Part shown: positions 1 to 64,000 of the stretch, piece after piece
Layout of the letters: each line of letters begins with the position of its first letter
How positions within the stretch are numbered: position 1 is the first letter of the stretch
Source of the DNA: Planctomycetota bacterium
GTDB taxonomy: Bacteria; Planctomycetota; Brocadiia; Brocadiales; Brocadiaceae
Assembly (NCBI GenBank): GCA_016873165.1
Contig: VGXV01000008.1
Span: forward strand, 1 to 64,000
DNA: 64,000 nt
Direction of reading: 5' to 3'
The notes under the pieces: generated by a model
Seen by the model: the letters and a program-made list of their open reading frames with translations, nothing else
Told to the model about the DNA's origin: nothing
Database searches by the model: none
Position numbers and translations under genes: made by a program

Positions 1-81
1 TTTTTGAAAAAGACTTCGATTCCCTTTATTTTATAAGGCATCTCTAATATTGACGTATGGAGCAAATTTCACCTCCATTAA

Positions 82-254
82 CTCCGCACTTTAGTGCGGA
101 GATATCCACAATAAATACACCGGCTTTGGTAGAGACAGGTTTGAAACCTGTCTCTACAACCTGGTGCAGTAAAAGATATTGGGCTAACTTTACCTCAGGG
201 CTGAAGCCCATGATTGTTTCTCCCCTTAACCCCATGCTGAAGCATGGGGTTAAG
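82..254. repeat. Cluster of four short palindromes
   Basis: Four inverted repeats lie within 175 bases: 82-101 (arms CTCCGCACT/AGTGCGGAG), 129-157 (14-base perfect arms starting GTAGAGACAGGTTT, 1-base centre), 198-209 (GGGCT-GA-AGCCC) and 225-254 (14-base perfect arms starting CTTAACCCCATGCT around GA). No convincing gene occupies positions 1-284. The two long ones resemble dispersed REP-like units. They sit just downstream of a truncated gene at 285-377. No transposase is adjacent; the nearest RAYT remnant is at 3.9 kb. Confidence 0.75.
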
Positions 255-284
255 ACATGGGCAATTTTTCAAAAAGCTAAAGTG

Positions 285-377
285 TTACGATTTATCTATA
301 GTCCGCCATACCCATTCTTCAGGAATCTCTCGTTCTTTCAACATGTCCTGGGTATGTGTTGATAGTTTAAAGTCCAT
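285..377 (-). pseudogene. Truncated DUF4258-like protein, N-terminal 30 residues
   Basis: An ATG at 375-377 overlaps the end of the preceding minus-strand gene and opens a 30-codon frame ending at TAA 285-287. The peptide contains THTQDMLKEREIPEEWVWRT, which resembles the N-terminal helix of DUF4258 proteins (H-x-x-x-M-x-E-R-x-I-P). Family members are normally about 80 residues, so the rest has been lost. Palindromes begin 31 bases downstream, which suggests repeat insertion or deletion truncated it. Family recognition is from a short stretch and is moderately sure; the truncation is clear if the assignment is right. Confidence 0.5.
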
Positions 378-645
378 ATTTTTTAGCAAGCAAAGCTGCG
401 TATTGGTATTCTGATGTTTTCATTAATGCATTGTATAATTTTTCAGTTGCATCATTTAATAATTTTTGATCTAAGCCATATTCATGTATAAGTTCATTAA
501 TCTCGTCTAACTGACGAAACAGATCATTTTTACCAAACCATTCACTACTATATTCATCAATTCTTTTTTGTTCTACTCGCTTTATTAATTTTGTTATTAA
601 ACTCTCTACCTCTGATAATGCCGCTGTTTGAGTTTTTGTAACCAA
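367..645 (-). CDS. Hypothetical helical protein, 92 aa, integron-cassette position
   Basis: Not recognised. The 92-residue product is charged and predicted all-helical (Ser/Glu/Lys/Leu-rich, with SEVESLITKLIKRVEQKRID near the N-terminus); no signal peptide, membrane segment or cysteines. The start is TTG at 643-645; no ATG is in frame upstream and no good Shine-Dalgarno is visible. It lies immediately 3' (minus-strand sense) of the attC-like site at 654-711, and its stop overlaps the start of the truncated DUF4258-like gene. Such pairing with a DUF4258-type toxin would fit an antitoxin-like role, but that is inference from position only. Confidence 0.6.
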   Translation of the reverse strand: MVTKTQTAALSEVESLITKLIKRVEQKRIDEYSSEWFGKNDLFRQLDEINELIHEYGLDQKLLNDATEKLYNALMKTSEYQYAALLAKKYGL

Positions 646-653
646 AACATTAC

Positions 654-711
654 GCCTACCGATAAAACTCAGCGGCGGCTATCAGCCGTCCGCTGGAGTG
701 ACTTGTTAGGT
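654..711 (-). other. attC-like integron recombination site A
   Basis: Read on the minus strand, the site opens with ACCTAAC (complement of 705-711; fits RYYYAAC) and closes with GGTAGGC (complement of 654-660; one change from GTTRRRY). Between them are imperfect arms CCAGCGGACGGCT and AGCCGCCGCTG around GAT. The length of 58 bases is near the short end of known attC sites. It directly follows the BrnT-module genes, as a cassette attC should; the antitoxin frame even reads into it. Confidence 0.75.
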
Positions 712-914
712 GCCCTCTTTTGTCTTTTAATAATTTTAGCTATCGATCTCAATGCCTGATTTACAGAGTCATGGTCAGGGAAAAATTTTGCAACATCTGG
801 ATCAATAACTACAACATTTGTTCCTTCCTCATATCTTTTTGTATATTTTCCCCGAATACCTTTGCTGAAATCATATTCTTCAAGCATGTCTGAATCTTTT
901 CGAGTTCTCTTCAT
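669..914 (-). CDS. Antitoxin partner of BrnT
   Basis: Start chosen at ATG 912-914, preceded by AAAGGAAACAGT (usable Shine-Dalgarno). The core EYDFSKGIRGKYTKRYEEGT followed by NVVVIDPDVAKFFPDHDSVN is a pattern I know from small antitoxin-like proteins encoded next to BrnT/DUF497 toxins. The frame overlaps the end of the upstream toxin by 35 bases, indicating translational coupling. The last ~14 residues (APNKSLQRTADSRR) are simply the attC sequence read as protein, a typical sign of a gene captured as a cassette. Role: binds and neutralises the toxin and probably represses the module (inferred from family). Confidence 0.7.
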   Translation of the reverse strand: MKRTRKDSDMLEEYDFSKGIRGKYTKRYEEGTNVVVIDPDVAKFFPDHDSVNQALRSIAKIIKRQKRAPNKSLQRTADSRR

Positions 915-1167
915 ACTGTTTCCTTTCTTTTTTTGTTGCGTTTCTTGCACTTATTATTCTGATTTTATCTCCTCTTTCTGTATGAACAATTACTAAAAGG
1001 TGATTTTTACAGGAGTTTCCAATTAAAATGAATCTATCCTCTTCGTCAGAATGCAGAGGATCATAAATCGTTAATGACAAGGTATCTTTAAAAGCAGTGC
1101 TTGCCTCATCAAAAGATACGCTGTGAATTTTAATATTCTTTTTTGCCTTGCTTGGATCCAAAAGCAT
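880..1167 (-). CDS. brnT: BrnT family (DUF497) toxin
   Basis: Contains the BrnT fold signature: DPSKAKKNIKIHSVSFDEAS near the N-terminus, then TLSLTIYDPLHSDEEDRF, LLVIVHTERGDKIRIISAR and a C-terminal KKERKQYEE. BrnT proteins are RelE-like ribonucleases of type II toxin-antitoxin systems. The open frame extends upstream to 1239, but that part lies in the attC-like site; the ATG at 1165-1167 gives the expected ~95-residue length. Toxin first and antitoxin second is the usual BrnT order. The module is bracketed by attC-like sites at 654-711 and 1234-1298, so it occupies one cassette. Confidence 0.8.
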   Translation of the reverse strand: MLLDPSKAKKNIKIHSVSFDEASTAFKDTLSLTIYDPLHSDEEDRFILIGNSCKNHLLVIVHTERGDKIRIISARNATKKERKQYEENSKRFRHA

Positions 1168-1233
1168 ATTTCGTTGTTTATCATAGCTTGCGCAGATGGA
1201 TTTGGCAATTTGCTGGCAAGGGTTCTTTATCAA

Positions 1234-1298
1234 GCCCAATGCAAAAGCTCACCACCGGAAGCAGGGCTGTATCCTGCGATCCAGTGAAGCGGTTTATT
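1234..1298 (-). other. attC-like site B (degenerate core)
   Basis: On the minus strand the stop codon of the 151-aa gene sits in a degraded R''-like AATAAAC; the other end is ATTGGGC (complement of 1234-1240), one base from GTTRRRY. Arms CACTGGATCGCAGG and CCTGCTTCCGGTG pair with one extrahelical base and a wobble, as attC sites do. 65 bases. The loss of G in the core suggests it may no longer recombine. Confidence 0.6.
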
Positions 1299-1752
1299 AT
1301 ACCTTCTTACCCTTCATTTTTTTAATCATTTTTTCAGGGTGTTCCCATTCAGTTCTACCTGATTTCTCCTCAAAGTAACCTCTAAAAGTATAGAGATCTT
1401 GCAAGAGTTTTTGTTCGCCAAATGACCCGGCAACGAACATTACAGACATCAGACCGCGATGGAAATAGTGAAAAATATTCTCAGTACATGAAGCAATTAG
1501 CGGTGTGTCTATCATTCCGGCAAGATAATATCGTGGTGGATCACCTCCGTACATCTCCATTATGTGACTAGATGCCCCATGCACATAGCCAGAAAATGTT
1601 TGACTTAATGTTCTGTGTATTTCTTTTGAATAAGTCCCACGTTTTACAAAGGCAGACTTCTCAATCTTGTTTTCGAGGACATGAAATGCTCGTTGGAGCA
1701 CGGGCAATGTTTCAAGGTAAAGGTCTATCATGTTTCTCATTATTTTAAGCAT
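1297..1752 (-). CDS. Hypothetical cassette protein, 151 aa
   Basis: I do not recognise the family. The protein is predicted mostly helical and soluble, with aromatic-rich central segments (GDPPRYYLAGMIDTPLIAS, ENIFHYFHRGLM) and a lysine-rich tail. The ATG at 1750-1752 lies in a truncated attC end (complement reads CGTTATGC); a second ATG five codons... within the first eight codons is also possible. The stop codon falls in attC-like site B, so the gene fills one cassette exactly. It could be the C-terminal part of a longer protein whose first half was lost on capture; nothing in the sequence proves that. Confidence 0.65.
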   Translation of the reverse strand: MLKIMRNMIDLYLETLPVLQRAFHVLENKIEKSAFVKRGTYSKEIHRTLSQTFSGYVHGASSHIMEMYGGDPPRYYLAGMIDTPLIASCTENIFHYFHRGLMSVMFVAGSFGEQKLLQDLYTFRGYFEEKSGRTEWEHPEKMIKKMKGKKV

Positions 1753-1775
1753 AACGAATGAGGTTTTGCGGCTTA
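1749..1775 (-). other. Truncated attC remnant
   Basis: The minus strand reads GCCGCAAAACCTCATTCGTT then ATGC directly after the stop of the 54-aa ORF. The ACCTCATTCGTT end resembles the 3' half (L'-R') of sites such as 5359-5439, which ends ACCTCAAACGTT. The 5' half is missing. It marks a likely old cassette boundary that can no longer fold as a full site. Confidence 0.4.
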
Positions 1776-1937
1776 AAACGCTATGCTTCTGTAATAGGGA
1801 TATTGGCCTTTAACATAAGAAAGAAAGTCCACGCCGTATGGCACGATCTTGACCACTAAGTCATTTTGCAGACCCTCGATGGTAATGAATTGCGAATCCT
1901 TCAAGAAACCGAGATAGTCGCTAACGACAAAACTCAC
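1773..1937 (-). CDS. Small hypothetical cassette ORF, 54 aa
   Basis: A 54-codon frame from GTG 1935-1937 (inside the 3' arm of attC-like site C) to TAA 1773-1775. The peptide runs MSFVVSDYLGFLKDSQFITI and later VKIVPYGVDFLSYVKGQY; composition is protein-like and hydrophobic/charged patterning is regular. It fills the space between attC-like site C and the truncated attC remnant, which is where a cassette gene should be. I do not know the family. It may be the tail of a longer captured protein. Confidence 0.45.
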   Translation of the reverse strand: MSFVVSDYLGFLKDSQFITIEGLQNDLVVKIVPYGVDFLSYVKGQYPYYRSIAF

Positions 1938-1991
1938 CTGCCGCTATGGAGCGTTAGCGAAATTGCGGTCAGGTGGAGTGCCTTGTTAGGC
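1919..1991 (-). other. attC-like site C
   Basis: On the minus strand: GCCTAAC (complement of 1985-1991; fits RYYYAAC) at the start, GTTAGCG (complement of 1919-1925; five to six of seven positions fit GTTRRRY) at the end, with arms CACCTGACCGC and GCGGCAGGTG enclosing a loop. 73 bases. It follows the hicA gene at 2001 by ten bases. This is one of the clearest sites of the array. Confidence 0.8.
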
Positions 1992-2000
1992 ACTGTGAAC

Positions 2001-2234
2001 TCATAATTCAAATTCACTACGTGGCAGTCCTGACTGGCGGATAATGGACTGCAAAGTCCCAATACGGACTTCATTGTGATTTGGAACCGGGACTGTAATA
2101 GTTCCCTGGGATAGTTTCTTTTGCATTATGATGTGGCTACCGCGTTGACGCACTTCAAAGAAACCGTTTTTTGCAAGGATAGCACAAACCTCTTTGCCGG
2201 GAAGAACACGGAGTTTACCCAACTGCCACCTCAA
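2001..2234 (-). CDS. hicA: HicA-type toxin (first HicBA module)
   Basis: The product has the HicA layout: GKEVCAILAKNGFFEVRQRG, SHIIMQKKL with the catalytic-type histidine, then VPVPNHNEVRIGTLQSIIRQ and GLPRSEF. HicA is a dsRBD-like mRNA interferase neutralised by HicB. The longest frame starts with TTG at 2234; a TTG at 2222 overlapping the hicB stop codon gives a more typical ~74-residue protein. hicB lies upstream and overlaps, so the two are co-translated. The attC-like site C starts ten bases after the stop. Confidence 0.85.
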   Translation of the reverse strand: MRWQLGKLRVLPGKEVCAILAKNGFFEVRQRGSHIIMQKKLSQGTITVPVPNHNEVRIGTLQSIIRQSGLPRSEFEL

Positions 2235-2430
2235 CCTGAGTCACAAAAATATCGTCATGAAGCCGATGTCTTATCTCTTCAGGTGATGCTGTCTCAAAAA
2301 ACAGTTCCAATGCTTCCCGAAGATTGTCCCGTGCTTGTTCTATACTATCGCCCTGGCTTGCGATATCTAACTCCGGACACAATGATACGTATCCATTACC
2401 TTCACGTTCAATAATTGCAGTAAGTTTCAT
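2215..2430 (-). CDS. hicB: HicB-type antitoxin (first HicBA module)
   Basis: MKLTAIIEREGNGYVSLCPE followed by LDIASQGDSIEQARDNLREA and LELFFETA is the partial-RNase-H fold of HicB antitoxins; length 71 aa is normal for the short form lacking a DNA-binding domain. The ATG at 2428-2430 is preceded by GAGAGGAGGTCATCA, a strong Shine-Dalgarno. It precedes and overlaps hicA. With no obvious operator domain, autoregulation may be weak; expression may come from an upstream cassette promoter. Confidence 0.85.
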   Translation of the reverse strand: MKLTAIIEREGNGYVSLCPELDIASQGDSIEQARDNLREALELFFETASPEEIRHRLHDDIFVTQVEVAVG

Positions 2431-2453
2431 TGATGACCTCCTCTCATCTTAAA

Positions 2454-2675
2454 CTACACTTCCAATAATATTAACACAGACTTCTCCATTTCCCAATCAA
2501 TATCTGCGTTAGTCGTATTCCAGGAAGCCGTCTTTGGGACTATAGCAACAGTGTTAAATTGAACATGTTTGATGTGGATTTTAGGGTTTTCGTTCAAGAA
2601 CTTCTGTATTTCACGCGCCAGATACTCATTTGCCGATAGCTTTCCGGTCTCGTCCCCTATCCTAATGGTATTGAA
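2454..2675 (-). CDS. Small hypothetical cassette ORF, up to 73 aa, no standard start
   Basis: An open frame runs from just after an in-frame TAG at 2676-2678 to TAG 2454-2456. The peptide includes IRIGDETGKLSANEYLAREI, QKFLNENPKIHIKHVQFNTV and a hydrophobic end KSVLILLEV: clearly protein-like, alternating helix and strand. No ATG, GTG or TTG occurs before codon ~28, so it either starts at ATT (2664 region) or lost its start when the attC-like site D formed beside it. It sits between attC-like site D and hicB. Family unknown to me. Confidence 0.5.
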   Translation of the reverse strand, partial: FNTIRIGDETGKLSANEYLAREIQKFLNENPKIHIKHVQFNTVAIVPKTASWNTTNADIDWEMEKSVLILLEV

Positions 2676-2742
2676 CTACCAAGCTCACCTGACCGCCATG
2701 AAGCGTAGAGGAATGGCGGTCAGGTGCAGCGCCTTGTTAGGC
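2673..2742 (-). other. attC-like site D
   Basis: Minus strand: GCCTAAC (complement of 2736-2742) opens the site, and arms CACCTGACCGCCAT and ATGGCGGTCAGGTG pair perfectly over 14 bases around a loop. The closing end reads GGTAGTTC, which does not match GTTRRRY well, so the R' core is degraded. 70 bases. It follows the second hicA gene by two bases. Confidence 0.7.
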
Positions 2743-2744
2743 AC

Positions 2745-2921
2745 TTAGTTTTCAAGCATTTTTATTATATGTTTGGCTAAATATTCTTTAATTTCATTGT
2801 GTCTTGGTACAGGTTGAGACGCTTTTGTTCTGGGATTCTGGTACCAATCGTGTTTTCCACCATGACGGATTAAAATACACCCCATCTTTTCGATTTGCTT
2901 TATCAAATCTCTTCTTTTCAT
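2745..2921 (-). CDS. hicA: HicA-type toxin (second HicBA module), 58 aa
   Basis: Start ATG 2919-2921 overlaps the hicB stop (ATGA). The 58-residue product MKRRDLIKQIEKMGCILIRH, then GGKHDWYQNPRTKASQPVPR and HNEIKEYLAKHIIKML is a full short HicA: LIK-x-L..G, RHGGKHD with the active-site histidine, and PVPRHxEI. It is short enough to be skipped by length-filtered gene calling. It lies directly before attC-like site D and is the last gene of its cassette. Confidence 0.85.
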   Translation of the reverse strand: MKRRDLIKQIEKMGCILIRHGGKHDWYQNPRTKASQPVPRHNEIKEYLAKHIIKMLEN

Positions 2922-3109
2922 GCAACTTCAAGCTCAGCAACTTTACGTATACATGGAATGTTACCGCTTGTTAATTCTTGGTAAATATCTTTTAAATTCT
3001 CTTTTAATTCTTCAAGTGATTCTCCCTGAGTTTGATAATCTGGATATTCTTCAAGGTAACCCAGCCACATATCACCATCTTGCCAATAAACATATTTTTT
3101 TCTTTTCAT
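2918..3109 (-). CDS. hicB: HicB-type antitoxin (second HicBA module), 63 aa
   Basis: The sequence YVYWQDGDMWLGYLEEYPDY then QTQGESLEELKENLKDIYQE is the HicB fold; at 63 aa it is the short antitoxin form without a DNA-binding tail. ATG at 3107-3109 is preceded by AAAAGGATAAATAAC (usable Shine-Dalgarno). It overlaps hicA by the four bases ATGA. Sequence identity to the other HicB in the window is low, so the two modules were probably acquired separately, not by local duplication. Confidence 0.82.
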   Translation of the reverse strand: MKRKKYVYWQDGDMWLGYLEEYPDYQTQGESLEELKENLKDIYQELTSGNIPCIRKVAELEVA

Positions 3110-3177
3110 GTTATTTATCCTTTTGTTAAAAATCAGATGTGATATTTTCTTCCCTTCTGCTTGAGCGTCTCGTTAAG

Positions 3178-3645
3178 TTAATCATAATTTTTAACCTCTT
3201 GATCCTTCCATATCTTACCTAATTTTGCAGGAGATCGGTAAGCAAAAAAATCCATAATTGAAAATGCAATAAGGGTTATAAGTATTGCAACTGATAAAAT
3301 TGGTCGAAATGGATAAAATAGAGAAATTATCCCGACAGCAACAGTTAATAAAGTAAAACCAATGTTTCCATACACAGCTAAATTTTGTCTGGTTTTGGGC
3401 TCGGTAAGAAAATTCTGCCAGAGAGTAAATTCTTCAGGCATCTTCCCATGCTTTTTTAAAGCAGGCTCTATATAATCACGAGTATAACAACCAATGCGTT
3501 TTATCGAAAAGCTGTAACTATAAATTATAAAATCCAAACAAATTGCAGCAAATGCTGGTATAACAAATAATGCTTTATCAAGAGTTTCTATATTTTTGGC
3601 CATTAATCCTATTGCCGTTGATATAAATGCAATTTTGAATCCCAT
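3178..3645 (-). CDS. Hypothetical membrane protein, 155 aa
   Basis: Predicted four membrane segments: about residues 5-20 and 25-45 (ALFVIPAFAAICLDFIIYSY), a soluble loop of ~50 residues containing EPALKKHGKMPEEFTLWQNF, then two segments around 92-135. This RipA-free, four-helix arrangement with a central charged loop is common in cassette-borne membrane proteins, but I cannot name the family. The start codon at 3645 is the first ATG; an inverted repeat begins 12 bases upstream (3657-3706), so the true start or promoter may have been disturbed. A clear attC does not follow the gene; only ACTTAAC just after its stop resembles an R'' core. Confidence 0.65.
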   Translation of the reverse strand: MGFKIAFISTAIGLMAKNIETLDKALFVIPAFAAICLDFIIYSYSFSIKRIGCYTRDYIEPALKKHGKMPEEFTLWQNFLTEPKTRQNLAVYGNIGFTLLTVAVGIISLFYPFRPILSVAILITLIAFSIMDFFAYRSPAKLGKIWKDQEVKNYD

Positions 3646-3656
3646 GGCCTGACGAT

Positions 3657-3706
3657 AATAGGGACAGCTACCATTTTTATGAAAATAAATAGTCGCTGTC
3701 CCTATT
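3657..3706. repeat. REP-like inverted repeat, RAYT-type
   Basis: Perfect 12-base arms AATAGGGACAGC (3657-3668) and GCTGTCCCTATT (3695-3706) enclose 26 AT-rich bases; allowing one indel the arms extend to 15-16 bases. This layout is typical of palindromes mobilised by REP-associated tyrosine transposases, and a RAYT remnant lies 170 bases away at 3874-4059. Positions 3707-3873 hold nothing else I can support. Confidence 0.7.
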
Positions 3707-3873
3707 TATCCTATAACAGGGTTTAAGTAGAGGTATCGCGAAAACGCCAAAAGATAAGAACTTTTTCGATAAGAATTGCCTTATATCGTCCCATGTCCCC
3801 GCATGAGGTGAAGTAGTGCCTTGTACCATAATATTCTATGCGAACGGTCTTTTCATGTCGACAAGTTAACAAA

Positions 3874-4059
3874 TCAGGCCAATGTCAATAGATTAGGTTT
3901 GACCCTATAGCCCCTTTTTTTCGTCTCTTTGCAGAGCGCAGCAATAATTTCCTCTTTTGCTGTATATTTTTTTAACCGCCTTACCGCCGGAATCTCACGT
4001 AACGACAGGTGTACGTGATACACTGCATCTTCGTATTGTATGCGTAATGGTCTTGCCAT
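3874..4059 (-). pseudogene. REP-associated tyrosine transposase (Y1, IS200-like) remnant
   Basis: The peptide starts MARPLRIQYEDAVYHV, the hallmark N-terminus of RAYT/IS200-like Y1 transposases (MARPLRIxYxxAxYHVxxRG). After YHV it jumps to unrelated or late-domain sequence (LREIPAVRRLKKYTAKEEII). The full protein is 200-300 aa with an HUH pair and a catalytic tyrosine; at 61 aa the HUH motif and catalytic region are gone. It is an internally deleted, dead copy within the cassette array. RTTTGACCCT-like motifs at 3897 and 4085 flank it. Confidence 0.75.
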
Positions 4060-4166
4060 TACAAAATCAGATCAGATACAAACGATTTGTCAACGATAAA
4101 GATTTGACCCCTTTTCATCTTTTTTTTCCATAAAGATGACCTCTCAATAACTTAGGTATTTAATTT

Positions 4167-5333
4167 TCATGTCAGCATAACGTCGCCTGCATCCGTCTTG
4201 TTGGGCTCCGTATTCAAGATATGATTGTCATATTTTTTGCGCATGCGGATGTCGTGATTTCGCTCCTCCGCAAGTTGGCGGAGCACCCCAATCAATTCCC
4301 CTGATTCGCTTCTGAGTTCGTTGAGCGTGTCGATTGTTCGGTCAAGGTGTTCGTCAAGTTCCCACAGGCTGTGTGCGCTGAGTTCATTCTGTTGCCACCA
4401 CTTCCCAATGATCCCCCAGCCTTCACCGATACATCTATGGGCATCAGGGAACTCTAGTTCACCAAAACAGTCAGATGCATTGTAGGAAACTTGAAGCAAT
4501 CTTACGGCAGGCTTGGGATGAGACCTCAGAGCCGATTCATGCGGTTTAGTCTTCATGTCTAGGACATGAAAAAACATTGAAAGCGACAACGACCATGTCG
4601 TGAGGGGGGGCACCTCCGTAAGCAACGGAAAAGTCCCACGCCTACAGAGCTTTGTCCACAGAATCAGGTTGGTTTCTGCTGCGGCCGTATCTGCGTCCAA
4701 TTCGAGAGCCTGCAATGTCCGAGCTTGGCTCTCCGAAAGACGGACCGTCCTGTACTCAACATGGCGATCAATTCCGAACGTGGTCTTGAGGTATCGTAAA
4801 TGCGCCCTACAGACATGACTGACTTCATGTGCGAACACGAACGCCATGGCGTTCCAAGCAAGATGTTGCGCTACGCGAACACGGTCGCCATCCTTTGGAA
4901 GAAGCGACTCCATCAGCTTCCATGATTGCGGCTGAAGCAGAGCGTCGATATTCCTCTTCTCGGCCTTCTCGACCTCTGCGTCACCGATGTTTGGTAGCAC
5001 TGTGGGTGAAGACATAAGCAGGTAAAAGGCTTGATAGATCAAGGCCACCAGCCCCCAGTTGATGCCGATCAACTCCAACTGATTGGATACAAACGCGGTG
5101 GCGTTGACCTCGGCGTTGTCTACGAAGTCAACTGTCAAGTTGCCGGTTGGATTGTATGGCGGGTCTGCAAAACGGGCGGCATTGAGAAGCCATCGATAGT
5201 AATCCAGCAATCCCTGCATCCCATCGCGGGTTGTGGGGTGAACCGTCGAGAGGTCAAGTCTGCCACCATATTCGCGAAACGCCCTATCGAAAGAACCCTC
5301 GGCTGACGGATTCAAATGAGAGTCGGTTGCCAT
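4167..5333 (-). CDS. Zincin metallopeptidase, peptidase U49/Lit-like, cassette gene
   Basis: About 388 residues. HEVSH (residues ~169-173 from the chosen start) is an HExxH zinc site, and ELDADTAAAE about 40 residues later supplies a third-ligand motif as in M48/U49-type zincins. The segment before it (WNAMAFVFAHEVSHVCRAHL) is hydrophobic and helical. Lit-type U49 proteases cleave elongation factor Tu and block phage growth; that role here is inference. ATG 5331-5333 is preferred over ATG 5348 because GAGGAG lies four bases upstream of it. The attC-like site E ends 26 bases upstream. Base composition is visibly more GC-rich than the chromosomal genes around, consistent with transfer. Confidence 0.6.
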   Translation of the reverse strand: MATDSHLNPSAEGSFDRAFREYGGRLDLSTVHPTTRDGMQGLLDYYRWLLNAARFADPPYNPTGNLTVDFVDNAEVNATAFVSNQLELIGINWGLVALIYQAFYLLMSSPTVLPNIGDAEVEKAEKRNIDALLQPQSWKLMESLLPKDGDRVRVAQHLAWNAMAFVFAHEVSHVCRAHLRYLKTTFGIDRHVEYRTVRLSESQARTLQALELDADTAAAETNLILWTKLCRRGTFPLLTEVPPLTTWSLSLSMFFHVLDMKTKPHESALRSHPKPAVRLLQVSYNASDCFGELEFPDAHRCIGEGWGIIGKWWQQNELSAHSLWELDEHLDRTIDTLNELRSESGELIGVLRQLAEERNHDIRMRKKYDNHILNTEPNKTDAGDVMLT

Positions 5334-5358
5334 TGTACTCCTCGTCATGAATCTTCAA

Positions 5359-5439
5359 GCCCAACGTTTGAGGTAACCGGCAGCCAAAAGCAAAGCGAAG
5401 CGTCGCTTTTGGCTGTCCGGGTTGACCGAATTGTTAGCC
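5359..5439 (-). other. attC-like site E
   Basis: Minus strand: begins GGCTAACAATTCGGTCAACC, ends GGTTACCTCAAACGTTGGGC. The R' core GTTGGGC (complement of 5359-5365) fits GTTRRRY exactly; R'' GGCTAAC differs at one position. L arms CAACCCGG/CCGGTTACC and a long inner hairpin (AGCCAAAAGCGACG / CGCTTTGCTTTTGGCT) complete a textbook attC of 81 bases. It lies 10 bases after the 174-aa gene and just before the metallopeptidase gene. Confidence 0.85.
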
Positions 5440-5449
5440 GCCTTAATCA

Positions 5450-5974
5450 TCAGGGGTATGCTCCGTCATCAGAATCCATATCACTGCTCATAACATTTCC
5501 CTGTACGTTCATTGCGTGCTCGTATCCAGGTATCTCTTTGCCATCTAAGTCAAGCTTCCAAACCCTAGGAAACGGCCCAAACCATTCCTTGTAAACGCTC
5601 ATCCACAGCGTGTTGTCCATTACGCCTTTTCCATAATTGCTAGGAATATGGTGTATTGTCTTTCCGTATACTTTTTTGCAAAAATCCTCGTAGCGCTGCG
5701 TATCAAGAATAAATGAATGCCAAGCCGCAGCCACGATCGGGCCAAAGCATCCCATCGGGTGGATATCTCTAAGAACTTTGACAGCAAAAAACTTCTTCAA
5801 CTCCTCAACGGCTTCGTCGTGTACTGTCCGTAATTGAACACCTCGACGAATCAACTGGTCGCCAGTCAGGAATGAAAAATCCCAGTCATGGATCTTCTTG
5901 ATTGTGGCTTGCTCACTTTTCTTTAGCTCCTTCCAAGGGGTGGTCATAATTTTTAGTGGTTTCGTTTCTGTCAT
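5450..5974 (-). CDS. Glycine-rich-domain-like (DUF1399) protein, 174 aa
   Basis: The motif WHSFILDTQRYEDFCKKVYG (residues ~85-104) followed by KTIHHIP matches the conserved W-H-x-x-(I/L)-L-D-T-x-x-Y...HHxP core of glycine-rich-domain-like (GRDP/DUF1399) proteins. Function of bacterial members is not established. Start ATG 5974 has AGGAGATATGCT upstream, a strong Shine-Dalgarno. The radical SAM gene ends 24 bases upstream, so the two form one transcription unit inside what appears to be the first integron cassette. It could be a substrate, an accessory factor or an unrelated passenger. Acidic C-terminus (SSDMDSDDGAYP) with repeated Asp. Confidence 0.6.
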   Translation of the reverse strand: MTETKPLKIMTTPWKELKKSEQATIKKIHDWDFSFLTGDQLIRRGVQLRTVHDEAVEELKKFFAVKVLRDIHPMGCFGPIVAAAWHSFILDTQRYEDFCKKVYGKTIHHIPSNYGKGVMDNTLWMSVYKEWFGPFPRVWKLDLDGKEIPGYEHAMNVQGNVMSSDMDSDDGAYP

Positions 5975-5998
5975 AGCATATCTCCTAGTGGGTGGTGG

Positions 5999-7861
5999 TT
6001 AGTGGGGATGGTAATTTAAGTAAACTTGGCTTTGGTGCCGCAAGCCGACAATCAGACCGGAAAGTGAGAGCGATTCAATCCACTTTATCCAGTAGTCGCT
6101 ACCTATAGTTGAGTATTTGGTGTAGAGACGGCTCAAGTCATCAAAACGCACTTCTCTGTTCGGCGTCGCGATTATCTCTTCAAGAATAGGTCTCTCCCAT
6201 TCAGTGACTTCCCATTTGTAACCAATAGATATCAACCACAAAATATTTTGGTAGGGGTTAAGGAAACGCGCGCTTCCGTCAAAAACAAGGACATCCGCAA
6301 TTCGAAGAGAATCGAAATCAACCTTCGTAGAGCGTCGTCGTAAAAGCGTGCGCCATTTCATGCCCAGAAATGCCCTATTGACTATGTTTCTATCAGTTGC
6401 TGATAGCGGGTCGCGACTGTCGTACACAACTCCGTGATATCCATGATTTGTCTTAATGTATGCATCTTTCGTGATTGTTATGCCAAATAGCTCTGGCTGC
6501 GCCTGAATAGGTGTGCCTGCGGTTAAATCAAATGATTGTGGATTTAACGAGTCAATAAATGGTAGCAAAGACTCAAATCTATTGACGTTCTCGTATGCTT
6601 CTATCGATGTTGTCGTAGGATAGTCTGGAATTGCGTTTGAAACAGTTGTAATTCCAGCATTGCTTGCGGCAGTAAGGTTTGCTCTTATCCCTTCGTAGTT
6701 GGCTTGCTTTTTCATTACATCTAGAATTCGATCAATACAGGATTCTGTGCCGAAATTTATGGCTTTGACGCCAGCGTTCGCCAAGTGTTCATAGTAATCA
6801 GACCCCAAACTGTTGTGGTGCATCATGTACGACCAAGTACGAAGTGGGATCTGGCGACTAATTGCAAGATCCGCGAGGCGCTTGTACCAACCGGGAGGTA
6901 TGGCATCTGAGATCAAATTTACGTCGTCGAATGTGTGTATGTTTCTGAGATGCGCGATCTCATTGATGACAGTTTCTGGATCTCTATCTATATATCGTTT
7001 ATCCCCAATATCGGACAAACGAGGGTAATCGCAGAAAGTACACTTCCCCCAATAACAGCCCTTGGTAACAAGCACAGGAAGACTGACAGGGTGAAAATAC
7101 TGATTAAGGCCTTCAAACAAAGGGACGGGTAACTTGTTGAGATCTCCTCGCGCCATTGGCCCAGAGTGAAGTACCCCCCTCTTTTTCTCTTGATCAGTTT
7201 GAAGTGCGAATTGTTGAATGGTTTTCTCACCATTTCCAATTGAAATTAAGTCGAATAAATTCGAGCTTTCAAGGGCCGATATCTGCGTGATTTCAAGCAA
7301 ATTTACTTGGCTCCCTCCCAGCCAAATACTTGTTTCTGGAGAAGATGCTTTAAACAATTTCGCGAGTTCAATTGCCTCCGGCAGTTGTTCGCTAAATGCA
7401 ACAGAAAAGCAGATTGCCCTAGGCGATCTTGAGAGAATTTCCTTGATAAATCCATAATAAAGCTGACTTGCTACTGTCGGCCTGTCTTGATGCGATACAA
7501 GGCAAAGTTGAAGCTCTTGGGGGATAGGAAATACGAAAGGACGAATTGCGGCGAGGGCATTTCTCAACGCTAGAGGGTTTCCATTCAAGAAGACTTCCAA
7601 AGATGTTGATGTAAGAGATTGAATGGCCGCCAATGCGTGCTCGACCTCTTCAGAGGTGGCTGAGCTTGCCTCAATTACGCTCTGCGCTTCCTCAAGAAAC
7701 TCTCTTTCGATAACCCTTCTTACTGTCTTGATGTTCAAATCATACGAGACAGTTTCAACGTCTACTTCACGCAGAATAGCACTAAGCAATGGTATTGCTA
7801 AGTGCGGCCCGTGAAGCGCCGACTCCGAGAATGGAGGAAAGATAAATGCAATTTCTTTCAT
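5999..7861 (-). CDS. B12-binding-type radical SAM enzyme, 620 aa
   Basis: Residues ~1-220 look like the N-terminal Rossmann-type (cobalamin-binding-like) region of class B radical SAM proteins (IAFIFPPFSESALHGPHLAI; later LGGSQVN, ISIGNGEKTIQQF). The radical SAM cluster motif is GCYWGKCTFCDYP with Cys269, 274 and 277, i.e. CX4CX2C, one residue longer than canonical CX3CX2C but known in this class. Residues ~290-480 form the TIM-barrel (FDDVNLISDAIP, KAINFGTESC). Substrate unknown. It starts 18 bases after the attI-like core at 7879-7885 and is followed closely by the 174-aa protein, so both may share one cassette. Confidence 0.8.
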   Translation of the reverse strand: MKEIAFIFPPFSESALHGPHLAIPLLSAILREVDVETVSYDLNIKTVRRVIEREFLEEAQSVIEASSATSEEVEHALAAIQSLTSTSLEVFLNGNPLALRNALAAIRPFVFPIPQELQLCLVSHQDRPTVASQLYYGFIKEILSRSPRAICFSVAFSEQLPEAIELAKLFKASSPETSIWLGGSQVNLLEITQISALESSNLFDLISIGNGEKTIQQFALQTDQEKKRGVLHSGPMARGDLNKLPVPLFEGLNQYFHPVSLPVLVTKGCYWGKCTFCDYPRLSDIGDKRYIDRDPETVINEIAHLRNIHTFDDVNLISDAIPPGWYKRLADLAISRQIPLRTWSYMMHHNSLGSDYYEHLANAGVKAINFGTESCIDRILDVMKKQANYEGIRANLTAASNAGITTVSNAIPDYPTTTSIEAYENVNRFESLLPFIDSLNPQSFDLTAGTPIQAQPELFGITITKDAYIKTNHGYHGVVYDSRDPLSATDRNIVNRAFLGMKWRTLLRRRSTKVDFDSLRIADVLVFDGSARFLNPYQNILWLISIGYKWEVTEWERPILEEIIATPNREVRFDDLSRLYTKYSTIGSDYWIKWIESLSLSGLIVGLRHQSQVYLNYHPH

Positions 7862-7878
7862 GCGTACCTATCCTATGC

Positions 7879-7885
7879 GGCTAAC
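7879..7885 (-). other. Candidate attI-side recombination core
   Basis: Minus strand reads TTTGTTAGCCGCATAGG; GTTAGCC is one base from GTTRRRY and identical to the complement of the R'' core of attC-like site E. It lies between the integrase remnant (7953, + strand) and the first minus-strand gene (7861), which is where attI is expected in an integron. Too short to prove alone; geometry is the main support. Confidence 0.5.
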
Positions 7886-7952
7886 AAATTATTATACAGT
7901 TTCTGCCTTTTAACAAACAAAAACTTGAAAGTCAACGCATATTTATAAATTA

Positions 7953-8532
7953 TTGACAAAAAATATAAAAATACGTATATTGCTTCAGGATACCATTACT
8001 TTTGGTGTGATAGACAGAAAAGAGGATATTTCTTACAGGATTAATATCCCAAACGAATTGTGGTTAAAATACGGAAAGATTTTGACAAAAAAGACGGTTC
8101 CTGTTTCATTCCATAATCATTATAAAAAATGGCTGCGATACTACCTTGACTACTGTCATAAATATAATCAACCTTATTCCGACCATCAATCTCTTAAGAA
8201 ATACTTAGAAAAACTGCAGGAGAAAAATCAACCACCTGAGCAGCAAAAGGAAGCAATGCGTGCTGTGTTCATTTATTACGAGATGCTGCAGCCATGTTTT
8301 GAATCAATAAAGCACAACAATAACCTTTTTTCTGTTTCTTCAGAAAGCGTTGGGAATAGAAAAGCTGACGCATTACCGCCACAGCTTTGCCACCCATCTC
8401 CTGCAGGCTAATTACGATATCCGCACAATTCAGGAGTTGTTGGGACACAGTGATGTCAGGACTACCATGATATATACTCATACGATCAAAAGCCAGACAG
8501 TTAAAGAGGCAAAAAGCCCTCTGGATTTCTGA
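7953..8532 (+). pseudogene. intI: Integron-type tyrosine recombinase, internally deleted and frameshifted
   Basis: The first frame (7953-~8310) resembles the SAM-like N-terminal domain of integron integrases: HNHYKKWLRYYLDYCHKYNQ then EKLQEKNQPPEQQKEAMRAV. A second frame (about 8350-8532) gives the catalytic C-terminus: [39 protein letters not shown] and an end KEAKSPLDF, close to the (V/A)RSPLD ending of IntI proteins. Some 130-180 residues in between, including the box I arginine and the IntI-specific region, are missing, and a frame change joins the parts. It cannot encode an active integrase. It points away from the minus-strand cassette array, as intI does. Confidence 0.8.
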
Positions 8533-8558
8533 AATTTTTACTATTTCAAATTACAAAA

Positions 8559-9839
8559 ATGAATGAATTATTAATAAAAGGCGGTTATGTGGTAGACCCC
8601 GCTTCCGGCTTTGAAGGATACGCGGATGTTCTGGTAAAAAACGGGAAAATAGAGGCGGTGTCATCCACTATTCCCGTCAATCCCTCCTTCAGAGTTATTG
8701 ATGCAACGAATAAACACGTCATCCCCGGCCTGATCGATTGCCACGTTCACTTTCGCGAACCGGGGCTTGAATACAAGGAAGATATCTGCACAGGCTCCCG
8801 CGCCGCGGCAAAGGGAGGATACACCACGGTAATTTGCGAACCCAATACAAGCCCCACCATTGATTCCCCATCTATGGTTGATGTATTATCGGAAAGAATT
8901 TCAAAAAAGAGCGTTATAAACGTTTTCACGAAAGCATGCATTACCAAAGGTTCTTTGAGCGAAGAACTAACGGACATTGCTGCACTTGCAAACCACAGCT
9001 ATGTAAAGGCATTATCGGATGACGGCAATCCCGTGTTTAACGATGCGTTAATGGAAAAAGCCTGCAAGCTCTCCGCGCTGCATTCTCTTATTATCAGCCC
9101 CCATTGCGAAGACTCCCCCGTTTATTTAAGCAGGCGAAAAGACAACCCCAACGCAACGTGTTTCCCCGGCGAACCCTATACCCATGAAACCGATTTCGCA
9201 CAGCGCGACATTCGTTATGCAGAACAGGCAAGAAGCCGTCTGCATATTTCCCATATTAGCCTGAAGAATACCATGACGGCAATACAACGAGCCAGGGAAA
9301 GAAACATCGGAAAAATTACTTGTGAAGTAACCCCCCATCACTTATTATTAGACAACAGCTTCCGGGACAAAGACGGAGACACGCCAAAAACCAACCCTCC
9401 CCTTCGATCCCGTGAAGATATGGATGCCATGAGAGAGGGTTTGGCAAACGGGATTATCGATGTTATTGCAACTGACCATGCCCCGCACACAGGAGAAGAT
9501 TTAAGAAAAGGGGCAACGGGTTTTGTCGGACTCGAAACAGCGCTGGGCATTCTGCTTACAAAACTTGTTCATCCCGGCATAATCACTTTTAAGGAACTTA
9601 TAGGAAAAATGTCTGCCAATCCCGCCCGCATCTTCCGGATAAACGGCGGCAGCCTTGCGGCAGGCATGCCGGCAGACATCGCCATAATTGACATAAATAA
9701 AGAATGGACGGTTGACGTCAACACATTTGAATCAAAGGGAAGAAACAGCCCCTTTCACGGCTGGAAACTAAAGGGAAACGTTTCGACTACTATTGTTCAT
9801 GGAAAGGTCATTGTTGATAACTACAAAATCCAATGTTAA
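8559..9839 (+). CDS. pyrC: Dihydroorotase, class I
   Basis: Converts carbamoyl-aspartate to dihydroorotate in pyrimidine synthesis. Zinc/amidohydrolase motifs are present: DCHVHFREPGLEYKED at residues ~60, a lysine-containing strand, HISHISLKNT with metal-binding histidine, and ATDHAPHTGED near residue 305. Length 426 aa is typical of the type I enzyme. It overlaps the next gene by seven bases and is the first gene of a small operon. It starts 26 bases after the integrase remnant, which is in the same direction. Confidence 0.95.
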   Translation: MNELLIKGGYVVDPASGFEGYADVLVKNGKIEAVSSTIPVNPSFRVIDATNKHVIPGLIDCHVHFREPGLEYKEDICTGSRAAAKGGYTTVICEPNTSPTIDSPSMVDVLSERISKKSVINVFTKACITKGSLSEELTDIAALANHSYVKALSDDGNPVFNDALMEKACKLSALHSLIISPHCEDSPVYLSRRKDNPNATCFPGEPYTHETDFAQRDIRYAEQARSRLHISHISLKNTMTAIQRARERNIGKITCEVTPHHLLLDNSFRDKDGDTPKTNPPLRSREDMDAMREGLANGIIDVIATDHAPHTGEDLRKGATGFVGLETALGILLTKLVHPGIITFKELIGKMSANPARIFRINGGSLAAGMPADIAIIDINKEWTVDVNTFESKGRNSPFHGWKLKGNVSTTIVHGKVIVDNYKIQC

Positions 9840-10513
9840 TCATTATTGACGGTTATAACCTTATCTTTACCGTGCCGGAGTTGGAAAAACATGTGGAAAG
9901 AAATTGCATTGAAGCCGTGCGCGATTTCGTAATATCTCTCCTCTCCCAATACCGGCAGGAAAAGCATCACGATATAATCGTTGTATTTGACGGCACATAT
10001 TCGGAAACAAGTTTGCCGAGGAAGATGCTGTGCGGTGGAATAAGAATAATTTATTCCAAAACAGGCGTCAACGCCGATACCGAAATCATGAACATTACCA
10101 GTCAGTTGAGAAATCCCAAAGACGTCTGCATTGTAACGTATGATAATGAAATAAAAAGACACGTAAAAAAATGCGGCTGCCAGGTGATGGATCCGAAGTC
10201 ATACTACCGGGAAATATACGATGTGCTCTACCAGGAAAAAGACAAAAAATCCACCGAACCCGAAAGCAAACTCAAAGGCCCCACTGAGGATGACGCAAGG
10301 TCGTGGAAAGGTGTTTTTGAAGAAGTCACCAGTGAAGAGATCGATTCACACATAAAAAATTCAGGAATATCACATTTAAAGAAAAAGCAGGAACCTGTTA
10401 TAATTGAAAACAAAACGGATGATACACATGAGGATATCTCTCCGTCTGATTATGACACACAATACTGGGTTCGCATCTTTGAAGAATTCGAAGACGATGA
10501 CAAGAAAAATTAA
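9833..10513 (+). CDS. NYN-domain nuclease, YacP-like
   Basis: MLIIIDGYNLIFTVPEL, then FDGTYSE, GVNADTEIMN and CIVTYDNEIKRHVKKCGC give the acidic-residue pattern (D6, D~54, D~92, D~111) of YacP/Rae1-type NYN RNases. Usual family members are ~170 aa; here an extra charged C-terminal tail of ~75 residues (Asp/Glu/Lys-rich, KKKQEPVIIENKTDD) is added. YacP of Bacillus cleaves ribosome-associated mRNA; the role here is inferred. Overlaps pyrC upstream and the VanZ-like gene downstream, so co-translation is likely. Confidence 0.85.
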   Translation: MLIIIDGYNLIFTVPELEKHVERNCIEAVRDFVISLLSQYRQEKHHDIIVVFDGTYSETSLPRKMLCGGIRIIYSKTGVNADTEIMNITSQLRNPKDVCIVTYDNEIKRHVKKCGCQVMDPKSYYREIYDVLYQEKDKKSTEPESKLKGPTEDDARSWKGVFEEVTSEEIDSHIKNSGISHLKKKQEPVIIENKTDDTHEDISPSDYDTQYWVRIFEEFEDDDKKN

Positions 10514-10874
10514 GATTCACTGGAGTCTGAAATGCGCCCTGACATGTGTTTATGCGTATATCATTTACGCGGTATCCTCACAAGACACATCTTCCATCCC
10601 CTTGCCAATCCATCTGGACAAACTTATCCATTTTGCGGAATATGGCATATTATGCACATTTGTCTGCTGGGTTGTTTCTTCTTTTCCCATCACCTCCGCA
10701 AAAATATTTTATTTGATCACCATCGGCATCACTTCGCTGTATGGGATATCAGATGAATTTCACCAGTCCTTCACTCCACATCGTTCCGTGGAAATACACG
10801 ACTGGCTGGCGGATACCACCGGAGCGGCAGCGGCAAGCTTTTTTTGGCGGATATTTCTCCAAAAACATCTGTAA
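10497..10874 (+). CDS. VanZ-like membrane protein
   Basis: Start chosen at ATG 10497 (overlapping the previous gene by 17 bases); the longer frame from 10404 lies inside the NYN gene. Four predicted membrane helices, with the VanZ signatures DKLIHFAEYGILC and SDEFHQSFTPHRSVEIHDWL followed by DTTGAAAA. VanZ-like proteins are small integral membrane proteins of unknown biochemical role. 125 aa is normal. A second VanZ-like protein lies at 60.8 kb. Confidence 0.85.
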   Translation: MTRKIKIHWSLKCALTCVYAYIIYAVSSQDTSSIPLPIHLDKLIHFAEYGILCTFVCWVVSSFPITSAKIFYLITIGITSLYGISDEFHQSFTPHRSVEIHDWLADTTGAAAASFFWRIFLQKHL

Positions 10875-11195
10875 TCAGCAACATCTGTTTTTCTTGCCGC
10901 GTCACCCTTTTAATGCTTCGGATTCGGGATCATTATTTATTCCCTGTCAAAAAACTGGGTAGGATTGACAATGGGGACGATGGGCTTGCCGGGCATTCCC
11001 GGATTTGCCCTTCCGGGATTTGAGATTCGATCCGTCCGGGCGTGTTTGCTGTTGGTGGTTGCTTCTGTGTTTCTTTAGCGGCATTTATTATAAACAGGAT
11101 TGTGCATTCGCCATTCGGAAGAGTCCTGAAAAGCACCAGAGGGGATTAGCGGAGTATCTATTGAAATATCATGGGGCATGCAACTGACTTTCCTG
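10875..11195. other. Intergenic stretch without a supported gene
   Basis: No gene can be supported in these ~320 bases. A minus-strand frame (10937-11074) would encode a Pro/Gly-rich tail with NPGRANPGMPGKPIVPIVNP and stop at TAA 10937-10939, but it is closed upstream by a TAA and has no start codon, so it may be the decayed end of a lost gene. GC content here is higher than in the flanks. Confidence 0.4.
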
Positions 11196-11223
11196 TTGTA
11201 ATTTGAGGGCTATAAATTATAAT
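11196..11223 (+). promoter_or_regulatory. Predicted sigma-70-type promoter for 11277 gene
   Basis: TTGTAA (11196-11201), a 16-base spacer and a perfect TATAAT (11218-11223). Transcription would start near 11230, giving a leader of about 45 bases to the ATG at 11277. Confidence 0.5.
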
Positions 11224-11276
11224 GAAAAAGCGATAAGAATTTACCTGTTTCGGTCTTAATATAGTAACGATAGCCC

Positions 11277-12536
11277 ATGTATTTCCCTTTCCCAAAAACT
11301 ATAATCAGAAAAATCTCTTATTTATTTATTATTGGTTTGCTGATTATTTTTTCCTCCGCTGAGATATATGCGGAGTTGCCTTCCTTTCATATTCCCCCAA
11401 AAGGGTTTTCTGCCTTTGATACGCCAAATGACGCAGGAGAGAGTGTGTCATTAACATGGAATGCTTCCCCCATTGACAGTGCGGGTGTCTTTTATGTTAT
11501 TTATGCTGATACAGAAGAAAACGGTTCCTTTGAAAAGGAAGCGTTGCGTATCGAATCAAACACGGGTTATCGGAAAGACGTTCCGGAAATATATGGTCAC
11601 AGTGAAGATAATGGTAATTATCATTACGTGCAGATAAACCCGCAAAAGGTTTTTAACGGGGAAACACTGGGGAAAAGGCAGCATTTTTATTTTAAGCTGG
11701 CCATAATTTCGGGAGAAGAAAAGGTTTTTTCCGATAATGTTGTGTCTGCAAGGCCACGGGGAAACTGGCTGGACAGGAAAAAGGTCAACAATTTTGCCAT
11801 TATGATGGTTTTTTCTGTTATTGTCATCTATTTCATTCTGCATGCACGGCGAAATCCTGACATGTTTTTGCGGAAAATAGGGGGGCTTGAGGCGGTAGAT
11901 GAGGCTCTGGGGCGCGCCACGGAAATGGGGAAACCGGTGCTTTTTGTGCATGGATTAACCCCGATGGGAACAATATCGGCAATTGCTGCTACCAATATTC
12001 TGGGCAGGATTGCCGGTAAGATTGCTGAATACGATGCTATTCTCAAAGTGGTGAATTGTGATCCTATTGTTATGTCCGTAAGTCAGGAGGTGGTAAAAGA
12101 ATCGTATCTTGAAGCGGGAAGGCCTGATGCTTACAACCAGGACAACGTATTTCTTGTTGCTGCCGAGCAATTCCCTTATGTGGCAGCGGTGACTGGTATT
12201 ATGACGCGTGAAAAACCGGCGGCAAATTTTTTTATGGGATATTTTTATGCAGAGGCATTGCTGTTGGCGGAAACAGGGGCATCCACGGGGGCAATTCAAA
12301 TTGCCGGCACCGATGCCTACACGCAGTTGCCATTTTTTATCACTACGTGCGACTATACGCTGATAGGGGAAGAACTTTATGCCGCAAGCGCCTATTTATC
12401 AAGAGAACCAATGCTTATGGGCACGCTCAGGGCACAGGATGTGGGAAAGGGTCTCCTCATTATAATCCTATTGTTAGGCACACTCCTGGCGAGTTTTGGA
12501 CTGAGATTTATTACGCATCTCTTTGAGGCATTTTAA
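11277..12536 (+). CDS. DUF6754-like exported/membrane protein, 419 aa
   Basis: N-terminal hydrophobic segment (residues ~14-31, SYLFIIGLLIIFSSAEIYAE) looks like a signal peptide or anchor. Residues ~35-160 read as a fibronectin-III-like beta domain (VSLTWNASPIDSAGVFYVIY). A membrane helix follows at ~174-190 (MMVFSVIVIYFILHA), then a cytoplasmic alpha/beta domain with GKPVLFVHGLTPMGTISAIA and a C-terminal helix. I match this to DUF6754 from general recall, without certainty. The membrane genes at 13506-15716 probably belong with it; a toxin-antitoxin pair and a repeat have come in between. Confidence 0.65.
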   Translation: MYFPFPKTIIRKISYLFIIGLLIIFSSAEIYAELPSFHIPPKGFSAFDTPNDAGESVSLTWNASPIDSAGVFYVIYADTEENGSFEKEALRIESNTGYRKDVPEIYGHSEDNGNYHYVQINPQKVFNGETLGKRQHFYFKLAIISGEEKVFSDNVVSARPRGNWLDRKKVNNFAIMMVFSVIVIYFILHARRNPDMFLRKIGGLEAVDEALGRATEMGKPVLFVHGLTPMGTISAIAATNILGRIAGKIAEYDAILKVVNCDPIVMSVSQEVVKESYLEAGRPDAYNQDNVFLVAAEQFPYVAAVTGIMTREKPAANFFMGYFYAEALLLAETGASTGAIQIAGTDAYTQLPFFITTCDYTLIGEELYAASAYLSREPMLMGTLRAQDVGKGLLIIILLLGTLLASFGLRFITHLFEAF

Positions 12537-12630
12537 GTTTGCGGGATTGTGTAAATCCGCAATGCTTTCTGTAAATTCAGTCAGTAACTAATTAGAAAAT
12601 AAAATAATTAAATTGCAAATAAACATCTGT

Positions 12631-12789
12631 ATTGTCCGGTTAGGAATTTGCATGTGCCGGTTTTTGTCATACCCGAATGTTTTTATCGGGTATCCAGAGG
12701 CTCGTTTATCATAGATTTCCGCTCAAAACATGCGGGAATGACAGCTTTAGAACAGGGAAATAAAATATGCAAATTCCTAACCGGACAAT
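12631..12789. mobile_element. 159-bp MITE-like element with 23-bp perfect terminal inverted repeats
   Basis: Arms 12631-12653 and 12767-12789 are perfect 23-base complements (core CCGGTTAGGAATTTGCAT). Inside, TACCCGA/TCGGGTA form a small hairpin and TGTCATACCCG pairs imperfectly with CGGGAATGACA. No coding capacity. The left arm lies about 95 bases after the DUF6754-like gene and the right arm ends 12 bases before the PIN toxin start. The structure suggests a non-autonomous element; no target-site duplication is obvious. Confidence 0.75.
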
Positions 12790-12800
12790 GGTGAATAAAC

Positions 12801-13238
12801 GTGAAAGTTTACCTTGACAATTGCTGTTTCAACCGTCCATTTGATGATCAAACCCAGCTTAGGATCAGACTTGAAACTGAAGCAAAATTAAAGATTCAGG
12901 AAGAAGTTCGGGCAGGAAAATTAAAATTGGCATGGTCATACATATTGGATTATGAAAATAGGAAAAATCCATATGAAGAAAGAAAACTCCGAATCAAAGG
13001 ATGGGAAAAATATGCTGAAACAAATGTTAAAGAAAATGCTGAAATAATTAAACATGCACATTTATTGAATCAAAAAGGATTTGGGAAATTGGATTCCCTG
13101 CATATCGCATGCGCTATTGTTTCTAAATCTGACTATTTTCTTTCCACAGACGACAAAATCTTAAATATGTCAAAAATATTAGAGGAAAAAATAAAAGTAA
13201 CTGACCCGATAGGTTTTATAAAGGAGGTTTTATCATGA
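12801..13238 (+). CDS. PIN-domain toxin
   Basis: MKVYLDNCCFNRPFDDQ carries the first catalytic-type aspartate; FGKLDSLHIACAIVSKSDYF and STDDKILNM carry the later acidic residues of a PIN ribonuclease fold. 145 aa is a normal length. Such proteins are usually toxins of type II modules cleaving RNA. The stop overlaps the start of the 68-aa partner (ATGA at 13235-13238), the usual coupling. The start codon is GTG 12801, just inside the right end of the 159-bp repeat element region. Confidence 0.8.
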   Translation: MKVYLDNCCFNRPFDDQTQLRIRLETEAKLKIQEEVRAGKLKLAWSYILDYENRKNPYEERKLRIKGWEKYAETNVKENAEIIKHAHLLNQKGFGKLDSLHIACAIVSKSDYFLSTDDKILNMSKILEEKIKVTDPIGFIKEVLS

Positions 13239-13441
13239 TTACTGACATGGAAATAAGGATAAAGGGACTAAAGGCCCTTACGGAATCTCTTGGTGATGTT
13301 GAAGCGGAACGTTTTATTTCTCTTATTCAAAGAGAACCATTTGATTATACAAAATGGCGTCGGGGTATGGATGAAGACTTATCAATAGAAGAAATCAGCA
13401 AGAGGGCGATGGCGGTAAGAAATAAAAATACCATGCAATAG
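13235..13441 (+). CDS. Putative antitoxin of the PIN toxin, 68 aa
   Basis: A 68-residue acidic/basic helical protein: IRIKGLKALTESLGDVEAER, FISLIQREPFDYTKWRRGMD, EDLSIEEISKRAMAVRNK. The FDYTKWR...LSIEEIS pattern occurs in small proteins paired with PIN toxins. It starts with ATG overlapping the toxin stop and has GGAGGT in the toxin 3' end as Shine-Dalgarno. Role as antitoxin is inferred from pairing. Confidence 0.7.
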   Translation: MITDMEIRIKGLKALTESLGDVEAERFISLIQREPFDYTKWRRGMDEDLSIEEISKRAMAVRNKNTMQ

Positions 13442-13505
13442 TGTTCATCTTTTACAAATTGGTATAATTTTGTAGAAAGATTTTGGTGTTAACAGATAAT
13501 CAATT

Positions 13506-14159
13506 ATGAATCTTTTGAAACGTACAATTCCACTTATCATTGCCTTTGTTATGGGTTTACTCATGGCGATGCAATATTATGTTCCCCACAGACTGTCTCA
13601 GAATCTGCTGGAAGTCGTGACAAGATGGGACAGGATTATTGCGGGGTTTGCCGTATTTATTGGTGCCTACAGCTTATTCCATCTCCATTGGACAAGGATC
13701 AGGAGAAAAATCGAAGGGTGGGGGTATAGTCTCTTTGTATTTTTTGGAGCGGCAATTACCATACTATTTGGCCTCCTGAACGGGGGGAAATTTTTCTGGA
13801 ATGACAAGCAGGAAGGGACGATGCTGGACTGGATATACTATTATGTGCAAGTTCCTGCTGGCGCTACGATTTTTTCCATTCTGGCATTTTTCATTGCCTC
13901 CGCTGCATACAGAACCTTCCGTGCCCGCACAAGAGAATCCGCCGTGCTGCTCATTGCCGCCATTATTGTTATGATGGGGCGGGTTCCTATCGGAAACTAT
14001 ATTTCCAATTACATACCGGCAGTTGCCGACTGGATCATGGCGGTTCCCAATCTTGCCGCAAAAAGAGGTATTCTGCTGGGAGTGAGTTTCGGAGCCATTG
14101 CTACTTCGATAAAAATAATTTTCGGTATTGAACGGTCTTATCTGGGCGGAGGGGATTAG
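13506..14159 (+). CDS. Polytopic membrane protein, 217 aa
   Basis: Six predicted membrane helices, from PLIIAFVMGLLMAMQYYVPH at the N-terminus to LAAKRGILLGVSFGAIATS near the end. I do not recognise a catalytic motif. The stop TAG (14157-14159) overlaps the GTG start of the next gene, so the three genes 13506-15716 form one operon. Presumed partner of the DUF6754-like protein at 11277, by context; function unknown. Confidence 0.75.
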   Translation: MNLLKRTIPLIIAFVMGLLMAMQYYVPHRLSQNLLEVVTRWDRIIAGFAVFIGAYSLFHLHWTRIRRKIEGWGYSLFVFFGAAITILFGLLNGGKFFWNDKQEGTMLDWIYYYVQVPAGATIFSILAFFIASAAYRTFRARTRESAVLLIAAIIVMMGRVPIGNYISNYIPAVADWIMAVPNLAAKRGILLGVSFGAIATSIKIIFGIERSYLGGGD

Positions 14160-14974
14160 TGGAAAAATTATTGCAGATCGACCGACGCATCATTTTTGCT
14201 ATTATTACCGTAGCTGTTATTGTCTCTCTTGTTTTGCGATTTGAACTGCCAATACCTGCTTCAATGCCGGTTCGGGGCGTATATAACAAGGTGGAATCGC
14301 TTCCCGAAGGATCACACGTCCTGATATCGTTCGACTACGACCCTTCTTCGAAAGAAGAGTTGCAGCCAATGGCAATTGCGCTTCTCCATCATTGTTTCCG
14401 GAAGAATTTAAAGGTGATAGGAATGACTCATTACCCCGGGTCTCCCGGTTTGGCAGAGCAGGCAATTGTGTCCATCGCAGACCAGTATCAGAAGGTAAAC
14501 GGCACAGATTACGCATTTCTTGGTTTTAAACCAGGCGCTGCGTCTCTTATTATAAATATGGGAGAAAATTTGTACACGGCGTTTCCAAAAGATTATTATG
14601 GGAACGATACTTCTGCTCTGCCTGTATTGCAGGGGGTAGAGTCGTTGAGGGATATTGAATTATTGCTTGATCTTGCTGCGGGCACATCAATAGAACTGTG
14701 GATTGTTTACGGAAAGGAAAAGTACAAATTTGAACTTGGCGCAGGATGTACTGCCGTAATGGGCCCGGATATGTACCCTTTTCTCCAGTCAAAGCAGTTG
14801 GTAGGCTTGCTGGGAGGGCTGAAAGGCGCGGCGGAGTATGAGGCTCTGGTTGGAAAAGAGGCAAACGCAGTGAGCGGAATGAGGCCGCAAAGCGTTGTGC
14901 ACGTGATAATTATTCTGTTTGTTATTTTTGGGAATGTTATTTATTTTGCGTCCAGAAAGGCGCGGCATGCGTAA
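14159..14974 (+). CDS. Membrane-anchored protein, 271 aa, unknown function
   Basis: One N-terminal membrane helix (~10-26, IIFAIITVAVIVSLVLRF) and one near the C-terminus (VVHVIIILFVIFGNVIYFAS), with an extracytoplasmic or cytoplasmic alpha/beta domain of ~210 residues between them (HVLISFDYDPSSKEELQPMA, ELWIVYGKEKYKFELGAGC). No motif allows a function call. GTG start overlaps the upstream stop; its own end overlaps the next start at 14967. Its topology with two flanking helices suggests a subunit of a membrane complex with its neighbours. Confidence 0.75.
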   Translation: MEKLLQIDRRIIFAIITVAVIVSLVLRFELPIPASMPVRGVYNKVESLPEGSHVLISFDYDPSSKEELQPMAIALLHHCFRKNLKVIGMTHYPGSPGLAEQAIVSIADQYQKVNGTDYAFLGFKPGAASLIINMGENLYTAFPKDYYGNDTSALPVLQGVESLRDIELLLDLAAGTSIELWIVYGKEKYKFELGAGCTAVMGPDMYPFLQSKQLVGLLGGLKGAAEYEALVGKEANAVSGMRPQSVVHVIIILFVIFGNVIYFASRKARHA

Positions 14975-15716
14975 AGATTTTCATTATTATACTCTTGTTG
15001 GTTCTATTATTCTGTTTGTCAGTGTCAATATTATCTTAATGTCATTGGGACGATTGCCTTTCTCCTCCGATGGATTTGGAATTATTCTTGGGGCAGGGCT
15101 GACTCTGGCTATTTACAGCTTTCTTTACAAAGACAATCCTGCGTTTAAGATTACCGAAAATCTGTATGTTGGCGTTTCATTGGGGTATACGATAATTATA
15201 ACGTGGTATAACTTTTTAAAACCCGATTTGTACGATCCGCTTATTGTGCCGTTATTTTCCGCTGCCGCAGAAAAGTCGCCGCAATATTCATTAATCATTC
15301 CATCGATGCTGGGAATCTTTATGCTCCTCAGATTTTCAAGGCAATTATCATGGTTAAGCCGCTGGACTTTCGCGTTTGTAGTCGGCCTTGGCGCTGGCGT
15401 CAGTATCCCAAGGGTGATCTCCGCTTTTATTCTTGAGCAAATAAAACCTTCCCTGCATCCGGTATTTTCCGGAGGGGAAACCATATTTTCCAGTATTAAC
15501 ACGCTGCTTATCCTGCTTGGGGTTATTTCTGTTCTTATTTATTTTATCTTTTCAGTGGAACATAAGGGTTCTGTCGGGGCAATATCCAAGATAGGCGTTT
15601 GGTTTCTGATGATCTCGTTTGGCGCATCTTTTGGTTATACGGTTATGGGGAGATTATCGTTGCTGATAGGAAGGATTCAATTTCTACTGAGGGACTGGTT
15701 AGGCATTTTACAATAA
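14967..15716 (+). CDS. Polytopic membrane protein, ~249 aa
   Basis: ATG 14967 (ATGCGTAA overlapping the upstream stop) is preferred to an ATG at 14919. Seven to eight predicted helices, beginning YYTLVGSIILFVSVNIILMS and ending SFGYTVMGRLSLLIGRIQFL. No recognised family motif. It closes the membrane-protein operon. It is likely to act with the proteins encoded at 13506 and 14159, since overlaps at both junctions imply coupled translation. Confidence 0.75.
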   Translation: MRKDFHYYTLVGSIILFVSVNIILMSLGRLPFSSDGFGIILGAGLTLAIYSFLYKDNPAFKITENLYVGVSLGYTIIITWYNFLKPDLYDPLIVPLFSAAAEKSPQYSLIIPSMLGIFMLLRFSRQLSWLSRWTFAFVVGLGAGVSIPRVISAFILEQIKPSLHPVFSGGETIFSSINTLLILLGVISVLIYFIFSVEHKGSVGAISKIGVWFLMISFGASFGYTVMGRLSLLIGRIQFLLRDWLGILQ

Positions 15717-15739
15717 ACTGAAAAAAGGATTTAAACATC

Positions 15740-16261
15740 ATGAATTTAAACCAGATTATGTTGACGGAACAGCAAATATTGGCATTTGAGAGGAATCACA
15801 AAAAAAAGGCGCGGTTTTTTGTTGATGAGACACTTGGCTCTGATGTGGCGAAGATTATCAAAGATTTAGGATGGGATGTGGTGTATATTGATGATGCCGG
15901 AATGGATGAATGTTCTCGCGAGAATGTTTTTTCCTTTGTCTGGGAAAATGACAGGGTTCTTCTTACGCAAAATCACGACTTTTTTTTGGATAATTTTCGT
16001 TTTCCTCCGCACAGGAATCCCGGGCTTGTAGTGCTTCCCGGTTCATCGGAAAACATAGCAAGGTTAGAGCATGAAATAGCGCGTGTTTTAGTTACCATTG
16101 GAGATTACAGAAGCGCGTATAAAGGTTTTAAAATCTGCATCGATGATAAAGGAATTTGGACAGTATATAACTATAATTGCAGTTGTGGCAGTTTTCACAA
16201 AAGGCATTTTAAATTTGATCACCTTGGAAGGATTTTTGAATTAGAGGAAGGTCTACCATAG
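15740..16261 (+). CDS. DUF5615/Mut7-C-like PIN-fold protein
   Basis: RFFVDETLGSDVAKIIKDLG, WDVVYIDDAGMDE and NDRVLLTQNHDF follow the DUF5615/Mut7-C pattern (D-E-x-L near the N-terminus, then D, then TxNxDF), a PIN-like nuclease fold. The family often pairs with a DUF433 antitoxin, but none is adjacent here. A C-terminal extension of ~60 residues contains NYNCSCGSFHKRHF, possibly a metal site. 173 aa, longer than the usual ~115. It starts 24 bases after the membrane operon. Confidence 0.7.
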   Translation: MNLNQIMLTEQQILAFERNHKKKARFFVDETLGSDVAKIIKDLGWDVVYIDDAGMDECSRENVFSFVWENDRVLLTQNHDFFLDNFRFPPHRNPGLVVLPGSSENIARLEHEIARVLVTIGDYRSAYKGFKICIDDKGIWTVYNYNCSCGSFHKRHFKFDHLGRIFELEEGLP

Positions 16262-16298
16262 AAATTTGAAATTGATGAACAATATACTTTTTGTTTTA

Positions 16299-17723
16299 TT
16301 AAACATACATGGTTTGGCAATTGTGGTGGGTTTTTGTTCGGATTCTTGCCATATATCCCCCGTCTCCTTTATTTGTTTCCGGTAAATAGTAATCTTCTTT
16401 ATCAAGATAAAATTGCGGTTCGTTTTTGAGGAATTTTTGTACTACTTCCTGGTTTTCTTCCGGCTCAATGCTACAGGTGCTGTATACCAGAATACCGTCC
16501 GGTTTCAGTAAGGATGAACCTGTTTTTAAAATAGAATATTGAAGTGTTGTTAACTGTTTTATATCTTTTTCTGTAATCCTCCATCGGGCTTCTATGCGCC
16601 GTGAAAGCACTCCGGTGTTGGAACATGGCACATCTGCAAGTATGCGGTCAAATTTGCCACGGAAGGGCGCTTTTCCTCCTGAAGCATCGCCACAGATAAT
16701 GGTAATGTTTTTGATTCCCAGCCTTTGGCAGTTTTCTTTTAGAAGGTGCAGACGTTTCAGGGAGATGTCTAATGCATATACACTGCCTTGGTTTTGTGCC
16801 AGTTCGGCAATGTGTGTTGTTTTTCCTCCCGGAGCTGCACACATATCCAATATAGTAATGTTGCCGGCGCCGGATGATTCTGCCATAAGAAATATACCAA
16901 CTTTCATGGCAGTTATATCCTGCACCGAGAACAATCCATCGGAAAACCCCGGTATATCGGGGATTGCGATATTGTTTACTATTATGGCATTGTCTGTTGT
17001 ATGTGCCTGAATATCTTTTTGTTTAATGAGAGAAGTAAATTCATTAATTGAAGTTTTGTTACGGTTAATACGCAGTGATATTGGCGGTATGTGATTATTT
17101 GCCTTACATATTTCTATGGTTTTGTCTTTCCCGTATCTGCTGAGCCAGCGCTTTATCAACCATTCCGGATGGCTATAGTGTTTTGAGATGTATGATGAAG
17201 GGTTTCTGTTTGGATCGGGGAAGATGGTATCCTGGAATTCACACCAAATATTGTCCTTTCGGTATAATAATTTTTGCGGGTTGATAGTTTCCTGATCTAC
17301 TATATATTTGTTCTTTATATTTCGGTCTGCTGAGCGCAGGATTGCATTGGCAAAACGGGTGGCATCTGTACGTCTTACGGAATTTTTTACGAGTTCTACT
17401 GATGTATTTACAGCGGCCGAATGGGGGATTTTATCAAGAAAAACCATCTGATAGATTCCCAGACGTAATGCATATAATATCCAGGGTTCTATTTTTTTCG
17501 GCGGAATTTTAGAAAAGAAGGAAATAATGGCATCAAGGGATAATTGATGGCGGGTAACGCCATTGACAAGTTCAGAGAGAAGATGCCTGTCTCGTTCAGA
17601 TACATTCGTTTGTCTGCATCTTTCCTCAATAAGTTCCTGAACGAAAACGTCTTTTTCCTCAGTCTCTCTCAGAATGCGGATGCTTTCGAAACGAACGTCA
17701 AACTTATTTGAGAAATTTTTCAA
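16299..17723 (-). CDS. rsmB: 16S rRNA (cytosine-967-C5)-methyltransferase
   Basis: N-terminal NusB-like domain (residues ~10-140) and C-terminal Rossmann methyltransferase: ILDMCAAPGGKTTHIAELAQ (SAM binding), ADVPCSNTGVLSRRIEARW with the release cysteine and YSTCSIEPEENQEVVQ with the catalytic cysteine. 474 aa, slightly long for RsmB. Last gene of the def-fmt-DUF116-rsmB cluster; its start overlaps the upstream DUF116 gene by 20 bases. Confidence 0.93.
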   Translation of the reverse strand: MKNFSNKFDVRFESIRILRETEEKDVFVQELIEERCRQTNVSERDRHLLSELVNGVTRHQLSLDAIISFFSKIPPKKIEPWILYALRLGIYQMVFLDKIPHSAAVNTSVELVKNSVRRTDATRFANAILRSADRNIKNKYIVDQETINPQKLLYRKDNIWCEFQDTIFPDPNRNPSSYISKHYSHPEWLIKRWLSRYGKDKTIEICKANNHIPPISLRINRNKTSINEFTSLIKQKDIQAHTTDNAIIVNNIAIPDIPGFSDGLFSVQDITAMKVGIFLMAESSGAGNITILDMCAAPGGKTTHIAELAQNQGSVYALDISLKRLHLLKENCQRLGIKNITIICGDASGGKAPFRGKFDRILADVPCSNTGVLSRRIEARWRITEKDIKQLTTLQYSILKTGSSLLKPDGILVYSTCSIEPEENQEVVQKFLKNEPQFYLDKEDYYLPETNKGDGGYMARIRTKTHHNCQTMYV

Positions 17724-18147
17724 TAGCTTCTTTTACTTCATCCAGATAAACGTCAGTATCTTTGCAATACCCATGTGGTCTGAGATTTGGTACTGCAAAA
17801 ATAGTTTTTGGAGCGGCAGCCATCAAACCGGTTCTTAATTCTTTTTCGCAGGCAATTGCAATAACACCATGAATTTCTTCTGATTTTACTCTTTGAAGGG
17901 CAACGCGTCCTCCTGTTGCAAGAGAAATATGGACGCCATATTTCTCAGAAAATTCTATCAGATCTTTTATTTTGCACTTACCGCAACGTTTGCATTCGTT
18001 CAAATCGTTCTTTACATTTTGCTTGCACTCTGAATGTTGAAGACAATGAGGGAACAGAAGAAGTAAGTTTTTGGGGGAACATTTTCTTTTCCTGAATTTT
18101 ACCATAAGGTTATTGATAGAAACAAATTTCTTATCAATAAATTCCAT
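17704..18147 (-). CDS. DUF116 domain protein
   Basis: A cysteine-rich 147-aa protein with C-x-x-C clusters consistent with an iron-sulfur or zinc site (LFPHCLQHSECKQNV, CKRCGKCKI) followed by VIAIACEKELRTGLMAAAPK, typical of DUF116. Function not established; DUF116 genes are often next to fmt in anaerobes, as here. Family members are commonly 180-250 aa, so this copy lacks the N-terminal membrane part. Confidence 0.85.
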   Translation of the reverse strand: MEFIDKKFVSINNLMVKFRKRKCSPKNLLLLFPHCLQHSECKQNVKNDLNECKRCGKCKIKDLIEFSEKYGVHISLATGGRVALQRVKSEEIHGVIAIACEKELRTGLMAAAPKTIFAVPNLRPHGYCKDTDVYLDEVKEAIEKFLK

Positions 18148-18178
18148 AATTACCTGCCTTTTATAAAAATATTAGTGG

Positions 18179-19141
18179 TTATGAAGTGAACATATCCTGA
18201 GGCGCTATTTTGTAGCCACGGATAAAATCCTGCGCATCCATTGCGCGTTTCCCCTCAGGTTGTAATTGTGTAATACAAATAAAACTATCCAATGTGGCAA
18301 TATGAATTCCACATGTTGTTGTTTCAATGACAGTTCCCGGCATAACAGATTTTTTTGTGTAACATTTTTCATGAATACGTGTCTTTAATAGAATAATTCT
18401 CCTCTTTGTTTCCGGTGAGTTATTCTTCATGTAAAACGAATATGCGCCGGGAACGGGTGTAATGCCGCGTATCCGGTTATGAATTTCCTGTGTTTTCTCC
18501 GACCATGAAATCAAGCCGTCTTCTTTTTTCAATTTTGGAGCAAAAGTTACTTTCTTTTCGTCTTGTTTCTTATAATTTGCTGTTTCTGTTTCAACAAGGT
18601 CTAATGTTTCCAGTAACAACTCTGCCCCCATGAAGGACAGTCTTTTTTCTAGTTCTCCCGCATTTTCATCCGGGAATATTGAAGTGCTCTTTTGCGCAAT
18701 AATATCGCCTGCATCCATTTTAAGAACCATAACCATTGAGGTCACCCCGGTAACAGTTTCTCCGTTTATAATTGCCCAGTTTATTGGAGCTGCTCCACGG
18801 TATTTGGGTAATAAAGATGAGTGTATATTTATACATTTGTATCGTGGAATGTCAATTATTTGGCTGGACAGAAGTTGTCCGAATGCGACAACAACAATAA
18901 CGTCAGGGTTCAAAGTTTCCAACTGTTTTACTACGGTTTCGTCATTTATATTGACAGGTTGTAAGATTTCCAATCCCAACTCCAGCGCTTTTATTTTTAC
19001 CGGTGAAAGACTTGGTATTCTGCTTCTTCCTTTTGGTCTGTCTGGTTGAGTTACAACTGTGACAACAGTATGGGTTGATTTTGTCAGAGAACTCAGGCTA
19101 GGAACGGCAAATTCCGGTGTTCCCATAAAAATAACGTTCAT
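18179..19141 (-). CDS. fmt: Methionyl-tRNA formyltransferase
   Basis: Formylates initiator Met-tRNA. FMGTPEFAVPSLSSL at the N-terminus, CINIHSSLLPKYRGAAPINW with the catalytic Asn-His pair, and DAGDIIAQK are diagnostic. 320 aa is standard, with a C-terminal OB-like domain. It sits between def and a DUF116 gene, the standard translation-initiation neighbourhood. Confidence 0.95.
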   Translation of the reverse strand: MNVIFMGTPEFAVPSLSSLTKSTHTVVTVVTQPDRPKGRSRIPSLSPVKIKALELGLEILQPVNINDETVVKQLETLNPDVIVVVAFGQLLSSQIIDIPRYKCINIHSSLLPKYRGAAPINWAIINGETVTGVTSMVMVLKMDAGDIIAQKSTSIFPDENAGELEKRLSFMGAELLLETLDLVETETANYKKQDEKKVTFAPKLKKEDGLISWSEKTQEIHNRIRGITPVPGAYSFYMKNNSPETKRRIILLKTRIHEKCYTKKSVMPGTVIETTTCGIHIATLDSFICITQLQPEGKRAMDAQDFIRGYKIAPQDMFTS

Positions 19142-19200
19142 AAAGTTAACTAACCAATGTTCCCTTTGTTTATTTTTTCAGATTATGCAAAAGAGCCTTA

Positions 19201-19713
19201 TTAAACCGGGACACCTGGTTTTTTATGTGCCCGTTCTAATTCTTTCAATTGCTGCGATACAGCAAACCTGCTGGCAGGACTCATTCTATCAATAAAAAGG
19301 CATCCATTCAGATGATCAAGCTCATGTTGCCACGCGCGGGCAAGCAAATCTTCCAAAACGACTTCTATTTTTTGTCCTTTAAGATTATAAGCGCATGCCT
19401 TGATTCTACGGGCTCTTATAACCTTTCCCATAATGCCGGGAAAACTTAAACATCCTTCTTCTTTATTTGTTTCACCGGTTTCTTCCAGGATTGATGGATT
19501 AATAAATACTTTATCGCCGGAACTATTTCCGCCAAGGTCAATGATAAATAGACGCACAGACCAGCCTACCTGTGGCGCTGCTAATCCAATGCCTTGAGCC
19601 TGATGCATCAATTCGATCATTTTATCTGCCTTTTTATGCACTTCTCTATTAATTTCTGTCAGGGGTTTTGCGTTTTGACGTAATACAGGATCAGGGTAAG
19701 TAACAATATTCAT
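19201..19713 (-). CDS. def: Peptide deformylase
   Basis: All three PDF motifs are intact: GIGLAAPQVG, EGCLSFPG and QHELDHLNG (HExxH iron site). 170 aa, type 1. First gene of the minus-strand operon; the upstream 275 bases (19714-19988) are shared with the divergent hemerythrin operon and contain only that operon's clear promoter. Confidence 0.95.
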   Translation of the reverse strand: MNIVTYPDPVLRQNAKPLTEINREVHKKADKMIELMHQAQGIGLAAPQVGWSVRLFIIDLGGNSSGDKVFINPSILEETGETNKEEGCLSFPGIMGKVIRARRIKACAYNLKGQKIEVVLEDLLARAWQHELDHLNGCLFIDRMSPASRFAVSQQLKELERAHKKPGVPV

Positions 19714-19899
19714 TATTTTATATTAACAATGAAACGGTTGAATATACTGAAGAAACAGCGAATAGTCTGTTTATCTCTTAGATGGAGAAAAGGTAACTTA
19801 AATTCAAACTAAACTATAATAAAAATAATCAATAATTGCAAGCGTCAAAAAAGCCTTTGGTGGGGGTATCTTAACGTAAATTTTCATCTATTTCTTTGC

Positions 19900-19929
19900 T
19901 TGACATATCATGTACTGATTGGATATAAT
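19900..19929 (+). promoter_or_regulatory. Strong predicted promoter of the hemerythrin operon
   Basis: Perfect TTGACA (19900-19905), 18-base spacer and perfect TATAAT (19924-19929). The AAGGAGGT Shine-Dalgarno at 19978-19985 then precedes a TTG start at 19989. Confidence 0.7.
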
Positions 19930-19988
19930 TTAAATTTCATTTTCGCGATTATTGGTACAAGTATAGTATTGAATTTAAGGAGGTATTT

Positions 19989-20786
19989 TTGGAAAAGATA
20001 TTAAATAAAGAAATAAAAGGAATTATCGAAAAACATCCGGAGGTTGGCAAAATACTTGATGAATATGGCATTGGATGTTCACCTTGTTCTGTTGGAAGTT
20101 GCCTGATGAAGGATATCGTTGGCATTCATAACCTTGATCCGCAACAGGAAGCGACATTGATGTATAGAATAGAAAAAGCTATTTATCCTGACAGAAATGT
20201 TCCAAAGCCGAAGGTTGATTTGACTAAAAAGGCTGCTCCTAAGAAAATTTCTTACTCTCCGCCGGTGAAAAAGCTTGTGGATGAGCATGTTCTTATAAAA
20301 CGTCTTTTAGCGCTAATCCCTTCAATTGTATCATATATAGAAAAGAGTGCAAAAGTAGATAAGGATTTGGTATTGCGTTGCGTTGATTTTATCCGTAATT
20401 ATGCTGATAAATACCATCACATGAAGGAAGAAGATATTCTATTTAAATACGTTGATGAAAATGCGGAAATTATACAGATTATGTATAAGGACCATGATAC
20501 GGGCAGAAACCATATTCGGCAAGTGGTCGAAGGAGCTGAGAGTGGCAATAAAGCACAGATAAAGGAGCATATTTTTGGATACAGGGATCTGCTGACACAG
20601 CATATAAAGAAAGAAGATGAAATCCTTTATCCGTGGATAGATCGTCAATTATCCGATACTCAGGTGGGTGAAATGTTTCGTAAATGTAACGAAGCAGATG
20701 CATCAGTCGGGGATGCATTGCCAAGAAAGTATGAGAATTTTATTAAAGAATTGGAAGGGAAATTTCAAAAGGAGGTTGTAAAATGA
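19989..20786 (+). CDS. Hemerythrin-domain protein with N-terminal DUF1858/ScdA_N-like region
   Basis: Residues ~1-60 resemble the DUF1858/ScdA N-terminal domain with clustered cysteines (YGIGCSPCSVGSCLMKDIVG). Residues ~90-240 carry hemerythrin-type ligands: VDEHVLIKRLL, YHHMKEEDILF, DHDTGRNH and HIKKEDEILYPWID. Such di-iron proteins sense or detoxify oxygen, NO or peroxynitrite, or repair iron-sulfur centres. TTG start is set by a perfect AAGGAGGT eight bases upstream. It overlaps the next gene by four bases. Confidence 0.88.
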   Translation: MEKILNKEIKGIIEKHPEVGKILDEYGIGCSPCSVGSCLMKDIVGIHNLDPQQEATLMYRIEKAIYPDRNVPKPKVDLTKKAAPKKISYSPPVKKLVDEHVLIKRLLALIPSIVSYIEKSAKVDKDLVLRCVDFIRNYADKYHHMKEEDILFKYVDENAEIIQIMYKDHDTGRNHIRQVVEGAESGNKAQIKEHIFGYRDLLTQHIKKEDEILYPWIDRQLSDTQVGEMFRKCNEADASVGDALPRKYENFIKELEGKFQKEVVK

Positions 20787-21244
20787 GTGGTTGTCCGGGA
20801 TCAAGAACAATGGATTTTAGTGAAAAGGAAGGTAAGAGCGAGAGTGAAACAGGCAAGCGCCAGTCACAATTAAGGCAATGGCCGATACAGTTTCATCTGG
20901 TTTCACCGCTGGCGCCTTATTTCCAGCAAAAAGATGTCTTGTTAGTGGCAGATTGCGTGCCTTTTGCCCTTGCAGATTTCCATAAAGATTATCTGAAAGG
21001 AAAAAGCATTGCTATTGCTTGCCCAAAGTTGGATTCTGATCAGGAGGTATACATAGAGAAAGTAAAGGCATTAATTGATGATTCAAAGATTAATACTTTG
21101 ACCGTGATGATTATGCAGGTACCCTGTTGTTTTGGGTTAGTTCAGGTGGCAAAAGAGGGTGCAGAGAAGGCGACCCGCAAGATACCGATTAAGCAGGTAG
21201 TTGTTGGTATTGAAGGTGGAGTTTTATCTGAGGAATGGATTTAA
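20783..21244 (+). CDS. Ferredoxin-like iron-sulfur protein, 153 aa
   Basis: Partner of the hemerythrin gene (overlap ATGA). Contains MSGCPGSR, VADCVPFALADFHKDYLKGK, AIACPKLDSD and MQVPCCFGLVQVAKEG: the pattern of the small 4Fe-4S proteins encoded beside hemerythrin genes in anaerobes. The classical CxxCxxC ferredoxin box is absent, so electron transfer through a standard cluster is uncertain. Ends with VVVGIEGG. A bidirectional terminator follows. Confidence 0.7.
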   Translation: MSGCPGSRTMDFSEKEGKSESETGKRQSQLRQWPIQFHLVSPLAPYFQQKDVLLVADCVPFALADFHKDYLKGKSIAIACPKLDSDQEVYIEKVKALIDDSKINTLTVMIMQVPCCFGLVQVAKEGAEKATRKIPIKQVVVGIEGGVLSEEWI

Positions 21245-21274
21245 TATTTTTCTAAAATATTTTAAATAAAATAA

Positions 21275-21306
21275 AAAACCCTGAGTAAGTTTACTCAGGG
21301 TTTTTT
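21275..21306. terminator. Bidirectional rho-independent terminator
   Basis: Perfect 14-base stem AAAACCCTGAGTAA/TTACTCAGGGTTTT around GT, with A-rich and T-rich flanks. It serves the plus-strand hemerythrin operon and the minus-strand gene ending at 21305. Confidence 0.88.
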
Positions 21307-21844
21307 ATTTTGATAGTAGAAAAATCAGGCGCTGCGCCTTGGCGCTGTCCCCGCGTTTTACATCAACCACTAATTCTTTTCCCGTTCCTAAAAATTCATA
21401 TACTAATTTTCCTCCTCCCGAAGTTGAATGTGTAGTAAACAAGGTTTTTCCGGAAACAGAATTGCCGTCAAGGCTTGCCGCAACTACTTTTAATGGGAGG
21501 CAGCAAGCAGCTTGAAAAATAAAACGATCATTCAATTTTATAAGATGGGTATAGTGCGGCATTCTTAAATCTGCTGAGCGATTGTTACTCGATGAAGAGG
21601 CAATGGATGTTGCATCCAGATGGCTACGGGGTTGCGTTTCTATCATGTACTTTTCTGAAGCTTCAATAGTATTTTCCAGATATTGGCCATTCGTTAAATC
21701 TGCACACTTTAGAACTGATTTTGCATCTTCTTTATCCTGTGCATGATCTTGTGATGTTTTTTCTTTGCTTTTTCTCTTTTGAGTATTTATTACTTTTGGT
21801 GCGGAAAAATCAATCAATGGTAGTTCTTCGTAAGGTATATCCAT
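21305..21844 (-). CDS. Hypothetical protein, 179 aa
   Basis: Not recognised. A low-complexity Lys/Glu/Asp/Ser-rich first half (~1-95) is followed by a compact beta-rich C-terminus: HYTHLIKLNDRFIFQAACCL, VVAASLDGNSVSGKTLFTT, KLVYEFLGTGKELVVDVKRG. The stop codon is inside the bidirectional terminator. It begins 53 bases after the end of the 834-aa gene, probably the same transcript. Confidence 0.65.
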   Translation of the reverse strand: MDIPYEELPLIDFSAPKVINTQKRKSKEKTSQDHAQDKEDAKSVLKCADLTNGQYLENTIEASEKYMIETQPRSHLDATSIASSSSNNRSADLRMPHYTHLIKLNDRFIFQAACCLPLKVVAASLDGNSVSGKTLFTTHSTSGGGKLVYEFLGTGKELVVDVKRGDSAKAQRLIFLLSK

Positions 21845-21897
21845 GGGTATTTTTAAAATAGTGTGTATGTATTTCTTGAATATGGGTATGTTTTCCG

Positions 21898-24402
21898 CTA
21901 ATTTTTGTATGTTTTTACTACTTCTCTTTTTCTGATTTCTTGCATTAAACGGTCGATATCGTCATTTTGTGGTTCCTTAAACGTTTCCCCAGCTTGGTAA
22001 TGAGATAACATATTAATGCATTCAATAAACATGTCCTCTGTCAATTTGTCCATATCTAATAATTTCACATCAATATTGCTGAGCAAAGATGTTATTTGGT
22101 CAAAGAGTACGCTGGTAGAGACTCCGGAATGAACAAATGTACTTTGATTAAGGTAATCTTTAATTGCACGAATAAATCCCAATATTTGTGTGATTTGGTT
22201 TTGGATAAGAATAATTGCCTTTTCTAAATTTTTCTTTGTTACTACGGAATTTTTTAAATAATCGACGTATTTTACAGTTTCTTTAGATACCAAATTATTT
22301 CCGGTTCGCTTATTTGAAACAATACGGTTTTCAATGTCGTTCACTTCCTCAATTAACTGATCAAATTTTTTTTCTATTACCTCAAAATTTGATGTATTGT
22401 TCCAGTAAGTATTTGCTTTTAATTTTTTATTGAACTTTATTATTTCTTCAAGAAAACAATGCAGTTCTTTACTACTGTATGAAAAAAAGGCGTCTTCTGT
22501 TTTAAAAGTTTCTATTTGCAATAATCCTTTTTCTCTATCAAGTATTTTTTTAATATCTGTTTTTATATTGATTATATTTTTAAAGATGGGGTTTTGATTC
22601 ATTTTTTGCGTAAAGGTATGTATTGTATCAACCTTTTCGAGATGAGGTTTATTTTTATTTATTAAAAAATTCTCCAAGGCGTTAACTGTACCTATAATTT
22701 TGATGTAATTGTCTTCCTTTAAAGGTTTATTATAAATGAGTTTCTGTAAATTAGCCAATGTTTCGCGGATAGTTTCTTTCTCTTCTTCGCTGTCAAATGT
22801 AACCAAGTTATTGAATTCGTTAAAGAGGGTGGTGAATTTGCTGGTTTTAACAAAGATATTTTTAAATAAATCTTGCGTATCTTTTCCTGATTCATCTTCT
22901 TTCATTATTTCGTTTAGTTGATCTAAAATATCAGATAAATGAGTAAGTAATGGCACGCACTTTCTTGCTTCCAGATAGGCATCCTTTCCGGAAGCAGTTT
23001 TTAATTGGGAAAGTTCCAGAAGGTTCCTTTTCAGTTTGTCTATGAGTTTGTGTGCATCGTCCTGTTCGGTGGTTAAATCTTCATTTTTAACGTGTATAGA
23101 ATTATCCGGTGCATGACCAAAAACAGAAGTTGCAAATTTTTTAACGGTGGCAAACAATCCTTTTGAGGGTATATTGTGAGTGCGAGTTTCCAGCTCCGTG
23201 TTTTCTTCTGTGATATGGCTTTTGTCTTGTATAGACATAAAATCAATGTATGCCAGAACTTTGCTAAAAGAATTAAGAATCTCCTGATAAGTATCTTTTA
23301 AAGTAGGATGGCGGGATATAATATTGAGTTTTTTTAATTCATTGTAGTTTGCATACAAGTTATTCTCTTCAGTTTTAAAGTCCGATTTGTGCTTAAATAG
23401 TTTTTTATGCAATTTCATCAGAAACTTTTCAATGCAGCTGGTATATGTCAAAAAAAGATTATATTCTTCCATGAGTTTAAAATGCTCGTTAAGCTTGTTT
23501 ATTGCTGAATAAATGTAACCAGCATACGCCGGGAGTGATTTCCAATCTTCATTTTCAATAATATGTTCAAGTCTCATTAAATCGATAAATAAGCTTTTGT
23601 TAAACAATAAAGGATTATCTTCAGTTGCAATATATTGAAAAATGTCCGCAAAAAAACCAAGGTTGTCGATTTTTTCCTCGACAGATTTAATATCCTTTTC
23701 CTGTGCACGAAATATTCTGAGTTTTAAGTAATGTTCTTCCAGATCTAACAGGAGAATAAGAGTTATAAAATGTAAATTTAAATAAATTTCCTTTAATGCA
23801 GTACTGGTAAAGACTTTATTTTTTGTTTCAATTTTATTAAAACGAAGTTCTCGTCCGAGTTTTTCCGTTGTTAGGGGCAGACTATTAAGAATGAGGTAAT
23901 CATCCAATCTTCCTGTATATTTTTCAACAGATTCAACATAAGATGAATAATTACAGCAAACTGAATCAGGAATGAAGTCTCCCAGTTGATTTTGTTCGTT
24001 TTCATCAATGATAAGCATGTTGCTGATGCCTTTTTCAGCTTTTTTCTTATAATGCAAAACCGCATGACGTTTCATCAAAAAATGTATCAGTTCTTCCACT
24101 TCCGTCTGTGTTGCCAGGATATCGACTTCTACGGAATCTTGTCCTTCCTGGCTGATAATATTATTAATTTTTCCTTTGTTAAATAAACGTTTTGTAATTA
24201 TTTTGACAGTTTTTTCAAAAGAACAACCGATTACCTGTCCGTGAAATTTAACGGTAAAGTTTTTTAACAGTTCTCCTTGCACAATATTTTGAGTTTTTTC
24301 TTTAATTTCATCTATTTGTGCACGTATTATTTCAGAAGTGTGGTAATTTTTCCTTAATAGATTATAAAAATAGTTGTCTGTGACAGATGTGTTTGTATTC
24401 AT
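21898..24402 (-). CDS. Large helical orphan protein, 834 aa
   Basis: I do not recognise it. Almost entirely predicted alpha-helical with long amphipathic, coiled-coil-prone stretches (ILNSFSKVLAYIDFM, LIDKLKRNLLELSQLK, NLEKAIILIQNQITQILGF), no signal peptide, no membrane segments, few cysteines. The first ~120 residues look alpha/beta (FTVKFHGQVIGCSFEKTVKI), possibly a separate domain. Codon use is AT-rich like the chromosome. Nothing catalytic is visible; a structural or scaffold role is only a guess. It is followed by the 179-aa orphan. Confidence 0.8.
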   Translation of the reverse strand: MNTNTSVTDNYFYNLLRKNYHTSEIIRAQIDEIKEKTQNIVQGELLKNFTVKFHGQVIGCSFEKTVKIITKRLFNKGKINNIISQEGQDSVEVDILATQTEVEELIHFLMKRHAVLHYKKKAEKGISNMLIIDENEQNQLGDFIPDSVCCNYSSYVESVEKYTGRLDDYLILNSLPLTTEKLGRELRFNKIETKNKVFTSTALKEIYLNLHFITLILLLDLEEHYLKLRIFRAQEKDIKSVEEKIDNLGFFADIFQYIATEDNPLLFNKSLFIDLMRLEHIIENEDWKSLPAYAGYIYSAINKLNEHFKLMEEYNLFLTYTSCIEKFLMKLHKKLFKHKSDFKTEENNLYANYNELKKLNIISRHPTLKDTYQEILNSFSKVLAYIDFMSIQDKSHITEENTELETRTHNIPSKGLFATVKKFATSVFGHAPDNSIHVKNEDLTTEQDDAHKLIDKLKRNLLELSQLKTASGKDAYLEARKCVPLLTHLSDILDQLNEIMKEDESGKDTQDLFKNIFVKTSKFTTLFNEFNNLVTFDSEEEKETIRETLANLQKLIYNKPLKEDNYIKIIGTVNALENFLINKNKPHLEKVDTIHTFTQKMNQNPIFKNIINIKTDIKKILDREKGLLQIETFKTEDAFFSYSSKELHCFLEEIIKFNKKLKANTYWNNTSNFEVIEKKFDQLIEEVNDIENRIVSNKRTGNNLVSKETVKYVDYLKNSVVTKKNLEKAIILIQNQITQILGFIRAIKDYLNQSTFVHSGVSTSVLFDQITSLLSNIDVKLLDMDKLTEDMFIECINMLSHYQAGETFKEPQNDDIDRLMQEIRKREVVKTYKN

Positions 24403-24470
24403 GAGGAGAAGTTTGATAGATATTTATAAAAATATGAATTGCGAAAATATACTGCATCATTTTAAATAAA

Positions 24471-24505
24471 AAGGGCATATGAACAACAAGCGCTCATATG
24501 CCCTT
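24471..24505 (-). terminator. Rho-independent terminator of the cytochrome c gene
   Basis: 12-base perfect stem AAGGGCATATGA/TCATATGCCCTT with an 11-base loop; on the minus strand it is followed by TTTTTATTT. It lies 45 bases after the 24550 cytochrome stop. Confidence 0.85.
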
Positions 24506-24549
24506 TGGTTTTCGTGTCTCAAAGGTTAATAATATCAACCCGATTGAAT

Positions 24550-24936
24550 TTACTTTGCAGCAAAATTTCTAACAATGCCAACCATTTTCTCAATCATTTC
24601 AGGAGACATCTTACCCTGATAGGATGGGCATTTCCCTTTTCCCTGATTGATATGGTCTATCAATTGTTTATCTGTTTTTGAAGCTTGAAATTCTGCATTT
24701 GTGAAATCAGGAACACCAAAACCATTCCCTTCGGTAGTTCCTTTTCCGCCATTTCCATGGCAATAATAACAGCTTTCTTGCACTGCAAACCCAAGACCGG
24801 CGTATATTGTATAAGGACTCTTTGTTGTATCTCCCGCGGTATGTTCAGTCAAAGCCCAAGTTGTGCCTGTCAAAGACAAACCCAAACCCAAACCTGCAAC
24901 AAGTGGTAACACATATTTTAAACGGAACAACTTCAT
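24550..24936 (-). CDS. Exported class I cytochrome c, 128 aa
   Basis: A signal peptide (LPLVAGLGLGLSLTGTTWAL) precedes a mature domain with CYYCH heme attachment at residues 56-60 (AVQESCYYCHGNGGKG) and a probable axial methionine in YQGKMSPEM near residue 109. This is a small monoheme class I fold. Strong GTGAGGAGGGA Shine-Dalgarno, also used by its neighbour at 24983. In anammox bacteria such proteins shuttle electrons in the anammoxosome; that location is inferred, not seen. Confidence 0.88.
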   Translation of the reverse strand: MKLFRLKYVLPLVAGLGLGLSLTGTTWALTEHTAGDTTKSPYTIYAGLGFAVQESCYYCHGNGGKGTTEGNGFGVPDFTNAEFQASKTDKQLIDHINQGKGKCPSYQGKMSPEMIEKMVGIVRNFAAK

Positions 24937-24982
24937 AATAATCCCTCCTCACTATCTGGAAATTAACATAGGCATTTTTATA

Positions 24983-25390
24983 TTACGGAACGAGTCTTTG
25001 CTCTGACTTGTAAATCTTGTGGCAATTCCTGCATGCAATAGTCATTCTCCTGAATTGCACCTGAATTTCTTCCAAATCGTTCTCTTTTGCTGCTGAATCA
25101 ATATTCGCAGCGTGATAAGTAACCTCGTCATTCAAAACTTTATAGTTTTTATCTACAAGAATATTGTCATGAGAATCTTTTGCACCAGCCAGAATTACCT
25201 GCGCATCTTTTGATACCTGTGAACACTGGTCTGAGTTAAGATCCATTAAACCGGTGATTGCCCTCATTGATTGAAATGGGTCCCACATACCCTTACATAT
25301 CTCCTGTTGTGTCGCACTGTATCCAACCGATGCTACCCCAGAAACAACCATTGCGCAAATCCCAGCTAAAATGCCTTTTTTTAGCTTCAT
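24983..25390 (-). CDS. Exported cytochrome c, class II-like, 135 aa
   Basis: Signal peptide (GILAGICAMVVSGVASVGYSA) and a four-helix-type protein with heme motif CRNCH at residues 120-124, near the C-terminus (TIACRNCHKIYK). A C-terminal CxxCH is the mark of the cytochrome c-prime/c556 class II fold, which binds NO or acts as a carrier. AGGAGGGAAAGGAAAA precedes the ATG. Same operon direction as the 24550 gene; 46 bases separate them. Confidence 0.85.
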   Translation of the reverse strand: MKLKKGILAGICAMVVSGVASVGYSATQQEICKGMWDPFQSMRAITGLMDLNSDQCSQVSKDAQVILAGAKDSHDNILVDKNYKVLNDEVTYHAANIDSAAKENDLEEIQVQFRRMTIACRNCHKIYKSEQRLVP

Positions 25391-25988
25391 TTTTCCTTTC
25401 CCTCCTCACTTAACTTATTTATATTATATTAATCAAAAGTTTACATACTTAGCGCTTGCATTTCAGAATCTCTGAAATAAATAGTTATGCTGTTAATTTA
25501 AATACTTCTTTCACCCCCCTTCGCGCAAAAATATTTGATGCAGCATGTGTTTACAAAATCCTCAAAGCTTTTCCACTCAGTCATATAAAAAACCAAAATG
25601 GTAAATGATTTTCTAAGTGACATTTTTCCAACTGCTTTAAGTTTCCAAAATCACCACCATGGAAGAATGAAAACATTTTTTGTTTTAATCGTAAAGGCAT
25701 TTGTTATGCGATTGTTTTGTATATTATTGCCTTACAACTTCCATATATCCCATCAAATAGCAGCATAATAACTTATATTTTGGAACAGAATGGCTTTTTC
25801 TGAGTTGGCCAATATATCATTGAAAAGAAAGTGAGTCAAGCAAAAATTCGAATATCAAAAACAGCGTGAAATCTGAGTGGATAAATAATCTTGATACTTA
25901 AAAGAAAAATATCAACAGGCAAAAGTAAATACTTCTCCCTAATTTTTCAGCTTGATATTCAGATTGACTTAATTAAATCCATTCGCTA
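25391..25988. other. Intergenic 598 bases, no gene supported
   Basis: AT-rich sequence between two cytochrome genes. I see no RNA gene, array or strong hairpin. Promoter elements for the 24983 cytochrome are expected here but none stands out. Confidence 0.5.
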
Positions 25989-26489
25989 TTATTTTACCCC
26001 CCAATCGGTGTGGCCAGGATACAAATTGGGGTATATATGGATACCTAAATGTTTATGGCATAATGCACATGTTTGCCTTAAACGCCGAACCTGCCATTGA
26101 GCATCTTCCAATGCGCCAATCTGATCCCTGCGTGTGTATACTTCGTGCATTTTCTCCGCTTCTTCCAGCATTGACTTGTTAAGTTTTTGATATTTTTCAT
26201 CATCAGGACGTGCGAATTTCTTTACGGCAATTTTACAAAGTTCTATAAGTTTTGCACTCGAGTCTCCTATAATTTTCCATTCTTCATCTTTGTAGTTGTA
26301 ATAACCTGAGATTTCTTCCGTAGCCTTATAGTTCTTATCTATTTCTTCCATGAGCTTGGCTAATTCACTTTTTTCCTTTTTTTCACCTTCACCTTGATTT
26401 GCTTCTTCAGAAAATAACTGAGAAGTGTTTCCTGCTATGCCGATGATAGCAATCAAAAATATACTTATTAACAGAATCTTACTTCGCAA
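25989..26489 (-). CDS. Exported cytochrome c, class II-like, 166 aa
   Basis: Signal peptide (KILLISIFLIAIIGIAG) and heme motif CALCHKHLGIHIYP at residues 141-145, again near the C-terminus. The helical body carries KSELAKLMEEIDKNYKAT and KKFARPDDEKYQKLNKSML. It is a third exported monoheme cytochrome within 2 kb, related in plan to the 24983 protein but clearly diverged. Likely periplasmic or anammoxosomal electron carrier or NO-binding protein. Its heme-proximal tail HTDWGVK is unusual. Confidence 0.82.
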   Translation of the reverse strand: MRSKILLISIFLIAIIGIAGNTSQLFSEEANQGEGEKKEKSELAKLMEEIDKNYKATEEISGYYNYKDEEWKIIGDSSAKLIELCKIAVKKFARPDDEKYQKLNKSMLEEAEKMHEVYTRRDQIGALEDAQWQVRRLRQTCALCHKHLGIHIYPNLYPGHTDWGVK

Positions 26490-26772
26490 TGCTTTTCCCC
26501 TTCCATCTCAAAAAACCTATAGTTACGACAGAAATTTAATTTAAGAATTAATTAACAATTAAACGTGACACCAAAAATGAAACCATAGTTTTTAGGTGTA
26601 ATTTAATTGATAGATAATTGATGATAAAAATGTATTGTCAAAGACGGGGTTTAAAAATAGAAAAAAGCATTATAATTCAAAAATATAGCATGTCAAATAT
26701 TTTCATCGTAGCAAAAAGCTATTTATTTGTATAAACTACTCTTAGAATAAAAACATACTGGATTTTTATCGC

Positions 26773-26800
26773 TTGAACGCAAAGAATATGGAATTATAAT
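26773..26800 (+). promoter_or_regulatory. Predicted promoter of the proS operon
   Basis: TTGAAC (26773-26778), 16-base spacer, perfect TATAAT (26795-26800), 64 bases upstream of the proS ATG. The wider gap 26490-26772 shows no gene. Confidence 0.55.
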
Positions 26801-26864
26801 GATTTCTCGTGATTGTTTATTACTAAAAATATAACCTAAAATTTATCAAGGAATAACAAAGAAT

Positions 26865-28580
26865 ATGAAATGGTCTCAAACATTAATTCCTACGTTAAAG
26901 GAAAGCCCATCCGAGGCGGAAATCGACAGTCATAAGCTGATGATTCGCGCCGGTCTTATAAGAAGAATAACAGCGGGGGCATATGCGTATCTGCCGTTAG
27001 GAACATTGGTTTTAAATAAGGTTATTACCATCGTAAGAGAGGAGATGAATCGCGCGGGAGCCATAGAAGTTTTTCTCCCTGCATTACAACATTTAGATCT
27101 TTTAAAGGAGAGTGGCCGGTTAAAAGTTTTTGGCGCCGATCTTATAACTTTTCAGGACCGACATGGCAAGGAGACCGTATTGAGTCCTACCCACGAGGAA
27201 GTTATTACATATATTGTTAAAAATGAAATTAATTCTTATAAACAACTTCCTATTACGCTGTATCAAATTCAAACGAAATTCAGGGATGAAATGAGACCCC
27301 GTTTTGGTGTTTTACGGAGCAAAGAATTTATTATGAAGGATGCATATAGTTTTGACATTGATGAAAAGGGGCTCAACAACAGCTATCAGTTGATGTACGA
27401 TGCATATTGCCGTATTTTTGACCGATGCGGGCTTGATTACATTATTGCAGAGGCTGATTCTGGGGCGATGGGGGGAGATGCTTCCCATGAATTTATGGTT
27501 CCGAGTCCGGTAGGGGAAGATATATTGATCTTATGTCAGAATTGCGGGTACAGCGCAAACCGTGAAAGGGCTGAGTCTGCACCTTTTTCTCCGCAAGAAA
27601 ATCCTTCCAAGGAAAAAGTAAAGGAGATATTTACTCCTGGGAAGCATACTATTGCGGAAGTTAGTGATTTTTTGAAGGTTAATCCTATGCAAATGGTGAA
27701 AACATTAATCTATTCTTCTCATGACCAGCTTTTTGCAGTTCTCCTGCGAGGCGACCATGAAGTGAACGAAACTAGGCTGGCAGGTGTTCTTGGTTTGGAT
27801 TCTGTTGAATTGGCAAACCTCGAGACTATTGAGCGTGTTACCGGTGCAAAAACAGGTTTTGCTGGTCCTGTTGGATTAAAAATGAAGATTGTAGCAGATC
27901 ATGCAGTGGCAGCTAAGTCTAACTTCGTTACGGGTGCAAATAAGACAGATTATCATTTATTAAATGTAAATCCGGAAAGGGATTTTAAAATCGATCAGGT
28001 TGCAAATATTCGTTATGTAACCAAAGGGGATAACTGCCCGCGCTGTAACCATGTCCTCGAAATATCGCAGGGAATTGAAATAGGACATGTTTTTAAACTG
28101 GGGACAAAATACAGTATTGCTTTAAAGGCGCACTATTTGGATGCGGATGGAAAAGAAAAGCCTAAAATTATGGGGTGTTATGGCATAGGAGTGAACCGGA
28201 TTATTGCGGCGATTATAGAAAAATCCCATGATGATAATGGCATTATATGGCCAATGTCTCTGGCGCCGTATCATATTATTATTATTCCTGTAAATGTAAA
28301 AGATTCAATATGTATGGATGCGGCAAAAGATATTTATGATGACATAAGGGCGATGAATGGCATTGATGTATTATTTGATGACAGGGATTTGCGGCCGGGG
28401 GTAAAATTTAAAGATGCCGATTTGATCGGTATTCCAATAAAAATAATCATTGGGAAAAAATATACGGAAACAAAAGAGGTGGAGATAAAATTAAGAAAAA
28501 GCGGCGAGGTTTCTTTCGTTCGCATGGAAAATGTCAGACAGGAGTTGGAACGTATCCTGAAAAATCAGACAAAGATATAA
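26865..28580 (+). CDS. proS: Prolyl-tRNA synthetase, bacterial type
   Basis: 571 aa with the INS editing insertion (about 230-390) between class II motifs 2 and 3. TLKESPSEAEIDSHKLMIRA and AGAYAYLPLG give motif 1; FRDEMRPRFGVLRSKEFIMK is motif 2; MGCYGIGVNRI is motif 3; an anticodon-binding domain follows (DDRDLRPGVKFKDADLIG). Charges tRNA-Pro. First gene of a three-gene operon with DUF4416 and ndk. Confidence 0.96.
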   Translation: MKWSQTLIPTLKESPSEAEIDSHKLMIRAGLIRRITAGAYAYLPLGTLVLNKVITIVREEMNRAGAIEVFLPALQHLDLLKESGRLKVFGADLITFQDRHGKETVLSPTHEEVITYIVKNEINSYKQLPITLYQIQTKFRDEMRPRFGVLRSKEFIMKDAYSFDIDEKGLNNSYQLMYDAYCRIFDRCGLDYIIAEADSGAMGGDASHEFMVPSPVGEDILILCQNCGYSANRERAESAPFSPQENPSKEKVKEIFTPGKHTIAEVSDFLKVNPMQMVKTLIYSSHDQLFAVLLRGDHEVNETRLAGVLGLDSVELANLETIERVTGAKTGFAGPVGLKMKIVADHAVAAKSNFVTGANKTDYHLLNVNPERDFKIDQVANIRYVTKGDNCPRCNHVLEISQGIEIGHVFKLGTKYSIALKAHYLDADGKEKPKIMGCYGIGVNRIIAAIIEKSHDDNGIIWPMSLAPYHIIIIPVNVKDSICMDAAKDIYDDIRAMNGIDVLFDDRDLRPGVKFKDADLIGIPIKIIIGKKYTETKEVEIKLRKSGEVSFVRMENVRQELERILKNQTKI

Positions 28581-28600
28581 GGAGTACGAATTACTATAAG

Positions 28601-29146
28601 GTGGGTGAAATAGGAAGACCGAAACCGGTAAACTTGATTATTGGAGTACTATCCGGTGTATATGAACTTTTTGCTCAGGTAAGCAAAACACTGGAAGGAT
28701 ACTTTGGGGAGTGTGACCTTCGCAGTGAGATACAACCTTTTCACTTCACCAAATATTATAATGAAGAAATGGGCGAAAGCATATTGAGGCAATTTCTTAG
28801 CTTTGAAAAACTCATCATGCCCGATGAAATCGCTGGCATAAAAATACGCACTAACGAGCTTGAGGATACAATTGCTTCGCAAAAAAAATATGCCGTAGCC
28901 CGTCCGGTAAATCTTGACCCGGGATATATTAATGAAAGCAGGCTTATTCTCGCTTCTACCAAGGATTTTTCTCATCGCATTTATTTACGGGACGGCATTT
29001 ATGCTGAAGTTACGCTAAATTACCGGAGAGGCAGGTACGAAACCTTTCCGTGGACGTTTCCCGATTACAAATCATCTGAATATCACAACTTTTTTCTTTT
29101 AGTCCGAGAGCAGTATGTTAAGAAACTTAAGGGAATGAAAGGATAG
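28601..29146 (+). CDS. DUF4416 family protein
   Basis: 181 aa. Signatures of DUF4416: LIIGVLSGVYELFAQVSKTL, FHFTKYYNEEMGESILRQFL and NLDPGYINESRLILASTKDF. Biochemical role unknown. The start codon is GTG at 28601 (GTGGGTGAAATAGG with GGAG upstream). Twenty bases after proS and six before ndk, so co-transcribed. Confidence 0.88.
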   Translation: MGEIGRPKPVNLIIGVLSGVYELFAQVSKTLEGYFGECDLRSEIQPFHFTKYYNEEMGESILRQFLSFEKLIMPDEIAGIKIRTNELEDTIASQKKYAVARPVNLDPGYINESRLILASTKDFSHRIYLRDGIYAEVTLNYRRGRYETFPWTFPDYKSSEYHNFFLLVREQYVKKLKGMKG

Positions 29147-29152
29147 CAGTAT

Positions 29153-29623
29153 ATGGAAAAAACCTTAATTATATTAAAACCGGACGCAATTCAACGCCGT
29201 TTTGTGGGTAAGATTATTTCCCGGTTCGAAGAAAAAGGATTTCAGATCGTTGGGATGAAGATGATGTTGATTTCTGAATCAATGGCGCGAAAGCATTATG
29301 CTTCCCATGAGGGGAAAGCTTTTTTCGAACCGTTAGTAAAATATACCACTTCTTCTCCTGTTGTTGTTATTGCAGTACAGGGGAAAAATGTCATAGAAAT
29401 GGTTCGTAAGATGATGGGGGCTACGTTTGGTTCGAAGGCGGAGCCAGGGACTATTCGGGGAGATTACGCGGTAAGCAACCGTTTTAACTTAATCCACGGT
29501 TCGGATTCTCCTTCATCCGCTGAAAAAGAAATAGATACTTTCTTTACAAGAGAAGAACTCCTCGATTATCAGCAGATTGATTTTTCCTGGGTATATGATG
29601 TTTCTGAGGGTGATGTTGTGTGA
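29153..29623 (+). CDS. ndk: Nucleoside diphosphate kinase
   Basis: MEKTLIILKPDAIQRRFVGK at the N-terminus; the phosphohistidine is His115 in NLIHGSDSP. 156 aa, slightly longer than the usual 135-150 by a C-terminal tail (FSWVYDVSEGDVV). Balances NTP pools. Last gene of the proS operon. Confidence 0.95.
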   Translation: MEKTLIILKPDAIQRRFVGKIISRFEEKGFQIVGMKMMLISESMARKHYASHEGKAFFEPLVKYTTSSPVVVIAVQGKNVIEMVRKMMGATFGSKAEPGTIRGDYAVSNRFNLIHGSDSPSSAEKEIDTFFTREELLDYQQIDFSWVYDVSEGDVV

Positions 29624-29778
29624 TTGTTTTTACAGACTGAAATAAATTAAGCTGTTTTTTCATAAAAAATTTAAATGGATTTCTATGAAAGCCAATAAAT
29701 ATTGTGATATACGGAATGTATTCTGTAGGGGGATAATTATTCTGTTTACTAATATAGTTAGCGGTTTAAAAGAAAGAG

Positions 29779-29985
29779 ATGCAGAGGTATATTTGGAGCA
29801 AATTGAATAAGCAGCAAGTCGGAGCATTTACTGAGTACTTTGTTAAGATGGAATTAACGATGTATGGCTTTCAGGTATATGGCACCGAAGTTGATGACCG
29901 TGGAATTGATTTTGTAGCAAGGTATGAACATGGCCGGTTCATCGAAGTTCAGGTGAAGTCTCTGCGCTCTGCTACTAACCCCTGA
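29779..29985 (+). pseudogene. Truncated PD-(D/E)XK-like nuclease fragment
   Basis: The 68-residue peptide GAFTEYFVKMELTMYGFQVY, DDRGIDFVARYEHGRFIEVQ and VKS carries the E...D-x(n)-E-x-K arrangement of a PD-(D/E)XK nuclease core. The frame ends at TGA exactly where a dispersed repeat (29973-30040) begins; homologues are about twice as long. So a repeat insertion, or a recombination at it, removed the C-terminal half. Whether the fragment is still expressed is unknown. Confidence 0.65.
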
Positions 29986-30040
29986 GTCCCCCTTTTTTAA
30001 GGGGGATTCAGTCGATGATTATTTCGCTGAATAGTTACAA
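29973..30040. repeat. Half copy of a dispersed MITE-like element
   Basis: CCCCTGAGTCCCCCTTTTTT to the ATTTCGCTGAA end matches, in opposite orientation, the left half of the element at 40427-40556. The shared stretch is about 55 bases. Only one terminal TTCAGCGAAAT end is present here; the other end is fused to the truncated nuclease gene. The rest of 30041-30192 holds no gene, only a GACCATG...CATGGTC hairpin near 30130-30167. Confidence 0.8.
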
Positions 30041-30192
30041 ATAACATGAAAATTTCAGAGAGGGAGAGGGATGGGGGGGCAATTCTGCCGTTGACCCTGT
30101 TTGTTGCGCAAGAAACAAGAAAGATGTTGACCATGTGCGGGGAGAAACTTCTCGTGCATGGTCTTTAAAATTGTCTTGATATTGCACATCAA

Positions 30193-30211
30193 TGTAATTA
30201 CAGTAATTACA
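30193..30211. promoter_or_regulatory. Candidate MazE/MazEF operator palindrome
   Basis: A perfect 19-base palindrome, TGTAATTAC-A-GTAATTACA, lies 39 bases upstream of the mazE start. AbrB-fold antitoxins bind such AT-rich inverted repeats to repress their own operon. Prediction only. Confidence 0.5.
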
Positions 30212-30249
30212 TATTAAATGCGCAAAATCAATTGAGAAAGGATATAAAA

Positions 30250-30522
30250 ATGAGAAAACAAATCAATACGAAAGACGTAAAACTGATTTCAATCGGAAAT
30301 TCAAAGGGGATTCGCTTGCCAAAAGAGATTTTGCAAAAATATGGGTTTTCTGAATCGGTAGTGTTGGAAGAAAAGGAAGAGGGCGTTTTACTCCACAAGA
30401 AGGAAGATAATAAATTAACATGGGAAGAAACTTTTAAATCGATGGCAAAAGAAAAAGAAAATTGGGATGACTTTGATGTAACTTTGACGGACGGATTGGA
30501 AGAGGAAAACCTTGAATCCTAA
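30250..30522 (+). CDS. mazE: MazE-like AbrB-fold antitoxin
   Basis: ATG 30250 (GAAAGGATATAAAA upstream) fits better than 30232. LISIGNSKGIRLPKEILQKY followed by GFSESVVLEEKEEGVLLHKK is the swapped-hairpin AbrB/MazE DNA-binding domain; the acidic tail (KEKENWDDFDVTLTDG) is the toxin-binding part. About 90 aa. It overlaps mazF by 11 bases. Likely autoregulates through the palindrome at 30193-30211. Confidence 0.88.
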   Translation: MRKQINTKDVKLISIGNSKGIRLPKEILQKYGFSESVVLEEKEEGVLLHKKEDNKLTWEETFKSMAKEKENWDDFDVTLTDGLEEENLES

Positions 30523-30838
30523 GAGGTACGAAATTTATTATGCCAACCTCAATCCTGGTGTTGGTGGAGAAATAAAAAAGCCCCGGCCTGTTGTTATTGT
30601 TAGTCAGGATGCCATGAATCGAAATCTGGATACTGTTGTTGTTTGCCCTTTAACCAGAAAATTACATTATCAATGGAGAAGTCGTATACAAATTAAATGT
30701 TCAGAACAGGCTGCAGAAATTGCGGTTGATCAGATAAGAACAATCAGTAAAGACCGATTGAAACAAAAGATTGGTAAATTATCATCCGAAGAATCGCTGC
30801 AGCTAAGACAACTTATTACTGAAATGTATGGAACTTAA
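30512..30838 (+). CDS. mazF: MazF-family endoribonuclease toxin
   Basis: YEIYYANLNPGVGGEIKKPR then PVVIVSQDAMN, TVVVCPLTRKL and AVDQIRTISKDRL are the PemK/MazF landmarks. 108 aa, standard. Start is TTG 30512 overlapping the mazE stop. The toxin cleaves single-stranded mRNA at short motifs; the cleavage motif cannot be told from sequence. Confidence 0.93.
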   Translation: MNPKRYEIYYANLNPGVGGEIKKPRPVVIVSQDAMNRNLDTVVVCPLTRKLHYQWRSRIQIKCSEQAAEIAVDQIRTISKDRLKQKIGKLSSEESLQLRQLITEMYGT

Positions 30839-30871
30839 TGTTCCTGTTAAATTCTACGGAGAATCTTAATT

Positions 30872-31411
30872 ATGAGCAATGCGGCGAAAGATGTCAGGTC
30901 TATTGCCCTGCAAATGGAAAAGGATGGGGCGAAGTTTTATGGCGATCTTGCAAATAAAACGCTTCATCCCATAGGAAAAGCAATGTTCCGATCGTTTGCG
31001 GAGGATGAAAAACAACATATAAAAAGGCTTCAGGCATTGTTGTCGGCGGACAAATCTGCTCCGTCTGGAGAAAAAACGGTGGATACTCCCAAAAAGAGAT
31101 TAATCACCGTTTTCCAGTCAATGGGTAACGAACTGAAAAAAACCGTTACTATGAACACGAATGATATAGATGCGGTAAAATTGGCAATAAAGCTTGAAGA
31201 AGAAGGGCTGAAGTTTTATGAAAAGACCGCGAAAGAATCGGAAGATGAAAAAGAGAAAAAATCCTTTCGTTTTCTTGCCGATGAAGAAAAGATACATCTT
31301 AATGTCCTGAAAAATACGCTTGAGTATATAGAAGACAAAGAGAGATGGGAGGCTGAAAAAGAGGGGCGTATCTACGATTTGTGGATGGACATGATAAACA
31401 AAAAAATATAA
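30872..31411 (+). CDS. Rubrerythrin/ferritin-like di-iron protein, 179 aa
   Basis: Two helical-hairpin halves, each with an E...ExxH set: MEKDGAKFYGDLANKT with FAEDEKQHIKRL, and LEEEGLKFYEKTAKES with LADEEKIHLNVL. This is the four-helix ferritin-like fold with a di-iron site but no rubredoxin domain. The family scavenges peroxide or acts as an oxidase-like protein. Short linker of ~60 residues between the halves. 25 bases upstream of aspA; may be co-expressed. Confidence 0.85.
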   Translation: MSNAAKDVRSIALQMEKDGAKFYGDLANKTLHPIGKAMFRSFAEDEKQHIKRLQALLSADKSAPSGEKTVDTPKKRLITVFQSMGNELKKTVTMNTNDIDAVKLAIKLEEEGLKFYEKTAKESEDEKEKKSFRFLADEEKIHLNVLKNTLEYIEDKERWEAEKEGRIYDLWMDMINKKI

Positions 31412-31436
31412 AAGCATATGTTCCCGTAATCTTAAA

Positions 31437-32837
31437 ATGAATAATAAAAAAACAAATTCATTCCGGATAGAAAAAGATTATATGGGAGAAATGAAAATCC
31501 CGGCGGAGGCGTATTATGGCGTTCAAACCGCAAGGGCAATCAAAAACTTCCCTGTTAGCGGCTATACGTCGCAGACAATTTTTACCAGGGCAATCGTTTT
31601 TATTAAAAAGGCTGCCGCAAAGACAAATATTGCAATAGGACATCTTAATGGCAAAATAGGCGATGCTATTCTTCATGCATGTAACCGCATACTGAAAGAC
31701 GAGTTTCAGGAACAGTTTTGTGTTGATGTTTACCAGGCAGGGGCGGGAACATCACACCATATGAATGTGAATGAAGTAATTGCCAATATTGCGATTGAAA
31801 TGCTTGGGGGGAAAAAAGGTGATTATACTGTTGTCCATCCTAATGATCATGTAAACTGCGGGCAATCAACAAACGATGTGTATCCTACCGCCATGCGCAT
31901 AGCCGCGTTATTTTCATCAAAAAAACTGCTTTCAAATGTGTATGCTTTAGTGGATGCATTTGACCTTAAAGCGAGGGAATTTGATGCTGTGGTAAAATCC
32001 GGACGCACACACCTGCAGGATGCCGTTCCCGTTCGGGTAGGTCAGGAATTTTCCGGGTACAAAGAAGCCCTGCTGAAAGCATCTGCCGGCATTGAAAAGG
32101 CGTGTGAATCATTACGGGAATTAGGGATCGGCGGAAGCGCTGCGGGCACCGGAATTAATACTCATCCTGATTATGTGGCAAAAATGATTGAATCTTTGAG
32201 AGAAATTACCGGACTTGATGTTGTTGCATCAAAAAACCGTTTTGAAGCTATGCAAAGCAACAGGCCGTTCGTGGAATTTTCCGGGGCGCTTCGCGCGTTG
32301 TCCGTGGAGTTGATTCGCATCGCGAATGATTTGCGCTTGATGAATTCCGGGCCAAACACCGGACTGGCGGAAATCAATCTGCCTGCGGTTCAGCCGGGGT
32401 CTTCCATTATGCCGGGCAAGGTGAATCCCGTTATTGCTGAAATGTTGAATATGGTCTGTTTTTCCGTTATTGGCAACGATACGTCAATCATGCTTGCTGC
32501 CCAGGCGGGACAATTTGAGTTAAATGTGATGATGCCGTTGATTCAATATAAAATGCAGGATTCTCTTCTTATTCTTACAAACGCGGTAAAAGTATTTGAT
32601 GAAAAATGTGTGCGGGGAATTACCGTAAATAAGGAAAAGTGTGAAGACTACGCAATGAAAAGTCTGGGGATTGTTACCGTATTAAATCCTATTATCGGGT
32701 ATGCGAATGCCGCGGAAGTCGTGAAGGAGTCAATGAAAACGGGCAAGACCGCAAAGGAAGTTATTCTGGAGAGAAAAATTCTTACAAAAGAACAGGTGGA
32801 TAAACTATTGTCTCCCATGTCAATGACCGAACCTTGA
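31437..32837 (+). CDS. aspA: Aspartate ammonia-lyase
   Basis: 466 aa in the fumarase/aspartase superfamily: RIEKDYMGEMKIPAEAYYGV, SGRTHLQDAVPVRVGQEFSG, GIGGSAAGTGIN and the signature GSSIMPGKVNPVIAEM. The GEMxIPxxAYYGxQT start and the SS loop favour aspartase over class II fumarase, but the two cannot be split with certainty by eye. Interconverts aspartate and fumarate plus ammonium. Confidence 0.88.
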   Translation: MNNKKTNSFRIEKDYMGEMKIPAEAYYGVQTARAIKNFPVSGYTSQTIFTRAIVFIKKAAAKTNIAIGHLNGKIGDAILHACNRILKDEFQEQFCVDVYQAGAGTSHHMNVNEVIANIAIEMLGGKKGDYTVVHPNDHVNCGQSTNDVYPTAMRIAALFSSKKLLSNVYALVDAFDLKAREFDAVVKSGRTHLQDAVPVRVGQEFSGYKEALLKASAGIEKACESLRELGIGGSAAGTGINTHPDYVAKMIESLREITGLDVVASKNRFEAMQSNRPFVEFSGALRALSVELIRIANDLRLMNSGPNTGLAEINLPAVQPGSSIMPGKVNPVIAEMLNMVCFSVIGNDTSIMLAAQAGQFELNVMMPLIQYKMQDSLLILTNAVKVFDEKCVRGITVNKEKCEDYAMKSLGIVTVLNPIIGYANAAEVVKESMKTGKTAKEVILERKILTKEQVDKLLSPMSMTEP

Positions 32838-32935
32838 AAATGAGGTGATAGTATTGATAAAATCAACCGTGAAGGGTAAGGAAGCTTTTTTGTTATCCGG
32901 TTGTCGTGGTTTTATAGCACAGGTCAAATGTATAT

Positions 32936-33436
32936 ATGATTATTATCGTAATGGGGGTTTCCGGCGCCGGAAAATCAACTATTGGCCGCCTCCTGGCGGA
33001 TAATCTTGGCTGGACATTTTACGACGGCGATGATTATCACCCTCCGTCCAATATTGAAAACCTGAAAAAAGGAATTGCTTTAACCGATACCGAAAGATGG
33101 CCGTGGCTGGCAACATTGAGAAAAATCATTGAGAATGCGATTGACAGAAAAGAGCATGCCATTATTGCCTGTTCCGCACTTAAGCAATCATATCGTGAAT
33201 ATCTTGCAAACCGCTCTGAATCAGTTCGGTTTGTCTATTTAAAAGGGGAGTATGATCTTATCCGTCAGAGGGTAAATAAACGGAAGAGACATTTTATAGA
33301 CGCGAATCTCCTTTTTAGCCAGTGTGAAACATTAGAAGAACCGCACGATGCCTTTATTATTGATATCTCCCAATCGCCGGAATCAATTGTTCATAGAATA
33401 AAAGAAATGATTATGGCACAATTATATCATTTATAA
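32936..33436 (+). CDS. gntK: Gluconokinase
   Basis: MIIIVMGVSGAGKSTIGRLL carries the Walker A; FYDGDDYHPPSNIEN and LTDTERWPWL are diagnostic for the small GntK-type gluconate kinase, as is ACSALKQSYREYL. 166 aa. Phosphorylates gluconate for the pentose pathway. No gluconate transporter is nearby. Its last 26 bases overlap the convergent TPR gene. Confidence 0.92.
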   Translation: MIIIVMGVSGAGKSTIGRLLADNLGWTFYDGDDYHPPSNIENLKKGIALTDTERWPWLATLRKIIENAIDRKEHAIIACSALKQSYREYLANRSESVRFVYLKGEYDLIRQRVNKRKRHFIDANLLFSQCETLEEPHDAFIIDISQSPESIVHRIKEMIMAQLYHL

Positions 33437-35552
33437 GATGGTTAAACTCGTTTATTTGAGTTGGATTTTTAGAAAGGGGACGTCCCTTTTTCAGTATTTC
33501 CAATGCCTTTTCATTATTGCCGGTTTTTGAGTATGCGTTTGCAAGTTGATAATAAATAGTTGCGTTGTCTGCCTGAAGCGTCAAAATTTTTTCATATACC
33601 GTGATTGATTCATTCCATAAACCTTGCAAAAAACAGGCATTCCCAAGATTTGTCAGTATATTAATATTTTCAGGTTGTTTGTTTAAGGCTTTATTAAATT
33701 CAGAAATGGCATCTTTATATTGTTTTCGGTTTATGTATACAAATCCCAGGTTATTGTGGGCATCAACATGTGTTGGATCAATTTGCAGCGCTTTTTTATA
33801 TTCCACAATAGCATCGTCAAGTTTTCCTTCCTTTGTTAAAACAGTTCCTGTATTGGCATAGGCGTCCGCGTTTAATGGATTGCCTTTAATTGATTTTCGA
33901 AAAGCATCTATGGCTTCGGTATGTTTCCCTGTTTTCATATAAGCAGTTGCCAAATTATAAAGTATTACCGGATTGTCTGAAGTGCTTGATAGTGAGAGTA
34001 AGAATTCATTTGCTGCCTTGTCATACTTGTTTAAATTTGAATAGATTACTCCAAGGTTAAAATGTGCTTCGGAAAAATCCTGTTTAACGTTTAATGCTTC
34101 CTGATATTCACTGACGGCATTTTCATACATGCCTTTTAGCTGATAATACGTTCCCATATTGTTATGCGCATCGGCATATAATGGATTAATTAATAATGAT
34201 TTTTGTAATTCAGATATCCCCTCTTTTTCGAAACCATTTTTGATGAGCAAAACACCCAAACTGCTGTGAGCTCTGTGACTGTTTGGTTCGCGTTCTGCAA
34301 TTTTTTTCCAGCAAGTAAATTCATTCCGCCAATCTCTGCTTCGTGAAGAAGTCTGCAGGAAATAACCGGCTAATAAAATGCTTGCAAGCACTATATGAAA
34401 ACGTCTGAAATAAAAACCGATGGAAGATATTTTTTTGATCAGGAAGCCGCCGGCAATAAAAATACCTACCGAAGGAATGTAAAGATAGCGTTCTGCCATG
34501 ATGTTAAAAACAGGAACGATATTAAGAACGGGAATCAGAGAGATGACAAACCAGATCAAGGAAAAAAATAAAAGGTGAGAGCGAGAATATAATTTATATC
34601 CGATGAAGAAAAATACGCCGATAAAGATAATGGAAAAACAAGCTGCCGTATCGTGAAGTCCTGAACCGGCAGGAACAATATAGTCGGCATTTAGATGTGT
34701 TGGGAAAAAAAAGAGCCGTATATAAGAGGCAAACACCTTCGACATCGTCAGAAAATTCACCCATACGCTATTATCAGGATAGATAACGGAAGATTCTGCC
34801 GGATTATGAAACCACCAGAACCTTGTTGTAAAATAGAAAATGGCAACAAAACAATATCCTATATAATGTCGCAGAATAGAAATTGAAAATGTTTGTTTGC
34901 GATAAAGTAACCAATAATAGAAGAACAGGATTAGCGGCAACGTAATTGCCATTTCTTTTGAAAAGAGAGCAAAGAAATATGAAACAACGGAAAAGATATG
35001 AAGATAAGATTTTCTATAGTTGAGAAATTTAATGTAGAGAATAAAAGCGGCGAAGAAAAAGGTTGCAGATAATAAATCTTCTCTGTAACTGGCCGAGTTT
35101 ACCGCTTCTGATAAAATGGGATGGCAGGAGAATAGAAGTCCGCTTATGAAAGAAACAGACCTCTTTTGTATAATGCATACAAGTAAAAAATAGAGGATGA
35201 TGGTATTTATAGTATGGAGGAAAATATTTGTCAGGTGGTACCCTAACGGATTCAGATGCCAGATAGAATAGTCCGTAAAATAGGTAAGGGTGACAATCGG
35301 CCTGTAGCTTAATTCTCCCGATGATTGGAAATAGTTACGAGTAAAAAGGCTGAATATGTTTTTCCAGTCGCGTATAAAATAATTACCTGAAATGGTGTAA
35401 ATATCATCGAATACAAAATCGTTTAATAATGCGTTCAGATAGGTGATAAAGGATACGAGGAGTAAAACAATAATGGGATAAAGTTCTTTGCTGAAAAAGC
35501 GATGTTTTCTTATCATACTGTTTAATTGAGCGTAAAACCGTTGTATAGTCAA
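33411..35552 (-). CDS. TPR membrane protein, TMTC-like/O-mannosyltransferase-type glycosyltransferase
   Basis: 713 aa. Residues ~20-410 contain about 11 membrane helices with a first-loop acidic pair (LLNDFVFDDIYTIS), as in GT-C glycosyltransferases of the TMTC/PMT group. Residues ~420-700 contain seven to eight TPRs (HSSLGVLLIKNGFEKEGISE; NNLGFVYINRKQYKDAISEF; YYQLANAYSKTGNNEKALEI). The plan matches bacterial DUF1736/TMTC-like proteins that transfer sugars from lipid carriers to exported proteins. Such proteins are common in Planctomycetes. Substrate unknown. Confidence 0.85.
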   Translation of the reverse strand: MTIQRFYAQLNSMIRKHRFFSKELYPIIVLLLVSFITYLNALLNDFVFDDIYTISGNYFIRDWKNIFSLFTRNYFQSSGELSYRPIVTLTYFTDYSIWHLNPLGYHLTNIFLHTINTIILYFLLVCIIQKRSVSFISGLLFSCHPILSEAVNSASYREDLLSATFFFAAFILYIKFLNYRKSYLHIFSVVSYFFALFSKEMAITLPLILFFYYWLLYRKQTFSISILRHYIGYCFVAIFYFTTRFWWFHNPAESSVIYPDNSVWVNFLTMSKVFASYIRLFFFPTHLNADYIVPAGSGLHDTAACFSIIFIGVFFFIGYKLYSRSHLLFFSLIWFVISLIPVLNIVPVFNIMAERYLYIPSVGIFIAGGFLIKKISSIGFYFRRFHIVLASILLAGYFLQTSSRSRDWRNEFTCWKKIAEREPNSHRAHSSLGVLLIKNGFEKEGISELQKSLLINPLYADAHNNMGTYYQLKGMYENAVSEYQEALNVKQDFSEAHFNLGVIYSNLNKYDKAANEFLLSLSSTSDNPVILYNLATAYMKTGKHTEAIDAFRKSIKGNPLNADAYANTGTVLTKEGKLDDAIVEYKKALQIDPTHVDAHNNLGFVYINRKQYKDAISEFNKALNKQPENINILTNLGNACFLQGLWNESITVYEKILTLQADNATIYYQLANAYSKTGNNEKALEILKKGRPLSKNPTQINEFNHLINDIIVP

Positions 35553-35592
35553 ACAAATCTTGTTTTCGAAGTATTAAATAAGTTTTCACTTT
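35544..35592. repeat. Diverged copy of the TATAGTCAAACA repeat
   Basis: TATAGTCAAACAAATCTTGT then TTTCGAAGTATTAAATAAG matches the repeat arm at 50346-50390 with scattered changes. It lies upstream of the TPR gene and contains no gene of its own. Confidence 0.5.
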
Positions 35593-35652
35593 TAACTATA
35601 TTTGAACGACATTCATTTTTTTCTTTCCATGAAATTGAAAAATAAAACTTGT

Positions 35653-36543
35653 TCAACCACGTGGGTGAAATCTTTTATGGATAGTTTTAAGGTGTTGCTT
35701 GTTAACATGTGTATATATTTGAGTGGTAGAAATATTTACATGTCCTAACATTTCCTGAACAGACCGTAAGTCTGCTCCATTTTCCAATAAATGTGTGGCA
35801 AATGAATGTCTTAATTTGTGGGGGGAAATGTTTTGAACGATTCCCGCTTTTAACGCGCAATTTTTCACAATGAGCCAAATATTTTCTCTCCGCAAAGGCC
35901 GGCCTGTCTTTGATAAAAATAAATAGCGGCTTTTTTGGTTATCTTTTATTTTTGGCCGCACTGTATTCAAATATTCCTGGATAGCGAGAGACGCTTTTCC
36001 TCCGAGGGGCACTATTCGTTCCTTGGAACCTTTGCCCTTGCATTTTATATAACCATATTCCAGATTGATCCCGTCCAGTGATATTGTCGCTATTTCAGAT
36101 ACCCTTGCGCCGGTGGCATACAGTAACTCAAGAATGGCTTTGTTTCTGATGCCTGGATTTGTTTTGATGTTGTCTGAAGCAGAAAGGAGGTTCTCAATTT
36201 CATGTAGTGGCAATACTTCAGGTAATTTTTTCCATAGTTTTGGATTGTTGAGTGATACAAGTGGATTTTTCTGCAATTTTCCTTCAAGGATAAGGAATTT
36301 ATAAAACATGCGAATGGAAACAATTGCGCGGTTGATGGAGTTTATTGATTGTCCCCGTTGTTTTTCAGAAATAATGAAACTTGTTATGATATTCGGACGG
36401 ATGGCGCTAAAATCCCGGATGTTTTTGCTTAATAAGAATTTTAAAAAAAGTTGAAGGTCATTTTGGTAGCTATGAATGGTGTTCCTGGATGAGCCGCATT
36501 CAACGAGAAGATAGTTTATAAAGGAATCTATAAGTTCATCCAA
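35653..36543 (-). CDS. xerD: Tyrosine site-specific recombinase XerC/XerD
   Basis: 296 aa with all catalytic residues: R in ATGARVSEIATISL, K in [33 protein letters not shown] (H-x-x-R), H in EMLGHVNISTT, and nucleophilic Y in TQIYTHV. N-terminal SAM-like core-binding domain intact. Resolves chromosome dimers at dif with its partner. Length and RHRY layout are XerD/XerC-like; I cannot decide which paralogue. Different from the dead integrase at 8 kb. Confidence 0.9.
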   Translation of the reverse strand: MDELIDSFINYLLVECGSSRNTIHSYQNDLQLFLKFLLSKNIRDFSAIRPNIITSFIISEKQRGQSINSINRAIVSIRMFYKFLILEGKLQKNPLVSLNNPKLWKKLPEVLPLHEIENLLSASDNIKTNPGIRNKAILELLYATGARVSEIATISLDGINLEYGYIKCKGKGSKERIVPLGGKASLAIQEYLNTVRPKIKDNQKSRYLFLSKTGRPLRRENIWLIVKNCALKAGIVQNISPHKLRHSFATHLLENGADLRSVQEMLGHVNISTTQIYTHVNKQHLKTIHKRFHPRG

Positions 36544-36574
36544 TGTAATGAAATCCTTTTTAAAAGTAAATTTT

Positions 36575-38263
36575 TTATAAACGGCCGGATTTCAGAATGC
36601 CTATCGCCAGTCCGAGTCCTAAAACACCGGCGAATACAAATCCTAATATGCCTAACGCCGGAAGGCCGTAAACTAATGGTCCTTTGTTGGCCATAATTAT
36701 AAGGGATGATCCTATAATAAGGGCAGAAATAACGAGGCTGAATGAAACCCGGTTGCTTGATTTGTCCATTTCAGAGATGAATTTTGAAAGGCCCTGATGT
36801 TCAAATTCGATTTTTAATGAACCTCTTTTAATTTTCCGTAAGATTTCAAAAGTGTCCTTTGGAATATATTTTAGGATATCAAACAATTCGTTGGAATACA
36901 TCTCAATGTCTTTAAATATCCGTCTGGGATCATATCGTTCCTGTACAAGTTTTTCAACAAATGGTTTTGTATGAATTATGGAATTGAATTCAGGGTCTAA
37001 TTGCCTGGCAACCCCATCAATAGTGGCGAATGTTTTAAAGAGGAGATGAAATTGCGGTGGTATTTTTAGTTTGTGTCTTTTCATTAAATCAATGGCCTGG
37101 TGTAGCATTGTGGGGACGTCTATTTGTTTTAACGGGATATCATAATACCTTTCGATAAACTCATTGATATCATTTTTTAAGTCGCGGGTAGGGCGTTCTT
37201 CCTCAATTGTCTCTAACATTTCCAAAGCTTTAATGATGCCGGGTATGTTTTTTTTAGCTACTGCGATGAGCAGGACAATGATGGCATTGCGGGTGTCCTC
37301 ATCCAGCCTTCCTACTATCCCAAAATCGACAAATGCAGAAACATTATCGGGAAGAACAAAAATATTGCCCGGATGCGGGTCTGCATGAAAGAAACCGTCT
37401 ATGAATATTTGCTGAAGCACTGCGTTTGCGCCATTTGCCGCAACGGCTTTTTTTTCTTCAGCGGTATGAGATTGAGTGAGGTATTCGTTAAGTCGTATGC
37501 CTTTTATTTCTTCAGTGGTTAACACCCGTGGTCTTGTATAATCCCAATATACCTTTGGTATGTGTACTGTTTGGTTGTTTTCAAAATTTTTTCTGAATTT
37601 ATCCATATTGTGCGCTTCATAGGTAAAATCTATTTCTTTTGTGATTACTTTTGAAAACTCATCAACAACAGTAACTGGATTAAGAACACGTATGTCTTGC
37701 ATATAGCGGTCTGCAAGCTGGGCAAATGTGTAAAGAATATCCATATCAGTGGTAATAATTTTATTAAGGTTTGGTCTTTGCACCTTTATTACCACATTTT
37801 CTCCCGTTTGGAGTTTTGCCTTATGTACCTGACCCAGAGATGCGGCGGCGAATGGCACGGGATCAAACGAAGAAAATAATTCTTCCGGCAATTTCCCAAA
37901 GGAATCTTTAATTTGTTTTTTAACGTCTTCGTATGGGAATGGCGGCACCCGGTCTTGCAGTTTGCTCAGTTCTTCGCAAAGGTCAAGGGGAATTAAATCA
38001 GGCCTGACGCTTAAAATTTGTCCAAATTTTATAAAAGTAGGACCGAGTTCTTCCAGCGTTTTCCGGAGGCGAACGGAGCGCGATTCCTGTGTCTCAGCGA
38101 AATACCGGAAAACACGGTTTTTAATAATACCTCTCCCGAGGGTATAGTTTTCCAGATGGAGTCGTTGAATAACAAAACCAAATCCGTGCTTGCCTAAGAT
38201 TCTCAGGATTGTATTCAGGCGGCGAATATCTCTGATTTTTTGGCTGATTTTTCGAATTGGCAT
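36575..38263 (-). CDS. ubiB: AarF/UbiB-type ABC1 kinase-like protein
   Basis: 562 aa. KFGQILSVRPDLIP is the KxGQ motif; FAAASLGQVHKAKL is the alanine-rich nucleotide loop; VVIKVQRP the Lys; GFFHADPHPGNIF the catalytic loop; VDFGIVG the DFG-like motif. Two C-terminal membrane helices (GSSLIIMANKGPLVYGLPAL). Supports isoprenoid-quinone synthesis or lipid handling; the anammox quinone is menaquinone, so symbol use is by family. Upstream of the xerD gene, downstream of the phasin-like gene. Confidence 0.9.
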   Translation of the reverse strand: MPIRKISQKIRDIRRLNTILRILGKHGFGFVIQRLHLENYTLGRGIIKNRVFRYFAETQESRSVRLRKTLEELGPTFIKFGQILSVRPDLIPLDLCEELSKLQDRVPPFPYEDVKKQIKDSFGKLPEELFSSFDPVPFAAASLGQVHKAKLQTGENVVIKVQRPNLNKIITTDMDILYTFAQLADRYMQDIRVLNPVTVVDEFSKVITKEIDFTYEAHNMDKFRKNFENNQTVHIPKVYWDYTRPRVLTTEEIKGIRLNEYLTQSHTAEEKKAVAANGANAVLQQIFIDGFFHADPHPGNIFVLPDNVSAFVDFGIVGRLDEDTRNAIIVLLIAVAKKNIPGIIKALEMLETIEEERPTRDLKNDINEFIERYYDIPLKQIDVPTMLHQAIDLMKRHKLKIPPQFHLLFKTFATIDGVARQLDPEFNSIIHTKPFVEKLVQERYDPRRIFKDIEMYSNELFDILKYIPKDTFEILRKIKRGSLKIEFEHQGLSKFISEMDKSSNRVSFSLVISALIIGSSLIIMANKGPLVYGLPALGILGFVFAGVLGLGLAIGILKSGRL

Positions 38264-38276
38264 GGAGGTAGTTGTC

Positions 38277-38588
38277 TTACGGCTTTTCTTTGGTTTCTAT
38301 TTCTTTCAGAATGTCTTCAAGTTTTTTTTGCATTTGTTGCAGTTCATGCCGTGTGGGTATGTCCAGCTTGTGGAGCACCTTTTCCACAATCTCTTCTGTC
38401 CGTGTTTCAATTTCTTCCTTGCTCGGTAGGATTTTTTTTAATATTTCTTTTGCTTGTGCGACCGTCTCATTTTTTTGGATTTCCCCTTTTTTTATCATTT
38501 CCTCGATGAGTTCGTTTGCATTTTCCTTTGTTACCAGCATTGCGCCGAAACCGAGGTTTACCGCTTTTTTCATAATTTCTGATATCAT
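38277..38588 (-). CDS. Phasin-like/PHA-synthase-subunit-like protein, 103 aa
   Basis: A small helical protein: MISEIMKKAVNLGFGAMLVT, KENANELIEEMIKKGEIQKN, then ILPSKEEIETRTEEIVEKVL and a C-terminal coiled coil (HELQQMQKKLEDILKEIETK). This matches the short phasin-like/polyhydroxyalkanoate-synthase-subunit proteins often found upstream of ubiB-like genes. Role unclear; granule association is not demonstrated. Thirteen bases separate it from the ubiB start. Confidence 0.75.
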   Translation of the reverse strand: MISEIMKKAVNLGFGAMLVTKENANELIEEMIKKGEIQKNETVAQAKEILKKILPSKEEIETRTEEIVEKVLHKLDIPTRHELQQMQKKLEDILKEIETKEKP

Positions 38589-38610
38589 AGTAATCTCCTT
38601 TCTCTATAAT

Positions 38611-39165
38611 TTATTCTAACAGAATGAGACCGTATATATTAACTTCATCGGCTTTACTCGTAAGTGTTTCTATTTTGAGATTGAGATTTCTTACCGTTTG
38701 AAATACGTCGATGCCGCATGCCTCCATTGAAGGTCTGGCGTCTTCGGTGCGTATGCATGTTGAAACGGTATCACAATGTTCGCACAACTGACATGGACCG
38801 GCTCCAAGGCCAAAGGCTTTGTAAAATCCCATGGAGAATGCCTTCTCTTCTATTTTTGTTATCATATATCTCATTTGCCAGCTCATGTGGCCATGTAAGA
38901 GCAGGGCATGGGTGTATTCTTTAAGAATTTCTTTCATTTCGTCATAAGAAGGGGAATGCGGGGGACATGTTAGTTTTTTATTGTATTCATTGCATCCATA
39001 TTTGCATTTTAATTGAACCCAGCGTGCAATGCTTATTTGATGAGTGTATATAGGATAGGCTTGCTCACACCCGAGGGATATGGCTTCTTTTATTAATACA
39101 TTATGCCGTTCATCATTATAATATTGCCGGGAGGGGATGGCGGTAAATGTATTGTTGCTATGCAT
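38611..39165 (-). CDS. DUF2284 metal-binding protein
   Basis: ATG 39163-39165 has AGGAGTTCC upstream; the longer frame to 39372 has no such site and overlaps the divergent radC. Cysteine motifs: KCKYGCNEYNKKLTCPPHSP and GAGPCQLCEHCDTVSTC, plus MEACGIDVFQT, the DUF2284 pattern that probably binds iron-sulfur clusters. 184 aa. In anaerobes these proteins often accompany corrinoid or molybdopterin systems; none is next door here. Confidence 0.85.
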   Translation of the reverse strand: MHSNNTFTAIPSRQYYNDERHNVLIKEAISLGCEQAYPIYTHQISIARWVQLKCKYGCNEYNKKLTCPPHSPSYDEMKEILKEYTHALLLHGHMSWQMRYMITKIEEKAFSMGFYKAFGLGAGPCQLCEHCDTVSTCIRTEDARPSMEACGIDVFQTVRNLNLKIETLTSKADEVNIYGLILLE

Positions 39166-39336
39166 TGGAACTCCTGAAAATAACTTCTTGCGAAGCGTAA
39201 TGGTTATTGTTATATAAGTAATAAATACGATTTTACTATAAACCGGCGCTGTTTTGTAATCAAATATTTTTTCTTTCAGGGATAAGTGGGCATTCACTTT
39301 GTTAGCGGGAATAAATAAAAAATTATAATCTGAAAT

Positions 39337-40035
39337 ATGCAAGAAAAAAGGAAACGGCCTACAATAAAGCAACTTCCTCTCAACGAACGTCCCCGGGAAA
39401 GACTCATTCAGGGCAATGAAGAATATTTAACCGATGCCGAGCTTTTAGGAATTATTATCCGAGACGGAACACAGGATTATAGCGCCGTAGATTTGGCAAA
39501 AAAACTTCTTTCAGAATACGGGGATTTCAGAAGATTAAGTTCTGTTTCCATAGGCGAACTGTGTACGGTGAAAGGCATAGGCCCAGCGCGCGCAGCTCAA
39601 ATTAAGGCCTCGCTTGTTATTGCAAAGCGATTTTCTACAATTCCGGTAAAAACGTCACAGCAATTTAAGAAAAGCAGCGATATTTTCAATCATTTCCATG
39701 AACGACTGAGAGAAAAGAAACAGGAGCATTTTTTTGTTACATTACTGGACAACAAAAATAGAATCATAAAAGAATTGACTATCTCCATAGGGAGTTTAAC
39801 GCTCAGTATTGTTCACCCAAGGGAGGTATTTAATCCTGCCATCAGAGAATCGGCAGCGGCGGTAGTCTTTGTGCATAATCATCCTTCCGGAGACCCTGAG
39901 CCCAGCAAAGAAGATATACAAATAACACAGAGGCTTCAGGAAGCAGGCAATATTGTTGGCATAAAAGTTTTGGATCATATCATTGTAGGGAATGGTTGTT
40001 ATACGAGTTTAAGAGATAAAGGCATCATATCTTAA
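39337..40035 (+). CDS. radC: RadC-family JAB1/MPN-domain protein
   Basis: 232 aa. N-terminal helix-hairpin-helix region (IGELCTVKGIGPARAAQIKA) and C-terminal JAMM zinc motif VVFVHNHPSGDPEPSKEDI with the preceding Glu. No longer considered a direct DNA-repair factor in E. coli; function uncertain. Divergent from DUF2284. Confidence 0.92.
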   Translation: MQEKRKRPTIKQLPLNERPRERLIQGNEEYLTDAELLGIIIRDGTQDYSAVDLAKKLLSEYGDFRRLSSVSIGELCTVKGIGPARAAQIKASLVIAKRFSTIPVKTSQQFKKSSDIFNHFHERLREKKQEHFFVTLLDNKNRIIKELTISIGSLTLSIVHPREVFNPAIRESAAAVVFVHNHPSGDPEPSKEDIQITQRLQEAGNIVGIKVLDHIIVGNGCYTSLRDKGIIS

Positions 40036-40153
40036 ATTAAAAAATTGTGTTATTGTGATAAATGATATTTAAAAATAACAGAGAAGTATGGTATTATCTT
40101 TCATTCGTTGTTAAGGGGTGTTTGCTGAGACAATACTGTGACAAAGGAAGAAG

Positions 40154-40411
40154 ATGAGAATGATTGATATAGCCTTCTACATAAGTTTATTTATAAATTT
40201 TTGCCTGATCTGCGAATACATGCGGTCGTCCTTGATTACTGAAGAACTGCAAAGAGAGTTGGAAAAAGAAAGAGAACGCGGGAGGATGCTCGAGAGAGAG
40301 CTTGAGAGATCAAGGGAGAGAGAAAAGGAACTCGAAAGAGAAAACAAAATAGAAAGAGAAGAAAAGAGAGAGGACAATCATCCCAGAATCAGGTATAGAA
40401 CTACGGTTTAG
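40154..40411 (+). CDS. Small membrane-anchored coiled-coil protein, 85 aa
   Basis: One N-terminal membrane helix (IDIAFYISLFINFCLICEYM) followed by an uninterrupted Arg/Glu coiled coil (EELQRELEKERERGRMLERE ...). ATG 40154 preceded by AGGAAGAAG. No family recognised; the charged heptads could be low complexity rather than a conserved fold. It lies between radC and a repeat element and is followed by no terminator. Confidence 0.55.
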   Translation: MRMIDIAFYISLFINFCLICEYMRSSLITEELQRELEKERERGRMLERELERSREREKELERENKIEREEKREDNHPRIRYRTTV

Positions 40412-40426
40412 AGACAGAAGGTAACT

Positions 40427-40556
40427 TTCAGCGAAATAATCATCGACTGAATCCCCCTTAAAAAAGGGGGACTCAGGGGGTTGTAAGAAAACATTAAAAT
40501 TTAAGACAACCCCCTAACCCCCTTTATTAAGGGGGAACATGGTAAATTTCGCTGAA
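40427..40556. mobile_element. 130-bp MITE-like palindromic element
   Basis: Terminal 11-base inverted repeats TTCAGCGAAAT (40427-40437) and ATTTCGCTGAA (40546-40556) bound nested hairpins: CCCCCTT/AAGGGGG twice and CAGGGGGTTGT pairing with ACAACCCCCTA. No coding frame. Half of it recurs at 29973-30040. It sits directly upstream of the tRNA-Arg promoter. Confidence 0.8.
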
Positions 40557-40600
40557 TAGATACGACAGAAGTTTGTAAATAATTACGATAGAGGATTGTC

Positions 40601-40629
40601 TTGACAACAACTTTTGATATGCTTATACT
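40601..40629 (+). promoter_or_regulatory. Promoter of tRNA-Arg(ACG)/tadA
   Basis: Perfect TTGACA (40601-40606), 17-base spacer, TATACT (40624-40629), 67 bases upstream of the tRNA. Confidence 0.7.
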
Positions 40630-40695
40630 TTGCCGCAGGTGACATTGAGTTGTTTCTGGTAATTTTCAGAAAGAAAATATTTACTAATAAAATTG

Positions 40696-40769
40696 GCGCC
40701 CATAGCTCAATTGGATAGAGTCACGGACTACGAATCCGGAGGTTGGAGGTTCAAATCCTCCTGGGCGCG
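40696..40769 (+). tRNA. tRNA-Arg (anticodon ACG)
   Basis: A 74-base cloverleaf: acceptor GCGCCCA/TGGGCGC, D-loop AGCTCAATTGGATAGAG, anticodon stem GGACT/AATCC-type with loop CTACGAA (anticodon ACG), T-arm GGAGGTTCAAATCCTCC. CCA is not encoded. A34 of this tRNA is the substrate of TadA, encoded 160 bases downstream. Confidence 0.95.
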
Positions 40770-40931
40770 TTTTCGTTATAATATATAAACATTTTAAAAA
40801 TATAAAAAATAAAAGACATAGATGGACATTGCTAACAAATGCAAAATATTGAAGTTCCTTCATTCCGATACCTGTCTATGTTCTCTCCCTATACAGCATA
40901 TCAAATAAGAGGTTGTGATTCAGAATTTATC

Positions 40932-41402
40932 ATGGAAAGCGTAACCAGTAATCATGTGTATTTTATGCGGCAGGCGATTAAAGAAGCTGAAAAGGCTGCG
41001 GCTATTAATGAGATTCCGGTGGGAGCGGTGATTGTGCATGAAAATCGCATTGTTGCCCGTGCGCATAATCAGAAGGAAATGCTTAAGGATCCTACCGCCC
41101 ATGCTGAAATGATAGCGATAACTCAATGTGCCGAATATTTGCAAAATTGGCGTTTAACCGGAGCAACTATATATGTGACCCTGGAACCCTGTGCCATGTG
41201 CGCGGGGGCTTTGGTTCAATCAAGAATTGACAGGCTTGTATATGGGGCTGTTGATAAAAAGGCAGGCGCTTGTGTATCCGTTATGAATCTTGTTCAGAAT
41301 CCTAAGCTGAATCACCGTTTGGAAGTAATACCAAATATCCTTGCGGATGAGTGCGGAGATATATTAAAGAGTTTTTTTCTGGAAAATTGCCGCATGAAGT
41401 AA
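40932..41402 (+). CDS. tadA: tRNA-specific adenosine deaminase
   Basis: HAEMIAITQC and LEPCAMCAGALVQSRIDRLV are the zinc and catalytic motifs (H-A-E, P-C-x-x-C) of TadA; deaminates A34 to inosine in tRNA-Arg(ACG). ATG 40932 gives 156 aa, normal; the frame extends to 40839, where the added residues (MQNIEVPSFRYLSMF) do not resemble the family. Shares the promoter region with the tRNA it modifies. Confidence 0.93.
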   Translation: MESVTSNHVYFMRQAIKEAEKAAAINEIPVGAVIVHENRIVARAHNQKEMLKDPTAHAEMIAITQCAEYLQNWRLTGATIYVTLEPCAMCAGALVQSRIDRLVYGAVDKKAGACVSVMNLVQNPKLNHRLEVIPNILADECGDILKSFFLENCRMK

Positions 41403-41439
41403 AATATCAACTTTTGCCGCTTTTCCATTTATAAATGCT

Positions 41440-41529
41440 GGAGAGGTGCCGGAGTGGTTGAACGGGACGGTCTCGAAAACCGTTTTCCGCGAAAGCGGAA
41501 CGTGGGTTCGAATCCCACCCTCTCCGCCA
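41440..41529 (+). tRNA. tRNA-Ser (anticodon CGA)
   Basis: Class II tRNA with long variable arm: acceptor GGAGAGG/CCTCTCC, anticodon loop CTCGAAA (anticodon CGA), variable arm TTCCGCGAAAGCGGAA, T-loop GGTTCGAATCC, encoded CCA. 90 bases. Confidence 0.96.
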
Positions 41530-41636
41530 TAAAAAACAGGAATAATATGGTAAAGTTTGTTGCAAGTAATGATAAAGGATGTTTATAATATTTATCTGCG
41601 TTATTGATTAATACATAGCACGAGAAGATTAGAACC

Positions 41637-41729
41637 GGAGAGGTGTCAGAGTGGCCGAATGAGCGCGCTTGGAAAGCGCGTATACCGCTTAAAACGGTAT
41701 CGCGGGTTCGACTCCCGCCCTCTCCGCCA
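41637..41729 (+). tRNA. tRNA-Ser (anticodon GGA)
   Basis: Class II tRNA: acceptor GGAGAGG/CCTCTCC, anticodon loop TTGGAAA (GGA), variable arm TACCGCTTAAAACGGTA, T-loop GGTTCGACTCC, encoded CCA. 93 bases. Confidence 0.96.
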
Positions 41730-41742
41730 GAATAATGAAAAT

Positions 41743-42012
41743 GGCCGTGCTAGATGGGGAGCTAGCGGTACCCTGTAACCTGCAACCCGCTATAGCAGGA
41801 TTGATCGCTTTTGAGAGGGCTCACAACTGTTATCTTTGTCAATGTAAGTGGTGATGAAGGTTGGATCTCATGCAATGGGAGACGATGCGAATCTGGTCAG
41901 GTGCGGAAGCAAGCAGCCATAAGTACTTGTCCTCATGTGCCGTGAGTTAGTCTGGCCTGAGCTAACTGTATTGGCAAACTAACAGAAGGGAGCACAAAAA
42001 AAGTGCACGGCC
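41743..42012 (+). ncRNA. ffs: Signal recognition particle RNA, long bacterial form
   Basis: GGCCGTGCTAG at 41743 pairs with the 3' end GTGCACGGCC (to 42012); the Alu-type 5' domain GGGGAGCTAGCGGTACCCTG then TAACCTGCAACCCGCTATAG is present, and the S-domain loop reads GGTCAGGTGCGGAAGCAAGC then AGCC, the Ffh-binding site. ~270 bases, long (Bacillus-like 6S-type) architecture rather than the 114-base 4.5S form. TTTT follows as a terminator. Immediately upstream of dnaX. Confidence 0.93.
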
Positions 42013-42135
42013 TTTTATAAAACTTTTATATCGTGGTTTTTTTCGCCGGATTTTGATATAATTTTTTCATTTAGACGGTTGTTATGAGGTGTTTTAAATA
42101 ACTGTAAGGTTGATAAGAAATGTAGGTGATTTTCA

Positions 42136-43821
42136 ATGTCTTATGTGGTATTAGCCCGCAGATATCGTCCGCAATCCTTCAGTGACATCGTAGGGCAAGC
42201 ACCTATAGTAAAAACCCTCGGGAATGCGATACGTTCTGACAGGGTAGCTCATGCTTATTTGTTTGCGGGTCCAAGAGGCGTTGGCAAGACCTCAATGGCG
42301 CGTATATTGTCAAAAGCGCTGAATTGCGTTAAGGGACCTACCGATACCCCATGCAATGTGTGTGATATTTGCCAGAGCATTTCCGAAGGCAGCGATATTG
42401 ATGTATTGGAAATCGACGGCGCCTCAAATCGCGGAATCGATGAGATAAGAAACATACGTCAAAATGTAGGATTCTCCCCATCAAGGGCGCGGTATAGGAT
42501 TTATATTATTGATGAAGTACATATGCTTACCCGCGAAGCATTTAATGCCCTTCTTAAAACCCTTGAAGAACCCCCTTCTCATGTCAAGTTTATATTTGCA
42601 ACAACTGCTGCAAACCGCCTTCCCGAAACAGTTCAATCACGGTGTCAGCGTTTTGATTTTAAAAATATTTCTGTCAGGGATATCGAAAACCACCTCCTGG
42701 AGATATGCAAAACAGAAGGGAAAGAAATTGAACCGGCAGCCCTCCATACGATTGCGAGATATGCAAAAGGCGGGTTAAGAGATTCACAATCCGTGTTAGA
42801 CCAACTCCTCTCTTTTTGCAAAGATAAGGTAACATCATCTGATGTGAATTATGTGCTGGGGTATATTGATGAAGATAAAATTTACGGCATGTTTGAGTGT
42901 TTTGTGAAAAAAGACTCTTCCGGCGCATTAAAAATTGTGGATGACATTTTGAACGAAGGAAAAACTCCGATGGAATTCATTGATCAACTGCTTTTGCGGT
43001 TGAGGGATCTTTTGGTGTTTTCCTCGTGTGGTCAGGATTCAGCATGGGTTGAGTTTGATGGATCTTTTGTACAGCGTTTTGGAAAATCATTTTCCGCCGA
43101 TACATTGATGTATATGATTCAGATGCTTTCGGGGATGAGGATGCGTTCTACGGATTCTTTGTTGCAGCGTGTTTCCGCGGAAATGGCAGTAATAAAGTTA
43201 TGCCAGATAGAATCTCTTGGTTCATTAACTGATCTTGTTGAACGCATAGCATTATTAGAGGATAAACTGGAGCAAGTTGCCAGCGGCGCTGATAAGAGAA
43301 ATAATGACAGCCTCTTTTCCACGGAATCTTTTGCTCAGCAAACAGTAATGGAAAAACCAATGGAAGAAAGCGATGTTATACCTATTGCAAAAGCCGTAAA
43401 AGAAGAAACAAATATTTCCGGAAATGTAAGTGATAAAAAAGATGTATGGGAAAATATACTTAAAAATATTCAGCATAAGAAAAAATCTACATGGGCGCTT
43501 TTTAAGGAAGGTCGGTTTGTCAGTTGCGAAGCGGGAGTGTTAGTGGTTGAATTTCCCGGAAATTTTTTGTTTCACAAAGAGAAATTGGATCAGCCGGAAG
43601 AAAAAAAGCTCATCGAAAATTGTGCAAAAGAAGTAGTGCAGAGAGATATTGAACTGAAACTTGTAATATCTGAAAATGGGAGGCGTGAAGATAATCGGAC
43701 GGGGAAGCCTTCGGGCAGAGAGAATGGCGCACAGCAAAAGGAGGATAGTGTGTTTTCAGAACCGGCAGTAAAAAAAACGTTAGAATTGTTTGACGGTCGT
43801 GTTATTAAAGTTAGCCGATAG
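42136..43821 (+). CDS. dnaX: DNA polymerase III tau/gamma subunit
   Basis: 561 aa. YVVLARRYRPQSFSDIVGQ start, Walker A FAGPRGVGKTSMARILS, zinc cluster CNVCDICQSI, Walker B/DExx IIDEVHMLTREAFNALLKTL and SRC box TVQSRCQRF. C-terminal ~190 residues are charged and poorly conserved (tau tail). Clamp loader ATPase. No obvious A6G slippage heptamer, so a separate gamma form is not evident. First gene of dnaX-ybaB-recR-rpoN. Confidence 0.95.
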   Translation: MSYVVLARRYRPQSFSDIVGQAPIVKTLGNAIRSDRVAHAYLFAGPRGVGKTSMARILSKALNCVKGPTDTPCNVCDICQSISEGSDIDVLEIDGASNRGIDEIRNIRQNVGFSPSRARYRIYIIDEVHMLTREAFNALLKTLEEPPSHVKFIFATTAANRLPETVQSRCQRFDFKNISVRDIENHLLEICKTEGKEIEPAALHTIARYAKGGLRDSQSVLDQLLSFCKDKVTSSDVNYVLGYIDEDKIYGMFECFVKKDSSGALKIVDDILNEGKTPMEFIDQLLLRLRDLLVFSSCGQDSAWVEFDGSFVQRFGKSFSADTLMYMIQMLSGMRMRSTDSLLQRVSAEMAVIKLCQIESLGSLTDLVERIALLEDKLEQVASGADKRNNDSLFSTESFAQQTVMEKPMEESDVIPIAKAVKEETNISGNVSDKKDVWENILKNIQHKKKSTWALFKEGRFVSCEAGVLVVEFPGNFLFHKEKLDQPEEKKLIENCAKEVVQRDIELKLVISENGRREDNRTGKPSGRENGAQQKEDSVFSEPAVKKTLELFDGRVIKVSR

Positions 43822-43830
43822 GGGGGTGAA

Positions 43831-44178
43831 ATGAAGGGCTTTGGCAATATGGCAGAAATGATGAAGCAAATGCAGAAGCAGGCGCAAAAAATGCAGAAGC
43901 AGATGGAGGATGCCCAGAGGGATTTAAAAGAACGCGTGGTAGAGGCAACTTCGGGCGGCGGTATGGTTACGGTGCATATGAACGGGAAGCAGGAAATCCT
44001 TTCTATTAAAATTGACCCTGAAGTGGTAGATCCTGAGGATGTTCAGATGCTTGAAGATCTTATACTTTCCGCGGTTTCTCAGGCAATGAAAAAATCTCAG
44101 GAACTATATCAGTCCGAGATGGGAAAATTCACAGGTGGTTTGAATATTCCCGGAATGTCAGGATTGTTCGGGGGATGA
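43831..44178 (+). CDS. ybaB: YbaB/EbfC nucleoid-associated protein
   Basis: 115 aa, [20 protein letters not shown] helix and [20 protein letters not shown] strand, the standard YbaB form. Tweezer-shaped DNA-binding dimer, always between dnaX and recR as here. Ten bases after dnaX. Confidence 0.95.
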
Positions 44179-44208
44179 TTCCCTCTCATGGAATAAGAGG
44201 TATTTATT

Positions 44209-44814
44209 TTGAATACGTATCCGCAGACAGTTAATAAACTTATTAGTGAATTTGGGAAAATGCCGGGCATAGGACAGAAGACTGCCGAACGGTTAGCCTG
44301 CTATGTTTTAAAACAGCCGGTTGAAGATGCCATGAAGCTTGCCTATGCTATTCGTGATGTAAAAAAATATATGAAAATCTGTACGGTTTGTTTTAACGTA
44401 TCAGAAAACAACCCGTGCCATATTTGCAGTAGTTTACGCAGAGATAGTTCTGTTATTTGTGTTGTTGAGCAGCTTGCAGATCTTTTGACTATTGAAAAAA
44501 CGGGCAGGTATAATGGCCATTATCATATACTCCAGGGACATATTTCCCCGCTGGAGGGTGTCGATCCGGAATCCCTTACGATCGAAAGTCTCTTACAGAG
44601 GGTAAAGGACAACCATGTGAAAGAGGTGATACTCGCCACCAATTTGAATATGGAAGGGGATATAACCGCCGTATATATATATAAACAGTTGCAATCATGT
44701 GGCGTTAAAGTTACAAGAATTGCGCGTGGATTGCCGACGGGAAGTTATCTTGAGTATGCCAATACTGCTATTGTCGCCGACGCGGTGAGCGACAGGAATG
44801 AGATGAGGAATTAG
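44209..44814 (+). CDS. recR: Recombination protein RecR
   Basis: 201 aa. HhH region (ISEFGKMPGIGQKTAERLAC), zinc finger CTVCFNVSENNPCHIC and Toprim domain (CVVEQLADLLTIEKTG, EVILATNLNMEGD). Works with RecFO in gap repair. TTG start with AAGAGGT upstream. Confidence 0.95.
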   Translation: MNTYPQTVNKLISEFGKMPGIGQKTAERLACYVLKQPVEDAMKLAYAIRDVKKYMKICTVCFNVSENNPCHICSSLRRDSSVICVVEQLADLLTIEKTGRYNGHYHILQGHISPLEGVDPESLTIESLLQRVKDNHVKEVILATNLNMEGDITAVYIYKQLQSCGVKVTRIARGLPTGSYLEYANTAIVADAVSDRNEMRN

Positions 44815-44849
44815 ATGTTTATTGGTTTTTTTCGGGAAGGTGATTTTAA

Positions 44850-46295
44850 ATGAAAATGCAGTCTTCTTTATTGCCACAGCTTCAACAAAAGATGAAGTTG
44901 TCTCCTCAGATAATCCAGTCTATAGAAATTCTCCAGCTACCGTTGTTGGCGTTAGCTGAGCGCATACAGCAGGAGATTATGGACAACCCTGTTCTTGAAG
45001 AGGTGGTTGAGCAAACGAAAGAAGAAAGTTCCGTCTCGGAAGAAAGCTCCGCACAATCGGAATGGGATGAAAACCAAAAGAAAGAAATTGACCGGCTTGG
45101 CGAGATGGCGGAAGATTGGAGTGAATATTATTCGAAAACGATGGTGAGGAAAAGTGCCCTTTCCGATGAACGCGACCAGAAGCAGGAAGCATTGGAAAAC
45201 ACCGCCGCCAAACCTATGTCGCTTCATGATTATTTACTCGGACAATTATCCCTTATGGAAGCGCCGGAACATCTTTATGAGGCATGCGAGAATATTATTT
45301 ATTCTATCGATACATCAGGTTATTTACCGGAAACTTTTTCAATAGAGGATATTATTTCTTCACTTGAGAAGCCTGTTTCTGTAGAAGACGGTGAAAAGGC
45401 ATTGAAAATTATCCAGACGTTAGAGCCGCCTGGTGTTGGTGCGAGAAGTTTACAGGAATGCTTGTTATTACAACTCGATACACGTGATCCCAATTATCGG
45501 TTAACAAAAGATCTGCTTCAGAATTTTTTAGTAGAGATTGAAACAAAAAAATATCCTGCCATTGCCAAAAAAACCGGATACAGTATCGAAACTATCAAAA
45601 AACAGGTAGATTTTATCCGTACATTAAATCCAAAGCCCGGCTCCATATTTAATGAAGAAACAGTTCCGTATGTGGTTCCTGAAGTAAAGGTAGAACAAAT
45701 TGACGGACAATACGAAGTGTTCCTGATTGATAATGCGAATATACCGCATTTGCATATCAGTTCCTTTTATAAAAAATCTTTGAATGAGGGCGGGATTGAT
45801 AGCTCAACGCGTCAGTACATACAGAAGAAGATTGAATCTGCCAAATGGTTGGTTGATGCAATAGAGCAAAGAAGAAGCACGTTATATAAAGTAGCGTGCA
45901 AAATTGTCAGCATGCAGAAGGGATTTTTGGATGAAGGTATTCACCGCCTTCGAACATTGAAGATGCAGGACGTTGCCGATATTGTTGGCGTTCATGTTTC
46001 AACGGTGAGCCGTGCAATTGCCCATAAATATATTCAAACGCCGCAGGGGATTTTTGAAATGAAGTTTTTCTTTACGGGAGGCTTTCAGAATGCGGATGGG
46101 AATATGGAGTCATGGGAATCTATCCGGCAAAAACTCCTGGAAATTGTCGCGAAAGAAGATAAGTCCAATCCCTTGAGTGATGAAGAGGTAGCGGATAAAT
46201 TACTCGCTTCCGGTGTGGATATCGCCCGGAGAACAGTTACAAAGTACCGGCGTATTTTGAAGATTCCCTCATCCCGGCAGCGAAAAGAATATTAA
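44850..46295 (+). CDS. rpoN: RNA polymerase sigma-54 factor
   Basis: 481 aa. N-terminal region I LLPQLQQKMKLSPQIIQSIE (Gln-rich activator contact), core-binding region, HTH VADIVGVHVSTVSRAI and RpoN box ARRTVTKYRRILKIP. Recognises -24/-12 promoters and needs AAA+ activators, none of which is in this window. 36 bases after recR. Confidence 0.95.
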   Translation: MKMQSSLLPQLQQKMKLSPQIIQSIEILQLPLLALAERIQQEIMDNPVLEEVVEQTKEESSVSEESSAQSEWDENQKKEIDRLGEMAEDWSEYYSKTMVRKSALSDERDQKQEALENTAAKPMSLHDYLLGQLSLMEAPEHLYEACENIIYSIDTSGYLPETFSIEDIISSLEKPVSVEDGEKALKIIQTLEPPGVGARSLQECLLLQLDTRDPNYRLTKDLLQNFLVEIETKKYPAIAKKTGYSIETIKKQVDFIRTLNPKPGSIFNEETVPYVVPEVKVEQIDGQYEVFLIDNANIPHLHISSFYKKSLNEGGIDSSTRQYIQKKIESAKWLVDAIEQRRSTLYKVACKIVSMQKGFLDEGIHRLRTLKMQDVADIVGVHVSTVSRAIAHKYIQTPQGIFEMKFFFTGGFQNADGNMESWESIRQKLLEIVAKEDKSNPLSDEEVADKLLASGVDIARRTVTKYRRILKIPSSRQRKEY

Positions 46296-46373
46296 TAAAG
46301 ATATAGTGATAAAAATTTCCTTCTTCGCCGAAGGGAATATCCGGTTTGCTAAAATTACTCAGGAGCATTTAAT

Positions 46374-46568
46374 ATGAAGCAGAAAAAATTCAAATTACAT
46401 TTCTTCTTGCCCGCTATTTTTATAGCATCCATTCCTTATTTTACAGGTTGTTCTTCCACACATAATAAAGAACACGCCGATACCATCAAAACAGATCTCA
46501 ATGCACTGCATAAAGACGTTGATAAAGTATTGGGCTTAGATAAACCTTCCACATTGGTAGAAGATTAA
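46374..46568 (+). CDS. Small predicted lipoprotein, 64 aa
   Basis: Signal peptide with lipobox FLPAIFIASIPYFTGC (Cys ~26), then a short helical, charged tail (IKTDLNALHKDVDKVLGL). Function unknown. AGGAGCATTTAAT precedes the ATG. Follows rpoN. Confidence 0.75.
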   Translation: MKQKKFKLHFFLPAIFIASIPYFTGCSSTHNKEHADTIKTDLNALHKDVDKVLGLDKPSTLVED

Positions 46569-46590
46569 ATTTCCTCCCCTATTGATTTTC

Positions 46591-46620
46591 GTACGGCGGA
46601 TTTTATTCAAAATCCACCGT
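46591..46620. terminator. Palindrome after the lipoprotein gene, terminator-like
   Basis: TACGGCGGATTTT and AAAATCCACCGTA pair over 13 bases with one wobble around ATTC, 23 bases after the stop. No U-tract follows, so it may be a repeat rather than an intrinsic terminator. Confidence 0.45.
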
Positions 46621-46682
46621 AATGCCTTCCCTGGAAAGCAAATAAAACACCCCCTGAAGTTTACTTGAAAATAGAGATTAAA

Positions 46683-48266
46683 ATGTATCTTGATCTGATA
46701 ATAGAAAAAGGTTTATTGATAGATGGCACCGGAATGCCCGGGGTAAGAATGGATCTGGGCATAAAGGGAAATAAAATTGAACTGATTGCGGAATACATTC
46801 CTGGAAATAATTGCACACGAATAAATGCGGAAGGGATGATCGTTGCTCCCGGATTCATTGATATTCATTCTCACAGCGATTTTTTGTGGCTTGCGTGCCG
46901 GGAGAGTGAAAGCAAGATACTGGATGGTGTGACCACGGAGGTTTGCGGGAATTGCGGATTATCTGCTTTTCCGTTGAGGGGAAAACTATTAGAACGGCGT
47001 AAACAAGGGTTGTCAAAATATGGTATTGTTCCCGCGTGGCGTTCAGCATCAGGTTTTTTTGATATTGCGGAAGGAATAAATAGTTCTGTCAACAGGGCTT
47101 TTCTTGTGGGTCACGGAAATATCAGGGCGTGTGTTGTCGGATATGATAACAGGGTTCCCGATAAAGATGAATTATCTGCAATGGAGAAATATCTTGAAGA
47201 AGCCATGAAAGCGGGCGCCTTTGGCATGTCCAGCGGTTTGATTTATCCTCCGGGCTGCTATGCGGAATGTGATGAAATGGTGAAATTGTGCCGCATGGTA
47301 AATGAATATGGTGGGTTCTATGCTACTCATATACGAAGTGAAGGTGATGCGCTGGAAGATGCAATTGCGGAAGCGATAAAGGTTTCAAAAGAGTCCGGCG
47401 TTAAGTTGCAAATATCGCATATCAAGACATCAGGGCGGCAAAATTGGCATAAATTAAAGGATGTAAAGACGTTGATAGAGCGTGCAATAGATGAAGGGGT
47501 TGATGTTACGTGTGATCGCTATCCCTATATAGCTGCTGCGACAGACCTCGATGTCGTTTTACCTGCCTGGGTGTATGAGGGCGGCATAGAAGATCAAATA
47601 AAAAGAATGAAAGACAGGAATACAAGAGAGCGAATAGCCAAAGAGATCGCAAAGGCGGATGAAGGGGCATTTTGGTCAGGCATAGTGATTTCATCTGTTT
47701 TTTCTCAAAAAAATAAATGGATGGTGGGGAAATCTGTTGCGGAAATTGCAGAGGTGCAAAAGAAAGTTCCGTTGGAGATGGTGCTGGATATTCTGATAGA
47801 AGAGGATACAAGAGTTGATATTTTTTTGTTCAACATGTCAGAAAAAAACCTGGAAAGCATATTAAACTGGGATTTTGTCTTTGTGGGCTCCGATAGTTCC
47901 ACTCGTGCCATTAATGGTATTCTTAGAGACGGCAATCCTCATCCGCGCAGTTATGGGACGTTTTCCCGGGTATTAGGAAAATATTGCAGAGAGAATAAAA
48001 TTTTATCGAAAGAAAAAGCTATTCATAAAATGACGGGTCTTCCGGCGCAAAAGGCAGGATTAGACCGGAGGGGTTTATTAAAGGAAGGATACTATGCCGA
48101 TATTACAATTTTCAACCCTGAAAAAATTATTGATAAGAGCACGTTTGCAGACCCTCATCGGTATTCGGAGGGAATAGAATATGTAATGGTAAATGGAAAA
48201 GTGACGGTGGAAAAGGGAAAACACACTGGCATTACAAGCGGGAAAATATTGCGGAAAACATCATGA
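46683..48266 (+). CDS. N-acyl-D-amino-acid deacylase-like amidohydrolase
   Basis: 527 aa from ATG 46683. YLDLIIEKGLLIDGTGMPGV start, PGFIDIHSHSDFLWL (HxH), LQISHIKTSG histidine, VTCDRYPYIAAATDL, VGSDSS aspartate and a C-terminal GKVTVEKGKHTG. Typical of D-aminoacylase/N-acyl-D-Glu deacylase, which remove acyl groups from D-amino acids, or dihydropyrimidinase-like relatives. Substrate not determinable from sequence. Confidence 0.85.
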   Translation: MYLDLIIEKGLLIDGTGMPGVRMDLGIKGNKIELIAEYIPGNNCTRINAEGMIVAPGFIDIHSHSDFLWLACRESESKILDGVTTEVCGNCGLSAFPLRGKLLERRKQGLSKYGIVPAWRSASGFFDIAEGINSSVNRAFLVGHGNIRACVVGYDNRVPDKDELSAMEKYLEEAMKAGAFGMSSGLIYPPGCYAECDEMVKLCRMVNEYGGFYATHIRSEGDALEDAIAEAIKVSKESGVKLQISHIKTSGRQNWHKLKDVKTLIERAIDEGVDVTCDRYPYIAAATDLDVVLPAWVYEGGIEDQIKRMKDRNTRERIAKEIAKADEGAFWSGIVISSVFSQKNKWMVGKSVAEIAEVQKKVPLEMVLDILIEEDTRVDIFLFNMSEKNLESILNWDFVFVGSDSSTRAINGILRDGNPHPRSYGTFSRVLGKYCRENKILSKEKAIHKMTGLPAQKAGLDRRGLLKEGYYADITIFNPEKIIDKSTFADPHRYSEGIEYVMVNGKVTVEKGKHTGITSGKILRKTS

Positions 48267-48297
48267 CACTATTTAATAAAATAAGTGGTCATAATAA

Positions 48298-48345
48298 TGC
48301 TTGATATATTATTACGCTAAAAGCACATGCGGACATGAAATTAGG
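48298..48345 (-). pseudogene. Degenerate duplicate of the 48341-49021 gene start
   Basis: The minus strand reads NFMSACAFSVIIYQALL then stop, matching PIFISACALGVSIYQALS at the N-terminus of the 226-aa protein. At DNA level, GCTTGATATATT...AAGCACATGC at 48299-48330 repeats that at 48942-48974 with several changes. A partial tandem duplication left only the first helix. Confidence 0.55.
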
Positions 48346-49021
48346 ATGCTTGGTTATGTGACAGGTTAGATGAAGCGGGAAGATTGCTGGGCTTAATTTT
48401 ATCCCATAACCTGCTCAAAATAGATCTGCCTGTCCTTCTTTTCTCAGGATAATAAAATTTAAATTTTTCCCCATATATAGATTCGTATTCTATTTCGATA
48501 CGTGTTAAATTTTCTAAAGATGTTATTGCTTTCTTCTTAATTACAGTTCCTCCATGGTTAAGATTTTCTAATACAGGTCTATTTAACCCAATTTTAAACA
48601 ATATTTCTGTTTCATTATTTGCTATAGCAAAAGGATATGTACAATCTTTTCTTTCAACTTTGACCGCTATCGGAGGTAACCCCAGCATATTTTGAATGCG
48701 TAACACTAATTCTGGAATATTATTCTTTAAAACAGTACCATCATACTTTACTAAAAATTTTGTAATATATGCAACGCCAGCGCCCCAATTTTTTAACAAT
48801 AATTCATATTGAGTAAAATACCCTTCATCTCTTTGATAATCGTTTGCCAATTTACATATTTCGCGAGGAATATCATCATGCGTAAATGCTATAAAAAGTT
48901 TTGGTTTTGCCAGAAGTCTTTGATGTTTTCTCGTAGATAAGGCTTGATATATTGATACACCCAAAGCACATGCTGAGATGAAAATTGGTACGCCTATTGT
49001 AATGAGAGTTTTGTAATTCAT
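48341..49021 (-). CDS. Hypothetical membrane-anchored protein, 226 aa
   Basis: One N-terminal membrane helix (TLITIGVPIFISACALGVSI) then a soluble, beta-rich ~190-residue domain (HGGTVIKKKAITSLENLTRI ... FKFYYPEKRRTG) and a basic tail. I do not recognise the family. It lies downstream of the DUF4160/DUF2442 pair and may be a separate accessory gene. A degenerate copy of its 5' end lies just after its stop. Confidence 0.65.
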   Translation of the reverse strand: MNYKTLITIGVPIFISACALGVSIYQALSTRKHQRLLAKPKLFIAFTHDDIPREICKLANDYQRDEGYFTQYELLLKNWGAGVAYITKFLVKYDGTVLKNNIPELVLRIQNMLGLPPIAVKVERKDCTYPFAIANNETEILFKIGLNRPVLENLNHGGTVIKKKAITSLENLTRIEIEYESIYGEKFKFYYPEKRRTGRSILSRLWDKIKPSNLPASSNLSHNQAS

Positions 49022-49061
49022 AACAATTACTCCAGACTTTACGGTGCTTCGGCACTTCGAA

Positions 49062-49331
49062 TTATTTTGATGTTGTTTCTTTTGTTTTGAGTTTTTTTGG
49101 TTCGTGTTTTATGCCAAGGAGGCCGTCAATTGACAGATCTTCGTCAATGAGCGGCCAATGTATGCCGTAGCCGGTAGGGCATATCTCGAAATATTCCCGC
49201 TCTTTCTGGGTGGCGTTTTTCAGTCTTTGTGATATCTCGCTGATCTTAAACGAATGTTGTTTCCCATCTATCTTCAGGCACATTTCATCTGCTGTGATTT
49301 TGAGGTTTTCTACGATGTGTGCTTTCTCCAT
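49062..49331 (-). CDS. DUF2442 protein, putative antitoxin of the DUF4160 pair
   Basis: VENLKITADEMCLKIDGKQH, FKISEISQRLKNATQKEREY, FEICPTGYGIHWPLIDEDLS is the DUF2442 pattern; 89 aa with a basic tail. Starts two bases after the DUF4160 stop. The pair DUF4160-DUF2442 is a common two-gene unit thought to be toxin-antitoxin; function is not established for most members. Confidence 0.88.
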   Translation of the reverse strand: MEKAHIVENLKITADEMCLKIDGKQHSFKISEISQRLKNATQKEREYFEICPTGYGIHWPLIDEDLSIDGLLGIKHEPKKLKTKETTSK

Positions 49332-49333
49332 GA

Positions 49334-49585
49334 TTATTTCCTTTCTTCAAATTTCTCCCATTGCTCAACGATATAGTCAAAATGTTCAAAAATAATTTTA
49401 CGCACCGTTCTTTTGTCTTTATTATTCATATTGTAGATATGTGCTTCTTCAATTTCAAAAAGCTCTTTATCAAGCCAGTATTTGCATCTCTTCTCTGATT
49501 TCTGGCAATGCACATGCATGGGCTCATCGCTTTCGTTTGCAAAGAAGTAAATCCTCCAACCGTTTATAAACAAAATTGTGGGCAT
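49334..49585 (-). CDS. DUF4160 protein, putative toxin partner
   Basis: PTILFINGWRIYFFANESDE, PMHVHCQKSEKRCKYWL is the DUF4160 core (HVHC with a cysteine); 83 aa. AGGAAAAGAAAAACA upstream of the ATG. First gene of the pair with DUF2442. Confidence 0.88.
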   Translation of the reverse strand: MPTILFINGWRIYFFANESDEPMHVHCQKSEKRCKYWLDKELFEIEEAHIYNMNNKDKRTVRKIIFEHFDYIVEQWEKFEERK

Positions 49586-50345
49586 TGTTTTTCTTTTCCT
49601 AAAGAGTATTTAGCACTAACGTAGAAACCCACACTCTTTGGGTGTGGTCAGAGAGAGGGCCATGCCAGTAAAACAACTCATGTGCATAATAATAGGAACA
49701 GTATTTCTCGCTATATAATTCATTGTCTTGTTTCATTAATCAGCCAAACCGCTTTGACTATAATTGTCAGGATATTATCATATATGAAGTTGAAATCAAG
49801 CCAAAAGCTTTTGGCTTAAATGCGAGAGTGTTTTACTGCAGAGGGGGTAAAGGGCGCCGAGAGGTGTAAGAGGTATGATGCTGGATTATAGAAGAAATCA
49901 AACCAAGGAACTGAGGTACAAAGGAAAAACTAGACGGCTTTGTGTTAGATGGAAACGGGAATGCTCCCGTTTTAAAACATTCTATTTATAAAAATAAAGT
50001 AGAGAAAAAATTATTCTATACCGTTTAAGCCAAATATACACCACCGCTGAAATTTGTATTTGACCCAGTCTGAGAGAGTGGGAACGAGTTATAACTGTCC
50101 CCCACTCGTCACCAGATACCATGGACAATCACCACAATATCCTTTTAAACCATACGGCTTTCCCGTGGTTAGCGATTCCAAAGTGTTGATCTCAGGCAGA
50201 GAGAAGTACGCTGTCATGCCTTAGCCCATCCCTTCCGAAATTCTCTTTCAAATGAGAGTAACCCCATCTTATATTCTTCTTTACATGCCCAAAAGCGGCA
50301 TAAAGGTTTTTAAAACTGAATACCTTATCTCTTAATAAACGGTAC
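49586..50345. other. Intergenic stretch with hairpins, no gene supported
   Basis: Contains a CCACAC...GTGTGG hairpin near 49630-49648, an AAACGGGA-ATGC-TCCCGTTT hairpin (49953-49972; its CGGGAATGCTCCCG core recurs at 57212-57225), and GAGTGGG/CCCACTC arms near 50078-50108. A minus-strand frame 50192-50401 is not accepted. Confidence 0.4.
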
Positions 50346-50520
50346 TTATAGTCAAACAACCCTGGTTTTCGAAACATCAAATAAGCTTTACTCAGAAACA
50401 CAACACTTCGACGGAGTTTACACTGCGCATGCGAATGTGCTCAGTGTGACAGTTTCGTCCATGCTGAGCGGAGCCGAAGCATTAAAAGGCTCATCGAAAA
50501 CCAGGTGTGTTTGACTATAA
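50346..50520. repeat. 175-bp element with 27-base imperfect terminal inverted repeats
   Basis: TTATAGTCAAACAACCCTGG (50346 on) and its near complement ending TTGACTATAA (50494-50520) match at 25 of 27 positions. Inside is a REP-like ATGCTGAGCGGAGCCGAAGC. A diverged single arm recurs at 35544. No gene inside. Confidence 0.6.
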
Positions 50521-50746
50521 ACGTCTCCCGATCTGTCCCTTACTTCAAGGCACGCGATCCATTATAATTTAGGTTATTGACGGATATTGCTTTTGCTTGT
50601 AATACATCATACTATTTGTGTTATAATTATTTCGTTTTGAGTTCGGGAATTGCTGAGAAAGAACGGCATAATTACTCATATTTAGTTTTCGCGCCTTGGG
50701 TATATTTTATTTGGCGCTATTGTGCACGGGAAAGGAGTGAGTGCAA

Positions 50747-51478
50747 ATGGGTTTTCAGATAATAGATCAGGGAATGAGGGTTCCCCTTACTGCTGGAACA
50801 TTTACAACACCACGCCGGCGGGTTGAAAGGGTGCAATATATCACAAAGGATGCAAAGGTAGAGAGACAGGCGGATGATTTCCCGGGGCAGGAGCAAAGGG
50901 AGAGAGAGAAACAAAAACCTCAGAATCTGCCAAAGCAGGTATATCAGAAAACGGAATATCCACAACAGAGGAATTCATTCCAGGCAGACCGGATAATGTC
51001 TTCCCCGGTGCTTACTGTTTTGCCGGAGACCAGATTAGATGAAGCATGGGAAATTATTCGTGAGCAGAGATTCCGTCATCTTCCCATTCTCACATCGGAC
51101 AAAAAGCTTGTGGGCATTATCTCTGACAGAGATTTGCTTCGTGAGGCTGCGCATAGAGAAATAGCAAGGGATATACCACCTGCAGGACACCATGTTCAAA
51201 AGGTGTCCGGGACGGGGGAAAAAGCAAATGATGGCAGGTCGAATACCGATAATAACAAGCCGTCTTCGTCCAAAAAAACCGTTCTGGATATTTGTAAAAG
51301 AAGGATTCTTACTGCGACTCCCGATACAGAACTGAGAGAAATTGCCAAAATATTAATAGAAGAACATATTGGTGCAATGCCAATTGTTGACGAAAACGGC
51401 AATCTTTTAGGCATGATTACCAGAAGCGATGTTTTAAGGGCAATTGTTGTTTACGGGGTGATTGATCTTTTAATTTAA
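50747..51478 (+). CDS. CBS-domain protein with N-terminal basic linker
   Basis: Two CBS domains: about residues 80-135 (IMSSPVLTVLPETRLDEAWE; LVGIISDRDLLREA) and 175-240 (ILTATPDTELREIAKILIEE; LLGMITRSDVLRAI). The first ~70 residues are charged and disordered. ATG 50747 chosen (AGGAG nine bases upstream); GTG 50741 is an alternative. CBS pairs sense adenine nucleotides; no catalytic domain is fused, so probably a regulator. Monocistronic. Confidence 0.85.
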   Translation: MGFQIIDQGMRVPLTAGTFTTPRRRVERVQYITKDAKVERQADDFPGQEQREREKQKPQNLPKQVYQKTEYPQQRNSFQADRIMSSPVLTVLPETRLDEAWEIIREQRFRHLPILTSDKKLVGIISDRDLLREAAHREIARDIPPAGHHVQKVSGTGEKANDGRSNTDNNKPSSSKKTVLDICKRRILTATPDTELREIAKILIEEHIGAMPIVDENGNLLGMITRSDVLRAIVVYGVIDLLI

Positions 51479-51582
51479 TTCTTTTGCTGCATTTCCATTG
51501 AATTTGTTGTCTGTAGTTATTACTCCGGTTTCCCGATAATTTTTTTAAATTTGTAACTGCATATTTTCAACGATACGGTCTT

Positions 51583-51648
51583 CCACCCCTTCACCCCCGC
51601 CAGCGGGGGATATTTTCTGTTTTCCGCAATGAGGGGGTAAGGGGGAGG
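51583..51648. repeat. GC-rich palindromic repeat
   Basis: CCACCCCTTCACCCCC and GGGGGTAAGGGGGAGG face each other around an inner CCCCCGC-CA-GCGGGGG hairpin (51594-51609). Dispersed-repeat type, similar in style to the CCCCCTT units at 40.4 kb. It lies 54 bases from the stop of the P460 gene. Confidence 0.55.
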
Positions 51649-51701
51649 AGTTTTTTCCCATAGTCCTTCTATACACTCTGTGAGGAGACTATTCAATTCA
51701 T

Positions 51702-52661
51702 TTAAGGAACGTATTCAGAAAATACATAATCTTTGTCTTTTTTTACCGTATGACAATTAAAGCATCCCGATACCGGGTCTTTTACCACAGAATTCAACAT
51801 TTTTCCGTCAAATCCGTCCATAATCCATCCTCCCGTTTCAGGAGCGGCAGCCGAATCCTTTTTCATAGCGGCATACCAGAGAATATTGCCCTGTGAAACG
51901 GCTTCTCCGTCTTTCACCGGTTCGTAAAATCCCACTATTATTTGGCTTCCGTCAGGATATGGCCCGCCTTTTTTGTTTGCTTCAAACCCTGTTTCGTTTA
52001 CATAGATTTGTTGAAATCCGTATAAGGGGCTGTTTTTATCAAGAATTACCTTTGAATTTGAATGACGCCATGTCCTCACATCCGCGGGAAAGGCAAAACT
52101 TCCCTCTACTGCCTTTGGCACATCGCTCTGGGCAACAGATACATCTCCCGCATAACTTGTAAAAATATAATCCCTGTGTTTCATTGATGTATGGCATATA
52201 TAACAGCCATTTATGGGGTCGTCTATCTTTGACTGGAAAGTCTTTGCGTCAAAACCGTTAAAAATCCACCCTGCTGATTGGGTTGCCCGTGAGTCTTTCT
52301 TCATTCCCGCGTACCAGATGATATCGCCCTGCCTGATTTCGTTTCCTTCTGCAATTGCTTCATAAAAACCTACGATTACAATACTTCCCTCAGGATAACT
52401 GCCTCCCCGTTTATACGCTTCACTCCCTATGTCATTGATAAATACCTGCTGAAATCCATAGAGTGGGCTTGATTTATCCAGAATGATCTTTGATGTGCCA
52501 TGCATCCAGTTTTTGTAATCTTTCGGAAAATCAAAGTGTAATGTCTGCGCTTTTTTGGGTACAGATGATTCCTGTGCTACCTGTTGTGTGGACTGTACAG
52601 CACAGCCTGCTATGCAAAGAACTGCAGAAACGGCAATAGCGGATAAAAATGATTTCTTCAC
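51702..52661 (-). CDS. Tandem cytochrome P460-family lipoprotein
   Basis: 319 aa: lipobox VSAVLCIAGC (Cys20), then two homologous P460 domains, residues ~40-170 and ~185-319. Each has a beta-rich body (PLYGFQQVFINDIGSEAYKR; PLYGFQQIYVNETGFEANKK) and a C-terminal heme motif, CYICH 153-157 and CFNCH 300-304, followed by (K)DYxFxxY. P460 enzymes oxidise hydroxylamine using a heme cross-linked to lysine. Aligning to my recollection of the Nitrosomonas P460, the cross-link Lys falls on Val97 and Val243 here, so neither domain appears to have it. Redox or NO binding is more likely than classic P460 chemistry. Confidence 0.88.
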   Translation of the reverse strand: MKKSFLSAIAVSAVLCIAGCAVQSTQQVAQESSVPKKAQTLHFDFPKDYKNWMHGTSKIILDKSSPLYGFQQVFINDIGSEAYKRGGSYPEGSIVIVGFYEAIAEGNEIRQGDIIWYAGMKKDSRATQSAGWIFNGFDAKTFQSKIDDPINGCYICHTSMKHRDYIFTSYAGDVSVAQSDVPKAVEGSFAFPADVRTWRHSNSKVILDKNSPLYGFQQIYVNETGFEANKKGGPYPDGSQIIVGFYEPVKDGEAVSQGNILWYAAMKKDSAAAPETGGWIMDGFDGKMLNSVVKDPVSGCFNCHTVKKDKDYVFSEYVP

Positions 52662-52868
52662 TAATTTCCCTCCTTGATAATAAATTTGATAAAATACTTA
52701 CGACAAATCAATTACATGGAGTTACAAATTTAATGCCGAATTACATTTTACATCATTGTTAATATACAAATATTTCATTACTGGTTAGAATTATTATGGT
52801 TACATGAAGTAGCGCTAAATTGTTGGTATATTTTTTATGATTTTTAGGTAATAAAAAGTGTGTCAAAA

Positions 52869-52904
52869 AGTGTGTCATGACACACTGTGTGTCACGTGTG
52901 ACAC
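52869..52904. promoter_or_regulatory. Two adjacent TGTGTCA palindromes
   Basis: 52869-52886 is a perfect 18-base palindrome AGTGTGTCA/TGACACACT; 52889-52904 is GTGTCAC-GT-GTGACAC. Another TGTGTCA lies at 52859-52864. They sit 208 bases upstream of the divergent P460 gene and 170 bases before an orphan plus-strand terminator. They look like a regulator operator or stems of an RNA. Confidence 0.55.
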
Positions 52905-53057
52905 TGTGACATAGTTTTACAGGTAGAGGTTTTTGCTAAATTATTTTTTGGTTATTTTTAGGAAAAGCAGGGGAACAAATTTCACTTCTTTTTTGTATAT
53001 ATAATTGGTTTTGACTGACTTCGTTTTGAAGTCGCAATTGCATCAAAGCATCTCCTT

Positions 53058-53096
53058 AAAATGGGCATGTTTTCTCCTTCATGCCCATTTTTTGTT
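53058..53096 (+). terminator. Rho-independent terminator without an upstream gene
   Basis: Stem AAATGGGCATG/CATGCCCATTT with a 10-base loop, followed by TTTGTTTTT on the plus strand. No plus-strand coding frame lies between 52662 and here, so a short non-coding transcript may end at it. Confidence 0.75.
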
Positions 53097-53258
53097 TTTA
53101 GGTATGCCAATAAATATTATAATTCTTCTGTAGGATATTTTTGTTTAGTGAGACAACCCTTTGATCGTTTTTCTGCCGGAGCTTCCATCAGTTTTTTCCC
53201 TTAACTGATCTTATTACAGTTCAAACGAAACTATTCGCAAAATACTTATCGACGTATT

Positions 53259-54749
53259 ATGGCACGGCACATACTCAGCAAGTCAACATTTATACGCGGA
53301 ATACAATGCCACAAATCATTGTTTCTCAACCGATATCATAAAGAATTACGGGACACTCTCAGTCCCGAACAAGAAGCGCTTTTTTCACGCGGCACAGATG
53401 TCGGTATTTTTGCGCAACAATTATTTCCCGGCGGTGTGGATGCAAGCCCTGAAAACTACTATGATTTTTCACCTTCCCTGAAAAAAACAAAACAACTCAT
53501 GAGCCGGGGCACAGATGTTATTTACGAAGCGGCATTTCATCATGATGGACTGCTTGCCGCAATAGACATTTTTGTTAAAGACAATACACGATGGAAAATA
53601 TATGAAGTAAAAAGCGCTACGAGTATCAGTGATACCCACATTTTGGACGCCTCTTATCAGTATTACGTGGCGACACAATCGGGAATAGCTATTTCGGATA
53701 TTTCCCTTGTCCATATTAATACCGAATACGTTCGCCACGGACCAATTGACATCGCATCTCTTTTTACCATTGTTTCTGTTTTAAAAGAAGCGCGCGAAAA
53801 ACAAAATTTTGTGAGGGAAACTATTTTTCTCCTAAAAACCGTGTTAAAAAATAAGTCTCTTCCTGCTATTGATATCGGCGAACACTGTGATTCTCCCTAT
53901 CCATGCGATTTTAAAGGATATTGCTGGCAACACATTCCGGAGAATTCCATCTTTGACATATCGGGTCTTTATAGCAAGAAAAAATTCGAACTTTACAACA
54001 AAGGCATTGTCGCATTACAGGATATTCCGGATGATTACGATTTAAGTCCTTCACAACACATTCAGGTAAAATGTGCCTTAAACAACGAGAAACATATCAA
54101 AAATGACGAAATGAAAAGGTTTTTGCAGGACATTACGTATCCGCTCTATTTTCTCGATTTTGAGACCTTCCAGCCTGCGATACCGTTATTTGAAAACACA
54201 AGACCCTATCAAAGGATCGTGTTTCAATATTCTTTGCATTATAAGGAAACAGAGTATGCAACACTGCTGCACTTTGAATTTTTAGGAGACGGAAAAACCG
54301 ATCCGAGGAGGCCGCTGATTGAAAAACTCTTGCCAGACACAAAAACCCCCGGCGCTATTCTTGTGTATAACAAGGCCTTTGAATGCACAATAATGAAAGA
54401 ACTTGCGGAATCCTTCCCGGAGTATTCTGGTGAAATAACTGAGCGGTTATCCCGTATTAAAGATCTTATGATACCCTTTCAGAAAAAATATTATTATACC
54501 CCGGAAATGAAAGGTTCTTATTCCATAAAATACGTGCTGCCGGCGCTCATACCAAATCCTCCGGAACGATATGAGGATCTGGAAATATGCAACGGGGACA
54601 TTGCGATGAACGCATACGAGTCTCTCAATACAGAGAGTAATCCGCAAAAAAGAGAACGCACGAGACATGCTTTGCTGAGGTATTGCAGGCTGGACACACT
54701 GGCAATGATATGGATACTGGAGATTATGGAAAAGTGCGGAATGAAATGA
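53259..54749 (+). CDS. DUF2779 protein: Cas4-like plus RNase-H-like exonuclease domains
   Basis: 496 aa. N-terminus LSKSTFIRGIQCHKSLFLNR and KIYEVKSATSISDTHILDAS is a Cas4/PD-(D/E)XK-like region with Cys clusters (CDSPYPCDFKGYCW). C-terminal half FLDFETFQPAIP (DxE) with YNKAFECTIMKELA and YCRLDTLAMIWI is a DEDD-type exonuclease. The family is uncharacterised. Isolated gene without CRISPR context. Confidence 0.82.
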   Translation: MARHILSKSTFIRGIQCHKSLFLNRYHKELRDTLSPEQEALFSRGTDVGIFAQQLFPGGVDASPENYYDFSPSLKKTKQLMSRGTDVIYEAAFHHDGLLAAIDIFVKDNTRWKIYEVKSATSISDTHILDASYQYYVATQSGIAISDISLVHINTEYVRHGPIDIASLFTIVSVLKEAREKQNFVRETIFLLKTVLKNKSLPAIDIGEHCDSPYPCDFKGYCWQHIPENSIFDISGLYSKKKFELYNKGIVALQDIPDDYDLSPSQHIQVKCALNNEKHIKNDEMKRFLQDITYPLYFLDFETFQPAIPLFENTRPYQRIVFQYSLHYKETEYATLLHFEFLGDGKTDPRRPLIEKLLPDTKTPGAILVYNKAFECTIMKELAESFPEYSGEITERLSRIKDLMIPFQKKYYYTPEMKGSYSIKYVLPALIPNPPERYEDLEICNGDIAMNAYESLNTESNPQKRERTRHALLRYCRLDTLAMIWILEIMEKCGMK

Positions 54750-54785
54750 AATTTTCGGACGTTTTTAATGCTATTATTTCTTCAT

Positions 54786-55166
54786 TCATTTCTCACGATT
54801 ATTCAGGGTATTATTCTCTTTAATGTAACGATACAGCAATTCATCCGCAACCTCCACGCACCCCATACAGGATAATTGTTTTGATTTCCGTATCTCTTTA
54901 CAGATACTTGAACCACCGGCAATACGGGAGAATGCACGTTCAATATTCCCAAATGCATCTTCATTCTTTACCAGTGTTTTAATGGCATAGAGTGCGCCGC
55001 ATACTCCCCCCTCAGCCTTGCCGCCGCCATATTTTTTATAATCACTGATCTGATCTTCCCGGATATTAAATTCTTTCTGATAGGCGGTTAAAATCGCCTG
55101 AGCGCAATTTAATTGATCCGCACCATGATAATGTTTTGCCGCGTTTTTCCCTTTGGTTTGTTCCAT
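54786..55166 (-). CDS. C-GCAxxG-C-C family redox-active protein
   Basis: Four cysteines in family spacing: LNCAQAILTAY, GGGKAEGGVCGALYAIKTL, GGSSICKEI and SCMGCVEVADELL. 126 aa. Proposed redox or metal protein of anaerobes; function not established. Stands alone between DUF2779 and msrA. Confidence 0.85.
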   Translation of the reverse strand: MEQTKGKNAAKHYHGADQLNCAQAILTAYQKEFNIREDQISDYKKYGGGKAEGGVCGALYAIKTLVKNEDAFGNIERAFSRIAGGSSICKEIRKSKQLSCMGCVEVADELLYRYIKENNTLNNREK

Positions 55167-55232
55167 AAGAAAGATAGAGTGAGAATTATGAAAATTTATT
55201 TATAAATCTTTGCAACACAATAGAAAGAAATA

Positions 55233-55940
55233 TTATTTTGCATCCTTTCCCCATGTCTCTTTTAAATATTGATCTCTTCCCGATCCGTATTTATATCTTT
55301 TATAATGTGCCTGGTTCTTCTCATAATACTTCTGGTGATATTCTTCCGCTTTGTAAAATTCAGAAGCAGGCACAATTTCCGTTACAATTGGCTTATTAAA
55401 TTTTCCCGATTTCTCCAGCTCTTTTTTAGACGATTCGGCAAGTTTTTTTTGTTCTTCCGAATGATAGAAAATCGCTGTCCGGTATTGTGATCCTACATCG
55501 GCAAACTGACGGTCTATCGCGGTAGGGTCAATATTTCTCCAAAACACTTCCAAAAGCGCTGAATACGAAATACGGGAAGGATCATATAATATCTCTATCG
55601 CCTCGGCATGTTTCGTCCTGCCGGAGCACACTTCCTCATATGCTGGATGTTCCGTACTGCCGCCGGTATATCCGACAGCAGTAGAAACCACTCCCTCTAA
55701 TTGATCAAAGGGATGCTGCATACACCAGAAACAGCCTCCGGCAAATGTCGCCTTTTCATATTTAGTATGACTCATGCCAATATCACTGTCCCGGTTTTCA
55801 CCGCACAACACATTATTTATTCCGAAAACGATGAAAACGAAGATCGCAAGAAAATAGCTATTCATTCCAGAAAACATTCTGTATTTATAAACATAATGAA
55901 AATGTTTCTTTTTACAAACTTCCTTTTTTATCAAAAACAC
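55233..55940 (-). CDS. msrA: Peptide methionine sulfoxide reductase A, exported
   Basis: ATFAGGCFWCMQHPFDQLEG contains the catalytic GCFWC; EVCSGRTKHAEAIEILYDP and YHQKYYEKNQAHY follow. 235 aa including an N-terminal hydrophobic signal (MNSYFLAIFVFIVFGINN), so the enzyme acts outside the cytoplasm. The start could be ATG 55871 region. Repairs oxidised methionines. Confidence 0.92.
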   Translation of the reverse strand: MFLIKKEVCKKKHFHYVYKYRMFSGMNSYFLAIFVFIVFGINNVLCGENRDSDIGMSHTKYEKATFAGGCFWCMQHPFDQLEGVVSTAVGYTGGSTEHPAYEEVCSGRTKHAEAIEILYDPSRISYSALLEVFWRNIDPTAIDRQFADVGSQYRTAIFYHSEEQKKLAESSKKELEKSGKFNKPIVTEIVPASEFYKAEEYHQKYYEKNQAHYKRYKYGSGRDQYLKETWGKDAK

Positions 55941-56142
55941 ACGTCAATACATCCGGGTTCATAAATCAAGATAATATTACCAAATATTTACCAGAATAAA
56001 AGAAAACATTCCGGTAATGATTGCATACAGCACATACTCGTTTACACCATACATAAACGAGAAAAAGGTTTGCATTTTCACTATTGTTGCTATAACATTG
56101 TTGCCTTTATAATATTATTTTTGTTATCAGCAAGGAGATGAA

Positions 56143-56754
56143 ATGTCACAACAAAAAGCTACCAATATAAAATGGCATCACGGCAAGATTACAAGAGCGC
56201 ACAGAATAGAACTAATGAAGCAAAAGGGGGTAACGATCTGGTTAACAGGCCTTTCGGGGTCAGGGAAATCCACCATTGCCGTAGAGCTTGAACACGCGCT
56301 TATTGAAAATAAACACCAGGCGTACATACTTGATGGCGACAATATACGCCATGGCCTTAACAAAAATCTTGGGTTCTCTCCCGAAGATCGTGCGGAAAAT
56401 ATCCGGCGTATCGGTGAGGTTGCCAAACTCTTCACAGATGCAAATATAATAACAATAACCGCATTTATCTCCCCCTATAAAGAAGACAGAAATAATGCGA
56501 GAAAATTACAAAATAAAGGCGAATTTGTAGAAATTTATGTGAAATGCCCGATTAGCGTTTGTGAAAAACGCGATGTAAAAGGCCTCTATAAAAAAGCACG
56601 GGCGGGAGAAATCAAAGAATTCACCGGCATATCAGCGCCTTATGAGGAACCCGATAATCCCGAACTGACAATCGATACCTCCGTCCTGTCAGTAGAAGAA
56701 TCTACAAGAACTATTTTAAAATACCTCGAAGAAAACGGATATGTAAAATTCTAG
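56143..56754 (+). CDS. cysC: Adenylylsulfate kinase
   Basis: 203 aa: GVTIWLTGLSGSGKSTIAVE (Walker A), LDGDNIRHGLNKNLGFSPED and FISPYKEDRNNARKL. Makes PAPS for sulfate activation or sulfotransfer. No cysDN beside it. AAGGAGATGAA upstream of the ATG; TATAAT at ~56109. Confidence 0.94.
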   Translation: MSQQKATNIKWHHGKITRAHRIELMKQKGVTIWLTGLSGSGKSTIAVELEHALIENKHQAYILDGDNIRHGLNKNLGFSPEDRAENIRRIGEVAKLFTDANIITITAFISPYKEDRNNARKLQNKGEFVEIYVKCPISVCEKRDVKGLYKKARAGEIKEFTGISAPYEEPDNPELTIDTSVLSVEESTRTILKYLEENGYVKF

Positions 56755-57204
56755 GGAAATGCTGCATACTATTCGCAAATAAGTTACAAATATAATTTTT
56801 TGGATTTTTTGTAATTCTAAAAATATGGAGTCTCTCGCAAGGATGGTATACAAATGCGTAGCGGGAGAGCCGTTTGCGCATATTTTGTGGACAACGCTTC
56901 CTGTAACGAACGCCTCTTGGCATACGTGCTCAGGGAATTGAAACAATAATTCGTTAAGAAATTCTGCGTCTTTTGACGATAATTTCACAGGCATTGTCAG
57001 TTTTTTTGATGGTATGGAAAGATGGGGAGTTGGCAAGTTGTTTTTTGACGTCTGCCCTCAGTGAGCGGTCGTAGGGCTTCTGTTAGCCTTGTAGGGGGGA
57101 TTAAGCGGAGCGAATCCACCATTCATGCGATAATCGTTGGTGGATACGGCGCAAAACCCAGCGCCTTTATCCACCCTACCCACACCGATCCCATAATCGG
57201 TTAC
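56755..57204. other. Intergenic region with a GTAGGG...CCCTAC repeat
   Basis: A palindromic unit spans 57091-57179: outer arms GTAGGGGGGATTAAGCG and CGCCTTTATCCACCCTAC, inner ATCCACC/GGTGGAT. A minus-strand frame (56716-57036) has no recognisable domain and is not accepted. Otherwise nothing. Confidence 0.5.
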
Positions 57205-57230
57205 AAAAAATCGGGAATGCTCCCGAAAAA
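57205..57230 (-). terminator. Terminator of larE
   Basis: Stem TCGGGA-ATGC-TCCCGA (57211-57226), followed on the minus strand by TTTTTT. Eleven bases after the larE stop. Confidence 0.8.
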
Positions 57231-57240
57231 TATCGGCCCG

Positions 57241-58047
57241 CTATTTCAGCACTTCATTCATGCTGCCGCTGCGGTATCCTTCAATATCGAGGGTAACATA
57301 TTTATAGCCTATTTCCTTGAATTTGTTAATTAATGCCTCTCTTTTGCCGTTTTGCAGTAATTTGGGAAAATCTTCAGGCATTACCTCAATTCTTGCTATA
57401 GTGTCGTGATGCCTTACGCGAAACTGGCGCAACCCGATGCTTCGTAGATAATCCTCTGCCGCTGCTACAAGGACTAATTTGCCTTCAGTGATGGATTCTC
57501 CGTAAGGAAATCTTGATGACATGCAGGCATATGACGGTTTGTCCCAGTTGGAGAGATGAAGGTATTTTGATATTTCACGTATATCGGACTTTCTAAACCC
57601 GAGGTCTTTTAAAGGGCTGCGCACGCTGAGTTCCTTCGCGGCTTCGAGTCCTGGTCTGTATTCGTTCGTATCATCGGAATTGGCGCCGTCTGCAACGTTT
57701 TTGTACCCCTTTTCCCGTGCGATTTCTTTAAGTTTTCCAAATAGTTCCGATTTGCAGAAATAACATCGGTTTGTGGGGTTTTCCGCAAATCCCTTGATAT
57801 TGAGTTCGCTGGTGTGAATGGTCATATGGGGAATGCCGATTTCTTTTGCTATCTTTGTTGCTTCTTCGTATTCGAATGCAGGATATGTTTCTGAACGGGC
57901 AGTGATTGCCAGCGCCTTCTCGCCTAAAACATCAAAACAAACTTTTGCAACGAGAGAACTATCCACTCCCCCAGAAAAAGCGACAATGACACTTTCCAAT
58001 GCTTCTATATAGGTTTTTAATTTATTGAGTTTCTCTTTCGTATTCAT
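57241..58047 (-). CDS. larE: LarE-like ATP-dependent sulfur transferase
   Basis: 268 aa. PP-loop VIVAFSGGVDSSLVAKV, RCYFCKSELF, and KPSYACMSSRFPYGESIT with the cysteine (Cys~180) that donates its sulfur in LarE. Makes the nickel-pincer cofactor precursor in lactate-racemase-type enzymes. larB, larC and a racemase are not in this window. Downstream of nadA in the same direction. Confidence 0.85.
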   Translation of the reverse strand: MNTKEKLNKLKTYIEALESVIVAFSGGVDSSLVAKVCFDVLGEKALAITARSETYPAFEYEEATKIAKEIGIPHMTIHTSELNIKGFAENPTNRCYFCKSELFGKLKEIAREKGYKNVADGANSDDTNEYRPGLEAAKELSVRSPLKDLGFRKSDIREISKYLHLSNWDKPSYACMSSRFPYGESITEGKLVLVAAAEDYLRSIGLRQFRVRHHDTIARIEVMPEDFPKLLQNGKREALINKFKEIGYKYVTLDIEGYRSGSMNEVLK

Positions 58048-58078
58048 GATATTTAACGGGTGTGCTTCACTAAAAAAT

Positions 58079-58987
58079 TTATGATAAATCCATCATTTTT
58101 TGGATGGCGGAATGTGCCTTTTGCGCGATATCCCCTGTGACCTTTACCTGGTATACAAGGTCTTCCAGCGCCCATAATACCTTTTCCATGTTGATGAGTT
58201 TCATATTCGGGCAGTCGGAAAGTTGGGTAATCGGGTAGAATAATTTGTGAGGACTTTCTTTCTTTAGCCGGTGCAGAAGGCCGATTTCGGTGCCGATTAT
58301 AAACTCTTTTGCTCCGGATTCCTTACAAAACTTTGCAATGCCTGTTGTGCTTGCCACGTGATCTGCCAGTTCTATGACATCAGGGGTGCATTCGGGATGT
58401 ACCACGACTTTTGCCTGTGGATGTTCCTGTTTTATTTTTACGATATGTTCCGCCAGTATCCTGTGGTGTGTTGGGCAGTATCCTTCCCAGAGAATCATGG
58501 GACGGTTGAGTTGTTTTGACACATATCCTCCAAGGCTTTTATCTGGAACAAACAGTATTTCCTGGTCTTTGGGAAATGAAGATACAATTTTTATTGCATT
58601 AGAGGACGTGCAGCAGATATCACTCTCTGCCTTTACCGCTGCCGTACTGTTGACATAGCACACTACTTTCGCGTTTGGATGTTCTTTTTTCCTGATAATA
58701 AGTTCCCTGCGGGTAATCATATTGGCCATAGGGCAACCGGCATTTTCATCGGGCAGGAGAACCAGTTTGTCAGGGCAAAGAATTGATGCGGTTTCTGCCA
58801 TGAAATGCACGCCGCAGAAAACAATTATTTCTGCCTCAGTCCTGGCAGCCTGTTGTGACAAGCCGAGGGAGTCTCCGCTGTAATCGGCAATGTCCTGAAC
58901 CTCGCCTCTTTGATAATTGTGGGCAAGTATTACTGCGTTTCTTTTTTTCTTTAATTCTTTTATTTTATCTAGTATTAGTGTAGTCAA
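58079..58987 (-). CDS. nadA: Quinolinate synthase
   Basis: 302 aa: VILAHNYQRGEVQDIADYSG, VFCGVHFMAETASILCPDK, DICCTSSNAIKIV, VVHPECTPDVIELAD and a C-terminal CPNMKLI give the [4Fe-4S] cysteines and substrate residues of NadA. Condenses iminoaspartate with DHAP for NAD synthesis. Confidence 0.95.
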   Translation of the reverse strand: MTTLILDKIKELKKKRNAVILAHNYQRGEVQDIADYSGDSLGLSQQAARTEAEIIVFCGVHFMAETASILCPDKLVLLPDENAGCPMANMITRRELIIRKKEHPNAKVVCYVNSTAAVKAESDICCTSSNAIKIVSSFPKDQEILFVPDKSLGGYVSKQLNRPMILWEGYCPTHHRILAEHIVKIKQEHPQAKVVVHPECTPDVIELADHVASTTGIAKFCKESGAKEFIIGTEIGLLHRLKKESPHKLFYPITQLSDCPNMKLINMEKVLWALEDLVYQVKVTGDIAQKAHSAIQKMMDLS

Positions 58988-59257
58988 ACTGTCGTGTGGT
59001 ATCGGCGTAATGGTATTTCATACCGTTGTTTATTTCTGGAAATCATAGCGTAAGCATCACAGAAACAAATAATAACACAGTATGATTTGTTTTTAAATAC
59101 TTTTTTTATTGAAACCTGATATGTCCTGGGGCAAAGCAAAATTGACTCATATTTATCTATGTGATATAGTGAATTTTGTCATGAGTCATGGTATTCCGCT
59201 CGTTACGATTAATAGGGATTGTTCTTGCTATTTTTAATTTGAGGAAGGAATGGCATT

Positions 59258-60742
59258 ATGAAGGGGCAAAACTACATTAATGGTGCATTTGCTGATAGCA
59301 GTTCCGGCGAGAGGTTTGAGAGCAGGAATCCGGCGAATTTTGGCGAGGTGATGGGGACATTCCCTCTTTCTTCTGAAAAGGATGTTAACGATGCGGTTCA
59401 GGCGGCAAAGACTGCCTATGACGCATGGAGAAAGATATCGCGGATTAAACGGGGCGAATACCTTGATGAATTTGTGCAGTTGTTAAAAAAGGACAGAGAA
59501 TCCCTTTCTCAGTTAGTGACGAAAGAATGTGGAAAGGGAATTGCGGAAGGCCGTGCGGATGTGACGGAAGGCATTCACATGATTCAATATATGTTTGGCA
59601 CGACGAGGATGCCGCACGGCGATATTATTGATTCTGAAATTGTTGAAAAAGATTCCTTCATGCGCCGCAGACCGAAAGGGGTTGTTGCCGCCATTACGCC
59701 ATGGAATTTTCCCTTTGCCATTCCGCTGTGGTCGATATGTCCTTCAATTGTGGAAGGAAACACGGTGGTGCTGAAACCATCCAGAGAGACGTCATGTGTG
59801 GCGAATAAAATTGCGGAATATGCGCATGCGGCAGGGTTTCCCCCGGGCGTTATCAATGTTATACACGGAGGATGCGGAGATGCCCTGGTAAAACACCCCG
59901 ATACGCAGGTAATATTGTTTACCGGTTCATGTGAGGTTGGCGAAGGGATAAAAAAGATCGTTGCCGGATCCTTTAATAAAATGTGTGCCTGCGAGATGGG
60001 GGGGAAGAATGCCATCATTGTCCTTGAGGATGCCAATATGGATATCGCGGTGAACGCCTCTGTTATCAGCGCTTTTAAAACGTCCGGGCAGAGATGTACC
60101 TCTGCCAGCAGGTTGATTGTGCATGCGAATGTGCTGAAAGAGTTTGAAAAACGATTTGTCGGACTTGCAAAACGGATAAAAATCGGCAATCCCCTTGATG
60201 GGGATGTATTTATGGGCCCGGTAATAAACAAGGCGGCAACAGAAAAGATTATGCGATACAATGATCTGGCAAAGAAAGAAGGTGCGGAGGTGCTGCTTAA
60301 TGGATCGAGACTTACCGGCAACGTATATGATAAAGGATATTTTATGTCTCCTTTTGTATATCGGATGCAAAGTAATTCAAAGAGTTGCGTTCTCCATGAG
60401 GAAGTCTTTGGGCCTCATGTTGCGATCATTCCTGTAAAAAGTATTGATGAGGCGATTAATGTGTATAACGATACGGAATACGGCCTTTCCTGCGCCGTGA
60501 TTACGGAAGATTTCCGAAAGGCCAGAAGAATTCGGGAAGATTGTGAGTATGGCCTTGGGTACGTCAACTTGCCAACAATAGGCGCTGAGGTGCATTTGCC
60601 GTTTGGCGGGATGAAAAAAAGCGGCACAGGACTTCCTTCCGCAAGCACCCTGATAGACGTGGTTACACACCGTACGGCATGGACGGTGAACCATGACGTG
60701 GAAATAAAGATGGCACAGGGACTCAGCGTTGAATTGCCCTGA
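59258..60742 (+). CDS. Aldehyde dehydrogenase, NAD(P)-dependent
   Basis: 494 aa. NFPFAIPLWSI (Asn), VVLKPSRETS, ILFTGSCEVGEGIKK (NAD loop), catalytic CEMGGKN glutamate and TSGQRCTSASRLIV cysteine. Closest in plan to 1-pyrroline-5-carboxylate/aldehyde dehydrogenases of the ALDH7/ALDH superfamily. Substrate not determinable. AGGAAGGAA upstream. Its TGA stop (60740-60742) is in frame with a following VanZ-like open frame. Confidence 0.9.
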   Translation: MKGQNYINGAFADSSSGERFESRNPANFGEVMGTFPLSSEKDVNDAVQAAKTAYDAWRKISRIKRGEYLDEFVQLLKKDRESLSQLVTKECGKGIAEGRADVTEGIHMIQYMFGTTRMPHGDIIDSEIVEKDSFMRRRPKGVVAAITPWNFPFAIPLWSICPSIVEGNTVVLKPSRETSCVANKIAEYAHAAGFPPGVINVIHGGCGDALVKHPDTQVILFTGSCEVGEGIKKIVAGSFNKMCACEMGGKNAIIVLEDANMDIAVNASVISAFKTSGQRCTSASRLIVHANVLKEFEKRFVGLAKRIKIGNPLDGDVFMGPVINKAATEKIMRYNDLAKKEGAEVLLNGSRLTGNVYDKGYFMSPFVYRMQSNSKSCVLHEEVFGPHVAIIPVKSIDEAINVYNDTEYGLSCAVITEDFRKARRIREDCEYGLGYVNLPTIGAEVHLPFGGMKKSGTGLPSASTLIDVVTHRTAWTVNHDVEIKMAQGLSVELP

Positions 60743-60760
60743 TGTGTACAACTACTTTAT

Positions 60761-61351
60761 ATTGAGATCAGTACTATTAAGTATTTACCAAACCTGGCGA
60801 AAAACATATCACGAAAATGGCGATGGATAGTCACGGCAATATACATTTTTGCTATCTATGCATCCCTGCCTTTTACCCCTGAATTTTGGGGGTTTGTTCT
60901 GCAAATTCTTGGAGAAAGGGCAAACTCTCTGGGGATTCTTGTTGTATGTATACTGGGCGCTTGTTTTATCTTCTTTTTGGTGTTTCGGAAAAAAACAAAG
61001 AATATTTTCGTTTATGTAGCATTCTTCTTCATATCCATCGCATGCCTTGCCTTATTGAAATACATGTGCGTAGCCGGAGCGGAGAGATTTCATTTGCTCC
61101 TTTACGGAATTTTAAGCGGTGTTCTGTTTTGGACATTGAGAATCGATGTTAAGAATAAGTTAATATATGTATATATAACCCTTTTGGTATGCCTGGTGGG
61201 CGCTGTTGATGAGTTTATCCAGGCAATATTGCCGATGCGATGTTTTGATGTGCGGGATATTATGATGAACTGGTTCTCCGGAGGGTTGGGGGAACTCTTT
61301 ATTGCATTTGTTTTACAACCCGCTCGTGTCATATCAAAAAAAGAGGAATAG
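60761..61351 (+). CDS. VanZ-like membrane protein without a standard start codon
   Basis: From just after the aldehyde dehydrogenase stop to 61351 one frame stays open for ~203 codons. It encodes four helices: WIVTAIYIFAIYASLPFTPE, SLGILVVCILGACFIFFLVF, and ends with VGAVDEFIQAILPMRCFDVR DI in VanZ style (split here: VGAVDEFIQ, LPMRCFDVRDIMMNWFSG). The first ATG/GTG/TTG is a TTG/GTG pair at ~60974, which would remove two helices. ATT 60761 is a possible start, set here with low certainty. Confidence 0.6.
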   Translation: MEISTIKYLPNLAKNISRKWRWIVTAIYIFAIYASLPFTPEFWGFVLQILGERANSLGILVVCILGACFIFFLVFRKKTKNIFVYVAFFFISIACLALLKYMCVAGAERFHLLLYGILSGVLFWTLRIDVKNKLIYVYITLLVCLVGAVDEFIQAILPMRCFDVRDIMMNWFSGGLGELFIAFVLQPARVISKKEE

Positions 61352-61366
61352 AAACACTTTGGTTGC

Positions 61367-62140
61367 TTAGTGTTTCTTTTTAATAGTAAAAGAATCAAGC
61401 TGTTTTTTGTATTCTTCAGGAGACCTGCGGTCAAGCCATTTTCCCGGACTCTCACCTTTGCCCATTTTGTACATAATAAACAGATAACTGAAGCCCCGGA
61501 GAAAATAATTACCTTCAACAGCGGAACTGTGCCAGTGATTTCTGAGAAGTTTTGCGTTGTGGCGTGTTATTGCAATAATATCCACCGGCAAAAAATAATC
61601 TCCGAGAATACTGAACAAATTGAACCCTATGGGAAGGAATGGTTTCCCCTTTTTTGCCGAATCTGACACCAGAAGCGCCATATAGCGGCTTGGTTTGAGT
61701 ATGCGATGTATTTCCCGGATTACCCGTTCCATAGCGTCATAATATTCGCTGGAAGTCGCTTCTAATTCACCGATACATTTCTCTTTTCCCGAATAAGCAA
61801 GGTGGGTTGAATAGGGAGGGTCAATAAAAACAAAATCGGCGCTTTGCTTTTCCAGGGGGATTTTCCGCGCGTCAGCCAGCTTAATATCCTTGCGTATCGG
61901 GTTCAGGTCGAAACCGAACGCTTTACGGTGTAATTCCTTCGCTACGTCAAGGGTTGTGCCTGCGCCGCACATGGGATCGACAATAACATCACCCGGCTGT
62001 GAATATCGCTGCAAAAGGTTCCAGATGATATAGGAAGGAGTGGCCCCTTTGTAACTTTGGGCATGTTCCTGCTCATGAAGATAATGCTGAGAAGGAAAAT
62101 CCCAGAGTGTCTGAGTCTGTAATCGAAGTGTTTTTTTCAT
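61367..62140 (-). CDS. Site-specific DNA methyltransferase (N4/N6 type)
   Basis: ATG 62138-62140 (MKKTLRLQTQ) gives ~257 aa; the frame extends to 62203. IVDPMCGAGTTLDVAKELH is the SAM motif; ADFVFIDPPYSTHLAY is the DPPY catalytic motif; ADARKIPL precedes it. Order motif I then IV resembles beta-class MTases. No restriction endonuclease is next to it, so it may be an orphan. Confidence 0.82.
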   Translation of the reverse strand: MKKTLRLQTQTLWDFPSQHYLHEQEHAQSYKGATPSYIIWNLLQRYSQPGDVIVDPMCGAGTTLDVAKELHRKAFGFDLNPIRKDIKLADARKIPLEKQSADFVFIDPPYSTHLAYSGKEKCIGELEATSSEYYDAMERVIREIHRILKPSRYMALLVSDSAKKGKPFLPIGFNLFSILGDYFLPVDIIAITRHNAKLLRNHWHSSAVEGNYFLRGFSYLFIMYKMGKGESPGKWLDRRSPEEYKKQLDSFTIKKKH

Positions 62141-62240
62141 ATATGATTGGATAGGATGGTTTTTCTCTATTTCGAACAGCGGCGTATACGTGTATATTAT
62201 CAAGTATGCAGGAATAAAATCTTCCCTGCCACGATTATTT

Positions 62241-62477
62241 TCAAGACAGGGTCAGTTCTGATTTTTCTCCGGTTGCCTCGTTAATAACATAAAGTCTGCC
62301 AGCATCCTCCTTTTTCAATTGTTCGTTGGCGTTAAGCAATTCTATTCCATAAATGGTTCCGTCAGGAGCAAGATCGATGTTAATCTCTTCACCTATCTTT
62401 ATAGTCTCCACTTCAGTTGTTTTTTCGTGTAGCCTTATATACGCAATATTGTATCTGGGATCGTAGGTCAGCCTCAA
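62241..62477 (-). CDS. DUF2283 protein, putative antitoxin
   Basis: LTYDPRYNIAYIRLHEKTTE, KIGEEINIDLAPDGTIYGIE is DUF2283. 78 aa. The start TTG/ATG lies just after a GAGAGGAGGAAG Shine-Dalgarno in the end of the DUF4258-like frame. DUF4258-DUF2283 pairs are common small modules thought to be toxin-antitoxin. Confidence 0.85.
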   Translation of the reverse strand: MRLTYDPRYNIAYIRLHEKTTEVETIKIGEEINIDLAPDGTIYGIELLNANEQLKKEDAGRLYVINEATGEKSELTLS

Positions 62478-62490
62478 TTCTTCCTCCTCT

Positions 62491-62724
62491 CTAAAAATAT
62501 TTGGTTATTACGGTAACAACTACCAAGTCGTTATTATCTTTTACGGCAATTGCTTCAACTTGTTTTGTTGCATACCGTCTTCCTCGCCAAATGCCATCGA
62601 AATGGAAGTTTCTCCTGAAACCCATCCTGCCAAACTTTGCCGGGAAAGTCTCACCACATTCGTCCCTATTATCAATTATAATAATGTTCTTTGTTTGTTT
62701 TACCCCGGAGGTATATTTATTCAG
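62491..62724 (-). CDS. DUF4258-like small protein, start unresolved
   Basis: A minus-strand frame ends TAG 62491-62493 with DGIWRGRRYATKQVEAIAVK then DNNDLVVVTVITKYF, a beta-strand end as in DUF4258-like toxins that precede DUF2283. Upstream peptide includes QTKNIIIIDNRDECGETFPA. No ATG/GTG/TTG occurs in the first ~35 codons; CTG 62724 is a formal candidate, so it may be truncated. It overlaps the stop of the glycosyltransferase gene. Confidence 0.5.
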   Translation of the reverse strand: MNKYTSGVKQTKNIIIIDNRDECGETFPAKFGRMGFRRNFHFDGIWRGRRYATKQVEAIAVKDNNDLVVVTVITKYF

Positions 62725-64000
62725 ATTAACGGAAGTAATATTTCTTTGATTTTTTCCAGGGGGATAGAAAAATTTTCATGAAGCGGATGCCAGTGAGAAC
62801 CAGGCTGACCTGGGCCTGAAATCAATGTTAATTCGCTTCCGGAAACCTGAGCCATCAAACCATTCAAATGCAAATCAAATGTGCTTTTTTCTTTCAGCAA
62901 AATGATAATTTTACTTTCTTCTTTGCAAAAAATCGTATTTGTAAGTGCCGATCCTGCCGGGCCAATAACGATATCGGCGGTATTAAAATAGCCGATGGTT
63001 TCTTCAATGCTTAATTTTTCAGGAGAGAGAATTTCAAATCCATTTTTTACGAGAAAATCACCTATTTCTTTTTCGTTGAGTAATTTTCTTAAAGAGTTAT
63101 TTTGTCGGCTTAAATAAATTCGCATTCCTGTCTTTTTATTTTCCTGCTTAAGTTTTCCATACTTTAAAAGCTTATTTCGGATATAGAGAAATGCCTGGGG
63201 CGTAGTTCGTTCTCCAAATGTTTGTTTTTCTATAGGTGTGTTGGGTAAATAATCATACGGGCAAAAGCCGAATTTCGGAGCAACCAATAATTTATCAAAG
63301 ATAATAGAGCTATTTGGAGGAATAGTACGGATTTCATGCTGATTGTCGGTGAGTAATTCCAGGGCATGGATAAAATCTTTAGGTAATTCATCAATATAAA
63401 TCGGATATTCCTTAAAATGCGGGTGCTGTTCAAACAACTGAATTTTAGGCAAATACTCTTCCATCCAATGTCCATATACGTTGCTTGGTATTCCGGAGAG
63501 CATTATTCCCCGTTCAGCATGAACTGTTTGGAATCCGGCAGAATCGCATAATATTTTTTGCTGATCATTATATTTAATGACAAGGGAATCTGCTCTCAGA
63601 CTCACCCTTGAACTGCGAGGGTCAACCGCAAGGTCATACAGTGCGGCGCGGTTTTCGGCGATAACAAAGTTGCAACGGGAAAAGATCCTTGCGTTGCGGA
63701 TTTCAGCGACATACAATTCGTTTGCCCAAAAATTTTTTTCGTTATAGAGACCGTAAACATCGCAATCAAACGGAATTTTGGGAACAACAATCTCCTCTTG
63801 TTTTTGAATCAATTGATAGTGGTTTGATGATTGTTTACACCATTCTTTCACATTACACAGCGGATATATTTGAATGTCTGAATTGTTCGTTCCTGCTGTT
63901 GCCGTAATGTAATGATTCTTCGCTTCTTCGTATTTTTTTTGGGAAAACAGCGCTTTCCCATATTCAAAATGGGCTTTTTTTGAATCGGGATTGATGTGTA
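62721..64000 (-). CDS. TPR-linked GT61-family glycosyltransferase, 5' end outside window
   Basis: A GTG at 63849 is not the start: the frame stays open to 64000 and reads AHFEYGKALFSQKKYEEAKN, a TPR. The C-terminal ~370 residues are glycosyltransferase 61-like (MLSGIPSNVYGHWMEEYLPK, VIGPAGSALTNTIFCKEESK, GSHWHPLHENFSIPLEKIKE). GT61 enzymes add xylose or related sugars. TPR plus GT61 is a frequent planctomycete arrangement. Confidence 0.82.
   Translation of the reverse strand, partial: HINPDSKKAHFEYGKALFSQKKYEEAKNHYITATAGTNNSDIQIYPLCNVKEWCKQSSNHYQLIQKQEEIVVPKIPFDCDVYGLYNEKNFWANELYVAEIRNARIFSRCNFVIAENRAALYDLAVDPRSSRVSLRADSLVIKYNDQQKILCDSAGFQTVHAERGIMLSGIPSNVYGHWMEEYLPKIQLFEQHPHFKEYPIYIDELPKDFIHALELLTDNQHEIRTIPPNSSIIFDKLLVAPKFGFCPYDYLPNTPIEKQTFGERTTPQAFLYIRNKLLKYGKLKQENKKTGMRIYLSRQNNSLRKLLNEKEIGDFLVKNGFEILSPEKLSIEETIGYFNTADIVIGPAGSALTNTIFCKEESKIIILLKEKSTFDLHLNGLMAQVSGSELTLISGPGQPGSHWHPLHENFSIPLEKIKEILLPLI

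Follow-up and report, generated by a model that had tools for sequence, protein, structure and literature searches.

The window analysed here is a stretch of 64,000 nucleotides from a planctomycetotal contig (VGXV01000008.1), and the locus under study is a two-gene integron cassette with the remains of an integrase on one side and a second cassette on the other. In window coordinates, the features are as follows:

8374..8526, forward strand: integron integrase C-terminal remnant (TIGR02249 positions 264-313, E 2.6e-20, below cut-off)
7953..8330, forward strand: tyrosine recombinase N-terminal remnant (PF13495, E 0.0013), divergent from the cassette
7888..7916, reverse strand: weak promoter-like site TTGTTA-17-AATAAT, upstream of the cassette in a Pc-like position
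7879..7885, reverse strand: attI/cassette junction core GTTAGCC, separating the cassette genes from the divergent integrase remnant
5365..7884, reverse strand: integron gene cassette 1, 2,520 bp, two genes, with matching start core and attC R''
5999..7861, reverse strand: B12-binding-like radical SAM protein, 620 aa (matches to PF04055, PF02310 and TIGR03975; CX4CX2C)
5982..5986, reverse strand: Shine-Dalgarno sequence AGGAG of the GRDP-like gene, read upstream of its start codon
5450..5974, reverse strand: GRDP-like protein, 174 aa (helical domain at about 14-140, low-confidence C-terminal tail at about 141-174)
5359..5439, reverse strand: attC of cassette 1 (R'' GGCTAAC ... R' GTTGGGC), an 81-nt hairpin
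4167..5348, reverse strand: next cassette, encoding a HExxH-type protein of 393 aa (M48/Lit-like, weak)

The start core of an integrated cassette has to complement the R'' site of its own attC. Here, the R'' of the attC behind the second gene reads GGCTAAC, exactly the start core GTTAGCC (7885-7879) in reverse complement, and GGCTAAC occurs a single time on the cassette strand within positions 1-8000. This attC (5439-5359) is predicted to fold into a strong hairpin (-36.9 kcal/mol over 81 nt). A strict scan for the RYYYAAC consensus yielded zero matches because R'' reads GGCTAAC at this locus; in the scan with one mismatch allowed, none of the stronger candidates fell between 5440 and 7880, and the 24-bp gap between the two genes is in any case too short to accommodate an attC. 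The match between core and R'', the folded attC and the lack of an internal attC therefore delimit one genuine, well-bounded cassette of 2,520 bp with two genes. Both open reading frames are uninterrupted, start with ATG and lie on the minus strand, AGGAG precedes the second of them, and their GC contents are similar (44-45%). The preliminary description had placed two genes 24 bases apart in a single cassette of about 2.5 kb, running from an attI-like core to an attC, and had named an attC between them as the finding that would speak against this arrangement; the arrangement is borne out in each respect. The promoter-like site upstream of the cassette matches 9 of 12 consensus bases, but sites of this kind do not clearly exceed chance expectation in the region.

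The integrase is broken: within 7953-8526 its N- and C-terminal parts lie in different frames and the middle is missing, and no integrase scoring over the TIGR02249 cut-off was found in the whole genome. The array can thus hardly be reshuffled at present unless an integrase comes from outside. Cassettes remain cassettes after the decay of the integrase, so that its loss affects whether they can move today but not whether they count as cassettes. Further integrase fragments are found on three other contigs of the same genome (C28, C96 and C4). The next cassette also follows the core rule, GTTGGGC being paired with GCCCAAC (4206-4200); its own attC (4150-4206) ends just past this R'', and most of the recombination hairpin is lost. 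More attC-like hairpins are present at 596-2742, together with a gene for a BrnT toxin (880-1239), in an array with toxin-antitoxin-type cargo. Anti-phage and stress-defence units are frequent cassette cargo, and the two-gene cassette might be one of them, purely by context, given its company of a BrnT toxin and a HExxH protein that weakly matches Lit; in PADLOC, however, the GRDP-like protein matched nothing and the radical SAM protein scored a mere 15 bits, and we consider a defence function very unlikely.

The first gene encodes a 620-aa protein in which the radical SAM domain is recognised above the cut-off (PF04055, E 1e-10), whereas the match of its N-terminus to the B12-binding domain PF02310 stays below it (E 4.2e-6; 27.0 bits versus a cut-off of 32.1). 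Its assignment to class B radical SAM enzymes with a CX4CX2C cluster motif, proposed earlier, is consistent with these matches and with the motif itself (KGCYWGKCTFC). The same spacing is found in 27 of the 27 nearest relatives and is therefore a mark of the clade rather than an oddity of this protein. Among NCBIfam models, the best match is TIGR03975 (E 2.5e-20, aligned over residues 4 to 442), followed by weaker matches to TIGR04072, PhpK, HpnR and ApyD; the protein remains far below every curated cut-off. Proteins of the TIGR03975 family (rSAM_ocin_1, RiPP C-methyltransferases) resemble it in combining a B12-binding-like N-terminus, putative in the cassette enzyme, with a radical SAM domain in about 606-620 aa. 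In contrast to them, the cassette enzyme, at 72.5 bits, falls well short of the cut-off (281.85), its C-terminal third is unaligned, and its cassette contains no short precursor peptide. No Pfam domain, and hence no recognised RRE, was detected in the C-terminal 155 residues at E up to 10. A model predicted without an alignment reached a pLDDT of 35.5, too low for the model to be used, and the search for relatives with solved structures retrieved none.

Matches to this enzyme at E <1e-25 were found in 28 of 392 genomes of the same phylum, the window's own genome included, and all the other matches in the phylum are only about 24-32% identical to it. Those relatives for which the genomic surroundings were read proved solitary, their neighbours being unrelated genes, often of housekeeping function, with no evident precursor peptide. 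The 398 genomes surveyed from the phylum of a Variovorax locus gave no relative at E <1e-30, a negative result with no internal positive control; the same query and search method did retrieve relatives in the window's own phylum.

The second gene encodes a 174-aa protein with the segment AAWHSFILDTQRYEDFC..IHHIP (motif WHxFILxTxxY..C..HHxP). Judging from its sequence relatives, one of which is named 'glycine-rich domain-containing protein-like' in RefSeq, and from its predicted fold, this protein is a divergent member of the GRDP-like family, as had been proposed. An AlphaFold2 model built from 47 sequences (pLDDT 78.9, pTM 0.74) consists of a helical domain predicted with good confidence and a 34-aa tail predicted with low confidence, and its best Foldseek match is a giant-virus protein named GRDP-like (probability 1.00, E 0.01, TM about 0.5-0.6); no resembling structure was found in the PDB. 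With bacterial GRDP-like proteins it shares the helical fold and the core WHxFILxTxxY..FC..G..HHxP..W, in which V81, W85, H86, F88, Y95, C99, H108, H109, P111 and W139 are kept. It differs from them in that D82 and E87 are replaced (D and E are present in 46 and 44, respectively, of 47 aligned rows) and in the lack of a Cys/Gly-rich tail. No match to the protein was found in Pfam at E up to 1, nor in PHROG; since clear bacterial GRDP-like relatives are likewise unmatched, Pfam evidently does not cover this branch of the family. The tail, GNVMSSDMDSDDGAYP, contains no Cys and is similar to no known core. The preliminary description had suggested looking for a conserved core region in this partner, and no conserved core peptide is visible in the tail.

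When the protein was used as a single query, a scan of 84,980 genomes gave 42 pattern matches and 0 relatives. Viral contigs contained no close relatives of either cassette protein. The GRDP-like gene is absent from two sister genomes of the same genus, which is consistent with sporadic acquisition.

The closest GRDP-like proteins (29-36% identity, collinear into the tail) are encoded on plasmids of Streptomyces and Macrococcus, and a tree groups them with the window protein (support 98/88), which forms a long branch. A profile of the Cys/Gly-tailed group nevertheless matches the window protein over a longer stretch and with 61.6 bits, versus 54.3 bits for the Streptomyces/Macrococcus profile; the evidence for placing it in the Streptomyces/Macrococcus subgroup is no more than moderate. 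The plasmid-borne genes adjoin those for a LanL/LanKC-like kinase, a RamC/LanKC-type N-terminal domain, DUF6875, GNAT and an MFS exporter, in the following sets (locus coordinates):

L146:4403-8248, gene set of Macrococcus plasmid CP124578.1
L148:5989-8367, L147:5989-8376 and L050:5013-7388, gene sets of Streptomyces plasmids

A small GRDP-like protein ending in EWDC.P, a LanL/LanKC-like kinase and GNAT are shared between the two phyla; to these, the Streptomyces sets add DUF6875, and the Macrococcus set adds the RamC/LanKC-type N-terminal domain and the MFS exporter. No description of this gene set was found in the literature searched. It has the appearance of a modification operon, either lanthipeptide-like or of a new type. 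The window pair resembles it in having a small GRDP-like protein with a collinear C-terminus beside an enzyme of peptide-modification type; unlike the window pair, these operons encode kinase, lyase, GNAT and DUF6875 instead of a radical SAM enzyme, and the tails of their GRDP-like proteins contain EWDC. The pairing of a small GRDP-like protein with a modification enzyme would therefore not be confined to the window, the type of enzyme being what differs.

Many bacterial GRDP-like proteins possess Cys/Gly/Ser-rich C-terminal tails such as CGGGCGGGD, which have the look of modified or metal-binding tails. Tails of the ..CGGGCGGGD type were seen in proteins from Variovorax, Rhodoferax, Neptuniibacter and Thalassolituus. 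In one locus, a 528-aa open frame (L015:436-2019, reverse strand) joins a GRDP-like domain to a TIGR04222 domain, followed by a Cys/Gly-rich tail. Some members of the TIGR04222 family have been proposed as protein-sized substrates of MNIO enzymes (PMC12452194). TIGR04222 proteins are comparable to the window protein in being candidates of protein size whose low-complexity tail might be modified, with the GRDP-like domain standing in front in the fused frame; in contrast, the window pair includes neither an MNIO nor a TIGR04222 domain and lacks a Cys tail. A conserved protein of about 362 aa without a Pfam match directly follows the GRDP-like gene at locus L135 (10318-11403) and at 14 other loci; in those looked at, the GRDP-like tail is of the ..CGAC/CGSC type.

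A scan of 84,980 genomes supplied 80 GRDP-like loci, and recurrence of the pair was sought in these together with flanks of up to 10 kb per side; the scan pattern favoured one part of the GRDP-like family, and the Streptomyces type was reached via plasmids only. Neither BLASTP nor a profile of 28 radical SAM sequences detected a relative of the cassette enzyme in the flanks of any of the 80 loci, and none was present at E <1e-20 in 25 whole genomes of GRDP-like hosts and 9 plasmid records. Conversely, no GRDP-like match lies beside the nearest relatives of the enzyme (flanks of about 1.5 kb). GRDP-like genes have varied neighbours, among them genes for oxidoreductases, ion channels and acyl-CoA synthetases and, more broadly, metabolic and transport genes, with no modifying enzyme in common. 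One apparent second example was rejected: on Streptomyces plasmid CP108533.1 (L151), a radical SAM gene lies about 1 kb from a GRDP-like gene, and its 378-aa product is an unrelated enzyme, closest to mycofactocin/MoaA/PqqE-type enzymes and with no similarity to the window's radical SAM protein. At that locus (L151:3794-6429), the radical SAM gene is followed by one for a 42-aa peptide ending in GCGEDNPF. The preliminary description had held that the absence of the pair elsewhere would tell against it as a modification system; within the collections sampled, the pair was found at this locus only, and the evidence therefore counts against a general system of radical SAM enzyme and GRDP-like protein.

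Two unrelated genes might have been joined when the cassette was born and be co-transcribed without any joint action, as the lack of a second example, the inconstant neighbours of GRDP-like genes and the unrelated cargo of the neighbouring cassettes would suggest. Most cassettes, however, hold a single gene, and those with several tend to carry genes that function as a unit, toxin-antitoxin pairs for example. The gene spacing and the Shine-Dalgarno sequence are operon-like, and the GC content is alike in both genes. We regard a chance pairing as unlikely.

We tentatively favour, at somewhat less than an even chance, the explanation that the pair consists of an enzyme and its protein substrate. 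The cassette would then be a two-gene operon whose products act jointly: the B12-dependent radical SAM enzyme would bind the folded helical domain (about residues 14-140) of the GRDP-like protein and modify the latter in or near its flexible C-terminal tail, most likely by methylation of an unactivated carbon, the GRDP-like protein serving as a protein-sized leader-plus-tail substrate or carrier. The physical interaction, the residue changed, the methylation chemistry and the biological purpose are all points that we infer. What leads us to this reading is the placement of both genes, 24 bp apart, in a single cassette whose ends match, the RiPP C-methyltransferase model as best NCBIfam match, the combination of a confident helical domain with a low-confidence tail in the partner, the LanL/LanKC-like enzymes beside the closest GRDP-like proteins, the Cys/Gly/Ser-rich tails of many bacterial members and the fusion to TIGR04222. 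Against it stand the absence of the pair from the 80 loci, 25 genomes and 9 plasmid records, the divergence and solitary setting of the enzyme's relatives, its scores below all cut-offs and its lack of a recognised RRE, a Cys-free tail unlike known cores, GRDP-like neighbours without a common modifying enzyme, and the long branch of the window protein, which the Cys/Gly-tailed profile matches at least as well as the Streptomyces/Macrococcus one. The earlier idea of an enzyme with its substrate or carrier gains indirect support from the peptide-modification enzymes beside the Streptomyces and Macrococcus relatives, whereas its extension to a general modification system is weakened by the unrepeated pair.

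The same genes could be read with the roles differently assigned. The GRDP-like protein may be an accessory of the radical SAM enzyme (a chaperone, a substrate-delivery subunit or a cofactor-holding subunit), the enzyme acting on another molecule, which might be a lipid, a small molecule, or a peptide or protein whose gene lies elsewhere. The conserved W85/H86/Y95/C99/H108/H109/P111 core resembles a working domain rather than a passive tag, the enzyme's relatives fall variously under RiPP, phosphorus and lipid methyltransferase models, and a Cys-rich tail that could be modified is missing from several GRDP-like relatives; yet the cassette provides no third gene as substrate, and D82 and E87 have been lost from the window protein. 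An accessory role seems to us somewhat unlikely.

GRDP-like proteins are present in plants, giant viruses, phages and many bacteria, and the literature and family descriptions searched give no biochemical activity for the bacterial ones. Should the enzyme-substrate reading favoured above extend beyond the window, GRDP-like domains might be the folded leaders or carriers in a class of post-translationally modified proteins that is large and has gone unrecognised, the tails of these proteins being modified by different enzymes, with the cassette as the smallest mobile unit. We hold this generalisation to be doubtful; if it were true, the radical SAM enzyme of the window, and the lanthionine-synthetase-like kinase and lyase of Streptomyces and Macrococcus, would act on GRDP-like C-terminal tails. 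The patterns of tails and neighbours make the idea of modified proteins testable in other, better-populated genomes, and the two-gene cassette with its radical SAM enzyme would be the smallest system in which to seek a reaction involving a GRDP-like protein.
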